In this document: positions 1 to 64,000 of the stretch, one piece after another
Position numbering within the stretch: the stretch's first letter is position 1
Layout of the letters: each line of letters begins with the position of its first letter
Assembly (NCBI RefSeq): GCF_001598235.1
Contig: NZ_BCYO01000001.1
Location: 434,001-498,000 of the forward strand
Direction of reading: 5' to 3'
Length of the DNA stretch: 64,000 bases
Source: Polaromonas jejuensis NBRC 106434
GTDB lineage: Bacteria; Pseudomonadota; Gammaproteobacteria; Burkholderiales; Burkholderiaceae_C
Made by a program: the position numbers and the translations under genes
The notes under the pieces: model-generated
Told to the model about the DNA's origin: nothing
Databases searched by the model: none
Seen by the model: the letters and a program-made list of their open reading frames with translations, nothing else

Positions 1-404
1 GCGACAGCGACCGCATGGGCATGCGGCTGGAGGGTCCGGCGCTGCGCCACAGCGCGCTCGGCGCCGACATCGCGTCCGACGGCGTCACGCCGGGTGCGAT
101 CCAGGTGCCGGCCAACGGTCAGCCTATCATCCTGATGGCCGATTGCCAGACGGTGGGCGGCTACCCGAAGATCGCGACGGTGATTCGCGCCGATCTGCCA
201 CGCCTGGCCCACGCCCGGCCGGGCGCGCAGCTGCGCTTTCAGCGTGTGAGCCTGGCCGAAGCCGCGGCCGCGCGCGCGGCGCAGGCGCAGCAACTGGCGC
301 TCTGGGTCAGCCGCATCGCCAGCTTTCGCCCGCCCGGCGTCATCGACGAAGCCGTGCTGTACGGAGGCAACCTGGTCAGTGGCATGATCCGGGCCGATGC
401 ATAG
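1..404 (+). CDS. pxpC: 5-oxoprolinase subunit C (biotin-dependent carboxyltransferase-like), C-terminal part
   Basis: The reading frame is open from the left edge of the window and ends at a TAG at 402-404, so only the last 133 or so residues are present. The stretch with HSALGADIASDGVTPGAIQV followed by a QTVGGYPKIATV segment is typical of the KipA/PxpC (allophanate hydrolase subunit 2-like) family. With PxpA and PxpB it forms the ATP-dependent 5-oxoprolinase that opens pyroglutamate to glutamate. The pxpA gene follows 121 bp downstream on the same strand, which supports the call. The start lies outside the window. Confidence 0.88.
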   Translation, partial: DSDRMGMRLEGPALRHSALGADIASDGVTPGAIQVPANGQPIILMADCQTVGGYPKIATVIRADLPRLAHARPGAQLRFQRVSLAEAAAARAAQAQQLALWVSRIASFRPPGVIDEAVLYGGNLVSGMIRADA

Positions 405-436
405 GATTGAACCGCGCGCCGTACCATTTTTTGTTG

Positions 437-510
437 CAGGGCCGCCCCAAGACAAAAACGCCCCCTTGGGGGGCAGCGACCCGCGCAGCGGCGGAGCGTG
501 GGGGTATTTT
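437..510. repeat. GC-rich intergenic repeat of Burkholderiales type
   Basis: The 121-bp spacer between pxpC and pxpA contains an element with a CCCCCTTGGGGGGC palindrome, then GCAGCGACCCGCGCAGCGG and GAGCGTGGGGG. I recall elements of this shape as abundant in intergenic DNA of Comamonadaceae. It can fold into a hairpin in the transcript. No second copy was seen in this window, so the family assignment rests on memory. Confidence 0.5.
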
Positions 511-525
511 TTTGGAGCCACCATC

Positions 526-1299
526 ATGTCGAAAATCGTCAACCTGAATGCCGACCTTGGTGAGAGCTTCGGCGCCTGGACCATGGGCTCGGACCGCGAG
601 ATCCTGCAGTCGGTCGCCTCGGCCAACGTGGCCTGCGGCTTCCATGCGGGCGACCCGCTGGTGATGCGCAACACGCTGCGGCTGGCCAAGGCGGCCGGGG
701 TCAGCGTCGGCGCGCATCCCTCGTTTCCCGACCTGCAGGGCTTCGGCCGCCGCCGCATGCAGTTCGAGCCGGCCGAACTCGAGGCGCTGCTGATCTACCA
801 GATCGCCGCGCTGGACGGCATGGCGCGCACCGAGGGCTTGCGCATGGCCCACGTCAAGGCGCACGGCGCGCTCAGCAACATGGCCTGCGCCGACCTCACG
901 CTGGCGCGCACCGTGGCCGGCGCGGTCAAGGCCTACGACCCGGCACTGATCCTGCTCGCGCCCGCGCTGTCGTGCCTGTGCACGGCGGGGCGCGAGGCCG
1001 GGCTCGCGGTGGTCGAGGAAATCTTCGCCGATCGCGCCTACCTGGACGACGGCCAGCTGGTGCCGCGCGGCCGCGCCGATGCGATGATCCACGGCGCCGC
1101 GCGCTCGCTCGCACATGTCGAAGCCATGCTTGAGGAGCAGGCGCTGATCTCGGTCAGCGGCAAGCGCCTGCCGACGGCCATCGGCAGCATCTGCGTGCAC
1201 GGCGACGGCCCCGAGGCCGTCGCCACCGCGGCCTATCTGCGCGCCGAACTCGAGCGCAAGGGCTACCAGTTGCGGCCGCTGGGCGCACTCGCGGCATGA
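526..1299 (+). CDS. pxpA: 5-oxoprolinase subunit A (LamB/YcsF family)
   Basis: 257 residues, the usual family length. The N-terminus reads MSKIVNLNADLGESFGAW, the diagnostic opening of LamB/YcsF proteins, followed by SANVACGFHAGDP with conserved His and Asp residues. PxpA acts with PxpB and PxpC to hydrolyse 5-oxoproline to glutamate in the cytoplasm. The start is the ATG at 526 and not the upstream in-frame ATG at 397, because homology begins at 526, a GGAG lies just before it, and the longer version would translate the GC-rich repeat. Downstream there is a short spacer with a mini-repeat and then a convergent LysR gene. Confidence 0.93.
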   Translation: MSKIVNLNADLGESFGAWTMGSDREILQSVASANVACGFHAGDPLVMRNTLRLAKAAGVSVGAHPSFPDLQGFGRRRMQFEPAELEALLIYQIAALDGMARTEGLRMAHVKAHGALSNMACADLTLARTVAGAVKAYDPALILLAPALSCLCTAGREAGLAVVEEIFADRAYLDDGQLVPRGRADAMIHGAARSLAHVEAMLEEQALISVSGKRLPTAIGSICVHGDGPEAVATAAYLRAELERKGYQLRPLGALAA

Positions 1300-1319
1300 T
1301 CCGGCGAGGGTTGTTGATC

Positions 1320-1336
1320 GCTATGAATAATGTAGC
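1320..1336. repeat. 17-bp palindromic mini-repeat, copy 1
   Basis: GCTATGAATAATGTAGC, matching GCTAY-N7-RTAGC. It lies in the spacer between convergent pxpA and the LysR gene. Confidence 0.8.
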
Positions 1337-1423
1337 TAAAAACGGCTAACACACGGGGGATTTGGCTCGACTCCATTCGGGACGGCAGATGGAGCGCCGG
1401 ACCGTGGTCCGGCAAGCGCCCGG

Positions 1424-2302
1424 CTACTGCGCCCGTACAAACGCCAGCGCCTCGTGCAATGCCTTCGCGAGCTCCGGCGCCGCCGGACCGCTCCAGTAGC
1501 TCGCGACCATCGGCAGCGGTGCCAGCGCGGCGTCGCAGCGCAGGATTGCGATCCGGTTGCGCGGCAGCAGCTGCTCGGCTGCGGCGCGCGGCAGGGTGGC
1601 GATGCCGAAGCCGCTCTCGACCAGTCGCACCAGCGCCGAAATCGACGACACCGTGTGCACGCGCTTGCCGCCCGCGCCGAGCGAGCGCAGCAGATCGAGC
1701 AGCGCGACATGCGGCGCCGAGCCGCGCTGGAAGGTCATCAGGTCGCGCGCCAGCAGCGCGTCGAGGCTCAGCGCTCGCTTGCGCGCCATGTCCTTGGGGC
1801 CGACGAACACCATCTCGAACGGTGTCAGCACCTCGTTGGTGATCTGTTCGCCGAGCGCGGGCAGCGCGGCGAACGCCAGGTCCAGGCTGCCGCGGCGCAG
1901 TTGCTCGACCAGTACCGGCGTGGTCTCTATGGTGAGCTCCAGTTCGAGCTGAGGGTTCGATTTTTTCAACAGGTCGACCATGGGGATCAGCCAGGTGTGC
2001 AGCGCGGTCTCGATGCCACCGATGCGCAGCGACAGCGGCAGCTGCTCGGGGCTGCCCAGCTCGGTCTTCATTTCATGCTGCAGCGCCAGCAAGCGCTCGG
2101 CGTACAGCAGGAAGCGCGCACCCGCGGGGGTCAGCTTGAAACCGCGTTCGCGCCGGTCGAGCAGTGTGATGCCGAGTTCCTGCTCCAGTGCGGCCACGCG
2201 GTTTGAGACCGCCGACTGCGTCAGGCACAGCTTTTCGGCGCTGCGCGTGATGCTCTTGAGCCGTGCGACCCAGACGAAAGCTTCCACGAAGCGCAAATTC
2301 AT
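1424..2302 (-). CDS. LysR-family transcriptional regulator
   Basis: 292 residues. The N-terminal winged helix-turn-helix is clear: MNLRFVEAFVWVARLKSITR, then AEKLCLTQSAVSNRVAALEQELG and LLDRRERGFKLTPAG (about residues 1-60). The remainder is a LysR substrate-binding domain with the FVGPKDMA and GFGIATLPRAAAEQLL stretches. I chose the ATG at 2302 because LysR homology begins there; an in-frame start 15 bp upstream only adds MGSGA. It runs toward pxpA and away from hemL. It could regulate the 5-oxoproline genes, but convergent placement gives only weak support. The ligand is unknown. Confidence 0.9.
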   Translation of the reverse strand: MNLRFVEAFVWVARLKSITRSAEKLCLTQSAVSNRVAALEQELGITLLDRRERGFKLTPAGARFLLYAERLLALQHEMKTELGSPEQLPLSLRIGGIETALHTWLIPMVDLLKKSNPQLELELTIETTPVLVEQLRRGSLDLAFAALPALGEQITNEVLTPFEMVFVGPKDMARKRALSLDALLARDLMTFQRGSAPHVALLDLLRSLGAGGKRVHTVSSISALVRLVESGFGIATLPRAAAEQLLPRNRIAILRCDAALAPLPMVASYWSGPAAPELAKALHEALAFVRAQ

Positions 2303-2371
2303 GGCACCGCTCCCCATCCCCGAAGATCAAGCGAAAAAACGCCTGTAGCCCTTGATCGGTGGTTGCTGTAT

Positions 2372-2388
2372 GCTACTAAGTTGATAGC
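2372..2388. repeat. 17-bp palindromic mini-repeat, copy 2 (overlaps hemL stop)
   Basis: GCTACTAAGTTGATAGC, with one mismatch in the first arm. It contains the hemL stop codon (2376-2378 on the minus strand), so the repeat supplies the last codons of HemL. Confidence 0.7.
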
Positions 2389-3713
2389 GAGTTGAAAGCG
2401 TCGCGGGCCACGCTGACCGTCTCGGCGATGTCCTGCGCGCTGTGCGCGGCGCTGACGAAGCCGGCTTCGTAGAGCGCCGGCGCGTAATACACGCCACCGG
2501 CCAGCATGGCGTGGTAGAAGCGGTTGAAGGCCGGGCCGTCCGTGGTCATGACCGTGGCGTAGTTTTGCGGCAGCTGCCCGAGCAGGAAAAAGCCGAACAT
2601 GCCGCCTTCGCTGTCGCCGCAAAAAGGCACGCCCGCCTGGGCGGCGGCCTGGGTCAGGCCTTGGACCAGGTCGCGCGTGCGCGCTCCCAAGGCGTCGTAA
2701 AAACCGGGCTTCTGGATTTCGCGCAGGGTGGCCAGGCCGCAGGCCGTGGCCACCGGGTTGCCCGACAGCGTGCCGGCCTGGTAAACAGAACCCAGGGGCG
2801 CCAGCAGCTCCATCACCGCGCGTGTGCCGCCAAAGGCCGCCATCGGCATGCCGCCGCCTATGACCTTGCCCAGCGCGGTCATGTCGGGCTTGAAGCCCGG
2901 AATGCTTTGCGCATAAAGGCTTTGCGCGCCGCCCAGTGCCACGCGAAAGCCGGTCATCACTTCGTCAAACACCAGCAGCGCGCCGTACTGTGTGCAGAGT
3001 TCGCGGCAGCGCTTCATGAAGGGAATGCTGGCCCGCACAAAGTTCATGTTGCCGGCAATCGGCTCGATCATCAGGCAGGCAATGTCCTTGCCGTGCAGTG
3101 AAAAGGCTTCTTCCAGCTGGGCGATGTGGTTGTATTCGAGCACCAGCGTATGCTGGACGACCTCAGGCGGCACGCCCGCGCTGGTCGGGCTGCCAAAGGT
3201 GGCCAGACCCGAGCCGGCTTTCACCAGCAGCGCGTCGGAATGCCCGTGGTAGCAGCCTTCGAACTTGATGATCTTGCTGCGCCCGGTGGCACCGCGCGCC
3301 AGCCGGATCACGCTCATCGTCGCTTCAGTGCCTGAACTCACCAGCCGCAGCATCTCGATGGAAGGCAGCAGCTTCACGATCTCTTCGGCCAGTTCGACTT
3401 CGCGCTCGGTCGGTGCGCCATAGGAGAAGCCTTCGAGCACGGCTTTCTGGACGGCTTCAACGACGGTCGGATGTCCGTGGCCCAGGATCATGGGGCCCCA
3501 GGAGCCGATGTAGTCGATGTAGCGCTGGCCGTCGGCATCCCAGAAGTAGGCGCCCTGGGCGCGCTGCACAAAGCGCGGCGTGCCGCCCACCGCCTTGAAG
3601 GCCCGCACCGGTGAATTGACGCCGCCGGGGATCAGCTTTTTGGCGCGCTCGAACAGCGCGTCGCTGCGGGCGGTATTCGGGGCGGTCACGGGCTTAATGT
3701 TTGGTGGTTCCAT
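2376..3713 (-). CDS. hemL: glutamate-1-semialdehyde 2,1-aminomutase
   Basis: 445 residues. This PLP enzyme converts glutamate-1-semialdehyde to 5-aminolevulinate in the C5 route to tetrapyrroles. The [20 protein letters not shown] opening is the family signature; [17 protein letters not shown] holds the PLP-interacting Asp, and [12 protein letters not shown] carries the Schiff-base lysine. The start is the ATG at 3713 (MEPPNIKPV); a longer frame reaching 3866 would run through thiD. The gene overlaps the 3' end of thiD by 20 bp, so the two are probably translationally coupled. The stop codon lies inside a mini-repeat, so the C-terminus (FNSLST) may have been remodelled by it. Confidence 0.96.
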
Positions 3714-4659
3714 TGGGGGGCAGGTCAAAAGGGGACTTTGAGGTGAGGTCGGCGTCATCGGTGGCCTCCGTGTCGGCCGCGTCATCATCGGACTCTTCGA
3801 CATCGGCCTGGGCCCAGAACAGGCGGTCCGGCACGATGTTGCCCATGCCGGGGTGAAAGCCGGCATCCAGGCTGTGGTCCAGATAGGTCAGCGCTTCGGC
3901 CGTGGCGGCCTGCAGGTCGTGGCCATTGGCCAGCAAGGCGCAGAGGGCCGCAGACAGCGTTTCGCCGGCACCGGCGAACACGGCCTCAAAGCGCTCGAAC
4001 TTTTCGCTGTAGAGCACCGCTTGCGGCGTGGCCAGCACGTTGTCGATGAATTGGTCGGGCAGCGGAATGCCGGTGACCAGGGTGTAGGGCACGCCCAGGT
4101 CGGCGGCGGCTTTCGCAATGTCGCGGGCCGACGGATTGCGCTCGCCAGGCCAGTCGGGCAGCAACCAGCGCCAGAGGCTGCTGTGGTTGCCGACCAGCAC
4201 CGTGGTTTGCGGCAGCATCAGCTCGCGAAAGGCATCGAGGTAGCTGTCAATCTCGCTTTCATCCCACCAGGACAGGCTGGGCATGTAGGCGATCAGCGGC
4301 ACCTCGGCATAGTCGGAGGCGATTTCGGCAATGGTGCTGATGTTCTCGGGGCTGCCCACAAAACCCACCTTGATGGCGGCGACGGGCATGTCTTCCAGCG
4401 CGGAGCGCGCCTGGTCGGTCACGGCCTCTTCGTCAAACGGATAGTGGTCGAAAATTTCGGCCGTGTCGCGCATGTAGGCGCCGGTCACGACGGCCAGCGG
4501 GTGGGCGCCGGCCGAGGTGATGGCTGCGATGTCGGCGGTCAGGCCGCCGGCGCCGCTGGGGTCATTGGCATTGAATATCATGACGCAGGCCGGTGATGCG
4601 TCGTCGTCCTCGATTTGGAGTTGCCGGCTTTCCAGCAGAGGGGGAGTGGGGTTTGCCAT
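3694..4659 (-). CDS. thiD: hydroxymethylpyrimidine/phosphomethylpyrimidine kinase
   Basis: 321 residues. This ribokinase-fold enzyme phosphorylates HMP and HMP-P in thiamine synthesis. Near residues 28-43, [16 protein letters not shown] is the substrate-binding signature of the family, and a late [18 protein letters not shown] segment matches the anion-hole region. The protein is longer than the usual 260-270 residues: about 20 extra residues at the N-terminus and an acidic C-terminal tail ([17 protein letters not shown]). The hemL start lies within its 3' end. It is divergent from the rubredoxin gene. Confidence 0.9.
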
Positions 4660-4741
4660 AGGCTGCGATTTTGCCTTGTACGCGAATTAGCAACGCCGCA
4701 TCGATACAATTGTTGCATTCTATTCGAAGGCAACTTAAGCT

Positions 4742-4915
4742 GTGACTCAATCAATGACTTGGATGTGTTTAATCTGTGGGTGGATTTATGACGAAGCTGT
4801 GGGTGCGCCCGAGCATGGCATTGCCGCCGGGACCCCGTGGGCCCAAGTGCCCATGAACTGGACCTGTCCAGAATGCGGCGCCCGCAAAGAAGATTTCGAA
4901 ATGGTTCAGATATGA
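4742..4915 (+). CDS. rubredoxin
   Basis: A short gene of 57 codons. The product contains two CxxC knuckles, CLICGWIYDEAVGAPEHG and NWTCPECGARKEDF, which hold the single Fe(SCys)4 centre of rubredoxins; the spacing is normal. The start is either the GTG at 4742, which has AAGG 11 bases upstream, or the ATG at 4754 (MTWMCLICG), which has no visible ribosome site; I used the GTG. It transfers single electrons in the cytoplasm, partner unknown. The gene lies between divergent thiD and pilG. Confidence 0.9.
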   Translation: MTQSMTWMCLICGWIYDEAVGAPEHGIAAGTPWAQVPMNWTCPECGARKEDFEMVQI

Positions 4916-4990
4916 GCGTTTGGGCGGCTGCCTGAACGGTCGCAACCCGGCGCCACGGCCTCAGGGTCTGTAGAAATAGGAGCAAAGGCA

Positions 4991-5389
4991 GTGAGCATTC
5001 CCAGTTCCGGTCTGAAGGTTTTGGTCATCGATGACAGCAACACCATCAGGCGCAGCGCCGAGATATTTCTAAAGCAGGGGGGGCATGAAGTCTTGCTGGC
5101 CGAGGACGGGTTTGATGCCTTGTCCAAGGTCAATGACTATGAGCCTGACCTGATTTTCTGCGACATTTTGATGCCGCGTCTGGATGGCTATCAAACCTGC
5201 GCGATCATCAAGCGCAATGTGAAGTTTTCCGGCGTCCCCATTGTGATGCTGTCCTCCAAGGACGGTGTGTTCGACAAGGCGCGAGGTCGCATGGTGGGTT
5301 CGCAAGACTACCTGACCAAGCCTTTTACCAAAGACCAGCTGTTGCACGCCGTGCAGGAGCTGGGCAGCGAAAAACAAGGAATAGCGTGA
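4991..5389 (+). CDS. pilG: twitching motility response regulator PilG (CheY-like)
   Basis: 132 residues, a single receiver domain. VLVIDDSNTIRRS gives the acidic pocket, FCDILMPRLDGYQ the phosphoacceptor Asp, and DYLTKPF the conserved Lys. It is the first of five genes of a Pil-Chp cluster; PilG is phosphorylated by PilL/ChpA and promotes type IV pilus extension. The start is GTG at 4991, with an AGGAGCAAAG Shine-Dalgarno stretch just upstream. Its stop overlaps the pilH start (TGATG). Confidence 0.93.
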   Translation: MSIPSSGLKVLVIDDSNTIRRSAEIFLKQGGHEVLLAEDGFDALSKVNDYEPDLIFCDILMPRLDGYQTCAIIKRNVKFSGVPIVMLSSKDGVFDKARGRMVGSQDYLTKPFTKDQLLHAVQELGSEKQGIA

Positions 5390-5754
5390 TGGCAATCAAG
5401 AAAATACTGGTGGTAGATGACTCCAAGACCGAGCTGATGTTCCTGACCGACCTGCTGGTTAAAAATGGCTTCACGGTCAAGACAGCAGAGAATGCGGAAG
5501 ACGCTTTTCGCCGCCTGGCAGAGGACAAGCCCGAGCTGATCCTGATGGATGTGGTGATGCCGGGACAAAATGGTTTTCAGCTGACGCGTGCCATTTCACG
5601 CGATCCACTTTACTCCGACATTCCCATCATGATGTGCACCAGCAAAAACCAGGAAACCGACCGGGTGTGGGGCATGCGTCAGGGCGCTCGCGACTACATT
5701 ACCAAACCTGTAGATGCCGGCGAGTTGATGGCCAAAATCAAGGCCCTTGGCTGA
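5389..5754 (+). CDS. pilH: twitching motility response regulator PilH (CheY-like)
   Basis: 121 residues, a stand-alone receiver domain. ILVVDDSKTELMFL, LILMDVVMPGQNGFQ and DYITKPVDAGEL give the phosphorylation Asp and catalytic Lys. PilH is the second CheY-like output of the Pil-Chp pathway, acting in pilus retraction or as a phosphate sink. The ATG at 5389 overlaps the pilG stop; the in-frame GTG one codon upstream is less likely. Confidence 0.92.
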   Translation: MAIKKILVVDDSKTELMFLTDLLVKNGFTVKTAENAEDAFRRLAEDKPELILMDVVMPGQNGFQLTRAISRDPLYSDIPIMMCTSKNQETDRVWGMRQGARDYITKPVDAGELMAKIKALG

Positions 5755-5774
5755 TTACGGCTAAAAACTAAAGC

Positions 5775-6305
5775 ATGGCGAACAGACAAGCCCTCAGGGA
5801 GCTGCAAGCCCGGTTGGCCGACAGGTTGCAAATTGCTCGTACGCAGGGCGTTGCCGCATCCTGGCTGGCCGTGGAGGCCGGCGGGAAGAATTACCTGTTC
5901 CCCTTGAGCCAATCGGGTGAAATCTTTCCGTGGGTCCATATGCAGCCGGTCCCGTATACCCAACCCTGGTTCGCCGGCGTTGCGAATTTGCGGGGTGGCC
6001 TGTTTGGTGTCGTTGACCTGGCAAGCTATGTGAGCGGTCAGGCTCCCCTGCTGAAAAATGAACTGACGCGCACAGACTCAAGACTGGTTGCGCTGAACAG
6101 CGCGCTAGAGGTGAATTGCGCGTTGCTCATCGACAAACTGGCCGGATTGCGCAACCAGGAGGCCTTCAGCGATTTCTCCGAAAAAGCGCCTGATGCCCCC
6201 GAGTTTTTTGGTAACCAGTATGTTGACCTTCAGGGGGCGACCTGGCAGGAAATCAACCTTCAGTTGCTTGCGCAACAAGCTCATTTTTTGACGATAGGCG
6301 CATAG
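5775..6305 (+). CDS. pilI: CheW-like adaptor PilI
   Basis: 176 residues with a CheW fold: FPLSQSGEIFPW, then VPYTQPWFAGVANLRGGLFGVVDLASYV, which is the classic CheW core (promoter-proximal beta sheets and the NLRG turn). It links the PilJ receptor to the PilL kinase. The gene follows pilH by 20 bp and precedes pilJ by 30 bp in the same operon. Confidence 0.92.
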   Translation: MANRQALRELQARLADRLQIARTQGVAASWLAVEAGGKNYLFPLSQSGEIFPWVHMQPVPYTQPWFAGVANLRGGLFGVVDLASYVSGQAPLLKNELTRTDSRLVALNSALEVNCALLIDKLAGLRNQEAFSDFSEKAPDAPEFFGNQYVDLQGATWQEINLQLLAQQAHFLTIGA

Positions 6306-6335
6306 CGCACCCTGTTTCTCCCCGGAAGGCTCACC

Positions 6336-8630
6336 ATGTCTGTTATCGAAAATATCCAGAAGCTATTCAAAACCAAGCCCCTACAGCCCGCGGACAGCAT
6401 GGACATGGCTTCCGTAGGGACGCCGGGTGATCCCCTGGCGACCAGCGCCATGGATGATGCCTCGCTCAATGCCGCCCCCTTACGCCAGGTGGGTGGCCAT
6501 GAGGGCGCTTTGCCGGCCAGCCGCATGGCGACGGCCGATGATGGCGTGGCAGTCGATACCCCCGACCTGTTGTCGCTTCCCTTGCTTGGCCGCCGGACCG
6601 CCAGTCAGCACCAGAGGATATTGGTGGCATTGCTCGCCCTGGCCGTGGTGGTGCTGGGGACGGTGACCTTTCTGGCGCTGAGCCAGGCGGACAAGGTGGC
6701 CCAGCAGGTGGCGGCAACCGGTCAGTCACTGATGCAGTCGCAGCGGCTGGCCAAATCTGTATCCCAGGCCCTGGTGGGCAGTGCGCAGGCTTTCCCCGAT
6801 GTGCGCGAAAGTTCTGATGCCTTGGCGAAAACCGTGCGCGGCCTGAAATCCGGCGAGGACAGTCTGCGCCTGGCCCCGGTGAATGACGAACTGCAGGTCG
6901 GCGTGGAAAAGGTCACGCCGCTGGTGGACCGGGCCGAGAAAAATGCCAAAACGGTGATGGGCCAGCAAAAAATTCTGACGCAGGTGGGCGAGGCCTTGCG
7001 TACCATTAACCGCCAATCATCGGATTTGCTGGAAATCGCAGAAACCATTTCTTCGCTCAAGCTCCAGCAAAACACGGCGCCTGCAGAAATCTCTGCATCT
7101 GGTCAACTGGTGATGCTGACCCAGCGGATTGGCAAGTCGGCCAATGAGTTCCTGACCATGGAAGGCGTCAGCCCCGAGGCCGTGTTCCTGCTGGGCAAGG
7201 ATTTGAATTCGTTCAAGGAGATTGCCCAGGGTCTGCAGGAAGGCAGCCCCGAGTTGCGGCTGGGCGCCTCCAAAGATCCTCAGACCCGTGAGCGCCTGGA
7301 TGCGCTGATGGCGCTCTACGAGCAGACGCGCGTGCAGGCGGGCGCCATTTTGGGCAACTTGCAGGGTCTGGTATCGGCCCGCGAAGCCCAGTCAGCCATC
7401 ATTGCGGACAGCGAGCCTTTGCGCCGTGGCCTCGAGGAGTTGCAGGGCAAGTTGTCTTCGCAAACCGGCCTGGGTGCCGGCGCACTGACCATTCTGGTGG
7501 CGGCTGCGGCCTTCGCGCTGCTCTGTGCGGCCGGTCTGACCCGCTTGCAGGTGCAGGACAGCCAGCAGCGCCAATCGGTTGCCGAGACGCAGCGGCAAGA
7601 GGCTAAAAGTCAGGAGCAGGACGCCAAGCGCGTCAACGACGCCAACCAGGCCGCTATTTTGCGTCTGATGAATGAGTTGCAGACGGTCGCCGAGGGCGAT
7701 TTGACACAGGAAGCGACCGTGACCGAAGACATTACCGGCGCCATCGCCGACTCGGTGAATTACACGGTGGAAGAGTTGCGTCAGCTGGTCGGTAACGTGC
7801 AGAACACGGCCGCGCGGGTGGCGCAGACCACGGCGCAGGTTGAAAGCACCTCCACGGAATTGCTGGCAGCGTCTACCGAACAATTGCGCGAGATTCGGGA
7901 AACCGGCCAGTCGGTACTCGACATGGCCTCCCGAATCAACGAGGTGTCCACCCAGGCGCAGGAATCTTCCCAGGTGGCGCGTCAGTCGCTGACGGCCGCC
8001 GAATCCGGTTTGCAGGCGGTGCAGAACGCCATCGGCGGTATGAACTCCATCCGTGACCAGATTCAGGAAACCTCCAAGCGGATTAAACGACTGGGTGAGT
8101 CGTCCCAGGAGATTGGTGAAATTACCGAGCTGATTTCCGACATTACCGAACAAACCAATGTGCTGGCGCTGAACGCAGCCATTCAGGCGGCCTCAGCCGG
8201 CGAGGCCGGTCGAGGCTTCTCGGTGGTGGCCGAAGAGGTGCAGCGACTGGCCGAACGCTCCGCCGATGCGACGCGCCAGATTTCGGCGCTGGTGAAAGCC
8301 ATTCAGACTGACACCCAGGACGCGGTAGCCGCCATGGAACGCTCCACCCAGGGGGTGGTGGAGGGCGCCAAGCTGTCCGATAACGCCGGTACGGCGCTGA
8401 CCGAAATTGACCAGGTGTCGCGCCGCCTGGCTGAGCTGATTGAGCAGATTTCCAACGCCGCCTCCAGGGAAGCGGCATCGGCCAATGTGGTGGCCGGCAA
8501 CATCCAGCATATTTTTGCGGTGACGGAGCAGACCGGAGAAGGTACCCGTTCCACGGCGCAGCAGGTGCGCGATCTTTCACGCATCGCAGAAGAGCTGCGC
8601 CAATCGGTGTCCCGATTCAAAATCGCCTGA
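6336..8630 (+). CDS. pilJ: methyl-accepting chemotaxis receptor PilJ
   Basis: 764 residues. There is a cytoplasmic N-terminal tail of about 90 residues, a transmembrane helix near 93-115, a periplasmic PilJ-type sensor region, a second helix near 380-402 and a long cytoplasmic coiled-coil. The signalling tip EQTNVLALNAAIQAA, near residue 600, is the CheA/CheW contact. PilJ senses pilus attachment or tension in the Pil-Chp pathway. The tail before the first helix is longer than in ordinary chemoreceptors. An AAGG before the ATG at 6336 is consistent with this start. Confidence 0.93.
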   Translation: MSVIENIQKLFKTKPLQPADSMDMASVGTPGDPLATSAMDDASLNAAPLRQVGGHEGALPASRMATADDGVAVDTPDLLSLPLLGRRTASQHQRILVALLALAVVVLGTVTFLALSQADKVAQQVAATGQSLMQSQRLAKSVSQALVGSAQAFPDVRESSDALAKTVRGLKSGEDSLRLAPVNDELQVGVEKVTPLVDRAEKNAKTVMGQQKILTQVGEALRTINRQSSDLLEIAETISSLKLQQNTAPAEISASGQLVMLTQRIGKSANEFLTMEGVSPEAVFLLGKDLNSFKEIAQGLQEGSPELRLGASKDPQTRERLDALMALYEQTRVQAGAILGNLQGLVSAREAQSAIIADSEPLRRGLEELQGKLSSQTGLGAGALTILVAAAAFALLCAAGLTRLQVQDSQQRQSVAETQRQEAKSQEQDAKRVNDANQAAILRLMNELQTVAEGDLTQEATVTEDITGAIADSVNYTVEELRQLVGNVQNTAARVAQTTAQVESTSTELLAASTEQLREIRETGQSVLDMASRINEVSTQAQESSQVARQSLTAAESGLQAVQNAIGGMNSIRDQIQETSKRIKRLGESSQEIGEITELISDITEQTNVLALNAAIQAASAGEAGRGFSVVAEEVQRLAERSADATRQISALVKAIQTDTQDAVAAMERSTQGVVEGAKLSDNAGTALTEIDQVSRRLAELIEQISNAASREAASANVVAGNIQHIFAVTEQTGEGTRSTAQQVRDLSRIAEELRQSVSRFKIA

Positions 8631-8685
8631 TGCCAGCCGCTGTGCGCTGACCGCGAATTCCGATTCCTGAACCGGCCTGTTACTT

Positions 8686-11600
8686 ATGTACTCCAACGTC
8701 CTGAATTCAACAGCCGCTGAACCCGATCTCGCCGTCAACGACCTGGGGCCATTGGCCTGGGTGCTTGATGAGCTCCGCAAGTCGCTGGACAGCTCGGCCA
8801 AGGCGCTCAAGCGTTTTGTGCGGGAGGCCGAGGCGGCGCGTGGCTCTGATCTCGCGGCACTTGATGCCAGTCATTTGCGAATCGCGCGCCAGCAGTTGCA
8901 CCAGGCAGTGGGGGCGCTAGAAATGGTGGGGCTTCCAGGTCCTGCGCTGCTGCTCCGGGCCATGGAGGCGGCCGTACAAAAATTTGTGCAGCAACCGGAG
9001 CAGTGCAGCCAGGAGGCCGCCGCCAAAATTGAGCGCGCCAGTTTTGCCCTGACGGAATACCTCGACGGTGTGCTGGCGGACAAGCCGGTTTCTGCGGTTT
9101 CCCTGTTTCCGCAATACCGCGATGTGCAGGAACTGGTACGCGCTGACCGTATTCACCCCGCTGATCTGTGGCCCCTGGAGTGGCGCTGGGTGGAGCCGGT
9201 GTTGGCTGTCGCGGCTGAGCCGCGCAGTTATGACGACAGTGCCCGGGCGATGATGGACCAGTCGGTGCTTCAGCTCATGAAGGGCAAGGCGCCACAGGCC
9301 GCGCAGAGTCTCAAGGAGTTGAGCCTCGGTTTTTCGGCCAAACAGACCGAGCGCCAGCCGCGGATTTTCTGGAAGATTGCCGCCGCTTATTTTGAAGCGC
9401 TCGCGCATGACCTGTTGCGCCCGGATATCTATGTCAGACGTGCCGCGTCCCGCATCCTGCTTCAATATGCATCGCTGGGAAAAGGCGATGGCTCGATATC
9501 GGACCGCCTTGCGCAGGATTTGCTCTTTTTCTGCGCGCAGGCAAATTCTGCCCGGGCCAGCGATATACCTGTTCTGTCGGCGCTACGTTCCAGTTACGCA
9601 TTGGCGCGGTTCAAGCCCGTGGACTATGAGCTGGTCCAGTTTGGCCGCTTCGATCCGGCTCTGCTGGCACAGGCGCGCAAGCGGATCACCTCCGCCAAGG
9701 AAAGCTGGTCATTGCTGTCTGCCGGAGACACCGGCAAGTTCAAATTGGTGGCGGATCAATTCAGCCTGGTGGCCGACTCCCTGGTCAAGCTCCATCCGCC
9801 CAGCGAACCGCTTGCGCAAGCCTTGACCCGTGCGGTGGACACCACGGTCCGCTCCGCCCAGGCGCCCCGGATCGAACTGGCGATGGAAGTGGCGACTTCC
9901 GTGCTTTACCTGGAAGCGGCCTTTGATGACCTGGATCCCAACGACCCGCAGCTGACGCTGCGGACCGCCAATCTGGCCGAGCGCCTGGAAGCCGTCAGGG
10001 CGGGTGGTGAGCCCCAGCCGCTGGAAGTCTGGATGGAAGAGCTGTATCGCCGGGTCAGCGACAAGCAGACCATGGGCAGTGTGGTGGGTGAGTTGCGCGT
10101 CTCTCTGGGCGAGCTTGAGAAATCCCTGGATGTGTTTTTTCGCAATCCGCAGGACAAGACGGCCTTGCAGGTCGTGCCTGGGCAGCTTTCGCAAATGCGC
10201 GGCGTCCTGTCGGTGCTGGGGCTCGATCAGGCCTCCCAGGCCGTGTCCCGCATGCGGGGCAGCGTCGAGGAGATGCTCGTTACTGAAATTGACGAGCAGC
10301 AGGCACGCGCCGCCGGCACCTTTGATCAACTCGGCAATAACCTGGGCGCGCTGAGTTTCCTGATAGACATGCTCAACTACCAGCCGGTGCTGGTGAAAAA
10401 GCTGTTTGTGTATGACGAGGAAAAAGGTGAACTCAAGCCTTTGATGGGGCGCGCGAAAAACGTTGCCAGCGCGGCTTCGGCCGTGACGCTGAACAGCGAT
10501 TTGCTGTCGCAGGAAATTATTTCCGTGGTGCAGGACGCCGGCGTCGGCCAGGCGGATGAAAACCTGACCGACAGGCTGGACACCCTGGCGACCCATGCGG
10601 CATTGGCGGGACAGCCTGCGCTCGCCCAGACTGCCCATGATGCGGCGGTCGCCGTCTCGGCAAACAATGCCGATGCCGTGGCCAATGTCTTGACCGACCT
10701 GGCCTCAACCGTGTCGCAGCCGCCAGCCGCTCCAACGGGGCCGACCGCCTCGGCCGATTTTGAAGAAGATGACCTGCGCGATATTTTTCTCGAAGAAGCG
10801 CGTGAAGTCGTCGGTAATGGTCTGGATGCGCTTGCCACGCTGCAGAGCGATCCGCGCGATGTGGCCCAGCTGACGGTTTTGCGCCGTGCTTTTCATACCC
10901 TCAAAGGCAGTTCGCGCATGGTCGGACTCGATCAGTTCGGCGAAGCTGCATGGTCGCTTGAGCAATTGCTCAATAGCTGGCTGGCGGATCAAAAAAATGC
11001 CACCGATGAATTCAGGACCTTGTGCGCCGAGGCCATGGCCGGATTCGCCGACTGGATTGGCGATATTGCTGCGAACCAGGATGCCTCATGGTCGGCGTCC
11101 GCCTTCTGCAGCAGCGCGGAGGCCATGCGCACTGAAGGCCGCTTCATCGCCCTGAACCTGGCCGCAAAAGACAGCGTCCCGACTGTCTCATCATCCGCCG
11201 CATTGGAGGCGACAACTGCTGCTGGCATGTTTGAGCTGCCGGAATTGCCGCAAGCGCTGGAAGTGTCAGCAAACACGGGCGTACATCTCCCGGCCAGTGA
11301 AGTTGATGTCTCCACGGAGGAGTTTGACCTCTTTTTCGACTCGGGAACGGCTGTCGCGGCACCGGCAGCGCCGTCACCGGCCTTTGACCCGGCTGATCAA
11401 CGGGCCGGGGCCGGCCTGGAGATAGAAGGGATTGACTTCAGCAGCTTGTCCGCGCTTTCTGCGGAGAACAGCGCGGCGCCTGAACCTGTTGATCTGCCGG
11501 TGGATGTGGATGTGGATGTGGATGGGGAGAGCATGTCCGATGGCTTCAGTGCTGAACTGGAGCCGGCGGAAATGATTGAATTGTCAGCCACCGATTTCGA

Positions 11601-14600
11601 TCAGCATTTCCCGCTTGAACCTGCCGCGCCGCATCAGGCCGGGTTTGCCTCGGCGTCTTCCGCCGCTGTGGACTTGCTTGTGACTCCGCCCGAAATGGTC
11701 GACGCGGCGGAGACGATTGAATTTACTCAGTCCCACCTCCCTGACGCCACGCCGACTGCGGGCATCGTGACGCCCGATGAAGCGTTTGAAGCGCTGGACA
11801 ATGTTCTCCCCGTGGACAGCAGTGGGGATGAGCAGATCAAGGTCATTGGCAGCCTGCGCATAGGGATCCCGCTTTACAACGTCTATTTGAACGAGGCCGA
11901 TGAGTGGTCGCGCCGCCTGGTGACCGAAGTCGCCGAATGGGCGATCGAGCGCCACCAGCCGGTCAATGAGTCCACGGTGGCGCTTGCCCATTCGCTGGCG
12001 GGCAGTTCTGCCACCGTCGGCTTTGACGCCTTGTCAGAAATGGCGCGGGCGCTGGAGCTGGCCTTGCAGCGCTCCAGCGCGCATCACAGCCATGGCGCCG
12101 CCAAGTACGGACAGGTGTTTGTCGATGCGTCGGAAGACATACGTCGCCTGTTGCACCAGTTTGCCGCCGGCTTCCTCAAGGAGCCCGATGCCGGCATTTT
12201 GGAGCGTTTGAACCAGCTTGATTTCTCTGACTCCCTTTTGCCGCCGGCGAATGATTTTTCTGGTTCCGATTTTGCTGCCGAGGCCTTGAAGACCGACGGC
12301 GCTGTTGCAGATTCGGTGCATCGGTTCGAGCCGGAAGCCCAGGCGCCCAAGGCCGACACGCCGGTTTTTCCGCCAGCCGCAACGGTGCAAGCCGCTGCCG
12401 CGATGGTTGCGCCGCCCGTGCGATTTGTGCCGCCTGTCGCGGCCACTGTGCGCACCGCCGCAAGGTACGCGGAAGACGGCGATGACATCGACGCGCTTGA
12501 TGCCATCGACCCGGAATTGTTTCCAATTTTTGAAGAAGAGGGGGCCGAGCTCATGCCCCAACTGGGCGGTGCGCTGCGGCAGTGGTCCGCGCGTCCCGAC
12601 AATCAGGGCGCGCGCATGGAAGTGCTGCGTGCCTTGCATACGCTCAAGGGCAGTGCCCGTCTTGCCGGCGCCATGCGACTCGGCGAAATGGCGCACCAGA
12701 TTGAATCGGAGATCGAGCACCTTGGTTCGGAGGCTATGGCCAGCCAGGCGTTCGAACCCCTGCTGAACCGTTTTGACGCGATGCAAGCGGCTTTCGAAGG
12801 CTTGCGGCATGCGGATGCGACCGTCATATCGATCTCGCCCGAAGTCACCGTTGGAGCGCTGGCCGAGGCTGATGCCATGTCAACCGCCGAGGCGCCTGCG
12901 CCGGCTTTGCCTGAAGCACAGGCCGCCATAGACACCAAGGGCAGGAAGCTGGCGATTCCGGCGCCGCAAGCCATGGCCATGCAGCCCTTGCGGCAGGCGG
13001 CCACGGCCACCATACGCGTGCGATCCCAGTTGCTTGACCGCATGGTCAACCAGGCCGGCGAGGTCATGATTACCCGCTCACGCCTGGAGGCCGAGCTCGG
13101 TCAGCTGCGCGGCTCCCTCAACGACATGACCGGCAACTTGAACCGCTTGCGCCAGCAGTTGCGCGATATTGAACTGCAGGCCGAAACCCAGATGCAGTCG
13201 CGGCTGGCCCAGGCCAAGGAAGCGCAAGCCGGGTTTGACCCGCTCGAGTTTGACCGCTTTACCCGGGTGCAGGAATTGACCCGCATGATGGCCGAGTCCG
13301 TCAACGACGTGGCAACCGTGCAGCGCAACTTGCAGCGCACGGTGGAGGCCACCGAGGATGACCTGATTGTCCAGGCGCGCCAGACGCGCGAATTGCAGCG
13401 TGACCTGCTGCGCACGCGCATGGTGGAGTTTGAAGGCATTTCCGAGCGCCTGTACCGTGTGGTGCGGCAGGCCTCCAAGGAAACCGGCAAACAGGTCAGG
13501 CTGGATTTGCTGGGCGGCACCATCGAGATGGATCGCGGCATGCTGGACCGCATGACGCCTGCTTTTGAGCATTTGCTGCGTAATTGCGTGGCCCACGGGA
13601 TTGAAAGCCCCGAAAGTCGTGCCGAGGCCGGCAAGGACCCGGTGGGTCTCATCACGGTTCATCTTCGCCATGAGGGCAATGACGTGTCGGTGGACTTCAG
13701 CGATGATGGCGCCGGGCTGGACCTTGGCCGCATCCGCGAAAAGGCCCTGAGCCTTGGCCTGGTCACGGCGGACCAGCCGTTGGACGATCACGAAGCGGCC
13801 AATCTGATTTTCATGCCGGGCTTTTCCACGGCCGCCCAGGTGACCGAGCTTGCCGGGCGCGGCATCGGCATGGATGTGGTTCGCGCTGAAGTCAACTCGC
13901 TCGGCGGCCGCATTGAGACCTCCTCCGTCGCCGGCCAGGGGACGCACTTCAAACTGGTGCTGCCCCTGACCACGGCGGTCACGCAGGTGGTGATGATTCG
14001 CGCCGGCCATCTGTCGGTGGGGGTGCCTGCCAACGTGGTGGAAACCGTGCGGCGTGCCTCTGCCAGGGAATTGCAGCAGGCCTACAACACCGGCACGCTT
14101 GACGTGGCTGGCGAGAGCGTGCCTTTCTTCTGGTCGGGCGCCTTGTTGCAGGCCTCGCATCACAGCAGCGAGCCACAGGCCAAGACCACGCCGGTCGTGA
14201 TTTTCCGCAGTGCCGCCCAGCGCATCGCCTTGCATGTGGATGAAGTGCTGGGCAACCGGGAAGTTGTGGTTAAAAATCTCGGACCCCAGTTGTCTCGCCT
14301 GGCGGGACTGGCCGGCATGTCGGTGCTGGCATCGGGGGCGGTGGTGCTGATTTACAACCCGGTTGCCCTGGCTTCCGTGTATGGCCAGCAGGCACGCGCC
14401 TGGAGCGCCGACCGCGCCGAGCCGCATGTGCTCGAGGCGTCCGGCGGCAGTGCGGGCAAGGCGCCTGCGCTGATGCCTACGGCACCGAAAATTCCGCTGA
14501 TTCTGGTGGTGGACGATTCCATCACGGTGCGCCGCGTGACGCAGCGACTGCTGCAGCGCGAAGGCTACCGTGTGGCCATGGCTGCTGATGGTTTGCAGGC

Positions 14601-14874
14601 GCTGGAGCGTCTGCAGGAAGAGCGGCCAGCCGTCGTGCTGTCGGATATTGAAATGCCCCGCATGGACGGTTTTGACCTGGCGCGCAATATCCGCGCCGAT
14701 GTGCGTCTGAACAGCCTGCCCATCATCATGATCACCTCACGCATTGCCGGGAAGCACCGTGAGCATGCCAAGGAGCTGGGGGTTGACCACTATCTGGGCA
14801 AGCCTTACTCGGAAGAAGAACTGATGAGCCTGGTGCGGCACTACTGCACCGAGCAAACCGCTGCCGTTGCTTGA
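8686..14874 (+). CDS. pilL: Pil-Chp hybrid histidine kinase PilL/ChpA
   Basis: 2062 residues. Three phosphotransfer motifs are visible: AFHTLKGSSRMVG (His737), AHSLAGSSATVG (His1102) and LHTLKGSARLAG (His1318). An N-terminal Hpt-like stretch (LHQAVGALEMVGLPG, about residue 72) and a further fold near residue 480 look degenerate. A low-complexity acidic linker (VDVDVDVDG, near 940) follows Hpt1. The kinase core has HLLRNCVAHGIESPESR (N box), DDGAGLDL and GRGIGMDVV (near 1725), then a CheW-like domain and a C-terminal receiver with phosphoacceptor Asp1987 (LSDIEMPRMDG). It autophosphorylates and drives PilG and PilH. Confidence 0.94.
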   Translation: MYSNVLNSTAAEPDLAVNDLGPLAWVLDELRKSLDSSAKALKRFVREAEAARGSDLAALDASHLRIARQQLHQAVGALEMVGLPGPALLLRAMEAAVQKFVQQPEQCSQEAAAKIERASFALTEYLDGVLADKPVSAVSLFPQYRDVQELVRADRIHPADLWPLEWRWVEPVLAVAAEPRSYDDSARAMMDQSVLQLMKGKAPQAAQSLKELSLGFSAKQTERQPRIFWKIAAAYFEALAHDLLRPDIYVRRAASRILLQYASLGKGDGSISDRLAQDLLFFCAQANSARASDIPVLSALRSSYALARFKPVDYELVQFGRFDPALLAQARKRITSAKESWSLLSAGDTGKFKLVADQFSLVADSLVKLHPPSEPLAQALTRAVDTTVRSAQAPRIELAMEVATSVLYLEAAFDDLDPNDPQLTLRTANLAERLEAVRAGGEPQPLEVWMEELYRRVSDKQTMGSVVGELRVSLGELEKSLDVFFRNPQDKTALQVVPGQLSQMRGVLSVLGLDQASQAVSRMRGSVEEMLVTEIDEQQARAAGTFDQLGNNLGALSFLIDMLNYQPVLVKKLFVYDEEKGELKPLMGRAKNVASAASAVTLNSDLLSQEIISVVQDAGVGQADENLTDRLDTLATHAALAGQPALAQTAHDAAVAVSANNADAVANVLTDLASTVSQPPAAPTGPTASADFEEDDLRDIFLEEAREVVGNGLDALATLQSDPRDVAQLTVLRRAFHTLKGSSRMVGLDQFGEAAWSLEQLLNSWLADQKNATDEFRTLCAEAMAGFADWIGDIAANQDASWSASAFCSSAEAMRTEGRFIALNLAAKDSVPTVSSSAALEATTAAGMFELPELPQALEVSANTGVHLPASEVDVSTEEFDLFFDSGTAVAAPAAPSPAFDPADQRAGAGLEIEGIDFSSLSALSAENSAAPEPVDLPVDVDVDVDGESMSDGFSAELEPAEMIELSATDFDQHFPLEPAAPHQAGFASASSAAVDLLVTPPEMVDAAETIEFTQSHLPDATPTAGIVTPDEAFEALDNVLPVDSSGDEQIKVIGSLRIGIPLYNVYLNEADEWSRRLVTEVAEWAIERHQPVNESTVALAHSLAGSSATVGFDALSEMARALELALQRSSAHHSHGAAKYGQVFVDASEDIRRLLHQFAAGFLKEPDAGILERLNQLDFSDSLLPPANDFSGSDFAAEALKTDGAVADSVHRFEPEAQAPKADTPVFPPAATVQAAAAMVAPPVRFVPPVAATVRTAARYAEDGDDIDALDAIDPELFPIFEEEGAELMPQLGGALRQWSARPDNQGARMEVLRALHTLKGSARLAGAMRLGEMAHQIESEIEHLGSEAMASQAFEPLLNRFDAMQAAFEGLRHADATVISISPEVTVGALAEADAMSTAEAPAPALPEAQAAIDTKGRKLAIPAPQAMAMQPLRQAATATIRVRSQLLDRMVNQAGEVMITRSRLEAELGQLRGSLNDMTGNLNRLRQQLRDIELQAETQMQSRLAQAKEAQAGFDPLEFDRFTRVQELTRMMAESVNDVATVQRNLQRTVEATEDDLIVQARQTRELQRDLLRTRMVEFEGISERLYRVVRQASKETGKQVRLDLLGGTIEMDRGMLDRMTPAFEHLLRNCVAHGIESPESRAEAGKDPVGLITVHLRHEGNDVSVDFSDDGAGLDLGRIREKALSLGLVTADQPLDDHEAANLIFMPGFSTAAQVTELAGRGIGMDVVRAEVNSLGGRIETSSVAGQGTHFKLVLPLTTAVTQVVMIRAGHLSVGVPANVVETVRRASARELQQAYNTGTLDVAGESVPFFWSGALLQASHHSSEPQAKTTPVVIFRSAAQRIALHVDEVLGNREVVVKNLGPQLSRLAGLAGMSVLASGAVVLIYNPVALASVYGQQARAWSADRAEPHVLEASGGSAGKAPALMPTAPKIPLILVVDDSITVRRVTQRLLQREGYRVAMAADGLQALERLQEERPAVVLSDIEMPRMDGFDLARNIRADVRLNSLPIIMITSRIAGKHREHAKELGVDHYLGKPYSEEELMSLVRHYCTEQTAAVA
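11500..11526 (+). repeat. GTGGAT hexanucleotide microsatellite inside pilL
   Basis: About four tandem GTGGAT units encode Val-Asp repeats in the acidic linker of PilL. In-frame slippage here would change linker length without breaking the protein. Confidence 0.75.
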
Positions 14875-14909
14875 AAATGCCTCTAGACCTTATGGGGCGG
14901 GTGCTTGTA

Positions 14910-14926
14910 GCTATTAAATAAGTAGC
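14910..14926. repeat. 17-bp palindromic mini-repeat, copy 3
   Basis: GCTATTAAATAAGTAGC, directly next to the 3' end of the photolyase relic. Confidence 0.85.
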
Positions 14927-14929
14927 TAA

Positions 14930-15215
14930 TCAGGGTGGAGGGTTTTTCACCACCGCGTAGCGCTGCAATGCCGGTACGTGCGCCTCAGCATGCTGCACGA
15001 CGGGTCATGGGTCGCTGTGACCCAGTTCCGCACCACCGGCGCCAGGCTCAATCGGTCTGGCCAGCCAGGGGCTGTGCAAGCCTGAGGTGGGCAGTTTTGC
15101 CAGCACCGGCAAGTATTTACGGATGAATGTCCCTTCCGCATCAAATATGCATGTAGCCGGTCTGGTTAATTTGGGCCATGACCGCGTCGACCAGTGGGTA
15201 GCCTGTTTGGCCCTT
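14930..15215 (-). pseudogene. relic of a DNA photolyase C-terminus
   Basis: On the minus strand the translation reads GQTGYPLVDAVMAQINQTGYMH, a hallmark of the FAD-binding domain of photolyase/cryptochrome proteins, then jumps by internal deletion and frame change to DAEGTFIRKYLPVLAKLP and SGLHSPWLARPIEPGA, and in yet another frame to HAEAHVPALQRYAVVK. These three blocks are in photolyase order, and the last ends in a stop at 14930-14932. The DNA between the conserved blocks and everything 5' of 15215 is lost, so no protein can be made. It fills most of the 480-bp gap between pilL and yqgE; the rest (15216-15355) shows nothing I can identify. Confidence 0.85.
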
Positions 15216-15355
15216 CCTCTTGCTCCCGGACAATCGCGTCATGGTCAGGCTGGAAGGCGCTGGCTGCGGCGCCTTCGCTTCCCTTTTACTGCTGCGCCGG
15301 CGCTGCAGAAGCTTTTTGCGCCCGCCGGCCTGATCAGTACGCGTAAAATCCCGGC

Positions 15356-15943
15356 ATGGCCATGGATTCCGCACCGATTAACCTGACGAACCACTTCCTC
15401 ATCGCCATGCCCGGGCTGGATGACGAAGCCTTCGCCAAAAGCGTGGTGTATATGTGCGAGCACAGCGAGCGCGGTGCTCTGGGTCTGGTCATCAACAAAC
15501 CCAGCGACATCAGCCTTAAAAACCTGTTTGACAAGGTTGAACTGCCGCTGCATCGCAGCGACCTCACGGACGCTCCGGTGTTTCAGGGCGGCCCGGTGCA
15601 AACCGAGCGCGGTTTCGTGCTCCACGAGTCCATGATGCCCGGCAACGAGTCGGTCTACGCCTCGACCATGACCATTCCGGGAGGCCTGGAAATGACCACC
15701 TCCAAGGACGTGCTGGAAGCGCTGTCAACCGGCGCCGGTCCGCGCAAGGTGTTTGTTTCGCTGGGTTACTCCGCCTGGGGCGAGGGGCAGCTGGAATCGG
15801 AACTCTCGGACAACAGCTGGCTCACCGTGGCCGCCGATGTGGCGGTGATTTTTGACACGCCGGTGGAGCAGCGCTACGACAAGGCCCTGATGCTGCTGGG
15901 CCTGCAGAGCTGGATGCTGTCCCCCGATGCCGGTCACGCATGA
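15356..15943 (+). CDS. YqgE/AlgH family protein
   Basis: 195 residues. The text LTNHFLIAMPGLDDEAFAKS, YMCEHSERGALGLVINKP and a later VFQGGPV motif identify the UPF0301 (YqgE/AlgH) family, about 185-190 residues. The biochemical role is unknown; AlgH was named for an effect on alginate genes. The next gene, ruvX, overlaps by 4 bp (ATGA), the usual pairing in proteobacteria. The start could be the ATG at 15356 or the one two codons downstream. Confidence 0.93.
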   Translation: MAMDSAPINLTNHFLIAMPGLDDEAFAKSVVYMCEHSERGALGLVINKPSDISLKNLFDKVELPLHRSDLTDAPVFQGGPVQTERGFVLHESMMPGNESVYASTMTIPGGLEMTTSKDVLEALSTGAGPRKVFVSLGYSAWGEGQLESELSDNSWLTVAADVAVIFDTPVEQRYDKALMLLGLQSWMLSPDAGHA

Positions 15944-16356
15944 GCCTGGCGGCCATGCCTTCGCAGACCGCGGGTCTCCAAACCTTTCTGGCTTTCGATT
16001 TCGGTCTCAAACGTACCGGCGTGGCCAGCGGCAATGTCCTGACTCGTACCGCCACCCCGCAGGCCACCATTGCCGCCGAGGGCAATGCCCGTTTTGGGGT
16101 GATTGAACGCCGGATCAAGGAGTGGCAGCCCGACGCACTGGTCGTCGGCATTCCGTTTCATCCCGATGGCGCCAGCCACGACAATACCGTGCGCGCGCAA
16201 AAATTTGCCCGCCAGCTGCGCGGACGCTTTGGCCTGCAGGTGTTTGAAGTCGATGAGCGCTACAGCACGACCGAGGCCCTGGCGGGCGGCGCCAGGGACG
16301 CCGATGCGGCATCGGCCTGCATCATTCTGGAGCAGTTTTTAAGGAGTCTTCCATGA
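15940..16356 (+). CDS. ruvX: Holliday junction resolvase-like protein (RuvX/YqgF)
   Basis: 138 residues, RNase H-like fold: FLAFDFGLKRTGVASGN holds the first catalytic Asp, LVVGIPFHPDG the middle strand with its Gly-rich turn, and VDERYSTTEA the Asp-Glu-Arg motif. The family is needed for 16S rRNA 5' processing and was proposed as a junction resolvase. It overlaps yqgE (ATGA) upstream and pyrR (ATGA) downstream, so all three are coupled. Confidence 0.94.
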   Translation: MSLAAMPSQTAGLQTFLAFDFGLKRTGVASGNVLTRTATPQATIAAEGNARFGVIERRIKEWQPDALVVGIPFHPDGASHDNTVRAQKFARQLRGRFGLQVFEVDERYSTTEALAGGARDADAASACIILEQFLRSLP

Positions 16357-16859
16357 GCAGTCTGACACTGGACGCCGAAGCGCTGTACAACGACATGTTG
16401 CGTGGCATGCGGCTCCAACTGGCCTCCTACGAGCAGCCGCCGCGGCTGGTGGGTGTGGCTTCCGGCGGGGCCTGGCTGGCCCAGCGTTTGCAAAAGGATC
16501 TGGAGCTGGCCGACGAAATCGGCATTCTGTCTTCAGCCATGCACCGCGACGACTTTTCCCAGCGCGGCCTGGCTTCCAGCGGGCAAACCCTGCTGCCCTT
16601 TGATGTCAACGGCGCCCATCTGATTGTGGTCGACGATGTGCTCTATACCGGGCGCACGATACGGGCCGTTCTCAATGAGCTGTTCGACTATGGACGGCCC
16701 GCTAGCGTCAAGCTGGTGGTGCTGGTCGATCGGGGCGGGCGCGAGTTGCCGGTGCAGCCCGATCTAGCCCTTGCGCGAGTGACCTTGCCGGCATCGCAAA
16801 CGCTGGAGCTGGCGCGGGCGGAAGACGGCCGGTTCAGCTTTCAGGTCCAGGACCGCTGA
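16353..16859 (+). CDS. pyrR: bifunctional PyrR: pyr operon regulator / uracil phosphoribosyltransferase
   Basis: 168 residues. LIVVDDVLYTGRTIRA is the PRPP-binding motif of type I phosphoribosyltransferases, and GVASGGAWLAQRL is the PPi loop. In Gram-positives PyrR attenuates pyr transcription by binding RNA; in beta-proteobacteria the regulatory role is less clear and it may act as a uracil phosphoribosyltransferase. It directly precedes pyrB. I saw no convincing attenuator in the 51-bp pyrR-pyrB spacer. Confidence 0.92.
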   Translation: MSSLTLDAEALYNDMLRGMRLQLASYEQPPRLVGVASGGAWLAQRLQKDLELADEIGILSSAMHRDDFSQRGLASSGQTLLPFDVNGAHLIVVDDVLYTGRTIRAVLNELFDYGRPASVKLVVLVDRGGRELPVQPDLALARVTLPASQTLELARAEDGRFSFQVQDR

Positions 16860-16910
16860 TCCCCAGAAAAACCCAGAGCGGAAATTCAAGGCCGAAGAGG
16901 AGCCCCTAAC

Positions 16911-17873
16911 GTGTTGTACCAACGAAATCCCCAAGTGAATAAAAATGGTGAGCTGATCCACCTGCTGTCGGTGGAAGGCCTGCCCAAGTCCATCCTGACG
17001 CAGATTCTGGACACGGCGGCCAACTTTGCCAGCGTGAGCAACCGCGAGGTCAAAAAAGTCCCGCTGCTGCGCGGCAAGAGCGTTTTCAACCTGTTTTTTG
17101 AAAATTCCACGCGTACCCGCACGACCTTTGAAATTGCCGCCACGCGACTGTCGGCCGACGTCATCAACCTGGATATCGCACGCTCATCGGCCTCCAAGGG
17201 CGAGTCGCTGCTGGACACCATCGCCAACCTGAGCGCGATGGCTGCCGACCTGTTCGTGGTGCGCCACAGCGAGTCGGGCGCGCCTTACCTGATCGCCCGG
17301 CATGTGGCACCGCATGTGCATGTGATCAATGCCGGCGACGGGCGCCACGCCCACCCCACGCAGGGCTTGCTGGACATGTACACCATTCGCCACTACAAGA
17401 AAGACTTCAGCAACCTGACGGTCGCCATCGTCGGCGACGTGCTTCATTCGCGCGTGGCGCGCTCCGACATTCATGCGCTCACCACACTCGGCTGCCCCGA
17501 GGTGCGCGTGGTCGGCCCCAAGACCCTGGTGCCTGCCGATATGGCGCAGATGGGCGTGCGCGTCTGCAACACGCTGGAGGAGGGCATCAAGGGCGCCGAT
17601 GTGATCATCATGCTCAGGCTGCAAAACGAGCGCATGTCGGGCGCCCTGCTGCCCAGCAGCCAGGAGTTTTTCAAGAGCTTTGGCCTGACCACCGAGAAAT
17701 TGCAGCTGGCCAAACCTGACGCCATCGTCATGCACCCCGGGCCCATCAACCGGGGTGTGGAAATCGATTCGGCGGTGGTCGATGGCAAGCAGAGCGTCAT
17801 CCTGCCGCAGGTTACCTTCGGCATCGCCGTACGCATGGCTGTCATGGGCATTGTTGCAGGGAATGAAGCATGA
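16911..17873 (+). CDS. pyrB: aspartate carbamoyltransferase catalytic subunit
   Basis: 320 residues. [13 protein letters not shown] is the carbamoyl-phosphate loop (Ser-Thr-Arg-Thr-Arg), and [10 protein letters not shown] closes the aspartate site. It commits carbamoyl phosphate and aspartate to pyrimidine synthesis. The start is GTG at 16911 with GAGGAG upstream. The stop overlaps the ATG of the dihydroorotase-like gene, matching the arrangement in which the ATCase catalytic chain needs a dihydroorotase-like partner for assembly. Confidence 0.95.
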
Positions 17874-19168
17874 AAATACTGATCAAAAACGGCCGGGTGA
17901 TGGACCCCGCCTCCAGCTTTGACGAAGTCTGCGACGTGGCCATTGCCGCCGGTCGCATCCTGTCGCTGAACAGCACGGCCGCCGATTTCGCGCCCAACAA
18001 AGTCATAGACGCCACGGGCTGCATCGTGGCGCCCGGCCTGATCGACCTGTCGGCCAGGCTGCGCGAGCCCGGCTACGAACATGAAGGCATGCTGGAAAGC
18101 GAATTGGCCGCGGCCGTGGCTGGCGGTGTGACCAGCCTGGTCTGCCCGCCGGATACCGACCCCGTGCTGGATGAGCCTGGCCTGGTGGAAATGCTCAAGT
18201 TCCGCGCCGAGAAGCTGCACCAGTCGCGCGTGTTCCCGCTGGGCGCGCTGACGCGCGCGCTCAAAGGCGAGGCGCTGACCGAGATGGTCGAATTGACTGA
18301 AGCCGGCTGTGTGGGCTTTAGCCAGGCCGAAGTACCGCTGGTCAACACCCAGGTGCTGATGCGTGCGCTGCAGTACGCGGCCACTTTTGGCTACACCGTC
18401 TGGCTGCGTCCGCAGGAAATGCACTTGGGGCAGGGCGTCGCCGCCAGCGGCGCGCTGGCCACGCGCCTGGGGCTCAGCGGCGTGTCCGTGGCCGCCGAAA
18501 CGATTGCCCTTCACACGATTTTTGAACTGGTGCGTGCCACAGGTGCCCGCGTGCACCTGTGCCGCATCAGCAGCGCCGCAGGCGTGGCCCTGGTGGCCAA
18601 GGCCAAGGCGGATGGCCTGGCGGTGACCTGCGACGTGAGCATCAACAGCCTGCATCTCACCGATCTGGACATCGGCTACTTTGACAGCCGCATGCGGCTG
18701 GACCCGCCGCTGCGCCAGCAGCGTGACCGGGACGCCATTCGCCAAGGCTTGGCTGACGGCACGATCGATGCGCTGGTCTCCGACCACACGCCGGTCGACG
18801 AAGATGCCAAAACCCTGCCGTTTGCCGAGGCCGAGCCGGGCGCGACCGGTTTGGAGCTGCTGCTGGGCCTGGCCTGCAAGTGGGGCGGCGACAGCCAGGC
18901 CGGCATGGGGCGGGCGCTGGCGGTGCTGACCAGCGAGCCGGCACGTGTGCTCGGCAACGCCCTGGGCACCCTGCAGGCCAGTGCCGGCCGTCTGGTCAAG
19001 GGTGGGGTCGCCGATGTCTGCGTGTTTGACCCGAACAGCGTGTGGATGGTGGCGCCGGCTGCCCTGCGCAGCCAGGGCAAGCACACGCCTTTTTCCGGTC
19101 ACCAGCTTTCGGCGCGCGTGCGCTGGACGGTGGTGGGCGGCCAGGTGGCCTACGAAGCGTCACATTAA
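17870..19168 (+). CDS. dihydroorotase-like protein PyrC' (probably non-catalytic)
   Basis: 432 residues, amidohydrolase family. The usual metal motif HxH before LREPG is replaced: the protein reads [15 protein letters not shown]. The later His ligands are also missing (LRPQEMHL and [11 protein letters not shown] where active enzymes have His), although [11 protein letters not shown] keeps the Asp. This pattern matches the inactive PyrC' (PyrX) chains of Pseudomonas, which hold PyrB in an active dodecamer. It overlaps pyrB by 4 bp. A true PyrC must be encoded elsewhere. The call as inactive is inference from missing ligands. Confidence 0.88.
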
Positions 19169-19183
19169 AGCGCCGGCCACTGT

Positions 19184-19921
19184 ATGAAACTGCTGGGCTT
19201 GGTCTGGAAGCTGCTGCGTGCCCTGGTGCACGCGGTGTGCGGCTTCTGGACGATAAAAACTGTTTTTCACAAGCTTGAACAGGTCGAGCAAGAGGCCCGC
19301 GTTCACGCATGGGCCGCGCACATGCTGCGCATCGTGGACATCCGGCTGGAGGTCCTCGGCACACCGCCCGCGGCAGGGCCTATGTTGCTGGTGGCCAACC
19401 ATATTTCGTGGCTGGACATTCTGGTGATGCATGCCGCACGCCATTGCCGCTTTGTCTCCAAGTCCGATGTCAAGGGCTGGCCTTTTGTCCGTACGCTGGC
19501 CGATGGTGCGGGGACCTTGTACCTTGAACGCGAGTCGCGGCGCGATGCGCATAGGGTGGTGGTGCAAATGGCCGAGCGCCTGCGCGCGGGCGACATTCTG
19601 GCGGTGTTCCCTGAAGGCACGACCGGCGATGGCATCACGCTCAAGCCCTTTCACGCCAACCTGATCCAGGCGGCGATCGAGGCGTCCGTGCCGGTGCAGC
19701 CGGTGGCGCTCAAATTCATCGACGCCGCCACGGGCGCCACGAGCTTTGCCCCCAGCTATGTGGACGACGAGACCCTGATGGGATCGATTTGGCGAACCCT
19801 GACCGCACACGGACTGAAGGCCGTGGTGACTTTTGGAGCGCCCCAGGAATCGCAGGGGAAAAACCGGCGCGAATGGTCCCATGCGCTGCGCAAGGAGATC
19901 GAGCACCTCAGGCGGATGTAG
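19184..19921 (+). CDS. plsC: 1-acyl-sn-glycerol-3-phosphate acyltransferase
   Basis: 245 residues. NHISWLD, near residue 73, is the HX4D acyltransferase motif and FPEGTTGDG the glycerolphosphate-binding block. The N-terminus has a hydrophobic membrane-anchoring stretch. It makes phosphatidic acid from lysophosphatidic acid at the inner membrane. It follows the dihydroorotase-like gene by 15 bp and may be the last gene of the pyr operon; it converges on the iron transporter ATPase. Confidence 0.9.
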   Translation: MKLLGLVWKLLRALVHAVCGFWTIKTVFHKLEQVEQEARVHAWAAHMLRIVDIRLEVLGTPPAAGPMLLVANHISWLDILVMHAARHCRFVSKSDVKGWPFVRTLADGAGTLYLERESRRDAHRVVVQMAERLRAGDILAVFPEGTTGDGITLKPFHANLIQAAIEASVPVQPVALKFIDAATGATSFAPSYVDDETLMGSIWRTLTAHGLKAVVTFGAPQESQGKNRREWSHALRKEIEHLRRM

Positions 19922-19980
19922 CCGGCGCCGCCAAGTTTTGGCGAGCTTGCAGGGGCCGCGCGCTGCGGTTCTTGCCGGCG

Positions 19981-21078
19981 TCAGCGCGCCGTGACGGCGG
20001 GCGATGCGCCTTGCGCCTCGCGCGGGAAGGTCACGACGTGATCGACCTCGGGGCGTATGCCTATCCATTCACCCAGGGCATGGTCGTGGTGCGACGGCAC
20101 ATGCGCGACCACGCGCTCGCCGGTCTGGAGTCGCAGCGTGTACAAAAACTCGGAGCCGCGAAACGCCTTGCGCAGAATCTGCGCTTTCACCGCTGCGTTG
20201 TCGTCATGCACGATGTCGTCGGCCCGCAGCAGCACGTCGCACAGGCCGCCCGCGTAGGTGTCGGGCAGCGGGCATTCCTGGATATCCGTCAGGTCTCCGA
20301 GCGCGGTGCGTACCACCACAGTCTCCCCGCGCTGCTCGATGCGCGCCTGTGCAAACACGCCATGGCCGATGAAGTCCGCGACAAAGCGCGTCGCGGGCCG
20401 GTGGTACAGCGCATAAGCGTCGTCCCACTGGTGCAAATGCCCCTCATGCATCACGCCTATGCGGTCCCCGATGGCAAAGGCTTCGAGCTGGTCGTGGGTG
20501 ACAAACAGGGCCGTGGTACCGGCCGCCTTGAGGATGCCGCGCACCTCGTGCGCCAGGCGTTCGCGCAGGTCCACATCGAGGTTGGAAAAGGGCTCGTCAA
20601 GCAGCAGCAGACGCGGCCCCGGTGCCAGCGCCCGAGCCAGTGCCACGCGCTGCTGCTGCCCGCCGGACAGCTCATGCGGAAAACGCCTGTGCACATGGCC
20701 CAGGCCGACCAGCTCCAGCACTTCGCTGACACGCTGCTGGCGTTGGGCGGCATTCAGCTGCGTGAGCCCGAAGCCCACATTGCGCGCCGCGTCCAGATGC
20801 GGGAACAGGGCGTAATCCTGAAACACCATGCCGATGCGGCGCGATTCGGCCGCTACATGGCTGGAGGGGCTGCTGACGATTTGCTGCGCCAGGCTGATGG
20901 TGCCGGCCTGAGCGCGCTCCAGCCCGGCGACCGCCCGCAGCAGCGTGGTTTTGCCGCAGCCCGAGGGGCCGATCAATACCCCGATCTCTCCGGCCTGCAG
21001 GCTGAAAGACACACCATCAACGGCCGGTTGTGAGCGGCCCGCATAGTGCACACCCAGCCGGGAGAGATCCAAAAACAT
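19981..21078 (-). CDS. iron(III) ABC transporter ATP-binding protein (FbpC-like)
   Basis: 365 residues. Walker A GPSGCGKTT, signature LSGGQQQRVALARALA, Walker B LLLLDEPFSNLD and the switch His (VTHDQLEAFAIGD) are all present, with a C-terminal TOBE-type regulatory region. The sequence is closest to FbpC/AfuC ferric transporters and related Mn/Fe importers. It is divergent from a permease gene with a Fur-like box between them, which supports iron. No periplasmic binding protein gene is nearby. Confidence 0.85.
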   Translation of the reverse strand: MFLDLSRLGVHYAGRSQPAVDGVSFSLQAGEIGVLIGPSGCGKTTLLRAVAGLERAQAGTISLAQQIVSSPSSHVAAESRRIGMVFQDYALFPHLDAARNVGFGLTQLNAAQRQQRVSEVLELVGLGHVHRRFPHELSGGQQQRVALARALAPGPRLLLLDEPFSNLDVDLRERLAHEVRGILKAAGTTALFVTHDQLEAFAIGDRIGVMHEGHLHQWDDAYALYHRPATRFVADFIGHGVFAQARIEQRGETVVVRTALGDLTDIQECPLPDTYAGGLCDVLLRADDIVHDDNAAVKAQILRKAFRGSEFLYTLRLQTGERVVAHVPSHHDHALGEWIGIRPEVDHVVTFPREAQGASPAVTAR

Positions 21079-21091
21079 GGGTCTGATTGTA

Positions 21092-21114
21092 GATGCTTAC
21101 AATTCTCATTTGCA
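21092..21114. promoter_or_regulatory. Fur box between divergent iron transporter genes
   Basis: On the minus strand the sequence reads TGCAAATGAGAATTGTAAGC, containing AATGAGAATT-GT, a close match to the Fur consensus of GATAAT-type hexamers. It sits between the FbpC-like ATPase start (21078) and the permease start (21196), suited to repress both under iron-replete conditions. Confidence 0.75.
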
Positions 21115-21195
21115 GTGACAGACTGCCAAATGCAAAACCACGGCGCAGGCCGGTGGCCCTGGCCCGCACCGGCCGAGGCCTTATTTCGGGTCTAC

Positions 21196-22830
21196 ATGCT
21201 TCGCCGTCTCTTGCCCTCATTTCTTCTCCGGTTTCTTGCCCCGGCATTGCTTTTTTCACTGGTGGGCCTGCTGACTTTGCCAGTGCTGGCGGTGGCCTTG
21301 TCCTGGCTGCAGTTCAACGAGGAGGCGCGCTCCATCCTGGCGCAGATGCTGCAAACCGTCTTGCCGGACTACGCCTGGACCTCCTTGCTGCTGTGCCTGT
21401 TCGTGGCGCTGGGTGTGGGTCTGGTGGGCATGGCCACCGCCACGGCCGTCACGCTGTTCGAATTTCCCGGCCGGCGCAGCTTTGAATGGGCGCTGCTGCT
21501 GCCGCTGGCCATGCCGGCCTATGTGCTGGGCTATGCCTACACCGATTTTTTGCAGTACGCCGGCCCCCTGCAAACCTGGCTGCGCGCCGCCTTGGGTCTT
21601 GAGGGCCGCCTGCTGCCCGAGGTGCGCAGCCTGGGCGGCGCGGTGCTGGTCTTTACCGTGGCGCTCTACCCCTATGTTTATCTGCTGGCGCGCACCGCCT
21701 TGTCGGAGCGCGCCGCGCACCTGATGGAAGCGGCGCGTCTGCTGGGCGCGCCCCTGTCGCGCCGCATTCGCGAGGTGGCACTGCCCCTGGCCCGCCCGGC
21801 CGTGGCGGCGGGCGTGGCGCTGGCCTTGATGGAAACGCTGGCCGATTTCGGCCTGGCGAGCTATTTCGGCATCCAGACCTTTACCGCCGGCATCTACAAG
21901 GCCTGGCTGTCCATGGACAACCGCATTGCCGCCGCGCAGCTGGCGACGGTGCTGCTGCTGGCGGTGGCCGCGCTGCTGCGCATCGAGCACGGCGCGCAAA
22001 AGCGAATGCGCTTTGTCGTCGGGCGCGGCGCACGCGCCGGGGCTGCGGATGCGGCGCCGGTTCAGCTGCAGGGCGGGCGCGCGGCTCTGGCCTGGCTGGC
22101 CTGCGCCTTGCCGATTGCGCTTGGCTTTGTGCTGCCTGTGCTCTTCATGCTGCGGCCCCTGATCCTGGGTTGGGAGCATCTGCTCTGGGACAAATTCCTG
22201 GGCTGGACGCTGAACAGCGTCGTGCTGGCCGGCCTGAGTGCGGTGCTGGCGAGCGCCCTGGCGGTCAGCCTGGCGTTTGCGCTGCGGCGCCGGCCGCATG
22301 TACTCACGCGCGCGGCCGCGCAGCTCGCCGGCCTGGGTTATGCCGTGCCCGGGGCCGTGGTGGTGGTCGGTTTGCTGCTGCCCGTGGGCTGGCTGCAGGC
22401 GGCCGCGCCGCAAACCGGCGTGGGTTATTGGGTCACGGCCACGGTGCTCGGCATTGTCTGGGCCTATCTGGTGCGCTTCAGCGCGGTCGCGCTGCAAACC
22501 ATGCAAAGCGGCTACTCGCGCATTCCGGTCAGCTTCGATGACAGCGCCCGCATGCTGGGCAGCACCGGCGCCGGCCTGCTGGCCCGGGTGCACTGGCCGC
22601 TGCTCAAGCGCTCGGTCGCGGCGGCCGGCCTGCTGGTGTTTGTGGACGTGATGAAGGAACTGCCCGCCACACTGGTGCTGCGCCCCTTCAACAGCGACAC
22701 CCTGGCCGTGGTCACCTATCAGCTGGCACGCGACGAGCGGCTCGGCGAAGCCGCCTTGCCGGCCTTGGCGCTGGTACTGGTGGGCCTGCTGCCGGTGGCG
22801 CTGCTGAGCCGCACCCTGCGCGCCAGGTAG
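21196..22830 (+). CDS. iron(III) ABC transporter permease (FbpB-like)
   Basis: 544 residues, two fused binding-protein-dependent permease domains with about 12 transmembrane helices. Each half carries an EAA loop (EAARLLGAPLSRRIREVALP in the first; DDSARMLGSTGAGLLARVHWP in the second). This fusion is typical of FbpB/SfuB. I start at the ATG at 21196 (MLRRLLPSF), since upstream codons are hydrophilic and not family-like; 21130 is the alternative. Divergent from the ATPase, presumably co-regulated by Fur. The solute-binding subunit is not in the window. Confidence 0.85.
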   Translation: MLRRLLPSFLLRFLAPALLFSLVGLLTLPVLAVALSWLQFNEEARSILAQMLQTVLPDYAWTSLLLCLFVALGVGLVGMATATAVTLFEFPGRRSFEWALLLPLAMPAYVLGYAYTDFLQYAGPLQTWLRAALGLEGRLLPEVRSLGGAVLVFTVALYPYVYLLARTALSERAAHLMEAARLLGAPLSRRIREVALPLARPAVAAGVALALMETLADFGLASYFGIQTFTAGIYKAWLSMDNRIAAAQLATVLLLAVAALLRIEHGAQKRMRFVVGRGARAGAADAAPVQLQGGRAALAWLACALPIALGFVLPVLFMLRPLILGWEHLLWDKFLGWTLNSVVLAGLSAVLASALAVSLAFALRRRPHVLTRAAAQLAGLGYAVPGAVVVVGLLLPVGWLQAAAPQTGVGYWVTATVLGIVWAYLVRFSAVALQTMQSGYSRIPVSFDDSARMLGSTGAGLLARVHWPLLKRSVAAAGLLVFVDVMKELPATLVLRPFNSDTLAVVTYQLARDERLGEAALPALALVLVGLLPVALLSRTLRAR

Positions 22831-22881
22831 CGCCGGCCTGGCCGGGCAAGGCGGCGCCCAGCTTGCGCTGGCCCGCAGGTT

Positions 22882-22922
22882 GCTATTTATTCGATAGCTG
22901 CTTGCGCCCGTACCATATGGGC
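22882..22922. repeat. palindromic mini-repeat, copy 4 (long form)
   Basis: GCTATTTATTCGATAGC followed by a second inverted pair, GCGCCCG-N8-TGGGC. It lies in the 374-bp gap between the permease and the next gene; the rest of that gap shows no gene or clear signal. Confidence 0.85.
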
Positions 22923-23204
22923 CAATCCCGGAAAGTACAAGAAACTGTCCCCGGGGGTGCGTCACTCGATGCCTGGATATCTTGAAACGAGCGGCGGCCT
23001 AAAAAACCATGTCTTTACCGCAGCACGACCCGGCAGCGCGTGATTTTTTGAAGACTGATGCAACTTGTTTCATTCCTTACTGATCTGCACGAGTCGCGCA
23101 AAGAACAGCCTGCAGAGAACCGTATCCAACCAGTATCAACAGTGAGGGCGGGATGGCGAAAGTCCAAGAATGCTTGAAAGGCAGTAGCAGGAAGAGGCGT
23201 TGCC

Positions 23205-23642
23205 GTGAAGAGGACTATGGTTTCATGGTTTGCAGCCGCCGCGCTGATAGGGGCGGCGTGCACTGGTTTGGCGATGGCGCCCAACTCGGGCCGCATGCAT
23301 GGGGGCATGGGGCAGCACCAGGGATTTGCGCATCCCTTTGTACAGCACCCCGGGTTTGTACAGCACCCTGGGTTTGTACAGCACCCTGGGTTCGTGCACT
23401 CCCATGAGTTTGGCAGGTTCCACCATTTTCATAGGCATGCCAACGTCATCATCGTCGGCGGTCCGTTTTTCTGGCCACCCTACTACGATCCTCTGTACAT
23501 TGCGCCGAATCCGCCGGTTTATGTGGCACCTGCCGTGAATTACAGTTATTACTGCACCAACCCAAGCGGTTATTACCCCCAGATTCAAAGCTGCCCGAGC
23601 GGCTGGCTGCGGGTTGTTCCAGATAATCCGCCGGCCTACTGA
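23205..23642 (+). CDS. secreted protein with HPGFVQ repeats, function unknown
   Basis: 145 residues. A signal peptide of about 22 residues (MKRTMVSWFAAAALIGAACTG) is followed by four tandem copies of a six-residue unit (HPGFVQ / HPGFVH), a His- and aromatic-rich segment, and a C-terminal part with YYCTNPSGYYPQIQSCPSGW. That last segment, with two cysteines, is common in small envelope proteins of Burkholderiales of unknown role. The start is GTG at 23205 with GAAGAGG upstream, or the ATG at 23217. The His-rich stretch suggests metal binding but this is speculation. Confidence 0.7.
   Translation: MKRTMVSWFAAAALIGAACTGLAMAPNSGRMHGGMGQHQGFAHPFVQHPGFVQHPGFVQHPGFVHSHEFGRFHHFHRHANVIIVGGPFFWPPYYDPLYIAPNPPVYVAPAVNYSYYCTNPSGYYPQIQSCPSGWLRVVPDNPPAY
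23330..23400 (+). repeat. 18-bp tandem repeat within the secreted protein gene
   Basis: About three and a half nearly identical units of CACCCTGGGTTTGTACAG encode HPGFVQ. Two point differences separate units, so it is prone to slippage and should vary in number between strains. Confidence 0.85.
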
Positions 23643-23780
23643 AACTTGATCGTTTCCCGGGCCGCGCTTCCCGAAATTTCTCCAGAAACTCCATCGCCCC
23701 ATGGGCGACCCGGCTGGCGCGCCAGGCGTCGGTATTTTTGGCGGTTTCTGCCTCTAGCCCCTGATGGACGGCTGTAGTCA

Positions 23781-23797
23781 GCTATAAAAACAATAGC
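23781..23797. repeat. 17-bp palindromic mini-repeat, copy 5
   Basis: GCTATAAAAACAATAGC, in the 387-bp spacer before the MFS gene. The spacer otherwise shows nothing I can name. Confidence 0.85.
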
Positions 23798-24029
23798 GAA
23801 TGTGCGAGCCCCCAGTGCGAGGCACCGCTTGCCCGAATGATCCAGCGGCCGCCATCCCGGCTGGAGTCCGCGATCTCAAGGCGTCGCAGCGGCTTCGCGG
23901 CATCGGCCCCGCCCCTGAAATCTCTTGGCAGCGCTCATAAAATAGGAGCGACCCAGCCCCTCATTGTTCCCATTGCAGCGCCTGTCATCGCGGGTGCCTG
24001 TTCCTCGTCCACTGTTACCAAAGGCCCGC

Positions 24030-25424
24030 ATGCTTGTTCAGGATGGTTTGCCCGCGCGTGAGCGCATGCGCGCGCTGGTGGTGATCATTCTCGGGATTGT
24101 CATGGCCGTGCTCGACGGCACCATCGTCAACCTGGCGCTGCCCGACATCACGCGCGAACTCCATGCCTTTGCCGCCCAGTCCATCTGGGTCATCAACGCC
24201 TACCAGATCGCCACGCTGGCGCTGCTGTTGCCGCTGGCCACGCTGGGCGACATTGTGGGCTATCGCCGCGTTTATCTGACAGGCCTGGCGGTGTTCACGG
24301 CGGCCTCCGTCGCCTGTGCACTGGCCGATTCATTGACCATGCTGGCACTCGCCCGCGTGCTGCAGGGACTGGGCGCGGCCGGGCTTATGAGTGTGAACAC
24401 CGCGCTGGTCCGGCTCATTTATCCCAAGCAGCTGTTGGGCCGCGGCATTGCCATCAACTCGCTGGTGGTGGCCATCGCCTCGGTGGCGGGGCCGTCCATT
24501 GCCGCGGCCATTCTTTCCGTGGCCTCCTGGCCCTGGTTGTTTGCGCTCAATGTCCCGTTTGGCCTGCTGGGCCTGATCCTGGGACGCAGCGCCTTGCCGC
24601 AAAACCCGGCCAAGGCCGAGGGGGCACGGTTTTCCTTGCTCGATGTGGTGTTGAACGGCCTGATGTTTGGGCTGATATTCATAGGTGTCGAGGGACTTGG
24701 GGTGCGTGTTGATGCGGCGCCGGGCGGGGCGCAGGGTGCCCCGCTCTGGCTGGCGCTGGCAGAGCTCGCCACAGGCATCGTCGTCGGTGTGATTTATGTG
24801 CGGCGCCAGTTGGCCCAGCCTGTTCCGCTGTTCCCGCTGGACTTGTTGCGCATCCCGGTTTTTGCACTGTCCATGGGCACCTCCATTGGCGCCTTTTGCG
24901 CCCAAACCCTGGCGTATGTCGGCCTGCCTTTCCTGCTGCTGGGCAGCTATGGCCGCAGCCATCTGGAGGCCGGCTTGCTGCTGACCGCCTGGCCGCTGAG
25001 CATCGTGGTCATGGCGCCGCTGGTGGGCCGCCTGATCGGCCGCTATTCCGGCGGTCTGTTGGGTGGCACTGGGCTGGGCATGCTGTCGCTGGGCCTGGTG
25101 CTGCTCGCCATGCTGCCATCGCAACCGGCCAATGCCGATATCGTCTGGCGCATGGCCTTGTGCGGCCTGGGCTTTGGCCTGTTCCAGTCGCCCAACAACC
25201 ACATCATCATCACCTCGGCGCCGGCGCACCGCAGCGGCGGCGCCAGCGGCATGCTGGGTACGGCGCGCCTGACCGGGCAGACTCTGGGTGCGGTGTTGCT
25301 GGCCATGATCTTCGCGTTTTTTGATCCGCAAGATGGCAAGGGACCGCTCGTCGCCCTGTGGCTGGCTGCAGCCTTTGCCGCTTTGGCGGGCACTTGCAGC
25401 GCGCTGCGCATGAAGCGGCAATAA
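24030..25424 (+). CDS. MFS transporter, DHA2 (14-TMS drug:H+ antiporter) family
   Basis: 464 residues, nearly all hydrophobic, with 14 predicted helices. The first helix contains MAVLDGTIVNLALPDI, the motif D1 of DHA2/EmrB-QacA exporters, and a later GDIVGYRRVYLTG loop matches motif A. It probably exports a toxic compound by proton antiport at the inner membrane. I chose the ATG at 24030 (MLVQDGLPARE) with AAAGG five bases upstream. No membrane-fusion partner or regulator is adjacent. Confidence 0.87.
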   Translation: MLVQDGLPARERMRALVVIILGIVMAVLDGTIVNLALPDITRELHAFAAQSIWVINAYQIATLALLLPLATLGDIVGYRRVYLTGLAVFTAASVACALADSLTMLALARVLQGLGAAGLMSVNTALVRLIYPKQLLGRGIAINSLVVAIASVAGPSIAAAILSVASWPWLFALNVPFGLLGLILGRSALPQNPAKAEGARFSLLDVVLNGLMFGLIFIGVEGLGVRVDAAPGGAQGAPLWLALAELATGIVVGVIYVRRQLAQPVPLFPLDLLRIPVFALSMGTSIGAFCAQTLAYVGLPFLLLGSYGRSHLEAGLLLTAWPLSIVVMAPLVGRLIGRYSGGLLGGTGLGMLSLGLVLLAMLPSQPANADIVWRMALCGLGFGLFQSPNNHIIITSAPAHRSGGASGMLGTARLTGQTLGAVLLAMIFAFFDPQDGKGPLVALWLAAAFAALAGTCSALRMKRQ

Positions 25425-25458
25425 GGGCCGCCTCAACGGGCACCATGCCCACCCTGAT

Positions 25459-26409
25459 TTATGGCTTTGCCACAGCGGCCGCCTGGCGGATGGCCTGCAG
25501 GGTGACGCGGCCCAGCAGGCTGCCATTTGTGTCCACAATGCCGGCCTCATCGGTGCCGGCATCCAGCATGGCGGACAGCGCATCGCGCAGGGGCGTAGCG
25601 GGTGCCAGGTGCGGTGCGCCGGCGGCGGGCATGCCGCCTTCCATGCAGGGGCCCGCTGTCAGCAGCGCCAGTCTCTTCAGCGAGCGATCGCCGCCCACAA
25701 AGGCTTCTACAAACGCGTCGGCCGGATGCGCCAGGATGCGCTCCGGCGTGTCGTACTGAACGACTTTTCCCGCACGCAGGATGGCGATGCGCGAACCCAT
25801 GCGGATGGCTTCGTCGATGTCGTGCGTGACAAACACAATGGTTTTGCCGAGCTCGCGCAGGATGCGCAAAAATTCGTCCTGCAGGCGGGTGCGGGTGATG
25901 GGGTCGATGGCGCCGAAGGGTTCGTCCATCAGCATCACCGGTGGGTCGGCGGCGAGTGCCCGTGCCACGCCCACGCGCTGCTTTTGCCCGCCAGAGAGTT
26001 CACGCGGAAAACGCTCCCGGTAGAGGCCAGGCTCCATGCCAACCAGCGCCAGCAGCTCATCCACGCGCCTGGCAATACGCGGCGCATCCCAGCCCAGCAT
26101 TTTCGGGACGGTGGCAACGTTCTCGCCAATCGTCATGTGGGGAAACAGCCCCACCTGCTGGATCACATAGCCAATGGAGCGGCGCAGCTCCACCGCGTCG
26201 ATTTGGGTCACATTCCGTCCGCCGACTTCGATGCGCCCCGAGTCGGGCTCTACCATGCGGTTGATCATTCGCATGGTGGTGGTCTTGCCGCAGCCCGAGG
26301 GGCCGATCAGCACGCAGATTTCGCCCGCATTGATGGTGAGCGACAGCCCGTCGACCGCGGACTGCGCGCTGGTTCCGAAGGTCTTGGTGAGGCGGTCGAG
26401 TGTAATCAT
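25459..26409 (-). CDS. quaternary-amine ABC transporter ATPase (OsmV/OpuCA-like)
   Basis: 316 residues. Walker A GPSGCGKTT, signature LSGGQKQRVGVARALA, Walker B MLMDEPFGAID and the switch His (VTHDIDEAIRMG) are complete. The C-terminus has the remains of a CBS-like regulatory region (DTNGSLLGRVTLQAI). Last gene of a seven-gene operon; it overlaps the permease upstream by 4 bp. In OsmVWXY and OpuC the substrate is glycine betaine, choline or carnitine, but the related EgtUV imports ergothioneine. The neighbouring lyase suggests a substrate of that kind here. Confidence 0.9.
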   Translation of the reverse strand: MITLDRLTKTFGTSAQSAVDGLSLTINAGEICVLIGPSGCGKTTTMRMINRMVEPDSGRIEVGGRNVTQIDAVELRRSIGYVIQQVGLFPHMTIGENVATVPKMLGWDAPRIARRVDELLALVGMEPGLYRERFPRELSGGQKQRVGVARALAADPPVMLMDEPFGAIDPITRTRLQDEFLRILRELGKTIVFVTHDIDEAIRMGSRIAILRAGKVVQYDTPERILAHPADAFVEAFVGGDRSLKRLALLTAGPCMEGGMPAAGAPHLAPATPLRDALSAMLDAGTDEAGIVDTNGSLLGRVTLQAIRQAAAVAKP

Positions 26410-27053
26410 GCAGTGCGAAGCCCTTGGGGAGTCATGCGGCGCTGCAAGGCGCCAAAAAGAAAGTCAGTGCCCAGCGCCAGCACAGAGACCGGGATGGCAC
26501 CGACCAGCAACTGCGGAATCGCCATCATCGCGATGCCCGCGGTGATGAAGTCACCCAGCCCGCCGCCACCAATGAATGCGGCAAGCACAGCACCGGAAAT
26601 CACCTGCACCGCAGCCGTGCGCAGGCCCGCAAAAATGACCGGCAAGGCCATCGGCAGTTCGACCTGCCGCAGGAGGGTTGACCGGGTCATGCCCATTCCG
26701 ACGGCGGCATCGACGACATCGGCGTCCACGCCGCGCATTCCGACAATGGTGTGGGTCACGATGGGCGGTAATGCGAGCAGCGTCAGGGCGAACAGTGCCG
26801 GTGCAAAGCCAGTCCCGAGAAGCGGCATGACCAGCGCCAGCACGGCCAGCGATGGCAGGGTGCGACCGACATTCGCCGCGTTCACCACGGCCAGCGACAG
26901 GCCGCCACGCCGGGCAACGGCAATGCCGGCGGGGATGCTGATCAGCGCGGCCAGCATCAGTGCCGACGCCGACAGTGCAATATGCACGCCCAGTGCCCGT
27001 GAAAACTGCGCCGGGTGGGCGAGGATATAGTGCCAGGCATCCAGGAGCATCAT
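26406..27053 (-). CDS. quaternary-amine ABC transporter permease (OsmW/OpuCB-like)
   Basis: 215 residues, about six transmembrane helices. The EAA-like segment DAAVGMGMTRSTLLRQVELPMALP matches the cytoplasmic ATPase-contact loop of betaine permeases. It sits between the second permease (12-bp gap) and the ATPase (4-bp overlap), so the importer has a heterodimeric membrane part, as in Osm and OpuC systems. Confidence 0.9.
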   Translation of the reverse strand: MMLLDAWHYILAHPAQFSRALGVHIALSASALMLAALISIPAGIAVARRGGLSLAVVNAANVGRTLPSLAVLALVMPLLGTGFAPALFALTLLALPPIVTHTIVGMRGVDADVVDAAVGMGMTRSTLLRQVELPMALPVIFAGLRTAAVQVISGAVLAAFIGGGGLGDFITAGIAMMAIPQLLVGAIPVSVLALGTDFLFGALQRRMTPQGLRTA

Positions 27054-27065
27054 GATTCCTGCGGT

Positions 27066-27689
27066 TCAGGCCGCAAGACGGCGTTTAAGCTGCCGCTCGA
27101 CCAGGGCGAGCAGCAGGTCGACGCTGACTGCCAGGGCGCAGGCAGTCAATGCACCCGCCCATATTTTTGCGGGATGGTCGCTGGCAATGCCGTTAAAGAT
27201 CAGCGTGCCCAGTCCGCCCGCATTGACATACGCGGCGACCACGGTCACGCTGATGACCGTGACGGCCGACACGCGCAGGCCGGCCACAATCAGGGGCAGG
27301 GCCAGCGGCAGCTCGATGCGCCGCATGATCTGGGCCGTATTCATGCCCATGCCGCGCGCGGCATCGATCACGTCGGCGGGAACCTCCCGAATGCCGGTCG
27401 CCACGCTGCGGATCAGGATCATCAATGAAAACGCCACCATGGTGATGATGGCGTTGGCACGGCCCAGCCCGACGACGGGAATCAAAAATGCGAGAAAGGC
27501 CAGCGTCGGGATGGTGTACAGAAACCCGGAGATGGTCATGACCGTGCCGTACAGCCGTTCACGCCGGGCGGCCACGATGCCAATGGCCAGCGACAGGGCG
27601 AAGGCAATCGTGAGCGCGGTCAGGGAGATGGCAATATGCTCCCACAATGCGTAGGCGATATCCGTCCAGTTGCGCAGGAACCATTTCAT
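27066..27689 (-). CDS. quaternary-amine ABC transporter permease (OsmY/OpuCD-like)
   Basis: 207 residues with about six helices. It has the same EAA-type loop as its partner (DAARGMGMNTAQIMRRIELPLALP) and a SGFLYTIPTLAFLAFL segment typical of the family. It begins 17 bp after the stop of the lyase gene, which ties transport to the lyase reaction. Confidence 0.9.
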   Translation of the reverse strand: MKWFLRNWTDIAYALWEHIAISLTALTIAFALSLAIGIVAARRERLYGTVMTISGFLYTIPTLAFLAFLIPVVGLGRANAIITMVAFSLMILIRSVATGIREVPADVIDAARGMGMNTAQIMRRIELPLALPLIVAGLRVSAVTVISVTVVAAYVNAGGLGTLIFNGIASDHPAKIWAGALTACALAVSVDLLLALVERQLKRRLAA

Positions 27690-27706
27690 AGTGGTTTCAC
27701 GCGGCC

Positions 27707-29212
27707 TCAGGTTTGAGCGGGGTCGAACAGACCCGCAGCGACAGCGCGTTGAACGCGGTCGATGTCCGGACCCAGCGGGCGATCCTCGTCCAGCACGGGA
27801 ACCAGGTCGCGCACTTGCCTGTAGGTCCGGCGTGCGCCTTCACCCATGAGGGTTTCGTCAAGTTCACGCAGGTCCACCGCCTGGGCGGAAACCAGAAGCT
27901 CGATGGCAATGAGATAACGTACACGCTCTACCAGCTCGTCCAGTTTTTCTGCAACGCCCAGGGCCATGCACGCATGATCTTCCAGCCCCTCGGAGACAGG
28001 CATGTAGTCCAGCGAGCCGGGATTGGCGCGCAGCCGTATCTCGGCCCACAGGGCTGTCAGGGTCTTTTGCACCGTGGCAAAGCCGGAGTGGGCCGGCCCG
28101 TGGCGGGTCAATTGCAGGGGCAGGCCCGTGAGCGCGGGTGACATGAAGCGCTGGCAGCGGGCCACGGACATGCTGGCGCACTGTGCCAATGCGATTGCGC
28201 AGGCGTCCAGCGCCAGTGCCAATGCCGGCACGTGAAAGTTTCCATTGGAGAGCATGACGCCTTCGTCGGCCAGAACCAGAGGGCTGTCAGCGGCGCTGTT
28301 CAACTCCACCTCGACCTGCGTCCTGGCCAAGTCGACCATACCCTGGGCAGCGCCATGCACCTGAGCCACGACACGCATGGAAACCGGATCCTGCACGCGG
28401 CGGGCAGAACCCGGCGTCAGGAGCGCGCTGCCCTTGAGAAGCGCGCGCAACTGCTTCGCGACCTCCACCTGGCCCGTGGCGGGTCTTGCCGCGACCGCGC
28501 TGGGATGAAGCGGCGAGAGGTTGGCCCGAAAGCCCTCGTAGCCCAGCGCTACCGCTGCCAGCCAGGCATTCAGTGCAGCCGTCGCGTCGTGCAGCACCAG
28601 CGCGGCACGCGCCGTGGTGGCTGCGTTGGCGCTGATCAGTGCCAGTCCATCCTTGGCGCCCAGTTTCACGGGCTTGAGCCCGGCACGCTCAAGCGCGACG
28701 CTGCCACTCAGGACTTCGCCGCCAAATTCGGCTTCACCCTCGCCGAACAGTGGCAAGGCAAGGTGCGACAGCTGGGGCAGATCGGCCACGCCAATGGAAC
28801 CGAAGCGCGGCACCACCGGGTGCACCTGATGATTCAGCAGCGCGATGCAGGCATCCAGCACATCGGGTGACACCCCGGACCCGCCGCGTGCCATGCCGGC
28901 GACGCGGGCAAACTGCATGGCGCGAACGGAAGACCGCTCATAGGCCGGCCCGACGGCCACTGCTCGGGCGCGTACGGCCCTGCGCTGGTAGTCTTCCAGA
29001 TCACCTTCTGGCAGCACCGCACCGGTGTTGGCACCCAGCGCGGAGTTGAGGCCATAAATGGGCAGGCCGGATGTAGACAAACGCATGACTACGTCACGCG
29101 CCGCAACGACACGCGCACGCGCGCCAGCTGCCAGCAAGACGGACTCACCCGTGCGCGCCACACGCACCAGATCGTCGATTCCCACCCACTTTTCGCCGAC
29201 CTCAATTGTCAT
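27707..29212 (-). CDS. MIO-less histidine ammonia-lyase homologue, candidate ergothionase
   Basis: 501 residues, full length for the HAL/PAL superfamily: IYGLNSALGANTGA with Tyr53, ELNSAADSPLV, SNGNFHVPALALALD, and SEGLEDHACMALGVAEKLDELV. The MIO-forming Ala-Ser-Gly is absent: where HAL reads GSVGASGDLAPL this protein has GSIGVADLPQL (residues 138-148), one residue shorter, and the NGTQ motif becomes SANA. It therefore cannot build the MIO electrophile. Ergothionase, which eliminates trimethylamine from ergothioneine to give thiourocanate, is known to be a MIO-free relative. The flanking betaine importer fits. The substrate is inference; other amino-acid betaines are possible. Confidence 0.75.
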   Translation of the reverse strand: MTIEVGEKWVGIDDLVRVARTGESVLLAAGARARVVAARDVVMRLSTSGLPIYGLNSALGANTGAVLPEGDLEDYQRRAVRARAVAVGPAYERSSVRAMQFARVAGMARGGSGVSPDVLDACIALLNHQVHPVVPRFGSIGVADLPQLSHLALPLFGEGEAEFGGEVLSGSVALERAGLKPVKLGAKDGLALISANAATTARAALVLHDATAALNAWLAAVALGYEGFRANLSPLHPSAVAARPATGQVEVAKQLRALLKGSALLTPGSARRVQDPVSMRVVAQVHGAAQGMVDLARTQVEVELNSAADSPLVLADEGVMLSNGNFHVPALALALDACAIALAQCASMSVARCQRFMSPALTGLPLQLTRHGPAHSGFATVQKTLTALWAEIRLRANPGSLDYMPVSEGLEDHACMALGVAEKLDELVERVRYLIAIELLVSAQAVDLRELDETLMGEGARRTYRQVRDLVPVLDEDRPLGPDIDRVQRAVAAGLFDPAQT

Positions 29213-29257
29213 GACGCGGCAGCTTTCATGCGTTGATGCGTTGGTGTGCCGACGGCA

Positions 29258-30139
29258 CTACTTGACGAGACCCTTGGCCTTGAGAAAGTCGCGTGCCACC
29301 TCTTTGGGTTCCAGCTTCTCCCCGTCGACCTGGTAGTTCATCTGTGCCATCGTGGCTTCGTCGAGCAAGGCGCTGACGCGGTTCAGGACGTCACCAATTT
29401 TCGGGTTGGCTTCCAGTGTTTCCCGGCGAATCACAGGCACGACGAAGTACGGGGGCCACAGGCTTTTGTCATCCCGCAGCCGCTTCAGTTTCATGGCACT
29501 GATCATGCCGTCCGTGGAGTAACCGTTGACCACCTGGATCTGGTCGTTCTTGAGTGCCTGATAACGCAGGCCAATGGCCATCTGCAAGTCTTCACCAAAC
29601 ACCATGTTGTACTTGGCCTTCAGGCCGGGCAGTCCGTCCTTGCGATCGCGAAATTCGGGGCCGGCGCCTATCTTCAGGTCTTTGGCGACCCTGGCCAGAT
29701 CCGACAGGGTTTCCAGCTTGTACTTCTGCGCCGTATCGCTGCGGACCACCATGACGTAACCGTTGTTGAGCTTGGACTGGTTCAGCACCACAAACCCCAT
29801 CTTGGCGTAGGCCTCTTTCACCTTGTCATAGACGGCCTTGGCGTCCGTCATGGGTTCCTGCTTCAGCACGGCAAGCAGCATGGTACCGGTGTACTCGGGG
29901 TAGAAGTCGATCTGCTTTTCTTCCATGGCTTTCTGCGCAATCAGCGTGCCGCCGAGGTTGAGCTTTTTCTCGGTCTTGATGCCGGCCGCCTCCAGAGACT
30001 GGGCGTAAATTTCCGCCAGTACAAACTGCTCGGTGAAGTTTTTGGAGCCCACGCGAACCGCCTGCTGGGCCTGAGAGGCAAGCGGCACCACGGCGGCAAG
30101 CGCCAATGCAGAAAAGGCCAAAAGTTTGCGAATGGTCAC
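29258..30139 (-). CDS. quaternary-amine ABC transporter substrate-binding protein (OsmX/OpuCC-like)
   Basis: 293 residues. From the GTG at 30139 the protein begins with a good signal peptide (TIRKLLAFSALALAAVV, cleavage after SQA), with GGAGAT at the right distance. The VRVGSKNFTEQFVLAEIY opening is the family signature, followed by DFYPEYTGTML. The in-frame ATG at 30235 would put a hydrophilic leader before the signal and is rejected. It should bind the substrate in the periplasm and deliver it to the two permeases encoded 3' of the lyase gene. Confidence 0.88.
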   Translation of the reverse strand: MTIRKLLAFSALALAAVVPLASQAQQAVRVGSKNFTEQFVLAEIYAQSLEAAGIKTEKKLNLGGTLIAQKAMEEKQIDFYPEYTGTMLLAVLKQEPMTDAKAVYDKVKEAYAKMGFVVLNQSKLNNGYVMVVRSDTAQKYKLETLSDLARVAKDLKIGAGPEFRDRKDGLPGLKAKYNMVFGEDLQMAIGLRYQALKNDQIQVVNGYSTDGMISAMKLKRLRDDKSLWPPYFVVPVIRRETLEANPKIGDVLNRVSALLDEATMAQMNYQVDGEKLEPKEVARDFLKAKGLVK

Positions 30140-30234
30140 GATGATCTCCGGGCGAGGGTTGCTGCAGGAAAGGCCGACATTAACAGTTCTTATGACTTCG
30201 TGCCTATCATCTTGCCTGGCAAAAAAACGTTTCA

Positions 30235-31080
30235 TCAGAGCTCCTCGAAAGGCGTAGCGGCCGCGGCAGCCATGGCCGCCAGGGGCCGGTAGTCGGCGGG
30301 ATCGGGGATCGCAAAGCCTGCAAGCAACAAACGTTCCATGACCGGCGCCAGTTCCGGCGCCGCGGCCGTTGCCAGCAGGGCCTCGCGCAGCCGCGCGAGC
30401 TCGTCTTTATGCAGGGTGGCAGTTGCCACCAGCGGGGGGATGGGAAGTGCAGGGGTGCTCGCGATGATGCGCACCTGGGCGGCAAAGCCCGGTTCATGGC
30501 GCCGCAGCAGATCGTGGTAATAGCTGTCCAGCGGACCCACGTCGATGCGGCCCGTGGCCAGCGCCTCGATCACGCCGCGTGCATGGATCAGGTCGCCGAC
30601 TGCCTCACGGTAAAGCCGTGGTCGCGCAGCCGTGCGGTAACTTTCAAGATGACGGCGCAGCGCAACGCCGCCCGACATGGAATCGGCCAGCGTGTAGCCG
30701 ACCACGCCGCCAAAAGTATCTTCCAGTGTGCGGTAAGGCGCGTCGGCGCGTACCACGATGTCGGTGAAGTACACCGGTTTTCCGCCGTAGCGGGCCGGCG
30801 ACGGCAGCGGCGCGGCGACCAGGGTGGGCGGCCTTGCCTCATTGATCCGCTGCGCAAAGGGCAGGCCGCACATCATGGCCAGGCCCAGGTCATTGCGCGC
30901 CCACAGCGCCGACAGGGGCGCCGGCGCATCGTAGTCGATCACGTTCCATGGCAGGCCTGCGCGCGCCAGCGCCCAGGCGAGCAGCTGTTTCCAGTCGGCC
31001 TTGACCGACGGAGTCGCCGAGTACATGCGGGCGTTGGCAACCGGCTGGGCGCTTTCCTCGGAAGGCGGCATGACATTCAT
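30235..31080 (-). CDS. PhnD-like binding protein without signal peptide
   Basis: 281 residues, resembling phosphate/phosphonate-type periplasmic binding proteins (PhnD family): WARNDLGLAMMCGLPFA, VYFTDIVVRADAPYRTLEDTFGG, and AVGDLIHARGVIEALATGRIDVGPLDSYY. There is no signal peptide: the N-terminus is MNVMPPSEESAQPVANARMY, with no hydrophobic core. It may act in the cytoplasm as a sensor or binding protein, or the true start may be elsewhere. It begins 15 bp after the ornithine-cyclodeaminase-like gene. The function is unknown. Confidence 0.72.
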   Translation of the reverse strand: MNVMPPSEESAQPVANARMYSATPSVKADWKQLLAWALARAGLPWNVIDYDAPAPLSALWARNDLGLAMMCGLPFAQRINEARPPTLVAAPLPSPARYGGKPVYFTDIVVRADAPYRTLEDTFGGVVGYTLADSMSGGVALRRHLESYRTAARPRLYREAVGDLIHARGVIEALATGRIDVGPLDSYYHDLLRRHEPGFAAQVRIIASTPALPIPPLVATATLHKDELARLREALLATAAAPELAPVMERLLLAGFAIPDPADYRPLAAMAAAAATPFEEL

Positions 31081-31095
31081 GGCTTGGCTCCTGTA

Positions 31096-32109
31096 TCAAC
31101 GGAAGCGCAACTGCTGTCCAAGATTCATGCGTTTGGCTTTCTCCAGCATGAAGGCACCCAATGCAATGTCCGACAGCGAGAGGCCGCGGTGCCAGAACAG
31201 GTTGGTTTCGTCATCACTCTGGCGGCCTGGCTTGAGACCCGCGACGATCTGACCGAGCTCGGCATACAGCGTTTTCTCTGACAGTTTGCCGGCGTCCACA
31301 TGAGCGCGCAGGGCGCCGAAAGGCCCAGCCTTGGCCTGGCCCCAGTCGTCCATGACCATTTTGTCCATGATGTCGGTGAGCGACAGCTCGACCGCGCTCA
31401 TGGTGCCGTAGGGAATGACGCAGGCGCCTTTTTTGATCCATTCGGTCTTGAGCAGGGGTTCGGGCTTTTCGAGCCGCGAAGCCTCGACCACGATGTCGGC
31501 GCCGCGCACGCACGATTCCCAGTCATCGGTGACCGTGATTTTTTTGCCCAGGTCTTTTTCAAGCCTGGCGGCAAAGGCGTTGCGGCTTTCGGGCCGGCGA
31601 GAGTGCACGCGAATCTCGTCGAAGTCGTAGATCGAGTCGAGCAGGCGAACATTCCAGTAAGACGTGCCGCGCGCACCGATGTGGCCCAGCACCCTGGAAT
31701 CTTTTCGCGCCAGGTATTTCGCCCCCAGGGCGGTGATCGCGCCTGTGCGCATGTCGGTGATGTCCGAGGCGTCGATGATGGCGATGGGTGAGCCGTTCTT
31801 CGGATTGAACAGGTTGAGAACAGCCAGCTCGGACGGCAGGCCGATCTCATAGTTGCGGTAGAAGTCACCCACCACCTTCACGCCCGCCAGGCCCAGCGGG
31901 CGGATGTAGCCGCGCAGCACATTGAAGTGGCCCGGGTAATCCTTTTCCGGCACCAGGTGCATGCGCGGCTCGATCGTGGTCTGCTGGTTGCCTTGCGCAT
32001 GCAGCGCCTGCTCCACCGCGGCAATGATTTCCGCGTTGGTGAGGGCCAGCGCCTGAACGTCGGGATGGTTCAGGTAGGTCAGGTAGATTTCGGATGCATC
32101 GTCAGACAT
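31096..32109 (-). CDS. ornithine cyclodeaminase/mu-crystallin family protein
   Basis: 337 residues. IEPRMHLVPE and LAGVKVVGDF lie in the substrate half, and DMRTGAITALGAKYLARKDS followed by GHIGARGTS forms the Rossmann nucleotide-binding part. Family members catalyse NAD-dependent cyclisation or deamination of amino acids or reduce cyclic imines. First gene of the seven-gene operon; its substrate cannot be read from sequence. A role in reworking a product of the MIO-less lyase or a related amine is conceivable. Confidence 0.88.
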   Translation of the reverse strand: MSDDASEIYLTYLNHPDVQALALTNAEIIAAVEQALHAQGNQQTTIEPRMHLVPEKDYPGHFNVLRGYIRPLGLAGVKVVGDFYRNYEIGLPSELAVLNLFNPKNGSPIAIIDASDITDMRTGAITALGAKYLARKDSRVLGHIGARGTSYWNVRLLDSIYDFDEIRVHSRRPESRNAFAARLEKDLGKKITVTDDWESCVRGADIVVEASRLEKPEPLLKTEWIKKGACVIPYGTMSAVELSLTDIMDKMVMDDWGQAKAGPFGALRAHVDAGKLSEKTLYAELGQIVAGLKPGRQSDDETNLFWHRGLSLSDIALGAFMLEKAKRMNLGQQLRFR

Positions 32110-32135
32110 GGTTCAGGCTCCCCGCATCGGTAGGT

Positions 32136-32320
32136 TTAGTGGTTGTCCTTGGCGCTCTGCCTTGCGATGTTATAGCCGGCATCGGCATGGTGCGCCGCAA
32201 CCAGCCGTTGGCTGCTGCCGATCTGGCTGAGTTCGAGAGAATGCGGGTGGAAAGCGGTGCCGGAAGTGCCGATGAGGCGAATCGCGCCAGGGACGAGGGG
32301 GACCGTGATGCCGCGACACA
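32136..32320 (-). pseudogene. relic of a LysR-type regulator C-terminus
   Basis: A minus-strand frame ends at TAA 32136-32138, 26 bp before the first gene of the operon. It reads RGITVPLVPGAIRLIG, then TAFHP, then RLVAAHHADAGYNIARQ. This follows the order and spacing of the end of a LysR substrate-binding domain (GITLVP, FRPL, WRxD-SP-R). HADAGY also resembles the end of urocanase, so that is an alternative. There is no helix-turn-helix part, so if the call is right the regulator of this operon has been lost. Confidence 0.45.
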
Positions 32321-32405
32321 GGCGCCGAGCGGCTCTGAAAACAGGCCAAAACAAGCTGTCTGTTAGATGAATCAGGCTGCAGCCCATATGGATAGAGCGC
32401 ATGAA

Positions 32406-32422
32406 GCTATTGAATTAATAGC
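32406..32422. repeat. 17-bp palindromic mini-repeat, copy 6
   Basis: GCTATTGAATTAATAGC, between the regulator relic and the tRNA gene. Confidence 0.9.
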
Positions 32423-32446
32423 GAATCCCTGGCGGGAAGACGGCGC

Positions 32447-32521
32447 TGGTACCACCAACAGGAATCGAACCTGTATCTAGCGCTTAGGAGGCACTCGTTC
32501 TATCCATTGAACTATGGCGGC
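32447..32521 (-). tRNA. tRNA-Arg (anticodon CCT)
   Basis: The minus strand begins GCCGCCATAGTTCAATGG, has an anticodon loop with CCT flanked by T and AA, a GGTTCGATTCC T-loop, and ends GGTGGTA-CCA with the CCA encoded. The acceptor arms (GCCGCCA with TGGTGGT) pair over 7 bp with two G-U pairs. It reads the rare AGG codon. Its 3' end faces the seven-gene operon. Confidence 0.93.
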
Positions 32522-32593
32522 ACTTCTTGGCAAGCTGCGAAGAACAGGAATTGTATGCGCAGCCGGGCCTGACTTCGCACCATGTGGCGCGAC

Positions 32594-35500
32594 TCAATCG
32601 TAGGGAATGGTGAAGATCAGGTCCACCGCGCTCTGGTTGCCGGCCTGGGCACGGACCGTGAAGCGGCGCGACAGGTCATAAAACACGTACAGCGTGCCCA
32701 GTGCACCCGAAACGCTGCGCTCGTAGGCGGCGTAGAAATTGCGCGAAAAGCGCTTGCCCAGGGTGACAGCGCCTTCGGTGGTGCTGCCGTCGGCGCTGCT
32801 GGAGGCGCCGCGAAACGACAGCTCGTCGAGTCCCAGCGCGGCGGCCAGGCCGCCCGACATGCCGCCGCTTTTGCTGCCAAGCAGGGCCAGTGCCGCCTGC
32901 TGCAGCAGCGCGGCTTCGGCGCCACCCGAGGCCGCGGCCCGGCCCACGATCAGCCACGACAGTTTTTCCGCATCCGGCAGCTCGGGCTGGGCGTACAGGC
33001 GCACGCTGGGCAGCAGGGCGGTGCCGGTGATTTGCACGCCCACGCGCTGCGTGAGGTTGGGGCGTATCGCCAGGATGTCCAGCGCCGGGTTGGCGATGGG
33101 GCCGGTAAAGCGCAGCACGCCTTGCTCCACATCCAGGCGCTGGCCGTAAGCCCGGTACTGACCGCCTGCGGTCCTGACCGTGCCGGTCAGCCGGGGCTCG
33201 CGCAGCGAGTCGCCATCGAGGGCCAGGCTGCCGCGGATGCGCGTGTCTATGCCCTTGCCCTGAACCCGGAAATCGGGGCCGAGGTCGATCTGCACGGCCA
33301 GCTTGACGGGGCGGGCTTCCTTGTCGGCCGTGGCGCCGCTGGTTTGTGCCGGTGCTTGCTGGCCCGCCGCCGCGCCGCTGGCGCTGCGCACCACCACGTC
33401 ATCGCCCAGCTGCGGCGTGCCCTCGTCGGGCAGGATGATGCGCGCCTCGTCCACCACCAGCCTGCCATTGAGTTCGGTCTGCCCGCCCTTGAGGCTGGCC
33501 TGCACCTCGCCCGACACGGTGAGTTTTCTGTCGGTGCGCAGGCTGGCGCGCAGCCGCTGCAGTCTGGCATCCAGCTGGACTTGCGGCCTGCCGTCTATCC
33601 AGCCGGCCTCGCCCTGGGCCGTGAGCGTGCCGCCCGTGCCTTTTTCGCCCGCGCCCTGCAGGGTGAACTCGTTGATGCGCATGCGGGTGCCGTCGAGCCG
33701 GGCGCGCAGGCGGCCGTTGCCAAACTCGATGCCATCCACTACCGAGCGCAGCGCCAGGTCGTTGGCCTGCAGGTCGCCGGCCAGCTGAGGGGCGGCGCGC
33801 GTGCCGCTGATCGCCACATCGGCGCCCAGCGAGCCGCGCAGCCGCCAGCCCGGCGGCGCCAGCAGCGACCACACGCCTATGCGCGGCAGCTGGGCACGCA
33901 GCTGGCCACTCAGCGGCGCATCCGCGGGCCATGACCAATGACTCCAGCCGCCGCCACCGCTGCCCGCGGGGGCGCGGGCCAGACGGGTTTTAAGCTGGCC
34001 TTCGGCCGTGCCCGCGCGCTCACTGTCCCAGCGCAAGGCCAGCGTCAGGGCCTCGCCTTCGCTGAGCAGCGACAGGCGCGCCTGCCTGACGCCCGCCGCC
34101 ACGCGCGCTGAGCCGCCTTGCGCGGCTTCGGCCTGCACCGTGATGTCGCCGCTGCTGCGCGCCAGGCTGGCATTGAGGCGCAAGGTCTCGCCGAGCGTGG
34201 CGTTCCATTCGCCATCGAGCAGCAGGTTGCCGCCCAGGCCTGCGCCTGCCATTTGGGGGCCGGCCAGCAGCTCGATCCAGGCCATGGGCAAACCGCTGAG
34301 TTTGCCGGCGCTGATGAACTCGCCGGGCCGCCAGCGCAGGGGTTGCCAGGACAGGGTGGCCTGCGAAGGAGTTGTCGCTGAAATGGCGCCGGACGGCGCA
34401 CTCAGGAGCGCCTCGCCGGCACCGCTTTCAAAGGCCCCGCCGCTGCGGGTCGGCGTCCACTTGAGCGGCACCGTGCCGCGCGTGGCCAGCCGCCAGGCGC
34501 CGCTGCCCAGGGCCGGGTCTTCCACGCTCACGCTGAGCGTTTTGAGCAGGCCCTGCCAGGTCGCTTCGCTCGGCGCGGCTGGCGGCTTGACGCGCCCGCC
34601 TTCGCCGGCCAGTTGCACGCTGAAGCGCCGTTGGTCCACTTCGATGCGGCCCTGCGTGCTGAGTTGGGCCTGGCTCAGGCGACCCGAGAGCGTGGCCTGG
34701 AAGGCGCGGATTTTCAACGCCTCTGCCGTTGTTGTCGCGGTTGCGGCGGTGGTCGCCATTGCGGTGTTTGCGGGGGCAGGCGTTGACGCTGCCCTGCGCC
34801 AGTCGAGCGAAGACAGTTCCAGCCGTGCCTGCAGGGCCGGGTCTTGCCAGCCGCCTTGCCAGCTGGCCTGCAGTTCGGCGCTGCCGCTGGCCGAAGCGGT
34901 CTTCAGCGACGCGGGCAGGCCCGGCAGTTTCTGCAGCCAGCGCAGGGCTTGCGCCATGTCGCTGCCGTGCACGCTCACCTCGCCCTTGCCGCTGGCGGGC
35001 CGCAACTCGCCCTGCAGTTGAGCGTCCAGTCCGGGGGCTGTGAGCGTCAGCTTGCCTTTGCCGCCCTTCGCGGCGGGCTGGGCTTCGAGCTGGCCGGCCA
35101 ACTCGGCGTCGTCGGTGCGCACGCGCAGGGTCGACAGCACCAGGGTGCCGCCCGCCTGTTCGGTATTCCAGCTGCCGGTGGCGCTAGCATCGCGCAGGCG
35201 CAGCGGGCCCAGGGGATTGTTTTTGGCGTTGGCGTCGTTGCGCGCCGCCTGCATGTTCGCTTCAAAAGCGATGGCCGCCCCCTGGCTGCGGACGTCGGCC
35301 TTGCCGTCCAGCGGCAGCGGGGCCAGCTGGGTGTGCAGCAGGGCCGGGTTGACGTTTCGCAGGGTGGCTTGCAGTTTCCAGGCTGGCGGTGCGCCGGCTG
35401 TGCGGGGTGTGGCGCGGGCATCGGCCCATTCGCCGCTGGCCAGCAGCTCGCCGCCGCCCAGCCTGGCCTTGAGCGTACGAACCATGGCCGCGCCCTTGCT

Positions 35501-36583
35501 GGCGTCTGTGCTTGCGCTGCCGCGCCATTCGCCCTGGGCTTCCAGTCGCTCCAGCGGCAGCTTCTGCTGGTCCCAGGGGCCGGGCAGGGCATTGGCCAGT
35601 TGCAGCTGCAGCAGCCAGGCCGAGGCGGCCGGTGCGCCGGAATTTTCCGCCGGCCGCACGCTGGCGCTGCCGGTCAGCAGGGTTTGCGGCCCTCGGGGCC
35701 AGAACGCGGCCACGTCCAGGTCGCGAAAGCTCGCGTCGGCTTGCGGCAGGGGTTGCGCAGCCCAGGGCATCACGCGGGCCGTGGCGCTGGCCTGCGGCTG
35801 CAACGGCGTTTTTCGCGCTGGAGGCTGAGCCTCCATCTGCAGTTCGGCCTTGACCAGCAGCTCGGCAAGCGGGCCGTGCGCGGTGGCCTTGAAGGCGAGC
35901 GGCAAAGCGGTCTTGCCACCGGGGATAAGGGTGTCGAGGGCGCCCGCGAGGCTGGCATCCAGCCGCAGCGGGCTGCGTGAAGACAGGACCGCCCGGCCGT
36001 TGTAACGGCCGCGCGCCACCTGCGCGCTGAGCAATTCGAGTTGGTGCGCCAGGCCGTTGAAAGCGTAGTTGCCCGCGATGCCTGAGGCGGAAAATACCGT
36101 GCCGCCCGTCCATTGCAGCTGGCCCACAGAGAACCCGTCAAGCACCACCGGCAGCGGCAGCCCGAGCGCCGAAGGCGGCACCGACGGCGTGGTGGAGGGC
36201 GGGCGCTGGTCGTCAACCTGCACGCTGGCCGCGGCCAGCCTGTTGAGCTTGAGCGTGCCATGCAGCAGCGACCAGGGCTGCCAGGCCAGCGTGACGTCCC
36301 GCACGTCCACACGCAAGCCGTCCCGCTGCCATACCAGCTGGTCGACATGCCCGCCGGCGCGCAGCGAACCCGTGACGCGTTCGGCGCTCAGCGGCTGCGA
36401 CCGACCTATCCAGCCCAGCGCGGTGGCCAGCGAGCCGTCGGTGCCGGCCCACCACCACAGGCCTGCCGTGGCGCTGACGGCCAGAACGGCCACGCTGCCC
36501 GCGGCCCACGCGGCGGCGCGCCACCGGCGCCGCGGCGGGCGGGCCGGTTCAGGCGGATTCGCTGAGGTGGCGGGCGTGTACAT
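32594..36583 (-). CDS. tamB: translocation and assembly module subunit TamB
   Basis: 1329 residues. It has an N-terminal membrane anchor near residues 25-48, a very long repetitive beta-rich body, and a C-terminal DUF490 (TamB) domain with QYRAYGQRLDVEQGVLRFTG and NPALDILAIRP near the end. TamB spans the periplasm and works with TamA in outer-membrane protein assembly and lipid transport. The start overlaps the tamA stop (TGATG). Confidence 0.92.
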   Translation of the reverse strand: MYTPATSANPPEPARPPRRRWRAAAWAAGSVAVLAVSATAGLWWWAGTDGSLATALGWIGRSQPLSAERVTGSLRAGGHVDQLVWQRDGLRVDVRDVTLAWQPWSLLHGTLKLNRLAAASVQVDDQRPPSTTPSVPPSALGLPLPVVLDGFSVGQLQWTGGTVFSASGIAGNYAFNGLAHQLELLSAQVARGRYNGRAVLSSRSPLRLDASLAGALDTLIPGGKTALPLAFKATAHGPLAELLVKAELQMEAQPPARKTPLQPQASATARVMPWAAQPLPQADASFRDLDVAAFWPRGPQTLLTGSASVRPAENSGAPAASAWLLQLQLANALPGPWDQQKLPLERLEAQGEWRGSASTDASKGAAMVRTLKARLGGGELLASGEWADARATPRTAGAPPAWKLQATLRNVNPALLHTQLAPLPLDGKADVRSQGAAIAFEANMQAARNDANAKNNPLGPLRLRDASATGSWNTEQAGGTLVLSTLRVRTDDAELAGQLEAQPAAKGGKGKLTLTAPGLDAQLQGELRPASGKGEVSVHGSDMAQALRWLQKLPGLPASLKTASASGSAELQASWQGGWQDPALQARLELSSLDWRRAASTPAPANTAMATTAATATTTAEALKIRAFQATLSGRLSQAQLSTQGRIEVDQRRFSVQLAGEGGRVKPPAAPSEATWQGLLKTLSVSVEDPALGSGAWRLATRGTVPLKWTPTRSGGAFESGAGEALLSAPSGAISATTPSQATLSWQPLRWRPGEFISAGKLSGLPMAWIELLAGPQMAGAGLGGNLLLDGEWNATLGETLRLNASLARSSGDITVQAEAAQGGSARVAAGVRQARLSLLSEGEALTLALRWDSERAGTAEGQLKTRLARAPAGSGGGGWSHWSWPADAPLSGQLRAQLPRIGVWSLLAPPGWRLRGSLGADVAISGTRAAPQLAGDLQANDLALRSVVDGIEFGNGRLRARLDGTRMRINEFTLQGAGEKGTGGTLTAQGEAGWIDGRPQVQLDARLQRLRASLRTDRKLTVSGEVQASLKGGQTELNGRLVVDEARIILPDEGTPQLGDDVVVRSASGAAAGQQAPAQTSGATADKEARPVKLAVQIDLGPDFRVQGKGIDTRIRGSLALDGDSLREPRLTGTVRTAGGQYRAYGQRLDVEQGVLRFTGPIANPALDILAIRPNLTQRVGVQITGTALLPSVRLYAQPELPDAEKLSWLIVGRAAASGGAEAALLQQAALALLGSKSGGMSGGLAAALGLDELSFRGASSSADGSTTEGAVTLGKRFSRNFYAAYERSVSGALGTLYVFYDLSRRFTVRAQAGNQSAVDLIFTIPYD

Positions 36584-38613
36584 CAGAAAACAAATCCCAC
36601 GCTGACGTGCAGGCGCAGCCGTTTGACCTTGACACCGTAAGCCAGGTCAATCTGCAAAGGCCCGATCGGGCTTCTCCAGCGAACACCTGTGCCAAGGCCG
36701 ACGGAGGGGCGCAGGTCACGCGGCTTGTCGGCAACGGCACCGGCGTCCAGAAACACCGTGTTTTCCCATTCGCTGGGGCGGCCATCGATCATCAGGGGGC
36801 GTTGCCATTCGACGCTGCCGACCGCCATGTAACGGCCGGGCCCGACCACCCCATTGGCCAGCGGAATGCCGATGTCGCGGTAGCCGTAGCCGCGCACCGT
36901 GTTGTCGCCACCGGTGCGAAACAGCTGGGCGCTCGGGATGCGGGCCGCGTCTTTGGCCAGCACGGCGCCGCCTTCTGCGCGCATGGCAATACGCCCGCGC
37001 CCCAGCGTTTGAATGCCCAGCCAGCGGCCGGTCGTGCGGGTAAAAGGCTGGCGATTTTCGCCCAGCGTGGTGCCGGCGCCCAGCTCGAATCCCAGGCCGT
37101 AGCCATTGCTGGGAAAAGGCAGGCTGTTGAAATAGCGGCCGGTCCAGACGTAGTTGGCCGTCAGCGCCGAGCCGTCGCCGGTATCGGCCGCCGAATTGCC
37201 CAGCAGGCCTGTGCCATGGACATTGGCCCGATCGTATTGCAGGTAGATATTGCGGTCGATGCGATCACCGGCCTGCGTGCGGCCAAAGCGCAGCCGCTGG
37301 GCCTGGGTGATCAGTTCGTTGTCGTCGATGCGTTCGGTACGGCCCAGGGCGACCCAGCGCCAGCTGGCTTCGTCGGGGATGGAGGTCCATTCGGTTTGCG
37401 CGAACGGGTCTTTTTTCTCAAGCTGCAATTTGGTGACGGCACGCCAGCCTATGCCGGGTACGCGCTGGTGGGTGTGTTCCACGGATGCCCGCGGCCCGCT
37501 GTCGGTGGTCGCACCCACGCCCAGGATGACTTTTTGCAGCCTGGCTTCACGCACCTGCACCTGAACCGGCGCGGCCTGCGGGTCGCTGGCGGGGTCGACA
37601 AAAATATAGGCCGAATCGAAGTAACCGCTGGACGCCAGCCGCTGCTGGGCCTCCACCAGCTGGCTCTGGTCATAGACCGCACCCGCATTCAGGCGGGCCA
37701 GCCGCGGCACCAGCAGCGGGTCATAACGTTGGATGCCGGTGACCTCCATAGGGCCCAGGCGGTACAGCGGGCCTGAGTCGAGCTGGAGTGTCAGGTGGGC
37801 GGTGCGGGCCGGCGCATCCACATCGGCCAGGCTGTCGGCCAGTTTTCCGGCCGGGTAGCGCCTGGCCACCAGCTTGCGCAGGGCCTGTGTCTTGGCGCCA
37901 TCCCAGGCCTCCTGGGTAAAGCGCTGGCCGGTGGGCAGGCGCCAGTCGCGCCGGATTTCTGCACGCTGGGCAATGGCATCAGGATCCGGTGATTCGGCAA
38001 TATCTCCCGCGAAGTTGATGGCGACGGGGCCCGTCAGGGTGGCTTCGCCGGGATCCACCGCCACCACGATGGTGGGTCGTTCATTGAGGCCGCCTTCACG
38101 CGTGATGCGAATGTCGGGGCTGAAGAAACCCAGCGTGCCCACAAGGTTGCGCACATTGCGCTCGGCCAGCACGATCAGGCGCGCCAGTTCCGCCTCGTCC
38201 AGATCGGTCACTGCGCGGTAGCGCTGCAGTTCGAGGTGTTTTTCGAGCAGTTCGCGCACCGCTGGCGGGGCTCGCACGGCAATGTCGAAGGCGGTGACTT
38301 CCTGCCCGGCGCTGGTGGGGCCGACGGCGCCTTCCGGCGTCGGGGCCGGCCTTACCTTTTCGGGTGGGGGTTCGGGCGCGGGGGAGGTTTGCGTGACGCC
38401 GGACGGCGGCGTTGATAGCGTGGGACGCGTGGGCGAAGCGGGGATGACGGCACTGGCCGGCTGTGCCGGCGCGGCGGTTTGGGCCCTGGCCACGGTCGCA
38501 GGAGACATCGCCAACAAGGCGAGAAGGGGGAGCAGGGCGGCGAATGCAAGGCCTGCAGTGGTCAGCCCTTGCGGGGTGGCCGTCCGCGCGCAGCAGGTAC
38601 GGGGGGTGGTCAC
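36583..38613 (-). CDS. tamA: translocation and assembly module subunit TamA (Omp85 family)
   Basis: 676 residues. The signal peptide covers roughly the first 45 residues (GLAFAALLPLLALLAMSPA), then a Pro-rich linker, POTRA-type domains (RYRAVTDLDEAELARLIVLAE; PLYRLGPMEVTGIQRYDP) and a C-terminal Omp85 beta barrel ending in HVSVGFVF with a terminal Phe. GGDNTVRGYGYRDIG matches the conserved barrel motif (RGY). The start is GTG at 38613. Confidence 0.9.
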   Translation of the reverse strand: MTTPRTCCARTATPQGLTTAGLAFAALLPLLALLAMSPATVARAQTAAPAQPASAVIPASPTRPTLSTPPSGVTQTSPAPEPPPEKVRPAPTPEGAVGPTSAGQEVTAFDIAVRAPPAVRELLEKHLELQRYRAVTDLDEAELARLIVLAERNVRNLVGTLGFFSPDIRITREGGLNERPTIVVAVDPGEATLTGPVAINFAGDIAESPDPDAIAQRAEIRRDWRLPTGQRFTQEAWDGAKTQALRKLVARRYPAGKLADSLADVDAPARTAHLTLQLDSGPLYRLGPMEVTGIQRYDPLLVPRLARLNAGAVYDQSQLVEAQQRLASSGYFDSAYIFVDPASDPQAAPVQVQVREARLQKVILGVGATTDSGPRASVEHTHQRVPGIGWRAVTKLQLEKKDPFAQTEWTSIPDEASWRWVALGRTERIDDNELITQAQRLRFGRTQAGDRIDRNIYLQYDRANVHGTGLLGNSAADTGDGSALTANYVWTGRYFNSLPFPSNGYGLGFELGAGTTLGENRQPFTRTTGRWLGIQTLGRGRIAMRAEGGAVLAKDAARIPSAQLFRTGGDNTVRGYGYRDIGIPLANGVVGPGRYMAVGSVEWQRPLMIDGRPSEWENTVFLDAGAVADKPRDLRPSVGLGTGVRWRSPIGPLQIDLAYGVKVKRLRLHVSVGFVF

Positions 38614-38634
38614 GGCCCCGAGTTTACTTGAGCA

Positions 38635-39849
38635 CTACTTGGAGAGCAGACGCATCGCCTCTTCAAGGCCCTTGATGGTCAGCGGATACATGCGCTGGCC
38701 CATCAGCTGCTGAATCACGCTGATGCTCTGGCGGTATTGCCAGACGCCCTGCGGCTCCGGATTGATCCAGGCGAACTTCGGAAAGGCGTTGGTCAGGCGC
38801 TGTAGCCATTCGGCGCCGGCTTCCTCGTTGTTGTATTCCACGCTGCCGCCGGGCTGCAGTATTTCGTAGGGGCTCATGGTGGCGTCGCCCACGAAAATCA
38901 GCTTGTAGTCCTTGTTGTACTTGCGGATGATGTCCCAGGTCGGAAATTTTTCGGCGAAGCGGCGGCGATTGTTCTTCCACATGAAGTCGTAGACGCAGTT
39001 GTGGAAGTAATAGAACTCCAGGTGCTTGAACTCGGCCTTCACGGCGGAGAACATTTCCTCGACCCGGTGGATGTGCTCGTCCATGGTGCCGCCCACGTCC
39101 ATCAGCAGCAGCACCTTCACGTTGTTGTGGCGCTCGGGCACCATCTTGATGTCCAGCCAGCCGGCGTTGGCGGCTGTTGATTTGATGGTGTCGTCCAGGT
39201 CCAGTTCCTCCTGGTTGCCCTGGCGGGCGAACTTGCGCAGGCGGCGCAGCGCGACCTTGATGTTGCGCGTGCCCAGTTCCTGCGTGTCGTCGTAATCCTT
39301 GTAGGCGCGCTGGTCCCAGACCTTCACCGCGCTCCTTTTGCGGCTTTTTTCCTGGCCTATGCGTATGCCCTGAGGGTTGAAGCCATTGGCGCCAAACGGC
39401 GAGGTGCCGCCGGTGCCTATCCATTTGCTGCCGCCTTCGTGGCGCTCCTTTTGCTCTTCAAAGCGCTTCTTCAGCGCTTCCATGAGCTCGTCCCAGCCCA
39501 TTTTTTCGATCTTGGCCTTGTCCTCGGGGCTGAGTTCCAGCTCCAGGTTCTTGCGCAACCATTCGAGCGGAATCTCCTTGGTGAAATCGGCGATCATTTC
39601 CACGCCCTTGAAGTAGCTGGCGAAGGCGCGGTCAAACTTGTCGTAGTGTTTTTCGTCCTTCACCAGCACGGTGCGGCTGAGGTAGTAGAAGTCGTCAATC
39701 TTGTAGGCGCCTTCACCGCCGCTGGATTCGTGCTTTTCGCTGTTCGGGCCAACGACACCGACCTCCAGCGCTTCAAGCAGCATCAGGTACTCCTTGACGG
39801 ACACCGGCAGTTTGGCCGAGCGCAGCGTGTAGAAGAAGTCGATCAGCAT
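38635..39849 (-). CDS. VWA domain protein, CoxE-like
   Basis: 404 residues. The N-terminal half (LIDFFYTLRSAKLPVSVKEY) resembles CoxE/YehP-like proteins; the C-terminal half is a von Willebrand A domain. Its metal site is unusual: LLLMDVGGTMDEHI has DxGxT in place of DxSxS. Such proteins pair with MoxR-type AAA ATPases to mature or activate partner enzymes. The MoxR gene is three genes upstream in the same direction, at 40691-41551. The target is unknown. Confidence 0.87.
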   Translation of the reverse strand: MLIDFFYTLRSAKLPVSVKEYLMLLEALEVGVVGPNSEKHESSGGEGAYKIDDFYYLSRTVLVKDEKHYDKFDRAFASYFKGVEMIADFTKEIPLEWLRKNLELELSPEDKAKIEKMGWDELMEALKKRFEEQKERHEGGSKWIGTGGTSPFGANGFNPQGIRIGQEKSRKRSAVKVWDQRAYKDYDDTQELGTRNIKVALRRLRKFARQGNQEELDLDDTIKSTAANAGWLDIKMVPERHNNVKVLLLMDVGGTMDEHIHRVEEMFSAVKAEFKHLEFYYFHNCVYDFMWKNNRRRFAEKFPTWDIIRKYNKDYKLIFVGDATMSPYEILQPGGSVEYNNEEAGAEWLQRLTNAFPKFAWINPEPQGVWQYRQSISVIQQLMGQRMYPLTIKGLEEAMRLLSK

Positions 39850-39856
39850 GGCAGTC

Positions 39857-40450
39857 TCAATGACGCGGCTTGTCGAGCAGGTACAGCAGTTGCGCCTTCA
39901 CCTCGGGCCATTCGCCGGCGCGCAGGCTGTACATGACGGTATCGCGAATGGTGCCGTCGCGGCGCAGCGCGTGGCCGCGGATCACGCCGTCCTTGCGGGC
40001 GCCCAGCCGCTCAATGGCGCGTTGTGAGGCGTGGTTGAAGTTGTCGGTGCGCCAACCGACCACATGGCAGCCCAGGGTCTCAAACGCATGCGTGAGCATC
40101 AACAGCTTGCAGGTGGTGTTGACATGCGTGCGCTGGCAGCGTGCGGCGTACCAGGTGTAGCCAATCTCGACGCGCTTGAGGGCCGGCACGATGTCGTGGT
40201 AGCTCGTAGAGCCCAGCACCTCGCCGCTGTCCGCATCGGTGACGGCAAAAGCCAGGCGGTTGGTGGTCTGCAGCGCGGTTTCGATGTATTCGCGCGTCTC
40301 GTACGGTTCGGGCACCGAGGTGATGCGCAGCTTCCACAGCTCGCCATCGGCGGCGGCGGCTTTCAGTCCGGCTTCATGTTCAAGTCCCAGTGGCACAAGC
40401 CGCACGCCGCGTGCTTGCAGGGTGACGGGTTCGACAAACGCCATGCTCAA
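39857..40450 (-). CDS. GNAT family N-acetyltransferase
   Basis: 197 residues. The layout follows RimJ/RimL-type GNATs: VRLVPLGLEHEAGLKAA at the start, TSYHDIVPALKRVEIGYTWYAARCQRTHVNTTCKLLMLTHAF with the acetyl-CoA site, and NFNHASQRAIERLGARKDGV. The substrate, a protein N-terminus or small amine, cannot be predicted. The start overlaps the stop of the small membrane protein gene (ATGA), within the MoxR-VWA operon. Confidence 0.88.
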   Translation of the reverse strand: MSMAFVEPVTLQARGVRLVPLGLEHEAGLKAAAADGELWKLRITSVPEPYETREYIETALQTTNRLAFAVTDADSGEVLGSTSYHDIVPALKRVEIGYTWYAARCQRTHVNTTCKLLMLTHAFETLGCHVVGWRTDNFNHASQRAIERLGARKDGVIRGHALRRDGTIRDTVMYSLRAGEWPEVKAQLLYLLDKPRH

Positions 40451-40674
40451 TTCTCCTTATCGGGCTTCTGGCGGTTTCTCCAGCGGCGGGCGATCTGCAG
40501 GCCCAGGCCGCCGCCCAGGCCCACCAGCACTATGCCGCCTATGGCGCTGTTGCCGTAGCCTTGCGCAAAAATGTCCAGGCCCAGCAGCTGGCCGGCCCAG
40601 TAGCCTATGAGTGCACCGCCTATAAAGCCAATGGCGTCCGACAGGCCTTCAAGCAGCAATGATCTCTGGTCCAT
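40447..40674 (-). CDS. small membrane protein
   Basis: 75 residues. Two hydrophobic segments, AIGFIGGALIGYWAGQLLG and SAIGGIVLVGLGGGLGLQIA, with Gly-rich packing, then a basic tail (RRWRNRQKPDKEN). I start at the ATG at 40674 (MDQRSLLLEG); a longer frame upstream has no family-like sequence. It lies between MoxR and the GNAT gene with overlap to the latter, so it is probably co-transcribed. The function is unknown. Confidence 0.7.
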   Translation of the reverse strand: MDQRSLLLEGLSDAIGFIGGALIGYWAGQLLGLDIFAQGYGNSAIGGIVLVGLGGGLGLQIARRWRNRQKPDKEN

Positions 40675-40690
40675 GGATGGGTCTTCGGTT

Positions 40691-41551
40691 TCAGCGGTTG
40701 TTGCGTTGCATGAACACCAGTTTCTCAAACAGCGTCACGTCCTGTTCGTTCTTGAGCAGCGCGCCTACCAGCGGCGGCACCGCCACTTTTTCGTCCCGGC
40801 TTTGCAAGGCCTCCAGCGGAATGTCCTCGGCCACCAGCAGTTTGAGCCAGTCGAGCAGTTCGCTGGTCGATGGTTTCTTTTTCAGGCCGGGCAGATGACG
40901 CACGTCATAAAAAGTCTTCATGGCCGCCGCCAGCAGTTCTTTCTTGAGGTCGGGGAAATGCACGTCCACGATTCTCTTCATGGTGTCGGCGTCGGGGAAC
41001 TTGATGTAGTGGAAAAAGCAGCGCCGCAAAAAAGCATCGGGCAGTTCTTTTTCGTTGTTGGAGGTGATGAACACCAGCGGCCGGTGTTTGGCCCTGATGA
41101 GTTCACGCGTCTCGTACACGTAAAACTCCATGCGGTCGATTTCGCGCAGCAGGTCATTGGGGAATTCGATGTCGGCCTTGTCGATCTCATCGATCAGCAG
41201 CGCCACCGGCTGCTCCGAGGTGAAGGCCTGCCAGAGCACGCCCTTGACGATGTAGTTGTGGATGTCCTTGACCTTTTCGCCGCCATCGACGGTACTTAGC
41301 TGCGAATCGCGCAGGCGCGACACGGCGTCGTATTCGTAGAGGCCTTGCTGCGCCTTGGTGGTGGACTTGATGTGCCACTGCAGCAGCGGAAGGTTCAGGG
41401 CCTGCGCCACTTCCTCGGCCAGCATGGTTTTTCCGGTGCCCGGTTCGCCCTTGACCAGCAGCGGCTTTTTCAGCGCGGCGGAGGCATTGACGGCCAGCAT
41501 CAGGTCCTGGGTGGCGACGTAGTTTTTTGAGCCTTGAAATTTCATGTTCAT
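40691..41551 (-). CDS. MoxR-family AAA+ ATPase
   Basis: 286 residues. Walker A KGEPGTGKTML, Walker B ALLIDEIDKAD and sensor-type TSNNEKELPDAFLRRC are all clear. MoxR proteins are chaperone-like ATPases that work with VWA-domain proteins, here the CoxE-like gene three genes downstream. The start is ATG at 41551 or two codons later. First gene of a four-gene operon. Confidence 0.93.
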   Translation of the reverse strand: MNMKFQGSKNYVATQDLMLAVNASAALKKPLLVKGEPGTGKTMLAEEVAQALNLPLLQWHIKSTTKAQQGLYEYDAVSRLRDSQLSTVDGGEKVKDIHNYIVKGVLWQAFTSEQPVALLIDEIDKADIEFPNDLLREIDRMEFYVYETRELIRAKHRPLVFITSNNEKELPDAFLRRCFFHYIKFPDADTMKRIVDVHFPDLKKELLAAAMKTFYDVRHLPGLKKKPSTSELLDWLKLLVAEDIPLEALQSRDEKVAVPPLVGALLKNEQDVTLFEKLVFMQRNNR

Positions 41552-41692
41552 GGGTCAGCAGCGTGAGAGGTGAGACGGAAATTGAGCGGGCCCTGGTGCG
41601 GGGTGCCGGCAATGCATGCCCGGCTTCGACGAGCCCAGATATAATCCAAGGTTGTTTTATACGATGAATTCTCACCGGATTGTGCGCGCAAA

Positions 41693-42358
41693 ATGAATAA
41701 GCTGTTCACCACGATATTCGCTGTAGCTGTCTCATGTGTGACGGCGTCAAGCCTTGCCCAGGAGATCAAGGGCGACGCCAAGGCCGGCGAAACCAAGAAC
41801 GCCATGTGCATCGGGTGCCACGGCATCAAGGGCTACCAGGCTTCCTTTCCCGAGGTCTACAAAGTACCCATGATCTCCGGCCAGGGGGCCAAGTACATCA
41901 TCGCTGCGCTCAACGAGTACAAAAAAGGTGAGCGCAAGCATCCCACCATGCGCGACATCGCCGCGTCCCTGTCGGATCAGGACATGGCCGACCTCGCCGC
42001 CTACTATGGTGCGCATGGCGTGGTGGCCGGTGCCGCCGTGCCGGCCACGCCCAGCAAAGCGCCCAGCCCTGAGGTCCAGGCCTTGCTGAACAAGGCCAAT
42101 TGCGCGTCTTGCCACGGCGCCAATTTCAGCAGCCCCATCGATCCGGCCTATCCCAAGATCGGCGGCCAGCATGCGGACTACCTGTTTGTGGCACTCAAGG
42201 CCTACAAGACTGAGCACAACCCCAAGGTCGGTCGTGGCAACGCCATCATGGGCGGCATGGCCAAGCAATTCAGCAACGCAGAACTCAAGTTGCTGGCCAA
42301 CTACCTGTCGTCGGTGGACGGTGAGCTGAAGGTTGTTCCGCAGAGCCACTTCCGCTGA
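41693..42358 (+). CDS. cytochrome c4 (dihaem, periplasmic)
   Basis: 221 residues. A signal peptide (MNKLFTTIFAVAVSCVTA, cleavage before QEIKG) precedes two c-type haem sites, CIGCH (residues 39-43) and CASCH (137-141), in two similar halves. Met ligands are probably in TMRDIAASL and IMGGMAKQF. Cytochrome c4 carries electrons from the bc1 complex to terminal oxidases. It is followed by a strong terminator. Confidence 0.93.
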   Translation: MNKLFTTIFAVAVSCVTASSLAQEIKGDAKAGETKNAMCIGCHGIKGYQASFPEVYKVPMISGQGAKYIIAALNEYKKGERKHPTMRDIAASLSDQDMADLAAYYGAHGVVAGAAVPATPSKAPSPEVQALLNKANCASCHGANFSSPIDPAYPKIGGQHADYLFVALKAYKTEHNPKVGRGNAIMGGMAKQFSNAELKLLANYLSSVDGELKVVPQSHFR

Positions 42359-42380
42359 GCCGGGAACAAGCCCATTTAAA

Positions 42381-42407
42381 AAAGCCGCTGCTTCAGCGGC
42401 TTTTTTA
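42381..42407 (+). terminator. rho-independent terminator after cytochrome c4
   Basis: AAGCCGCTG-CTT-CAGCGGCTT stem of 9 bp with a 3-base loop, then TTTTTA. Located 23 bp after the stop codon. It may also serve the convergent DUF1841 gene, as A-rich sequence lies on the other side. Confidence 0.93.
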
Positions 42408-42423
42408 TTGGCGTGAACAGGCC

Positions 42424-42858
42424 CTAGTCGCGGGTCGCGCGGCGCTGCACGCAGTCTATATATGCCGCGCCATCGGGCGGGCGGCCCGAGCGCTGGCTTT
42501 CCCAGACCATTTGCCCCAGACAGTCCATGGTCTCATGGTGCGCGTCATGCAGGGAGTCGCGCCTGGCGGTCAGCAGCTCCACCGCCTGGCGGATGCCGCG
42601 CGGCTGGTCGATGGAGCATTGCTCGCTGATGGTCAGGTGCATGGACAGGTGCAGGAAGGGATTGGTTTTACCGCCTTCCACGTCGTACATTTTTTCCAGC
42701 GCAGCATCCGCATCGGCAAAGTCCGCGTGGTATTCGGGGTGTTCATCCAGCCACTGGCTTGCTATGGTTTCTATAGCTTCCAGCGGTTGCCCTGAGCGGG
42801 CTTTGGCATAAACTGAGCAGAAAAATCGGCGAACGTCGGCTTGCGAGGGCGTGAACAT
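42424..42858 (-). CDS. DUF1841 family protein
   Basis: 144 residues. The protein is soluble and helical: MFTPSQADVRRFFCSVYAKA, WLDEHPEYH, NPFLHLSMHLTISEQCSIDQPRGIR, HETMDCLGQMVWESQR. These match DUF1841, a conserved beta- and gamma-proteobacterial family of unknown function. A mini-repeat encodes residues LEAIETIAS near position 28, apparently absorbed in frame. The convergent cytochrome c4 gene shares the terminator. Confidence 0.87.
   Translation of the reverse strand: MFTPSQADVRRFFCSVYAKARSGQPLEAIETIASQWLDEHPEYHADFADADAALEKMYDVEGGKTNPFLHLSMHLTISEQCSIDQPRGIRQAVELLTARRDSLHDAHHETMDCLGQMVWESQRSGRPPDGAAYIDCVQRRATRD
42771..42787. repeat. 17-bp palindromic mini-repeat, copy 7 (inside the DUF1841 gene)
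   Basis: GCTATGGTTTCTATAGC. Read on the minus strand it codes for AIETIA in frame with the DUF1841 protein. Confidence 0.85.
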
Positions 42859-43046
42859 GGCCTGAGCGTATCACGCGATGGTTTCCCGCTGCCGGCGAGG
42901 TGGTTTCGTATATGTGCCTCATCGGCGGCGCGCGCCGGCCACGTCCTACAGACAACGCCCGCGGCTTTGCCTACAGTACGCTTCAAGGTGGCGCAGTTCC
43001 GGGGCAGGGCCATCCAGGGACCCACAAGCCCGGCGAGGAGATTTCA

Positions 43047-43268
43047 ATGAACGCAGCACGCATTGCCGGAATTATTTTGATCGTGGCCGGACTGGCCGGC
43101 TTTTTCACCGGTGGTTTCAGCTTCACCAAAAACACCACCGCGGCCAAAATCGGACCCATTGAGCTGTCGGTGCAGGAAAAAGAATCCGTCAACATTCCGA
43201 AGTGGTTGAGCCTGGGGGCCGTGGCTTTGGGCGCGATCGTGCTGGTGGCGGGCTTTCGTAAATCCTGA
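43047..43268 (+). CDS. small membrane protein, DUF3185-like
   Basis: 73 residues. Two transmembrane helices: AARIAGIILIVAGLAGFFTG near the start and LSLGAVALGAIVLVAGF near the end, with a short central loop facing one side. The start is the ATG at 43047 with GAGGAG upstream; the longer frame would include the upstream spacer. It looks like the DUF3185 type of small inner-membrane protein; function unknown. The 188-bp spacer before it has no obvious signal. Confidence 0.72.
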   Translation: MNAARIAGIILIVAGLAGFFTGGFSFTKNTTAAKIGPIELSVQEKESVNIPKWLSLGAVALGAIVLVAGFRKS

Positions 43269-43340
43269 GCGTCCCTGATGCAGTGGGTGGCTTGTCCAGC
43301 CGCGCCAGCCGTCACTTGTGGGGCGCGTGTTTTGGCGGCT

Positions 43341-44171
43341 TCAGTTGCGCTGAGCGCCCAGCAGGCGGGAAATGGTTTGTGCGGCCGTGAGCAGTTGCGG
43401 CAGCATGCTTGCCTGCATCACCTTGGCGCTGGTCCGGTTGGCCTGGCCGCTGATGTTCAAGGCCGCGACGGTCTGGCCGGCCCGGTTGGTGATCGGTGCC
43501 GCCATGGACACCATGCCTTCCTCGAGTTCCTGATCCACCAGCGCCCAGCCCTGCCGGCGAACCTGGGCGATGCGCGCCGCCAGCTCATCGATGTCGGTTA
43601 CCGTGTGTTTGGTGCGCGCTGTCCGTTTTGAGGCTTGCAGGCGCTGCATGAGTTCATTTTCCGGCAGCGCCGAGAGCAGCATGCGTCCCAGCGAAGTGCA
43701 ATAGGCCGGCAATCGCGAGCCCACGTTCAGGCTGATGCTCATGATCTTGTGCGTGGGCACGCGTATCACATACACGATGTCCGTCCCGTCAAGCACGGCC
43801 GCCGAGCATGACTCCTTCACCTGCTCGACCAGGGTCTCCATCACCGGCTCGGCCAGGTTCCAGATCGGCATCGACGAGAGGTAGGCAAAGCCCAGGTCCA
43901 GGATGCGCGGGGTCAGGCGGAACAGCTTGCCGTCGCTGTCCACATAGCCCAGGGTTTGCAGCGTCAGCAGAATCCGGCGGGCGCCGGCGCGCGTGAGGCC
44001 GCTGCGCCCGGCCACTTCGGTGAGGGTTTGCAGGGGCGACTCGGCGCTGAAGGTGCGAATCACCTCCAGCCCCCGCGCAAAGGACTGAACATAGCTGTCG
44101 CCCGGCGCGGGCGTGGTGCGGGGTGCTGCGCTGATGTCGGATGTTGCGCTGGGGGGTTGGGTTGCCATCAT
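43341..44171 (-). CDS. IclR-family transcriptional regulator (PcaR/PobR-like)
   Basis: 276 residues. The helix-turn-helix region is YVQSFARGLEVIRTF, TLTEVAGRSGLTRAGARRILLTLQTLGY; the rest is an IclR effector domain (SLGRMLLSALPENEL; GWALVDQELEEGM). The start is the ATG at 44171 after AGGAG, although an in-frame TTG at 44177 is possible. It is divergent from pcaI, so it probably activates the pca genes in response to beta-ketoadipate or protocatechuate, as PcaR does in Pseudomonas. Confidence 0.88.
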   Translation of the reverse strand: MMATQPPSATSDISAAPRTTPAPGDSYVQSFARGLEVIRTFSAESPLQTLTEVAGRSGLTRAGARRILLTLQTLGYVDSDGKLFRLTPRILDLGFAYLSSMPIWNLAEPVMETLVEQVKESCSAAVLDGTDIVYVIRVPTHKIMSISLNVGSRLPAYCTSLGRMLLSALPENELMQRLQASKRTARTKHTVTDIDELAARIAQVRRQGWALVDQELEEGMVSMAAPITNRAGQTVAALNISGQANRTSAKVMQASMLPQLLTAAQTISRLLGAQRN

Positions 44172-44196
44172 GGACAAAATCTCCTAGAATTCATTA

Positions 44197-44223
44197 TACG
44201 AACTCTTGTTCTAATGTCGAACA
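44197..44223. promoter_or_regulatory. candidate IclR/PcaR operator between regulator and pcaI
   Basis: TACGAACTCTTGTTCTAATGTCGAACA contains three GAAC/GTTC half-sites: an inverted pair GAAC-N4-GTTC and a further GAAC 7 bp on. PcaR/PobR-type sites have similar spacing of half-sites. It lies in the 137-bp divergent spacer, near the regulator. Confidence 0.55.
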
Positions 44224-44308
44224 AATTTAGCCGGCGCAGCCTGATTTCCGGGTTTGCTCCATGCGCACGGTGTGTCGCGTTTTTTTTTGCCCCTTTGGAG
44301 ACTATTGA

Positions 44309-45010
44309 ATGATCAACAAGATTGCCCGTTCCGTTGCCGATGCGCTGGCGGACGTGAAAGACGGTTCCACCGTGCTGATTGGTGGCTTTGGCACCGCCGG
44401 CATTCCCAATGAGCTGATTGACGGCCTGATTGAACAAGGCGCCAAAGACCTGACGGTGGTCAACAACAACGCCGGCAATGCCGAGGTCGGCTTGGCCGCT
44501 CTGCTCAAGGCCGGGCGGGTGCGAAAAATCATCTGCAGCTTTCCGCGCCAGGCCGACAGTCAGGTGTTTGACGGGCTGTACCGCAGTGGCCAGCTGGAGC
44601 TGGAACTGGTGCCGCAAGGCAATCTGGCCGAACGCATTCGCGCAGCCGGTGCGGGCATCGGCGCCTTCTTCTGCCCCACGGGCTTCGGCACGCAGCTGGC
44701 GGGTGACCGCGAAACGCGAGAGATCGACGGCAAGCAGTACGTGCTCGAGTACCCGATCCATGGCGACGTGGCGCTGATCAAGGCCGAGAAGGGGGACCGC
44801 TGGGGCAACCTCAGCTACCGCAAGGCCGCACGCAACTTCGGGCCTGTGATGGCGATGGCCGCAGGCCGCACCATCGCGACCGTGCATGAAGTCGTCGAGC
44901 TGGGCGAGATGGATCCCGAAGCCATCATCACCCCGGGCATCTTCGTTCACCAGATCGTCAAGATCGACCGCGTGGCCACGCAGGCCGGCGGCTTCAAGAA
45001 GGCAGCATGA
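44309..45010 (+). CDS. pcaI: 3-oxoadipate CoA-transferase subunit A
   Basis: 233 residues, alpha subunit of a two-chain CoA transferase. Motifs: VLIGGFGTAGIPNELIDGL, the glycine-rich oxyanion region near residue 25, and YPIHGDVALIKAEKGDRWGN. PcaIJ moves CoA from succinyl-CoA to beta-ketoadipate in aromatic catabolism. The stop overlaps the pcaJ start. Acetoacetate-CoA transferase (ScoA) is an alternative, but the adjacent IclR gene and pcaF favour pcaI. Confidence 0.9.
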   Translation: MINKIARSVADALADVKDGSTVLIGGFGTAGIPNELIDGLIEQGAKDLTVVNNNAGNAEVGLAALLKAGRVRKIICSFPRQADSQVFDGLYRSGQLELELVPQGNLAERIRAAGAGIGAFFCPTGFGTQLAGDRETREIDGKQYVLEYPIHGDVALIKAEKGDRWGNLSYRKAARNFGPVMAMAAGRTIATVHEVVELGEMDPEAIITPGIFVHQIVKIDRVATQAGGFKKAA

Positions 45011-45654
45011 CCATGAGCTATCAAAAACGTACCAAAGACCAGCTCGCCGCCCGCGTGGCGCAGGACATCTTCGACGGCGCGGTCGTGAACCTCGGCATCG
45101 GGCAACCGACGCTGGTCGCGAACCACCTGCCGGAAGGCCGCGAAGTCATCCTGCACAGCGAAAACGGCATCCTGGGCATGGGCCCCGCGCCGGTCGAAGG
45201 CGAGGAGGACTACGACCTCATCAACGCCGGCAAGCAGCCGGTCACGCTGCTCAAGGGCGGCGCATTCTTCCACCACGCCGACAGCTTCGCGATGATGCGC
45301 GGCGGCCACCTCGACATCTGCGTGCTGGGCGCCTTCCAGGTCTCCGCCACGGGTGACCTGGCCAACTGGAGCACCGGTGAGCCCGGCGCCATTCCGGCCG
45401 TGGGCGGCGCCATGGACCTGGCGATAGGCGCCAAGCAGACCTGGGTGATGATGGATTTGCTGACCAAAAAAGGCGAGAGCAAGGTGGTGGCGCAGTGCAC
45501 TTATCCGCTCACCGGCATTGCCTGCGTCAAGCGCATTTACTCCGAACTGGCGACGCTGGAATGCACGCCGCAAGGCCTCAAGCTCATCGACAAGGTGGAA
45601 GGCCTGGAGCACGCGGAGCTGGAAAAACTCATAGGCCTGCCTGTGGCAGTCTGA
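45007..45654 (+). CDS. pcaJ: 3-oxoadipate CoA-transferase subunit B
   Basis: 215 residues, beta subunit. LHSENGILGMGPAPVEGEED holds the catalytic Glu that forms the CoA-thioester intermediate (SENG motif, about residue 60). It ends in EKLIGLPVAV. Overlap with pcaI by 4 bp and 62 bp to pcaF. Confidence 0.9.
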   Translation: MTMSYQKRTKDQLAARVAQDIFDGAVVNLGIGQPTLVANHLPEGREVILHSENGILGMGPAPVEGEEDYDLINAGKQPVTLLKGGAFFHHADSFAMMRGGHLDICVLGAFQVSATGDLANWSTGEPGAIPAVGGAMDLAIGAKQTWVMMDLLTKKGESKVVAQCTYPLTGIACVKRIYSELATLECTPQGLKLIDKVEGLEHAELEKLIGLPVAV

Positions 45655-45716
45655 TTTCCTGTGGCCTGATCCCCCCTGATCACCGCCTGTTGTAACCCTT
45701 TTTCATCGAGAACCCC

Positions 45717-46919
45717 ATGACCCAAGCTTTCATTTGCGATGCCATCCGTACCCCCTTCGGCCGCTACGGCGGCGCCCTGAGCAGCGTGCGCGCCGACGAC
45801 CTGGGCGCGGTGCCTATCAAGGCGCTGATGGCGCGCAATCCGAACGTGGACTGGGCGGCCGTCACCGACGTGATCTATGGCTGCGCCAACCAGGCCGGCG
45901 AAGACAACCGCAACGTGGCGCGCATGTCCAGCCTGCTGGCCGGCCTGCCCATCGAAGTGCCCGGCGCCACCGTGAACCGCCTGTGCGGCTCCGGCCTGGA
46001 TGCCGTGGGCACGGCGGCGCGTGCCATCAAGTCCGGCGAGGCCGGCCTGATGATTGCCGGCGGCGTGGAAAGCATGAGTCGCGCCCCGTTCGTGATGCCC
46101 AAGGCCGAGTCGGCTTTCAGCCGCAACAACGCCGTGTACGACACCACCATAGGCTGGCGCTTTGTCAACAAGCTGATGAAGGCCCAGTACGGCGTGGATT
46201 CCATGCCCGAAACCGCCGAGAACGTCGCCACCGACTTCAAGATCGAACGCGAAGCCCAGGACCGCATGGCGCTTGCCAGCCAGCTCAATGCCGTGGCGGC
46301 GCAAAAGGCCGGCCACCTGGCCCGCGAAATCGTCGCGGTGTCGGTGCCGCAGAAAAAGGGCGACGCCATCGTGGTGGACAAGGACGAGCACCCGCGCGAA
46401 ACCAGTCTCGAAGCGCTGGCCAAGTTGAAGGGCGTGGTGCGCCCTGACGGCAGCGTGACCGCCGGCAACGCCTCGGGCGTGAACGACGGCGCTTGCGCCC
46501 TGCTGCTGGCCGGCGAAGCCAGTGCCGCCAAGTACGGCCTGACGCCGCGTGCCCGTGTGGTCGGCATGGCCACGGCCGGTGTGGCGCCGCGCATCATGGG
46601 CTTCGGCCCCACGCCCGCTACGCTGAAAGTGCTGGCGCAAACCGGCATCACGCTGGAGCAGCTCGACGTGATCGAGCTCAACGAAGCCTTTGCCGCCCAG
46701 GGACTGGCCGTGCTGCGCGCGCTGGGCCTGAAGGACGACGACGCCCGCGTCAACGCCTGGGGCGGTGCGATTGCGTTGGGCCATCCGCTGGGTGCCAGCG
46801 GTGCGCGCCTGGCCACCACGGCCGTCAACCGCCTGCACGCCACCGGCGGCCGCTACGCCCTGTGCACCATGTGCATTGGTGTGGGCCAGGGTATTGCCGT
46901 GATTCTGGAACGTGTCTGA
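45717..46919 (+). CDS. pcaF: 3-oxoadipyl-CoA thiolase
   Basis: 400 residues. The nucleophilic Cys is in NRLCGSGLDAVGTAARAI (near residue 90), NEAFAAQGLAVLR gives the His environment, GHPLGASGARL the second His, and CTMCIGVGQG the C-terminal Cys. It cleaves 3-oxoadipyl-CoA into succinyl-CoA and acetyl-CoA, the last step of the beta-ketoadipate pathway. A general acetyl-CoA acetyltransferase would look similar; the gene order supports pcaF. Confidence 0.9.
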   Translation: MTQAFICDAIRTPFGRYGGALSSVRADDLGAVPIKALMARNPNVDWAAVTDVIYGCANQAGEDNRNVARMSSLLAGLPIEVPGATVNRLCGSGLDAVGTAARAIKSGEAGLMIAGGVESMSRAPFVMPKAESAFSRNNAVYDTTIGWRFVNKLMKAQYGVDSMPETAENVATDFKIEREAQDRMALASQLNAVAAQKAGHLAREIVAVSVPQKKGDAIVVDKDEHPRETSLEALAKLKGVVRPDGSVTAGNASGVNDGACALLLAGEASAAKYGLTPRARVVGMATAGVAPRIMGFGPTPATLKVLAQTGITLEQLDVIELNEAFAAQGLAVLRALGLKDDDARVNAWGGAIALGHPLGASGARLATTAVNRLHATGGRYALCTMCIGVGQGIAVILERV

Positions 46920-46975
46920 AGCGCCGGCCTTGGCCCCCAGCCATCCCATTTCCGGTAATTTCTCGAGTCTTTGAC

Positions 46976-47968
46976 ATGGCGCCCTTGATGAAGCCCGCCC
47001 GTTCAAGCCGCCGAGCCCTGCTGATGGCGTCGCTGGCATCCCTGACCCTTCCGGCATGGGCCCAGGACGCCAGACCCATCAAGATCATCGTGCCGTTTGC
47101 GCCCGGCGGGGGCAACGATGTGTTTGCGCGCCAGATGGCCAGGAGTCTGGGCGAGATGCGCAAGCAGGGCATCATCGTGGAGAACAAGCCGGGAGCCGGC
47201 GGCAACCTGGGGACGGAACAGGTGGTGCGCAGTCCGGCGGATGGCACGACGCTGCTGCTGGGCCACTCCGGCACGATCTCCATCAATCCGGCACTGTACA
47301 AACAGGCCAGGTTTGACCCTCGCAAAGACCTGGTTCCCGTCGCCATGTTTGCCTCGTCGGCACTGGTGCTGGTGGTGCCGGCCTCGTCGAATGTCAAAAC
47401 GGTCGCCGAGCTGGTGGCCCTGGCCAGGTCACGCCCCGGCGAACTCAATTACGCGTCCAGCGGCAGCGGAACCGGTGGCCATCTCACGGGCGAGCTGTTC
47501 GAGGAAAAGAGCGGCGTGAAAATCAGCCATGTCCCCTACAAGGGCACGAATCCGGCCCTGACGGATCTGGTCGGCGCCCAGGTGCAGATGATGTTCAGTG
47601 TCATCCCGCCGGCGCTGGCCCTGGTCAAGAGCGGCCGCCTGCGGGCGCTGGCCGTCACCAGCAGCAAGCGCCTGCCTTCGCTGCCGGACGTGCCCACCCT
47701 GGCCGAATCCGGCGTTCCAGGGCTTGCCGGGTTTGAAAGCACGCTGACCTACGGCATCCTCGCGCCGCGCGGGACGCCCGAGGCCTTGGTCAGGGAAATG
47801 TCCGAACAGATGCTCAAGGTCGCCGCGACCGCCGATTTCCAGTCCCGGCTGGGTGTGGAGGGCGCGGTGCCGCTGCTGGGCGGTTCCGCTGACTATGCGG
47901 CCCTGATCCGCAAAGAAAGCACCAAGTGGGCCGAGGTCGTGAAGATCTCTGGCGCCACGGTCGAATAG
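46976..47968 (+). CDS. Bug/TctC-family periplasmic binding protein
   Basis: 330 residues. A signal peptide near residues 10-25 (RALLMASLASLTLPAWA) is followed by IVPFAPGGGNDVFARQMA, ENKPGAGGNLGTEQVVRSPADG and SHVPYKGTNPALTDLVGAQV, the three standard Bug motifs. Bug proteins bind carboxylates and often lack a dedicated transporter. The start at 46976 (MAPLMKPARSSRR) is favoured over the long upstream frame, which lies inside pcaF. The ligand may be an aromatic acid or pathway intermediate given its position; that is inference. Confidence 0.88.
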   Translation: MAPLMKPARSSRRALLMASLASLTLPAWAQDARPIKIIVPFAPGGGNDVFARQMARSLGEMRKQGIIVENKPGAGGNLGTEQVVRSPADGTTLLLGHSGTISINPALYKQARFDPRKDLVPVAMFASSALVLVVPASSNVKTVAELVALARSRPGELNYASSGSGTGGHLTGELFEEKSGVKISHVPYKGTNPALTDLVGAQVQMMFSVIPPALALVKSGRLRALAVTSSKRLPSLPDVPTLAESGVPGLAGFESTLTYGILAPRGTPEALVREMSEQMLKVAATADFQSRLGVEGAVPLLGGSADYAALIRKESTKWAEVVKISGATVE

Positions 47969-48039
47969 GCAAGCCACGCGCGGGATTCCCTGCGTGTGGT
48001 TTTGAATCGCCGCGCGCGACGCTGTCCGCAAGGCCTCCC

Positions 48040-48780
48040 ATGAAAGAAACCATGAGCAAGCAAGAAGTTACGCTGGTCACGGGCGCCAGTTCGGGCATTG
48101 GCCGCGCCATCGCCGAAGCCCTGCTGGCACAGGGCCGCCATGTGGTCAACCTTGACTATGTGCTGCCCGACTGGAGCCATCCGAACCTTGCCTCCTACCA
48201 GGCCGACCTGACCAAGGAAGCGTCCACGCGTGAGCGTGCCGCCGAAATTGCCGCCAGCTACAAGGTCACGGCGCTGGTCAATAACGCCGGCGCGACTCGC
48301 CCCGGCACCATAGACACGGCCACCACGGCCTCGCTCGATGACGTGGTGGGCCTGCACCTGCGCGCCGTCATGCTGCTGACGCAGGCTTTTCTTCCCAGCT
48401 TGCGTGCCTCGGGCCAGGGCCGCATCGTCAACATGTCCTCGCGCGCCGCTTTGGGCAAGGCGGACCGCATCGTGTATTCGGCCACCAAGGCCGGCATGAT
48501 AGGCATGACGCGCACGCTGGCCATGGAGCTGGGGCGCGACGGCATTACCGTGAACGCCATAGGCCCCGGGCCCATCGCCACCGAACTGTTTCGCAAGAGC
48601 AACCCCGAGGGCGCGCCGCAAACGCAGCGCATCCTGGACAGCATTGCGGTGGGGCGCATGGGCACGGCAGAGGACGTGGCGCGCGCGGCAATGTTCTTCC
48701 TGTCGCCCGACAACGGCTTTGTGACCGGCCAGGTGCTCTACGTGTGCGGTGGCACCACCCTGGGGGTGGCGCCGATCTGA
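48040..48780 (+). CDS. short-chain dehydrogenase/reductase
   Basis: 246 residues. TGASSGIGRAIAEAL is the NAD(P)-binding turn, NNAGATRPG the family motif, and SSRAALGKADRIVYSATKAG holds Ser, Tyr and Lys of the active site. The substrate is not readable. The start is the ATG at 48040; the ATG at 48052 is an alternative. It sits between two Bug-protein genes in one run of genes with pcaIJF. Confidence 0.87.
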   Translation: MKETMSKQEVTLVTGASSGIGRAIAEALLAQGRHVVNLDYVLPDWSHPNLASYQADLTKEASTRERAAEIAASYKVTALVNNAGATRPGTIDTATTASLDDVVGLHLRAVMLLTQAFLPSLRASGQGRIVNMSSRAALGKADRIVYSATKAGMIGMTRTLAMELGRDGITVNAIGPGPIATELFRKSNPEGAPQTQRILDSIAVGRMGTAEDVARAAMFFLSPDNGFVTGQVLYVCGGTTLGVAPI

Positions 48781-48892
48781 TTTTTCGCCCCTCTGCTGGG
48801 GCCTCTCCCATCCCGGTTTCACGCGTGCGGTCCACAGGATCAGCCTGTGCGTGACCGGGGCTTTCTCTCTCGTTACCTTGAAAGACTTCTCC

Positions 48893-49903
48893 ATGTCCCG
48901 CTTTTCCACTTCCGATCGCCGTCAATTCGCACTGCGCAGCCTGACCGCCGCCGTGGCCCTGGGCGCCGGCCTGCTGGCCGCCATGCCCGCGGCCGCACAA
49001 GCGGCCTACCCCAGCAAGCCCATCACCGTGATCGTGCCTTTCTCCGCGGGCGGCACCACCGACATTCTGGCGCGCATCGTGGGCCAGGCCTTGACGGCGG
49101 AGTTGGGCCAGTCCGTGATCATCGACAACCGCGCCGGCGCGGGCGGCAACATTGGCGGGCAGGCCGCGGCCCGCTCGCCTGCCGACGGCTACACCCTGTT
49201 CATGGGCACGGTCGGCACGCATGCGATCAATGCGGCACTCTACAAAAAAATGCCCTTCGACCCGATCAAGGACTTCACGCCCCTGACCCGCGTGGCCAAT
49301 GTGCCCAACCTGCTGGTGGCCAACCCGGCGCAGCCCTTCAAGACCGTGAAGGAGCTGATCGCCTATGCCAAGGCCCATCCCGGCCAGCTGAACTTCGGCT
49401 CCTCGGGCAATGGCAGCTCCATCCACCTGTCGGGCGAGCTGTTCAAGACCATGGCCAAGGTCGACATGCAGCATGTGCCTTACAAGGGCAGCGCGCCGGC
49501 AGTGACCGACCTGCTGGGCAACCAGATCGCCATCATGTTCGACAACATGCCCTCGGCCATCCAGCATGTGCGCTCGGGCAAATTGCGTCCCATCGCCGTG
49601 ACCACCGCCAAGCGCTCGCCGGAACTGCCCAACGTGCCGACCATCGCCGAAGCCGGCGTGCCCGGCTATGAGGCCACCTCGTGGTTCGGCCTGTTCGCGC
49701 CCGCCGGTACGCCGCCTGCCGTGGTCAGCAAGCTGAACAGCGCCATCGTCAAGGTACTGGCCAAGGCCGACGTCAAGAAGAAAATCAACGAGCAGGGCGC
49801 CGAGGTGTACAGCGAAACGCCCGAGCAGTTCTCCGCCTTCATCCAGAAGGAGTCGCTGAAGTGGGGCAAGGTGGTGCATGAGTCCGGCGCCAGCGTGGAC
49901 TGA
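48893..49903 (+). CDS. Bug/TctC-family periplasmic binding protein
   Basis: 336 residues, paralogue of the gene 1.9 kb upstream: IVPFSAGGTTDILARIVGQ, DNRAGAGGNIGGQAAARSPADG, QHVPYKGSAPAVTDLLGNQIA. A twin-Arg-like start (TSDRRQFALRSL) and hydrophobic core to QAA mark a signal peptide. The ATG at 48893 is used; the frame is open further upstream with no support. It probably binds a substrate taken up with the SDR or pca pathway. Confidence 0.88.
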   Translation: MSRFSTSDRRQFALRSLTAAVALGAGLLAAMPAAAQAAYPSKPITVIVPFSAGGTTDILARIVGQALTAELGQSVIIDNRAGAGGNIGGQAAARSPADGYTLFMGTVGTHAINAALYKKMPFDPIKDFTPLTRVANVPNLLVANPAQPFKTVKELIAYAKAHPGQLNFGSSGNGSSIHLSGELFKTMAKVDMQHVPYKGSAPAVTDLLGNQIAIMFDNMPSAIQHVRSGKLRPIAVTTAKRSPELPNVPTIAEAGVPGYEATSWFGLFAPAGTPPAVVSKLNSAIVKVLAKADVKKKINEQGAEVYSETPEQFSAFIQKESLKWGKVVHESGASVD

Positions 49904-50045
49904 GGCTGACTGCTTCCATTTCTACTTCAACACGGTATGTCGCTGCGCCCCCCTTGCCGTGATGTAGCACTGTCTGCGGGAGCGCGCCTGATCTCGCATT
50001 GAATAAGAAATGGCATAAACACCGGGCCCTGGCACGGCCCGTGGC

Positions 50046-50090
50046 GCCATGCGCTGCCAGCGGCTGCATCGGCCGCTGGCAGCGCATGGC
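50046..50090. repeat. perfect 19-bp inverted repeat with 7-base loop
   Basis: GCCATGCGCTGCCAGCGGC, loop TGCATCG, then the exact complement. It lies in the 323-bp spacer between the Bug gene and the TauE/SafE gene. The stem is very GC-rich but no T-run follows, so it is not a simple terminator. Confidence 0.9.
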
Positions 50091-50164
50091 GGTTATTCTT
50101 GGACGGTTTTGTCGGCGGCTGCGGATGGCGGGCTTTCACCAGCGATTCCTGCAGCGGCTTTTGC

Positions 50165-50205
50165 TATTGATTTGGTAGCTGCCTGCGCCCGATTCTATTG
50201 GGCTA
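50165..50205. repeat. palindromic mini-repeat, copy 8 (long form)
   Basis: GCTATTGATTTGGTAGC followed by the second element GCGCCCG-N8-TGGGC, ending 22 bp before the next start codon. Confidence 0.88.
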
Positions 50206-50226
50206 AAGGCATATCTGGTTCCTAAT

Positions 50227-50982
50227 ATGGCCTTTCCGCTGATCACCGACCCTTTTTTCTACGCCGTGGCCATTCCTGCCGTGCTGATGCTGGGCGTCAG
50301 CAAAAGCGGCTTTGGCGCGGGTTTTGGCTCGCTCGCCGTGCCGGTGATGGCGCTGGCTGTCACGGTGCCGCAGGCGGCCGCGATCTTGATGCCGCTGCTG
50401 CTGATGATGGACCTGCTGGGGCTGGCGGCCTTCCGCAAGGACTTCGATATGAAGTTTCTGCGCTTCCTGATTCCCTTCGGCCTGGTGGGCACGGTCGTCG
50501 GTGCGCTGCTGTTCAGGGTGCTCGATGCCAAGGTGGTGGCCGGCATCGTGGGGGTATTCACCTTGCTGTTTTTGGCGCAGCGACTGCTGTTTCCGCCCCG
50601 GCCCGGCAGCCCGCCGCCGCCGACATGGCTGGGGGCGATATTGACCGTGACCTCCGGTTTCACCAGTTTTGTCTCCCACGCCGGCGGCCCGCCGCTGAGC
50701 GCCTATGTCATTCCGCTGCGCCTGTCGCCCGTCAAGTTCACCGCCACCATGGCGTGTTTCTTTTTTGTGATCAACCTCTCGAAGTGGATTCCCTATGCCT
50801 GGCTGGGCCTGCTGGACCTGCGCAACATGGCGACCTCGCTGCTACTGCTGCCCCTGGCACCTGTCGGCGTGTGGATGGGGGTGCGCCTGGCCAAAAGCAT
50901 CAGCCCGCTCTGGTTTTACCGCTTTCTTTACCTGGGCATGTTCCTCACCGGCGTCAAGCTGCTGTGGGACGGCATGCACTGA
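50227..50982 (+). CDS. TauE/SafE family sulfite exporter-like permease
   Basis: 251 residues with about eight transmembrane helices. LGVSKSGFGAGFGSLAVPVM is the N-terminal motif, and GFTSFVSHAGGPPLSAYVIPLRL the second repeat's motif; both are family hallmarks. Such proteins export sulfite or organosulfur acids; the substrate here is unknown. No partner gene nearby. The stop is followed by a 164-bp spacer before the kinase, with no clear signal. Confidence 0.88.
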   Translation: MAFPLITDPFFYAVAIPAVLMLGVSKSGFGAGFGSLAVPVMALAVTVPQAAAILMPLLLMMDLLGLAAFRKDFDMKFLRFLIPFGLVGTVVGALLFRVLDAKVVAGIVGVFTLLFLAQRLLFPPRPGSPPPPTWLGAILTVTSGFTSFVSHAGGPPLSAYVIPLRLSPVKFTATMACFFFVINLSKWIPYAWLGLLDLRNMATSLLLLPLAPVGVWMGVRLAKSISPLWFYRFLYLGMFLTGVKLLWDGMH

Positions 50983-51146
50983 GGGCCTTTGGCCCTGGCA
51001 GGGCTGTTTGTGTGACATTTGTCATGGCTGGCTGGTATTTTTCGGCCACTTTCAGGAAAATGGCGACCCGGCTAAAGCTTATGTCTTATAAGGGCTGCTG
51101 CTTTCCGTTTTAAGTCCCGGCGGGCTTGTCCATTCCTACCATCCCC

Positions 51147-53036
51147 ATGCGTCCGAAGAAACTTGGCCGATACAACCTCATCCGTGTGCTCGGCAAGGGG
51201 GCGATGGGTTTGGTGTACGAGGGGCGCGATCCCCATCTGGATCGCCGCGTGGCGATCAAGACCATCCAGGTTGAAAACCTGTCGGTCGAGGCCGCGATGG
51301 AATACGAGCAGCGCTTTCGCACCGAGGCGCGGTCGGCGGCGCGCCTGCAGCACCCGAACATCGTCAGTGTCTACGACGCAGGCCGCGATGGCGACATCGC
51401 CTTTCTGGTCATGGAATTCATCCAGGGGAGCGACCTCAAGCACCACCTGGACCAGGGCGAGGTTTACACGCTGGGGCAGACGCTGGCCATCATGGGCGAC
51501 CTGCTGTCGGCGCTGGACTACGCGCACTGGCAAAACATCGTCCACCGCGACATCAAGCCCGCCAATCTGCTGATCGAAGCCGGCGGACGGGTCAAGCTTG
51601 CGGATTTCGGGGTGGCGCGCATCCAGGACTCGGGCGAGGCCACGCGCACGCAGGGCTCCCTGGTGGGCACGCTCAAATACATGTCGCCGGAGCAGGTGCA
51701 GGGCCGCTCGATTGACGCCCGGGCCGACCTCTTTGCTGCGGGCATCGTGCTGTACCAGTTGCTCACGGGCCAGCGGCCGTTTGATGGCGCCAACGACTTT
51801 GCCATCATCCAGCAAATCATCGGGCATAGCCCGGCACCGCCGTCCTCGGTCAATCCTCAATTGCCGCCCGCTGTTGACGCCGTGCTGGCCCGGGCGCTGG
51901 CCAAGTCGCGCGAGCAGCGCTTTGCCGACGCGCAGGAATTCGCCACCGCACTGCGGGCGGCCACAACAGAGGTTTCCGAGAGCACGCTGGTGCTGCCGGT
52001 AGCCACGCCCGGGTCGGCCCATGCCACCTGGAGCGCCACCCGGCGAAGCGGCGAAGCCCAGGTGGGTGCGTTGCCGGGGGGCAGCACGGCTGTGCCGACG
52101 GTGACGCAGGAACTCGAGCTGGTTTACTGGAAAGACATCAAGGACTCGGCCGACAGCGAAGACATCCAGGGTTTCCTGGCCCGATTCCCGGCCGGCATTT
52201 ACGCCGGGCTGGCGCGCCGCCGGTTGAAGACGATCGGCGCGCTGGCGGGCGAGGGCGCAGACAGCGGTTCGCACTCGGGCCCGGAAACGGTGATCATGCC
52301 GCGATCGGTGTCCGGGGAGGAGCGCACCGTGCTCATGCCGGGAAGCGCTGGCGCGGGCATGTTGGCGGCGCTCCCGGAGCCGCCTGGCCATGCCTGGATG
52401 CCGCCCGAAGAGGGTGCCGAGGGTAGCGCGGGTAAGAGGCCATCGCTGGAACGCACTCTGCCTCTGCCGGTGGCGCCCGCGGCCGCCTCCCGGGACGCGA
52501 AGGTTTCGGTGTCGGCGACTCGCCCACAGCCCAGCTCCCGGCCTTGGGGCTGGGCCCTGGCCGGTATCGTCGGTGTCGTGCTGATGGCGGGTGCCGGCAT
52601 GGGCCTCAAGCGCCTGTCAAGGCCGGGCACGCCGTTGGCCGCGCCATTTGCCGTGCCGGCCGCTGCATCCTCAGCGGGGCTGGAAACCGGACCGGCCGAA
52701 GCGCTGCCACCGCTGGCGTCCGCTCCGCCGGCGCCAGACCCCGCGGCCTCGAAACCGCCTGAACCTGTGGCGGCGAGGAAATCTGCGCCTGATCAAGACC
52801 GGCCGGCCAGACGGGCACAGGCCGGTGTGGCCGCTGGCGCGGCAATGCCGCGGCACTTTGAGCACGCCGTGTCCGCCGCCGCCCATCCGCGGCAGGCCTG
52901 CGAAAGCCGCATGCTCATCGCCTTTCAGATATGCATGGCCGAGCAGTGCGCCAAGCCGGCCTTTGCCCATCATCCGGTATGCGTGGAGCGGCGCGCCATG
53001 GAGCAGCGGCGGCGCGACGCCGAGATAAGCCGGTAG
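51147..53036 (+). CDS. membrane-anchored serine/threonine protein kinase
   Basis: 629 residues. The kinase domain (about 1-265) has LGKGAMGLVYEGRD, the ATP-binding Lys in VAIKTIQ, HRDIKPANLL near residue 133, DFGVARI and SPEQV. A linker follows with VYWKDIKDSADSEDIQGFLARFPAG, a unit I recall from other bacterial kinases and caspase-like proteins. One transmembrane helix (WGWALAGIVGVVLMAGAGM, near 468-490) leads to a Pro-rich stretch and a C-terminal region with four conserved-looking cysteines (CESRMLIAFQICMAEQC ... VC). The start is the ATG at 51147; a TTG at 51126 is possible. Confidence 0.85.
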   Translation: MRPKKLGRYNLIRVLGKGAMGLVYEGRDPHLDRRVAIKTIQVENLSVEAAMEYEQRFRTEARSAARLQHPNIVSVYDAGRDGDIAFLVMEFIQGSDLKHHLDQGEVYTLGQTLAIMGDLLSALDYAHWQNIVHRDIKPANLLIEAGGRVKLADFGVARIQDSGEATRTQGSLVGTLKYMSPEQVQGRSIDARADLFAAGIVLYQLLTGQRPFDGANDFAIIQQIIGHSPAPPSSVNPQLPPAVDAVLARALAKSREQRFADAQEFATALRAATTEVSESTLVLPVATPGSAHATWSATRRSGEAQVGALPGGSTAVPTVTQELELVYWKDIKDSADSEDIQGFLARFPAGIYAGLARRRLKTIGALAGEGADSGSHSGPETVIMPRSVSGEERTVLMPGSAGAGMLAALPEPPGHAWMPPEEGAEGSAGKRPSLERTLPLPVAPAAASRDAKVSVSATRPQPSSRPWGWALAGIVGVVLMAGAGMGLKRLSRPGTPLAAPFAVPAAASSAGLETGPAEALPPLASAPPAPDPAASKPPEPVAARKSAPDQDRPARRAQAGVAAGAAMPRHFEHAVSAAAHPRQACESRMLIAFQICMAEQCAKPAFAHHPVCVERRAMEQRRRDAEISR

Positions 53037-53048
53037 CCACCTGCTGTT

Positions 53049-53098
53049 GCTATTAAAAGCATAGCTGATTGCGGCTGCCCATCAAGGGCTGCAGCCGC
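53049..53098. repeat. palindromic mini-repeat, copy 9 (long form, terminator-like)
   Basis: GCTATTAAAAGCATAGC followed by GCGGCTGC-N12-GCAGCCGC and then GTTTTG. It lies between the convergent kinase and KefB genes and could act as a terminator for both. Confidence 0.75.
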
Positions 53099-53112
53099 GT
53101 TTTGCTAATAGT

Positions 53113-54939
53113 TCAGTCATGCCAGCGGACGGGCCCGCGCTGCCTCAGCTGCTCGCGCTCCTGCGCCATCTGCTCTTCCAGTTGCAGGCGTCCCTGCGTG
53201 GCCACGGCGATGACCTTGGTGCGGTCTTTGCGGTGCGGGTACATCTGCTCGAACAATTCAAGGTTGTGCTGGCGAAAGCGCATGGCGGTCTGCCGTGCCT
53301 CGTGCGGCGGCTGGCCCAGCAGCTCCAGCACGGTGCGGGCGCTGCGCAGGCTGGACTCGAACACCTCGCGCTCCACCCGCATCACACCGCGGTCGCGCAG
53401 CGCATTCCAGTGCGTCACGTCGCGGGCGCGCGCCACGATCTGCAGGTGCGGAAAGTGCTCCCGCACCAGGTCCACGATCTTCAGCGACTGCTCCATGCTG
53501 TCCACCGACAGCACCAGGATCTTGGCGCTGGCGGCGCCGGCCGTGCGCAGCAGGTCCAGGCGCGTGGCATCGCCGTAGAAGACGCGGTAGCCGAAGGCGC
53601 GCACGGTTTCAACCATGTCGGCGTCGTGTTCCAGCACGGTGGCGGGAATGCCCTGGGCCAGCAGCATGCGGCCGATGATCTGGCCGTAGCGGCCAAAGCC
53701 GGCAATGATGATGGGCGCGTCCTGCGGCTCGGAGATTTCTTCGAGCTGCGGTGTGTCGCAGTTGGCCCAGCGCGGCAGCAGCAGCTTGTCGGCGGCCAGC
53801 AGCAGCAGCGGGCTGATCAGCATGGACAGCGCCACCGCGCCTATCAGCAGCGAGGCCGTCTCGGCAGAAAACACCCGGGCGCCTGCCGCGGCCTGGAACA
53901 CCACAAAGGCAAATTCCCCGCCTTGGGCCAGCAGCACGGCAACCACCGGGCGCTCCTGGTAAGGCAGTTTCATGAGGGCGGCCAGCCCGTAGATCACGGC
54001 CAGCTTCAGGCCCAGGAAGCCCAGCAGGATGACGGCCATCAGACCGGGTGACTTCCACAGCACGCCAAAGTCGATGCTCATGCCTACCGCAATGAAAAAG
54101 AGGCCGAGCAACAAGCCCTTGAAGGGCTCGATGTCGGTTTCCAGCTCGCGCCGGTATTCGCTTTCGGCCAGCAGCACGCCGGCCAGAAAAGCCCCCAGCG
54201 CCATGGACAGGCCCACCAGCTGCATCAGCGTGGCAATGCCGACCACCAGCAGCAGCGAAGCGGCGGTGAAGATTTCAGGCGTGCCGCTGTTGGCGATCCA
54301 GCGCAGCAGCGGACGCAGCAGCAGCCGGCCGCCCAGGATGATGCCGCCAATGACTGCTATGATTTTGATAGCTTCCAGCGCCCGATGGGTATGGGCGACG
54401 GCCTCGTTTTCACCGGCAAGAGCGCCTAGCAGCGGCAGCAGCGCCAGAATCGGAATGGCCGCGACGTCCTGAAACAGCAAAATGGAAAACCCGGCCTGGC
54501 CGCTGGACGTGGGCAGCAGGTTGCGCTCGCCCATGGTCTGCAGGGCAATCGCGGTGGACGAGAGGGCCAGGCCCAAGCCGGCCACCAGCGCCGTTTGCCA
54601 GTTCACGCCAAGCGCCATGGCCGCGCCGGTGAGCAGGGCGGCGCAGCCCAGCACCTGGGCGCTGCCCCAGCCGAAGATGGGCCGGCGCAAGTTCCACAGA
54701 CGATGCGGTTCCAGTTCCAGGCCGACCAGAAACAGCATCAGGACCACGCCGAATTCGGCGAAGTGAAGAATGTCCTGCACAGCGGTGACCAGGCCCAGGC
54801 CCCAGGGGCCAATGGCGATGCCGGCGGCCAGGTAGCCGATGATGGAGCCCAGGCCGAATTTTTTCGCCAGCGGCACCGTCAGGACGGCGGCGGCGAGGTA
54901 GATAAAGCTGTTGACGAGCCAGGCGGGGGCGTGTTCCAT
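53113..54939 (-). CDS. monovalent cation:proton antiporter, KefB/KefC-like
   Basis: 608 residues. An N-terminal CPA2 membrane domain has about 12 helices (KFGLGSIIGYLAAGIAIGPWG, VGLELEPHRLWNLRR), then an RCK/TrkA-N domain (IIIAGFGRYGQIIGRMLLAQ) binding NAD or glutathione conjugates, and a coiled tail. It probably exports K+ under electrophile stress. The start is the ATG at 54939 (MEHAPAWLVN), overlapping the stop of the oxidoreductase gene (TGATG). A mini-repeat encodes EAIKIIAVIG in the membrane domain. Confidence 0.87.
   Translation of the reverse strand: MEHAPAWLVNSFIYLAAAVLTVPLAKKFGLGSIIGYLAAGIAIGPWGLGLVTAVQDILHFAEFGVVLMLFLVGLELEPHRLWNLRRPIFGWGSAQVLGCAALLTGAAMALGVNWQTALVAGLGLALSSTAIALQTMGERNLLPTSSGQAGFSILLFQDVAAIPILALLPLLGALAGENEAVAHTHRALEAIKIIAVIGGIILGGRLLLRPLLRWIANSGTPEIFTAASLLLVVGIATLMQLVGLSMALGAFLAGVLLAESEYRRELETDIEPFKGLLLGLFFIAVGMSIDFGVLWKSPGLMAVILLGFLGLKLAVIYGLAALMKLPYQERPVVAVLLAQGGEFAFVVFQAAAGARVFSAETASLLIGAVALSMLISPLLLLAADKLLLPRWANCDTPQLEEISEPQDAPIIIAGFGRYGQIIGRMLLAQGIPATVLEHDADMVETVRAFGYRVFYGDATRLDLLRTAGAASAKILVLSVDSMEQSLKIVDLVREHFPHLQIVARARDVTHWNALRDRGVMRVEREVFESSLRSARTVLELLGQPPHEARQTAMRFRQHNLELFEQMYPHRKDRTKVIAVATQGRLQLEEQMAQEREQLRQRGPVRWHD
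54356..54397. repeat. palindromic mini-repeat, copy 10 (long form, inside kefB-like gene)
   Basis: GCTATGATTTTGATAGC followed by GCGCCCG ... TGGGC. On the minus strand it codes in frame for the region around ALEAIKIIAV of the antiporter. Confidence 0.85.
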
Positions 54940-55661
54940 CAGGAGGGGGCCCCCATGTGCGTTGCCGCGCGTACGTCGCCGTCCTCCGACAGGGCCGCCG
55001 CGATGTTGTCTTCGTTCATGGCCAAACGGTCTCTTTTGGGCACCACGCAGGCGGGATGCTGCTCGAGGTCTTCGAGTTCGGGCCAGTCGGGGTAGCTTTG
55101 CAGACGCTGGCTGAAGACCGCCAGGTGCTCGGCGACGGCCTCCTTGCTGACCCTGTGCGCGCCGTGCAGCACCATCGGCGGCAGGAAGCGCATGCCGCAC
55201 AGGACGGCGCTTTGCTCATAAGGCGGCAGGAAGGCCTCAAAAAAATAGCGGTTGTAGCCCTGCGGGTGGTAGGAGGCCTCCGGCCCGCCGGTGGTGGCCA
55301 CCAGCCACAAATCCTTGCCCTGCAACGCACGTCCGTCCTGGCCATAGGCCCAGCCATAGCTGAGGACATCGTCGAGCCAGAGCTTTTGCAGGGCCGGCAT
55401 CGAATACCACTGGATCGGGTGCAGCAGCACCACGAGCCGGGCGCGGGCCAGCGCGGCTTGCTCTCTGGCCACGTCAATCGCGTAGTCGGGGTAGCTTGAA
55501 TACAGGTCCTGCACCTGCACGCGCGGCAGTGCCTGGGCGGCCTGCATCAGGGGGCGGTTGACCCGCGATTCGCGCCAGGTGGGGTGGGCGGCGATGACAT
55601 AGATGTCAGGGCTGGCGGCCGCCACGGGGGGGCTGTCGGCGGTTGTGAGAACGGTGTCCAT
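54939..55661 (-). CDS. NAD(P)H-dependent oxidoreductase, KefF/KefG-like
   Basis: 240 residues, flavodoxin-like fold. AHPTWRESRVNRPLMQAAQ is the FMN-binding loop and LHPIQWYSMPALQKLWLDDV the second family motif. KefF-type quinone oxidoreductases activate Kef antiporters, and the KefB-like gene overlaps its 3' end. An unusual C-terminal tail (LEQHPACVVPKRDRLAMNE) extends beyond the usual ~180 residues. The start is ATG at 55661; the region before APDIYVI is not conserved. Confidence 0.85.
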   Translation of the reverse strand: MDTVLTTADSPPVAAASPDIYVIAAHPTWRESRVNRPLMQAAQALPRVQVQDLYSSYPDYAIDVAREQAALARARLVVLLHPIQWYSMPALQKLWLDDVLSYGWAYGQDGRALQGKDLWLVATTGGPEASYHPQGYNRYFFEAFLPPYEQSAVLCGMRFLPPMVLHGAHRVSKEAVAEHLAVFSQRLQSYPDWPELEDLEQHPACVVPKRDRLAMNEDNIAAALSEDGDVRAATHMGAPS

Positions 55662-55721
55662 GCCGTTACCATAGCGGAAAAATCAGGATCAGAGTTTCCC
55701 CAAACACCAGAGGAGATCGGA

Positions 55722-56336
55722 ATGCCCGTGGTTGTGATTGCCAATCCGAAGGGAGGCGTCGGTAAAACGACATTGGCCACCCATGTTGCCGGCTACTTTG
55801 CCAGCCAGGACCATGCGGTCATGCTGGGGGATGCCGACCGGCAGCAGTCCTCACGACTGTGGCTGGGCTTGCGATCACCGGCTGTCAGGCCGATTGCGAC
55901 CTGGGATGTGAACGCCGACCTGATTGTCAAGCCGCCCAAAGGCACGACCCATGTGGTGCTGGATACGCCCGGCGGCCTGCATGGCTGGCGCTTCAACGAT
56001 GTCATCAAGCTTGCCGACAAGGTGATCGTGCCGCTGCAGCCCAGTGTGTTTGACATCTTTGCCACGCGCACCTTTCTGGATCTGCTGACCGAACACCGCC
56101 ATGCCGGCCGGGTGCAGGTGGGCATTGTCGGGATGCGCGTGGATTCGCGCACGATTGCCGCCGACAAGCTGCGCGAATTCGTGGAAGGCCTGGGGCTGCC
56201 GGTGCTGGGCTATCTGCGCGACACGCAAAACTACATTCACCTGGCGGCACGCGGATTGACCCTGTTTGACGTGGCGCCCGGCCGGGTTGAAAAGGACCTG
56301 GAGCAGTGGCAGGGCATTTGCCGATGGTTAGGTTAG
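55722..56336 (+). CDS. ParA/MinD-family ATPase (orphan)
   Basis: 204 residues. ANPKGGVGKTTLATHVAGYF is a deviant Walker A (KGGVGKT), LGDADRQQSS the Walker A', and VVLDTPGGLHG the Walker B. The protein is short and has no N-terminal helix-turn-helix. No parB gene or parS site is next to it, so it is not a standard partition pair; it may position another cargo. GAGGAGATC precedes the ATG at 55722, so I use that start, not the long frame from 55584. Confidence 0.88.
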   Translation: MPVVVIANPKGGVGKTTLATHVAGYFASQDHAVMLGDADRQQSSRLWLGLRSPAVRPIATWDVNADLIVKPPKGTTHVVLDTPGGLHGWRFNDVIKLADKVIVPLQPSVFDIFATRTFLDLLTEHRHAGRVQVGIVGMRVDSRTIAADKLREFVEGLGLPVLGYLRDTQNYIHLAARGLTLFDVAPGRVEKDLEQWQGICRWLG

Positions 56337-56387
56337 CTTGTCGCTGATTCGACAATCGGGCCCCGGACGTCCGGCTAAAGTCAACGC

Positions 56388-56843
56388 ATGAAAATCTTTC
56401 AAACCTTGTCCGAGCTGGCGGCCTGCACCGGCCAGGAAGTCGCGGTCAGCGACTGGATCACCATCACGCAGCAGCAGGTCAACCTGTTTGCCGAGGCGAC
56501 GGGCGACCACCAGTGGATTCATGTGGACCCCGAAAAAGCCAGCGCCGGGCCGTTTGACGGGACGATTGCGCACGGCTTTCTGACGCTGTCGCTGTTGCCG
56601 CAGTTTTTTGAATCCTCGTTCGAGATCACCGGCTCACGCCTGGGCGTGAACTACGGCCTGAACAAGGTGCGCTTCACGGCGCCGGTCCCCGTGGGCAGCC
56701 GCCTGCGCGCCCGCATGAAGCTGCTGGCGGCCGAGCCGATTGAGCAGGGTGGCCTGCAGCTGAGCTGGGAAGTGACGGTGGAAAGCGAAGGCTCGGCCAA
56801 GCCGGTCTGCGTGGCCGAATCGCTGGTGCGGCGCTATCCCTGA
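56388..56843 (+). CDS. MaoC-like dehydratase/hydratase domain protein
   Basis: 151 residues, hot-dog fold: ITQQQVNLFAEATGDHQWIHVDPEKA contains the Asp and His of the hydratase 2 motif, followed by GTIAHGFLTLSLLPQF. This is the (R)-specific enoyl-CoA hydratase/NodN group. The substrate is unknown, probably an enoyl-CoA. It stands 51 bp after parA, same strand. Confidence 0.88.
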   Translation: MKIFQTLSELAACTGQEVAVSDWITITQQQVNLFAEATGDHQWIHVDPEKASAGPFDGTIAHGFLTLSLLPQFFESSFEITGSRLGVNYGLNKVRFTAPVPVGSRLRARMKLLAAEPIEQGGLQLSWEVTVESEGSAKPVCVAESLVRRYP

Positions 56844-56851
56844 GTCGCGGC

Positions 56852-57187
56852 TCAGACGGGTGTCAGCAGGCGGGCCGGCAGCCAGCCTTCAAACACACCG
56901 ATCACGCTGTTGAGGCGCGCAGTCGCCTCGGCTTGGCCGTGCACTTTCGCAATGCACAGGTGCAGGTCGCTGCGCAGCAGCCACAGGTCGGCCGGGGTCA
57001 GGGCGATATTGATCTTGTAGATGACACGCTGCGTGCGCATGTCTTTGCAGTCAAGCAATATGGCTTGAAGGCTTTCCCGGATTTGTTCAATCGGCAGACG
57101 ATGGTTTGCCCTGACTGAATCGGATGAATCGGAAACCGAATCGGAAAACTTGAGAACGGCATGGCCGAGGAAACGGGAGATGGACAT
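56852..57187 (-). CDS. conserved hypothetical protein
   Basis: 111 residues from the ATG at 57187 (MSISRFLGHAVLKFSD). The sequence includes SLQAILLDCKDMRTQRVIYKINIALTPADLWLLRSDLHLCIAKVHGQAEAT and looks helical and soluble. I do not recognise the family. A longer frame starting at 57265 has no ribosome site. It converges on the MaoC-like gene with an 8-bp gap. The 126 bp from 57266 to 57391 hold no gene. Confidence 0.6.
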   Translation of the reverse strand: MSISRFLGHAVLKFSDSVSDSSDSVRANHRLPIEQIRESLQAILLDCKDMRTQRVIYKINIALTPADLWLLRSDLHLCIAKVHGQAEATARLNSVIGVFEGWLPARLLTPV

Positions 57188-57391
57188 GGTCACGGGGTGT
57201 CCCTGGGCGTTTTGTGAACGGCAGGGAAATGTGATGGCGCCTGACTGCCGGGTATCGGCATCCATGCGTATTAAAGTTTCAATTTTACGGGTTTACCCTA
57301 ATCCGCACTGACCGAATGGTTGGCGGAGAGTGTGGATGCTTCTGGCAGGTGGGCCAGCGAAACAGGGCCGCCGGCAGCTGATTCTCGCGCC

Positions 57392-57868
57392 TCAGCCGCC
57401 CGAGGCCCCGCCAAAGCCGTTCTGCCGCCAGGCCTCAAAGACGGTGACGGCAACCGTGTTGGACAGGTTCAGGCTGCGCTGGCCCGGCCGCATCGGCACC
57501 TTGAGGCGTTGGGCCAGGGGAAAGCTTTCGCGCACGTCGGGCGCCAGGCCCCGGGTTTCCGCGCCAAACACCAGCCAGTCGCCGGGCAGGAAGCGCACGT
57601 CATACATGTTGCCGGCGCCCTGTGTCGTCATCGCGAAGAGCCGCTCCGCCGGCGGTTGCTGGCTGTGCAGCAGTGCCTGCCAGCTGGCATGGCGCAGCAC
57701 CTGGGCGTATTCGTGGTAGTCGAGGCCGGCGCGCCGCATGTGCTTGTCGTCCATCGAAAAGCCCAGTGGTTCCACCAGGTGCAGGCGGCAGCCGGTGTTG
57801 GCTGCCAGCCGGATCACATTGCCGGTGTTGGGCGGAATTTCGGGCTCGACAAGGACGATATTGAACAT
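57392..57868 (-). CDS. trmL: tRNA (cytidine(34)-2'-O)-methyltransferase
   Basis: 158 residues, SPOUT fold. MFNIVLVEPEIPPNTGNVIRLAA is the family start, LHLVEPLGFSMDDKHMRRAGLDY follows, and PMRPGQRSLNLSNTVAVTVFEAWRQ is the SAM knot. It methylates the wobble position of tRNA-Leu isoacceptors. The ATG at 57868 is chosen by homology. The comF gene lies upstream in the same direction with a 73-bp gap. Confidence 0.93.
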   Translation of the reverse strand: MFNIVLVEPEIPPNTGNVIRLAANTGCRLHLVEPLGFSMDDKHMRRAGLDYHEYAQVLRHASWQALLHSQQPPAERLFAMTTQGAGNMYDVRFLPGDWLVFGAETRGLAPDVRESFPLAQRLKVPMRPGQRSLNLSNTVAVTVFEAWRQNGFGGASGG

Positions 57869-57941
57869 GAGGCGGATCAGGAGAGGCTCGGGCCTCGGCG
57901 GCTTGATGGTGCGGGCAAAAAAGGGCGGTGAGGCAGGGATT

Positions 57942-58706
57942 CTAGGCGGGGGCCGTCCTGGCCAGCACCACAGCGGTGATGTGCGCGGCGCCGGCGTCCC
58001 GCAGGGCCTGCGCGGCCGTGAACAGCGAGGCACCGCTGGTCATCACGTCATCCACCAGCAGCACACGCCGGCCTTCGAGGTCGGCCACGCGCAGCGGGTC
58101 CACCTCGAAGGCGCCCCTGACATTGGCCAGCCGGGCCTCGCGCTTGAGCTGGCTTTGCGGTCGCGTGTGCTTGATGCGCAGCAGCAGTCGGGCATCGGCC
58201 TGGGCGGCGGTTCGGCTCTGCCGGGCCAGCGCACCGGCCAGCTCCCAGGCCTGGTTGAAGCCGCGCGTCTGCAGGCGCACCAATGACAGCGGCATGGGCA
58301 CGACCCAGTCCCTGGCGTCCAGCATGCCAAAGGCCTGCGCGACGCCGGGCGCCTTGAGCAGCAGGGCGGCAAAAAATCCGGCCCAGCCTGGCTGCTCGCC
58401 AAATTTGTAGCCGGCAATCAGGGTGGACCAGGGATAGGCGTAGGGCACTGCGGCCAGCGTCCGGTCCGGCGGCGGGCGCTGGCGCGCGCAAGCGGCGCAA
58501 AGCTCATGGCCGGTCCGCAGGCCCATGGAGAGATCGGCGGGCAAGGCCAGCGCGCAGCCGGCGCAACGAGGCTCGGCCTGCGCAAAACGCGCCACGCAGG
58601 GCTGGCACACCTGGCGCGCAGGCCAGCTCCGGCAGACGGCGCATTGACTGGCAAAGCCGGGCAGCCGGGGCGGGAACAGGCCGGGGGAGAGCAGGCGCGT
58701 GAACAC
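57942..58706 (-). CDS. ComF family protein (phosphoribosyltransferase-like)
   Basis: 254 residues from the GTG at 58706. The N-terminal zinc region has CAVC, CQPC, CAGC and CAAC pairs; the C-terminus contains VPMPLSLVRLQTRGFNQAWELA and RRVLLVDDVMTSGASL, the PRPP-binding loop. ComF proteins take part in DNA uptake in Gram-positives and Haemophilus; the role here is unproven. The long frame reaching 58946 overlaps the divergent bioC-like gene, so I reject it. Start uncertain. Confidence 0.82.
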   Translation of the reverse strand: MFTRLLSPGLFPPRLPGFASQCAVCRSWPARQVCQPCVARFAQAEPRCAGCALALPADLSMGLRTGHELCAACARQRPPPDRTLAAVPYAYPWSTLIAGYKFGEQPGWAGFFAALLLKAPGVAQAFGMLDARDWVVPMPLSLVRLQTRGFNQAWELAGALARQSRTAAQADARLLLRIKHTRPQSQLKREARLANVRGAFEVDPLRVADLEGRRVLLVDDVMTSGASLFTAAQALRDAGAAHITAVVLARTAPA

Positions 58707-58754
58707 CGTGCCAATATACTCGCCTACCTTTCGCCAACTGCGCAACCCCTTTTC

Positions 58755-59657
58755 ATGACCACCACCCAGCGCCCGCCCACGCTCGATCCACTTGCCGTCA
58801 GCCGTTGGCAGCGCAGCGCACCGCCGGCCTCGCCCTGGCTGCATGAAGAGGTGGCGCGCCGCATGCTGGAGCGGCTTCAGTGGATCAAGCTGCAGCCGCA
58901 GGCCTGGGCGCATTGGGGCGCCTTGCGCGGTGGCCTGGAGGCGCATGCGCAGCTCGCCAGCCGATACCCGGATTCAGCCTGTTTTGTGGCTGAAGCCCAT
59001 TCGGACAGGGCGCAGCAAGCTATGAAAAATATAGCGAAACCGTGGTGGAACCCCAAGCAGTGGATGGCGGCCCCGACGCGCTTTGAGGCGCCGCCGCCGG
59101 CCAGCGTCGACATGCTGTGGGCCAACATGGCGCTGCACGAAGCGGCCGACCCGCAGGCCCTGCTGGCCCAATGGCACCAGGCCCTGAAGGTCAATGGTTT
59201 TCTGATGTTTTCCTGCCTCGGGCCGGATACCGCCCGGGAACTGCGCGCACTCTACGCGCAACTGGGCTGGCCGCCTGCGGGGCACCAGCTGACCGACATG
59301 CACGACTGGGGCGACATGCTGGTGCAGACCGGTTTTGCCGAACCGGTGATGGACATGGAGCGCATCACGCTGACCTACGAGACCCCGGCAAGGTTGCTGC
59401 AGGAGCTGCGCGAGCTGGGCCGCAACTTTCACCCGGCGCGCTTTCCCGCCTTGCGCGGGCGTGCCTGGAAGGCGCGGCTGGAGCAGGCGCTGGGCCAGCA
59501 TCTGGCGGTGGGCGCTGATGGACGGCTGTCACTGACTTTCGAGGTCATTTATGGCCATGCGCTGAAAGCCCAGCCCAAAATCAAGGTCAGCGCGCTCAGT
59601 GCGGTCTCGGTTCAGGACATGCGCGCCATGCTGCATGACAAGCGGGACAAGTCCTGA
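58755..59657 (+). CDS. BioC-like methyltransferase (degenerate SAM motif)
   Basis: 300 residues. The N-terminus (LDPLAVSRWQRSAPPASPWLHEEVARRMLERL) and the SVDMLWANMALHEAADPQALLAQWHQALKVNGFLMFSCLGPDT block resemble BioC, malonyl-ACP O-methyltransferase of biotin synthesis. The glycine-rich motif I (GxGxG) is replaced by AHWGALRGGLEAHAQLA, so SAM binding may be altered. A mini-repeat codes for QAMKNIAK near residue 93. The ATG at 58755 is chosen by homology. It is divergent from comF with a 48-bp spacer. Confidence 0.75.
   Translation: MTTTQRPPTLDPLAVSRWQRSAPPASPWLHEEVARRMLERLQWIKLQPQAWAHWGALRGGLEAHAQLASRYPDSACFVAEAHSDRAQQAMKNIAKPWWNPKQWMAAPTRFEAPPPASVDMLWANMALHEAADPQALLAQWHQALKVNGFLMFSCLGPDTARELRALYAQLGWPPAGHQLTDMHDWGDMLVQTGFAEPVMDMERITLTYETPARLLQELRELGRNFHPARFPALRGRAWKARLEQALGQHLAVGADGRLSLTFEVIYGHALKAQPKIKVSALSAVSVQDMRAMLHDKRDKS
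59019..59035. repeat. 17-bp palindromic mini-repeat, copy 11 (inside bioC-like gene)
   Basis: GCTATGAAAAATATAGC, read in frame as AMKNIA in the BioC-like protein. Confidence 0.85.
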
Positions 59658-59809
59658 GTTTTTCTGAGTTCGCCCCCGCAGCTGCCGGGTCGCCCGGCCG
59701 CAGGCCCTGAGTCAAGCTGCGGCTTGCGCATGCGTTTTCGCAGGTGTATAAGTCCATTGTGCTTTGTTCTATTGTCCTGTGGTCACAAGGTGTGATGAGA
59801 GGGGGTGTT

Positions 59810-60331
59810 ATGAGCAGACGCATTTATTGGCTGATACCCGATGTGGCGAGCGCCAGGCGGACGGTGGATGACCTGCTGCTGGCGCGCGTTCCGGTGCAGC
59901 ATATTCACTGTGTCGGACGTGAAGGCGTGAACCTGTCCGGACTCCATCCCGCCAATGTCTTGCAGACCACGGACGTGATTTACGCGGCCGAGGCGGGTCT
60001 GCTGATCGGCGGCACCCTGGGTATTGCCGCTGGCCTGCTGGTCGCCATGTACTACCCCATAGCCATAGGGGGGAGTTCCCTGCAGTGGGGCATGGTGGCC
60101 GTGCTGGGTGTGCTGGGCGCCTTGTTTGGCGCCTGGTCGTCAAGCATGATTGGCGTGTCCGTGCCGAGCCACCGCCTCAAACGCTTCGAGGCTGCCGTCG
60201 AGCAGGGACAAATCCTGCTGATGGTGGATGTGCCGGGTTTGCAGGTCAAGGCGATCGAAGCCCTGTTGCAGGCTTCGCATCCGGAAGCGCACTTTGAAGG
60301 CGAGGATCCGGACACCCCGGTGTTCCCCTGA
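59810..60331 (+). CDS. membrane protein of unknown function
   Basis: 173 residues. The N-terminus (MSRRIYWLIPDVASARRTVDDLLLARVP) is soluble and ferredoxin-like in pattern, followed by two transmembrane segments (AAEAGLLIGGTLGIAAGLLVAM and WGMVAVLGVLGALFGAWSS) and a soluble tail (GQILLMVDVPGLQVKAIEALLQ). It resembles general-stress-type DUF1269-like proteins. I start at the ATG at 59810, after a GAGAGGGGG stretch; an upstream in-frame ATG exists. It precedes the oxidase genes by about 0.6 kb on the same strand. Confidence 0.65.
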   Translation: MSRRIYWLIPDVASARRTVDDLLLARVPVQHIHCVGREGVNLSGLHPANVLQTTDVIYAAEAGLLIGGTLGIAAGLLVAMYYPIAIGGSSLQWGMVAVLGVLGALFGAWSSSMIGVSVPSHRLKRFEAAVEQGQILLMVDVPGLQVKAIEALLQASHPEAHFEGEDPDTPVFP

Positions 60332-60394
60332 AACACTGACACGCGTGCCTGTCTTTCGGCACGAGAGCATTGTCCAGATTTGAGGGAGATGATC

Positions 60395-60901
60395 ATGGAC
60401 CTCCATATGCGTTCGTACCGCGGGCACAGCCTGCCGGACTGGTCTGCCGCGGCGGTCGCCGGGCTTGCGGCGGGCGCCATCCTGATGGTGCTGGAACTGT
60501 TCTGGTCGACCCTGGCCAGCAGCGGCAGTCCGTGGGCGGCCTCGCACATGATTGCCGCCATCGTGATGGGGCCGGGCGTGCTGCAATCGTCCGATTTCAG
60601 CCTTCAGATCGTGGCGGTGGCGCTGGTGGCCCACTATGTGCTGGGCATCGTCTTCGGCCTGGTGCTCGCGGCCATCATCGCGCCGTTCCGCGGGGATTCG
60701 GGTGTGGCCGTGGTGGCGTTGGCCGGCGCGGTGTTCGGCGCGGTCCTGTACCTGCTGAACTTTTACGGCATGGTTCACTTTTTTCCGTGGTTCGCCGAAT
60801 GGCGCGGCGCGGCGACGCTGGTGATCCATCTGATCTTCGGGGTGGCGGCGGCACTGCTGTACTGGAAGCTGGAGCGACAGGAGGCAGGGCGTCTACGGTG
60901 A
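60395..60901 (+). CDS. membrane protein of unknown function upstream of oxidase genes
   Basis: 168 residues with about four to five transmembrane helices: WSAAAVAGLAAGAILMVLEL, VALVAHYVLGIVFGLVLAA, VALAGAVFGAVLYLLNF, ATLVIHLIFGVAAALLY. The ATG at 60395 follows GAGGGAG at a good distance. It is 16 bp from coxB, so probably in the oxidase operon; a role in assembly is possible but not shown. Confidence 0.7.
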   Translation: MDLHMRSYRGHSLPDWSAAAVAGLAAGAILMVLELFWSTLASSGSPWAASHMIAAIVMGPGVLQSSDFSLQIVAVALVAHYVLGIVFGLVLAAIIAPFRGDSGVAVVALAGAVFGAVLYLLNFYGMVHFFPWFAEWRGAATLVIHLIFGVAAALLYWKLERQEAGRLR

Positions 60902-60916
60902 CGCAAGAGGCCTCCC

Positions 60917-62074
60917 ATGCTCATGGCTGTCACGCTTATCGTCATTGTCATCGGCTCGGTACTGTTTCACCTGATCAGTCCCTGGTGGACGACACCGCTG
61001 GCCTCGAACTGGCAGCAGATGGACGATACGCTGACGATCACGGTGCTCATGACCGGCCTTTTTTTCGTTGTCATCAATCTTTTCCTCGTCTATATCCTGC
61101 TGCGTTATCGCCACCGCGAAGGTCGCCGCGCCGCCTATGAGCCCGAGAACCGCAAGCTGGAGCGCTGGCTGATCGGGATCACCACGGTCGGCATCGCGGC
61201 CCTGCTGGCGCCTGGCCTGCTGGTGTATGCGAATTACGTCAGGGCGCCACGCGAGGCCGTGGTGCTGGAAGTGCTGGGCCAGCAATGGCAATGGCGCTAC
61301 CGCTTTCCCGGTGCCGGCGGCAAGCTGGGCTTGAGCGACGCCCGATTCGTCAGCGCGGCCAATCCCTTTGGCCTGGACCTCGCCGACCCGGCGGGCCAGG
61401 GCAACATCCTTGTCAACAACAACGAGGTGCATCTGCCGCTGGGTAAACCGGTGAAGGTGCTGCTGCGCTCCCACGATGTGCTGCATGATTTTTACGTTCC
61501 GCAGTTTCGTGCCCGCATGAACATGGTGCCGGGCATGGTCACGTCGTTCTGGTTCACACCGACAAAAACCGGCCGCTATGAGGTGCTGTGCGCCCAGCTA
61601 TGCGGCGTGGGGCACAGCAACATGCGCGGCACTGTGCTGGTGGAAGACGAGGCGAGTTTTCAGGCGTGGCTGAAGGCACAGCCGACCTTCGCCATGACGA
61701 TGGCCGGCCCGGCCCCTGGCGCACTCGCCGGGCTGGCGGCTGGCGCCGATGCGCAGGTTGCACAGGGGCAGGCACTGGCCCAGTCCAAGGGTTGCGTGGC
61801 TTGCCATACCGTTGACGGCAGTCCGAAGGTGGGGCCGAGCTGGAAAGGTCTGTACGGCAAAGCCGAAACCATGAAAGACGGCTCGACCGCGCAGGTCGAT
61901 GAAACTTATCTGCAGAGCTTCATCCGCAACCCGCAAGCCCGTGGCGTGAAAGGCTTTCCGCCTGTCATGCCCAGGATTGAACTGAGTGATGAAGAACTGG
62001 CCGCGCTGGTGGCCTACATCAAGTCGCTTGGCGGCCCGGTTCCAGCCGCACCCGAGCAGAAGGCGCAACGCTGA
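60917..62074 (+). CDS. coxB: cytochrome c oxidase subunit II with fused c-type haem domain (caa3 type)
   Basis: 385 residues. Two N-terminal helices (about 1-25 and 40-63; a further hydrophobic stretch near 87-105), then the cupredoxin domain with QQWQWRYRFPGAG and the CuA motif CAQLCGVGHSNM. After a linker, a cytochrome c domain starts near residue 275 with CVACH and a Met in FPPVMPRIEL. The fusion marks a caa3-type oxidase that takes electrons from a cytochrome at the periplasmic side. Start ATG at 60917. Confidence 0.93.
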   Translation: MLMAVTLIVIVIGSVLFHLISPWWTTPLASNWQQMDDTLTITVLMTGLFFVVINLFLVYILLRYRHREGRRAAYEPENRKLERWLIGITTVGIAALLAPGLLVYANYVRAPREAVVLEVLGQQWQWRYRFPGAGGKLGLSDARFVSAANPFGLDLADPAGQGNILVNNNEVHLPLGKPVKVLLRSHDVLHDFYVPQFRARMNMVPGMVTSFWFTPTKTGRYEVLCAQLCGVGHSNMRGTVLVEDEASFQAWLKAQPTFAMTMAGPAPGALAGLAAGADAQVAQGQALAQSKGCVACHTVDGSPKVGPSWKGLYGKAETMKDGSTAQVDETYLQSFIRNPQARGVKGFPPVMPRIELSDEELAALVAYIKSLGGPVPAAPEQKAQR

Positions 62075-62100
62075 CGGCTCGCCGTCCCACGAGGAACACC

Positions 62101-63867
62101 ATGGACTACGCTGACCACGCCGCACATCATCCGCAGAGCTTCTGGACCCGCTACGTCTGGAGCCAGGACCACAAGGTGATCGCGGTGCAGTACGCCTGCA
62201 TCGCCATTGCCGTGGGGCTGGTCGGCCTGGTGCTGTCCAACCTGATGCGCTTGCAGCTGGGCTTTCCCGGCCAGTTCGAATTCATCAACATCGAGCGCTA
62301 CTACCAGTTCGTCACCATGCACGGCATGATCATGGTGATCTACCTGCTCACCGCGCTGTTCCTGGGTGGTTTTGGCAACTACATGATTCCGCTGATGGTG
62401 GGGGCGCGCGACATGGTCTTCCCCTACCTCAACATGCTGAGCTTCTGGGTCTATCTGCTGGCGGTGCTGGTGCTGGTGGCGAGCTTCTTCGTGCCCGGCG
62501 GGCCCACCGGCGCGGGCTGGACGCTGTACCCGCCGCAGGCCATCCTGCCCGGCACACCGGGCCATGACTGGGGCATCATCCTGATGCTGGTGTCGCTGCT
62601 GATCTTCATCGTGGCCACCACCATGGGCGGGCTCAACTACGTGACCACGGTGCTGCAGGCGCGCTGCGAGGGCATGACCCTGCTGCGCCTGCCGCTCACG
62701 GTGTGGGGTATCTTTGTGGCCACCATTCTTGCGTTGCTGGCCTTCCCGGCGCTGTTTGTCAGCGGTGTGATGATGCTGCTAGACCGCACGCTGGGCACCA
62801 GCTTTTTCATGCCGGCGCTGGTCTCGATGGGGCAGGTGACGAACTACAGGGGGGGCAGCCCGCTGCTGTTCCAGCACCTGTTCTGGTTCTTTGGCCATCC
62901 CGAGGTCTACATCGTGGCGCTGCCGGCCTTCGGCATCGTCTCCGACCTGATCAGCGTGCACGCGCGCAAAAGCATCTTTGGCTACCGCATGATGGTCTGG
63001 GCGATCCTGGCGATCGGCGTGCTCAGCGTGGTGGTGTGGGCGCACCACATGTTCGTCAGCGGCATGAACCCGTATTTCGGCTTCTTCTTTGCCACCACGA
63101 CGCTGGTCATCGCCGTGCCGACTGCCATCAAGGTCTACAACTGGCTGTTGACCCTGTGGCGCGGCGACATACACCTGACCGTGCCGATGCTGTTTGCGCT
63201 GGCCTTTGTCAGCACCTTCGTGATTGGCGGCCTGACCGGCCTGTTCCTGGGCAACGTGAGCGTGGACATTCCGCTGTCCGGCACCTACTTTGTGGTGGCG
63301 CACTTCCACATGGTGATGGGGGTGGCGCCGCTGCTGGTGGTGTTTGGTGGCATTTACCACTGGTTCCCGAAAGTCACCGGCCGCATGCTCGATGACCGAA
63401 TCGGCAAGCTGCATTTCTGGGTCACCTTCCTGGGCACTTATGCGATCTACTTTCCTATGCACTACCTCGGTGTGCTCGGCATGCCGCGGCGCTACTACAA
63501 CTACGACAACTACCAGTTCATTCCGGCGTCGGCCCACGTGCTGAACACCTTCATCACCGTGGCTGCATTGATCGTCGGCGTCACGCAACTGCTGTTCATT
63601 TTCAATCTGGCCTGGAGTGCGGTGCGCGGCCGGCGGGCCGATGCCAACCCCTGGCGCGCCGCCTCGCTGGAATGGCAGACGCCCACCACGCCGCCTGGCC
63701 ACGGCAACTGGGGGCCGCAACTGCCGGTGGTTTACCGCTGGGCCTACGCCTACAGCGTACCGGGCGCGTCGCAGGATTTCATCGCGCAGAATGCGCCGCC
63801 CGCGGCCGGCGGCTTTGAACCTGAACCTGGCGCCGACGAGGGGCCGACCCAAGGAGCACCGGCATGA
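62101..63867 (+). CDS. ctaD: cytochrome c oxidase subunit I
   Basis: 588 residues, twelve or more helices. TMHGMIMVIYLLTALFLGG holds a haem a ligand, FGHPEVYIVALPAFGIVS has the GHPEVY of the A-type D-channel with the CuB His and Tyr, VWAHHMFVSGMNP the two further CuB His, and AHFHMVMGVAPLLVVFGG the haem a3 and haem a ligands. It reduces oxygen to water and pumps protons. The stop overlaps the next start (ATGA). Confidence 0.94.
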   Translation: MDYADHAAHHPQSFWTRYVWSQDHKVIAVQYACIAIAVGLVGLVLSNLMRLQLGFPGQFEFINIERYYQFVTMHGMIMVIYLLTALFLGGFGNYMIPLMVGARDMVFPYLNMLSFWVYLLAVLVLVASFFVPGGPTGAGWTLYPPQAILPGTPGHDWGIILMLVSLLIFIVATTMGGLNYVTTVLQARCEGMTLLRLPLTVWGIFVATILALLAFPALFVSGVMMLLDRTLGTSFFMPALVSMGQVTNYRGGSPLLFQHLFWFFGHPEVYIVALPAFGIVSDLISVHARKSIFGYRMMVWAILAIGVLSVVVWAHHMFVSGMNPYFGFFFATTTLVIAVPTAIKVYNWLLTLWRGDIHLTVPMLFALAFVSTFVIGGLTGLFLGNVSVDIPLSGTYFVVAHFHMVMGVAPLLVVFGGIYHWFPKVTGRMLDDRIGKLHFWVTFLGTYAIYFPMHYLGVLGMPRRYYNYDNYQFIPASAHVLNTFITVAALIVGVTQLLFIFNLAWSAVRGRRADANPWRAASLEWQTPTTPPGHGNWGPQLPVVYRWAYAYSVPGASQDFIAQNAPPAAGGFEPEPGADEGPTQGAPA

Positions 63868-64000
63868 ATGCAAACGCCACCCTGAGCGTCGCCGGTGATC
63901 GCCGCGGCGGCCACGGAATTGACGCGGGCATTGGCCTGTGGGTATTCATGGGCGTGGTCACCACCCTGTTCCTGTTGTTCGTCACAGCCTATGTGATGCG
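63864..64000 (+). CDS. cytochrome c oxidase subunit III, N-terminal part
   Basis: The first 45 codons are present; the frame is open to the right edge. GIDAGIGLWVFMGVVTTLF and a following hydrophobic run are typical of the opening helix of subunit III. It overlaps the subunit I stop by 4 bp, and order coxB-coxA-coxC agrees. The rest lies outside the window. Confidence 0.8.
   Translation, partial: MNANATLSVAGDRRGGHGIDAGIGLWVFMGVVTTLFLLFVTAYVM

Follow-up and report, generated by a model that had tools for sequence, protein, structure and literature searches.

Why does an operon with an importer of its own carry a gene for a PhnD-like binding protein that has no signal peptide? We analysed this locus in Polaromonas jejuensis NBRC 106434, within a 64,000-nucleotide stretch of contig NZ_BCYO01000001.1 (positions 434,001 to 498,000), hereafter the window. 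The protein, called PBP below, is a genuine, conserved but puzzling form of a known fold that lacks a leader.

The operon in the window

The operon is real and all of its genes lie on the minus strand. The features are as follows.

31096..32109, minus strand: ornithine cyclodeaminase/mu-crystallin family gene (OCD), the usual partner of PBP (PF02423, 177.2 bits)
31096..31098, minus strand: in-frame TGA, 5 codons upstream of the PBP ATG, which doubles as the OCD stop codon
30235..31080, minus strand: leaderless PhnD/AioX-fold protein (PBP), 281 aa
29258..30139, minus strand: OsmX-type OpuAC binding protein with its own leader (PF04069, 231.7 bits; ProX-type and EgtUC matches)
27707..29212, minus strand: histidine-lyase homologue lacking the MIO triad, with GSIGVADLPQLSH in place of GSVGASGDLAPLAH (ergothionase 6s7j is the nearest solved structure)
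27066..27689, minus strand: ABC permease A (PF00528)
26406..27053, minus strand: ABC permease B (PF00528)
25459..26409, minus strand: ProV-type ABC ATPase (TIGR01186, 327.6 bits, cut-off 326.6)

The true start of OsmX is likely the GTG at 30139 (MTIRKLLAFSALALAAVVPLASQAQQ), which gives a normal leader, and the listed ATG at 30235 is likely too early. OsmX is a neighbouring open reading frame with its own leader, which agrees with the original prediction that PBP is separate from the normal OsmX-type binding protein next door. A tRNA-Arg gene (CCT) lies on the same strand at 32447-32521, about 340 bases upstream of the operon, and hutH and hutU of this genome are located elsewhere, on contig C6. 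Both points might reflect a transfer of the operon in one piece.

Absence of an export leader

Leaders were detected by a Kyte-Doolittle hydrophobicity scan (mean over 10 residues) and not by SignalP. The highest value in the first 60 residues of PBP is 1.28. On the same measure, the neighbouring OsmX reaches 2.54, three further window proteins that are presumably exported reach 2.09-2.45, and the cytosolic-type OCD 1.47. Only A-Q-S-R-Y is encoded between the PBP ATG and the upstream in-frame TGA, and AGGAG about 9 nt before the ATG is a good ribosome site. Because the TGA closes the frame and the ribosome site is good, no upstream start can add a leader to PBP; such a start, adding a real signal peptide, had been named beforehand as evidence that would speak against the claim. 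A leader was also looked for in the two other reading frames across the PBP start, and none was found.

Relatives were scanned for a signal peptide as well, as the original prediction had suggested. Read at the DNA level, with the frame followed up to residue 25, none of 27 proteins (the window, 18 named loci and 8 plasmid relatives, including Alphaproteobacteria and a Rhodococcus plasmid) has a clear leader (at least 2.0) from any in-frame start; the top values are 1.92 and 1.89. Starts in the relatives are approximate because the gene caller was home-made and based on codon scores. AioX-like homologues, scanned over the whole open frame upstream of the match, reach at least 2.0 in 26 of 27 cases, and the remaining one (L021) reaches 1.75. 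The ranges of leader-bearing and leaderless proteins therefore touch but hardly mix (1.75 vs 1.89 and 1.92). A mis-called PBP start is ruled out by the upstream TGA and by the 27 proteins without a clear leader from any in-frame start. The claim that PBP has no signal peptide thus holds, and the missing leader suggests a cytosolic location.

Fold, conservation and selection

PBP matches Pfam PF12974 with 88.4 bits (cut-off 27), far above chance, and its AlphaFold (AF2) model (pLDDT 89.7, pTM 0.87) has the two-lobed fold, so that both score and fold place it in this Phosphonate-bd superfamily. The solved structures nearest to the model in Foldseek are AioX (1.4e-19), ArrX and PhnD. The PhnD-like binding-protein fold that had been proposed from the sequence was thereby recovered, with AioX as its closest structure. 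An alignment of 20 rows shows no variation at Y20, C71-G72, Y104, S134-x-S136-G137 or D185. AioX has the same CG and SxSG positions, and positions of this type presumably hold small anions. A domain search of PBP found no DNA-binding or kinase domain.

The dN/dS of the window PBP against 14 orthologues is 0.13-0.32, and that of the neighbouring OCD is 0.03-0.13. These ratios indicate that PBP is under purifying selection, yet evolves faster than OCD. Decay of a transporter gene is contradicted by the same values.

The leaderless clade

In a midpoint-rooted tree of 58 rows, the leaderless proteins form one clade of 29 rows (support 100/98), consisting of a window group of 18 rows and a sister group of 11 rows whose proteins begin like 'SLPMYD'. 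The window protein falls within this strongly supported grouping. The 27 AioX-like homologues, of which 26 have a leader, fall outside this clade. Among the clade rows scanned over the whole open frame upstream of the match, hydrophobicity is 1.65 at most; outside the clade, the N-terminus is unclear in two rows (L013, 2.13; L072, 1.98). The tree does not include L010, which is a broken copy, L060 and L067, whose stretches were too short, or L014 and L076-L081, which are fragments or very distant. Because the root was placed at the midpoint, the leader may have been lost once or more often.

These data indicate that PBP is a member of a large leaderless clade and no oddity of this genome; a wrongly called start and the decay of a binding protein both fail as accounts of it. 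The leaderless proteins can be regarded as an old branch of the PhnD/AioX superfamily.

Pairing of PBP with OCD

OCD lies directly upstream of PBP in 17 of the 19 named loci. One of the two exceptions (L038) begins at a contig edge and the other (L048) has a lyase upstream with a 4-base overlap; one of the 17 (L047) carries frameshifted copies of many genes. On plasmids, PBP lies directly behind OCD in 55 of the 60 listed OCD records out of 84, the counts covering those 60. Forty-four of the 55 were recognized by a first comparison, 10 with a Rhizobium PBP as query (three with the first 46 residues unmatched and one in two pieces), and NC_007949 (G043:C2) completes the number. Genes that have kept their order through joint inheritance do not count as separate lines of evidence, and most of the plasmid records are close Rhizobium relatives. 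Sinorhizobium B11 and R. acidisoli have the order OCD, MIO-less lyase and a leaderless PBP that looks like the sister group, and in Azospirillum B510 PBP is beside the lyase, with OCD about 5.5 kb away. No PBP was found in the stretches read around OCD of Rhizobium sp. CC-CFT758 and Paraburkholderia sp. PGU19.

Co-occurrence gives a similar picture. A close OCD (E<=1e-80) is found in 11 of 199 relatives, and PBP (at least 68% identity) in the same 11 genomes. Ten of the 11 also have the lyase (E<=1e-90). G043 contains another, diverged pair (OCD 73%, PBP 34%), whose genes are likewise adjacent; G170 has a 51% PBP without a close OCD. Taken together, the gene orders indicate that the steady genetic partner of PBP is an OCD-family gene and not a transporter, and we infer a physical or functional partnership between the two products.

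A Rhodococcus qingshengii plasmid (L191, 8186-9801) carries an OCD 87% and a PBP 72% identical to those of the window, with an IS21 gene and hutH nearby. Its OCD stretch (residues 74-337), outside the listed records, lies directly before PBP. This finding points to transfer across phyla.

hut operons and the lyase without MIO

The order hutU-OCD-PBP within a run of hut genes occurs in 16 of the 19 named loci. In the window and on Rhizobium plasmids, the OCD-PBP pair is found with an OpuA-type importer and a lyase annotated as hutH. For example, pRL12 of R. johnstonii 3841 carries hutC, the MIO-less lyase, an OpuAC-type binding protein, OCD, leaderless PBP, two permeases and an ATPase. The MIO group is formed by an Ala-Ser-Gly triad. 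At this site, the hutH proteins of the named loci have GSVGASGDLAPLAH (n=16), whereas the MIO-less lyases of the window and of six named loci read GSIGVADLPQLSH, that of R. johnstonii 3841 reads GSIGAADLAPLAH and those of three further plasmid operons read GSIGAGDLVLLS; the two lyases of L048 were outside the reach of the search pattern for the MIO site. The window lyase lacks the triad, as expected of an ergothionase, and its best solved relative is ergothionase (E 5e-82).

The MIO-less lyase is absent from all eight Variovorax stretches, where the OCD-PBP pair sits among hut genes, so the pair is not tied to the betaine importer. Since the lyase is closest to ergothionase and hutH/hutU lie elsewhere in the genome, the window operon probably serves a histidine-like betaine, and ergothioneine is a candidate substrate. 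A bacterial pathway for ergothioneine or histidine betaine could be studied conveniently in this candidate operon. According to PMC13405746, few ergothionases are firmly known. PMC6421345 reports that the quaternary-amine importer RHLc6320 of R. leguminosarum is raised about 160-fold in bean bacteroids.

A variant operon in L198, L200 and L201 contains two LLM-class flavin-dependent oxidoreductases together with the importer, OCD and the MIO-less lyase. In two of the three, the plasmid operons L200 and L201, the last gene encodes a PBP of the sister group.

The sister group

With a sister-group profile, 99 of 397 Pseudomonadota genomes give a match at 1e-12; leader-bearing homologues and the window group are included in this set. 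Sister-group PhnD-like genes often adjoin a gene for a fatty-acid (FA)-desaturase-type membrane enzyme (L130 5030-5983, L045 9358-10251, L048 18158-19114 and others). An enzyme of this type (PF00487) was found within the 15-kb stretch at 18 of 40 sister-group loci (40 of the 44 best matches of that profile) vs 0 of 20 control stretches, and at most 1.5 kb away in 16 of 39 sister-group loci vs 0 of 27 leader-bearing homologues; these comparisons are not independent, as most of the 40 stretches come from the genomes that also supplied 30 of the 39 short loci. For one of these enzymes the best NCBIfam match is arginine hydroxylase, at 36.7 vs a cut-off of 380 bits. The same desaturase family also follows PBP in two hut runs (L045, L049) and stands beside PBP in Terrarubrum.

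In another set of genomes, the sister-group gene is close behind a TerB-family gene (L152 6092-6529 and others). TerB was found in 13 of the 40 stretches vs 0 of 20 controls; the TerB query came from one of the 40 loci, and the desaturase queries from outside them.

OCD or hutU was found in 0 of 40 sister-group loci and hutH in 1 of 40, and a general hut link of the sister group is unsupported by these counts. Single hut-linked cases are L083, in which PBP lies just before hutU, and the plasmid operons L200 and L201. The two sister-group proteins in these lyase-OCD-importer operons tie both groups to one kind of pathway, in these cases at least.

Possible role of PBP

PBP probably has some job inside the cell in nutrient breakdown and not in import, because it has no export signal and its relatives keep the same enzyme genes adjacent. 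The suggestion that a binding domain was put to another use than import is supported. The reading that we prefer, and to which we give about an even chance, is that PBP is a cytosolic ligand-binding partner of OCD in the breakdown of histidine or a histidine-like betaine. The importer, served by OsmX and not by the leaderless PBP, would take in a histidine-like betaine (ergothioneine, histidine betaine or similar), and trimethylamine would be released from it by the MIO-less lyase. PBP and the NAD(P)-dependent enzyme of the OCD family would then act together on a later or side intermediate, PBP holding an anionic (carboxylate) ligand for the enzyme or reporting the ligand to it. Holding or reporting an intermediate for OCD would be its most likely task because this cytosolic binder nearly always travels with the enzyme. 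We infer both the type of substrate and the PBP ligand.

It can be asked whether PBP is itself an enzyme. Thi5 and MqnA/MqnD are enzymes with a PBP fold, and Thi5 is among the Foldseek matches (4h6d_B, E 2.5e-7, TM 0.56). The missing leader, the pairing with enzymes (OCD here, often the FA-desaturase type in the sister group) and the conserved Cys-Gly, Tyr and Asp are consistent with catalysis. However, the nearest structures (AioX, ArrX, PhnD) are plain binding proteins and no catalytic motif was identified; an enzymatic role is unlikely. PBP could also be a cytosolic ligand sensor that tunes HutC-controlled genes, as the overlap of the PBP gene with hutC by one base in Paracoccus saliphilus and the position of hutC at the head of the same gene run on Rhizobium plasmids might suggest. 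We consider this rather doubtful: PBP has no effector domain, hutC is missing from the window operon, and a search of the 64-kb window, including upstream of OCD, for the HutC operator core TGTATATACA with up to one mismatch found no match. Furthermore, HutC itself is described as a known repressor of hut genes in PMC12977541.

Two further readings start from a role in transport. On Rhizobium plasmids the PBP gene lies between OCD and the permeases, as would fit a binding protein that still serves the importer and is exported by an unknown route. But these operons and the window already have an OsmX-related OpuAC-type binding protein (51% identical in L195) whose N-termini look like leaders by eye (hydrophobicity was measured for OsmX only), and the OCD-PBP pair also occurs in hut operons without that importer, which makes such export very improbable. 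Family name and fold would likewise suit a binding protein that once served an importer and is decaying after the loss of its leader; given dN/dS of 0.13-0.32, a leader absent in 27 of 27 proteins and a single clade on the midpoint-rooted tree, we regard the chance of this as close to negligible.

Beyond the preferred partnership with OCD, the leaderless PhnD branch could tentatively be seen as a new class of cytoplasmic working parts, namely substrate-handling or catalytic subunits in betaine and amino-acid breakdown with lineage-specific enzyme pairing. The partners within such a class would perhaps be the OCD-family dehydrogenase and the MIO-less lyase here, and FA-desaturase-type enzymes or TerB in much of the sister group.

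Comparison with known systems

The best sequence and fold matches of PBP are the arsenite-sensing AioX (PDB 8ed5/6esk) and ArrX (profile E 5.3e-29; Foldseek 1.4e-19). An AioX sensor is defined by a leader and a partner histidine kinase. Whereas 26 of 27 AioX-like homologues have a leader, PBP has none, and its operon consists of OCD, OpuAC, lyase, permeases and ATPase with no kinase gene; by this definition, PBP is not an AioX sensor. PhnD and PtxB have the PF12974 fold in common with PBP. However, PBP scores 35.2 bits against a cut-off of 261.1 for PhnD (TIGR03431) and 30.7 against 112.05 for TIGR01098. The PhnD importer protein is exported and PBP lacks an export leader, and the ABC genes of the operon are OpuA-type, so PBP falls outside PhnD proper. 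PMC9602780 notes that Pfam binding-protein models also catch cytosolic proteins (about 1% of retrieved proteins in one survey).

In the Comamonadaceae hut operon (HutC regulon, PMC5343134), the hut run contains OCD and leaderless PBP in 16 of 19 named loci; the window PBP, by contrast, lies apart from hutH and hutU, which are on contig C6. The available portions of that account cover the core hut enzymes, HutD and transporters and do not mention PBP. In alignment, the MIO triad is absent from the ergothionase of T. denticola (6s7j) as it is from the window lyase, and ergothionase is described as lacking MIO in PMC13405746. OsmX resembles the EgtU ergothioneine importer in matching EgtUC at E 2e-44, but it scores higher with engineered sensor proteins and ProX.

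In the open papers searched, no account of a leaderless PBP or an OCD-PBP pair was found. Database records label such proteins as 'PhnD/SsuA/transferrin family' or 'phosphate/phosphite/phosphonate' binding proteins, names that suggest an importer part, which the sequence does not support. An entire clade appears to function within the cell, as part of gene runs that are widely carried; R. johnstonii 3841, on which much has been published, has one of these runs on a plasmid.
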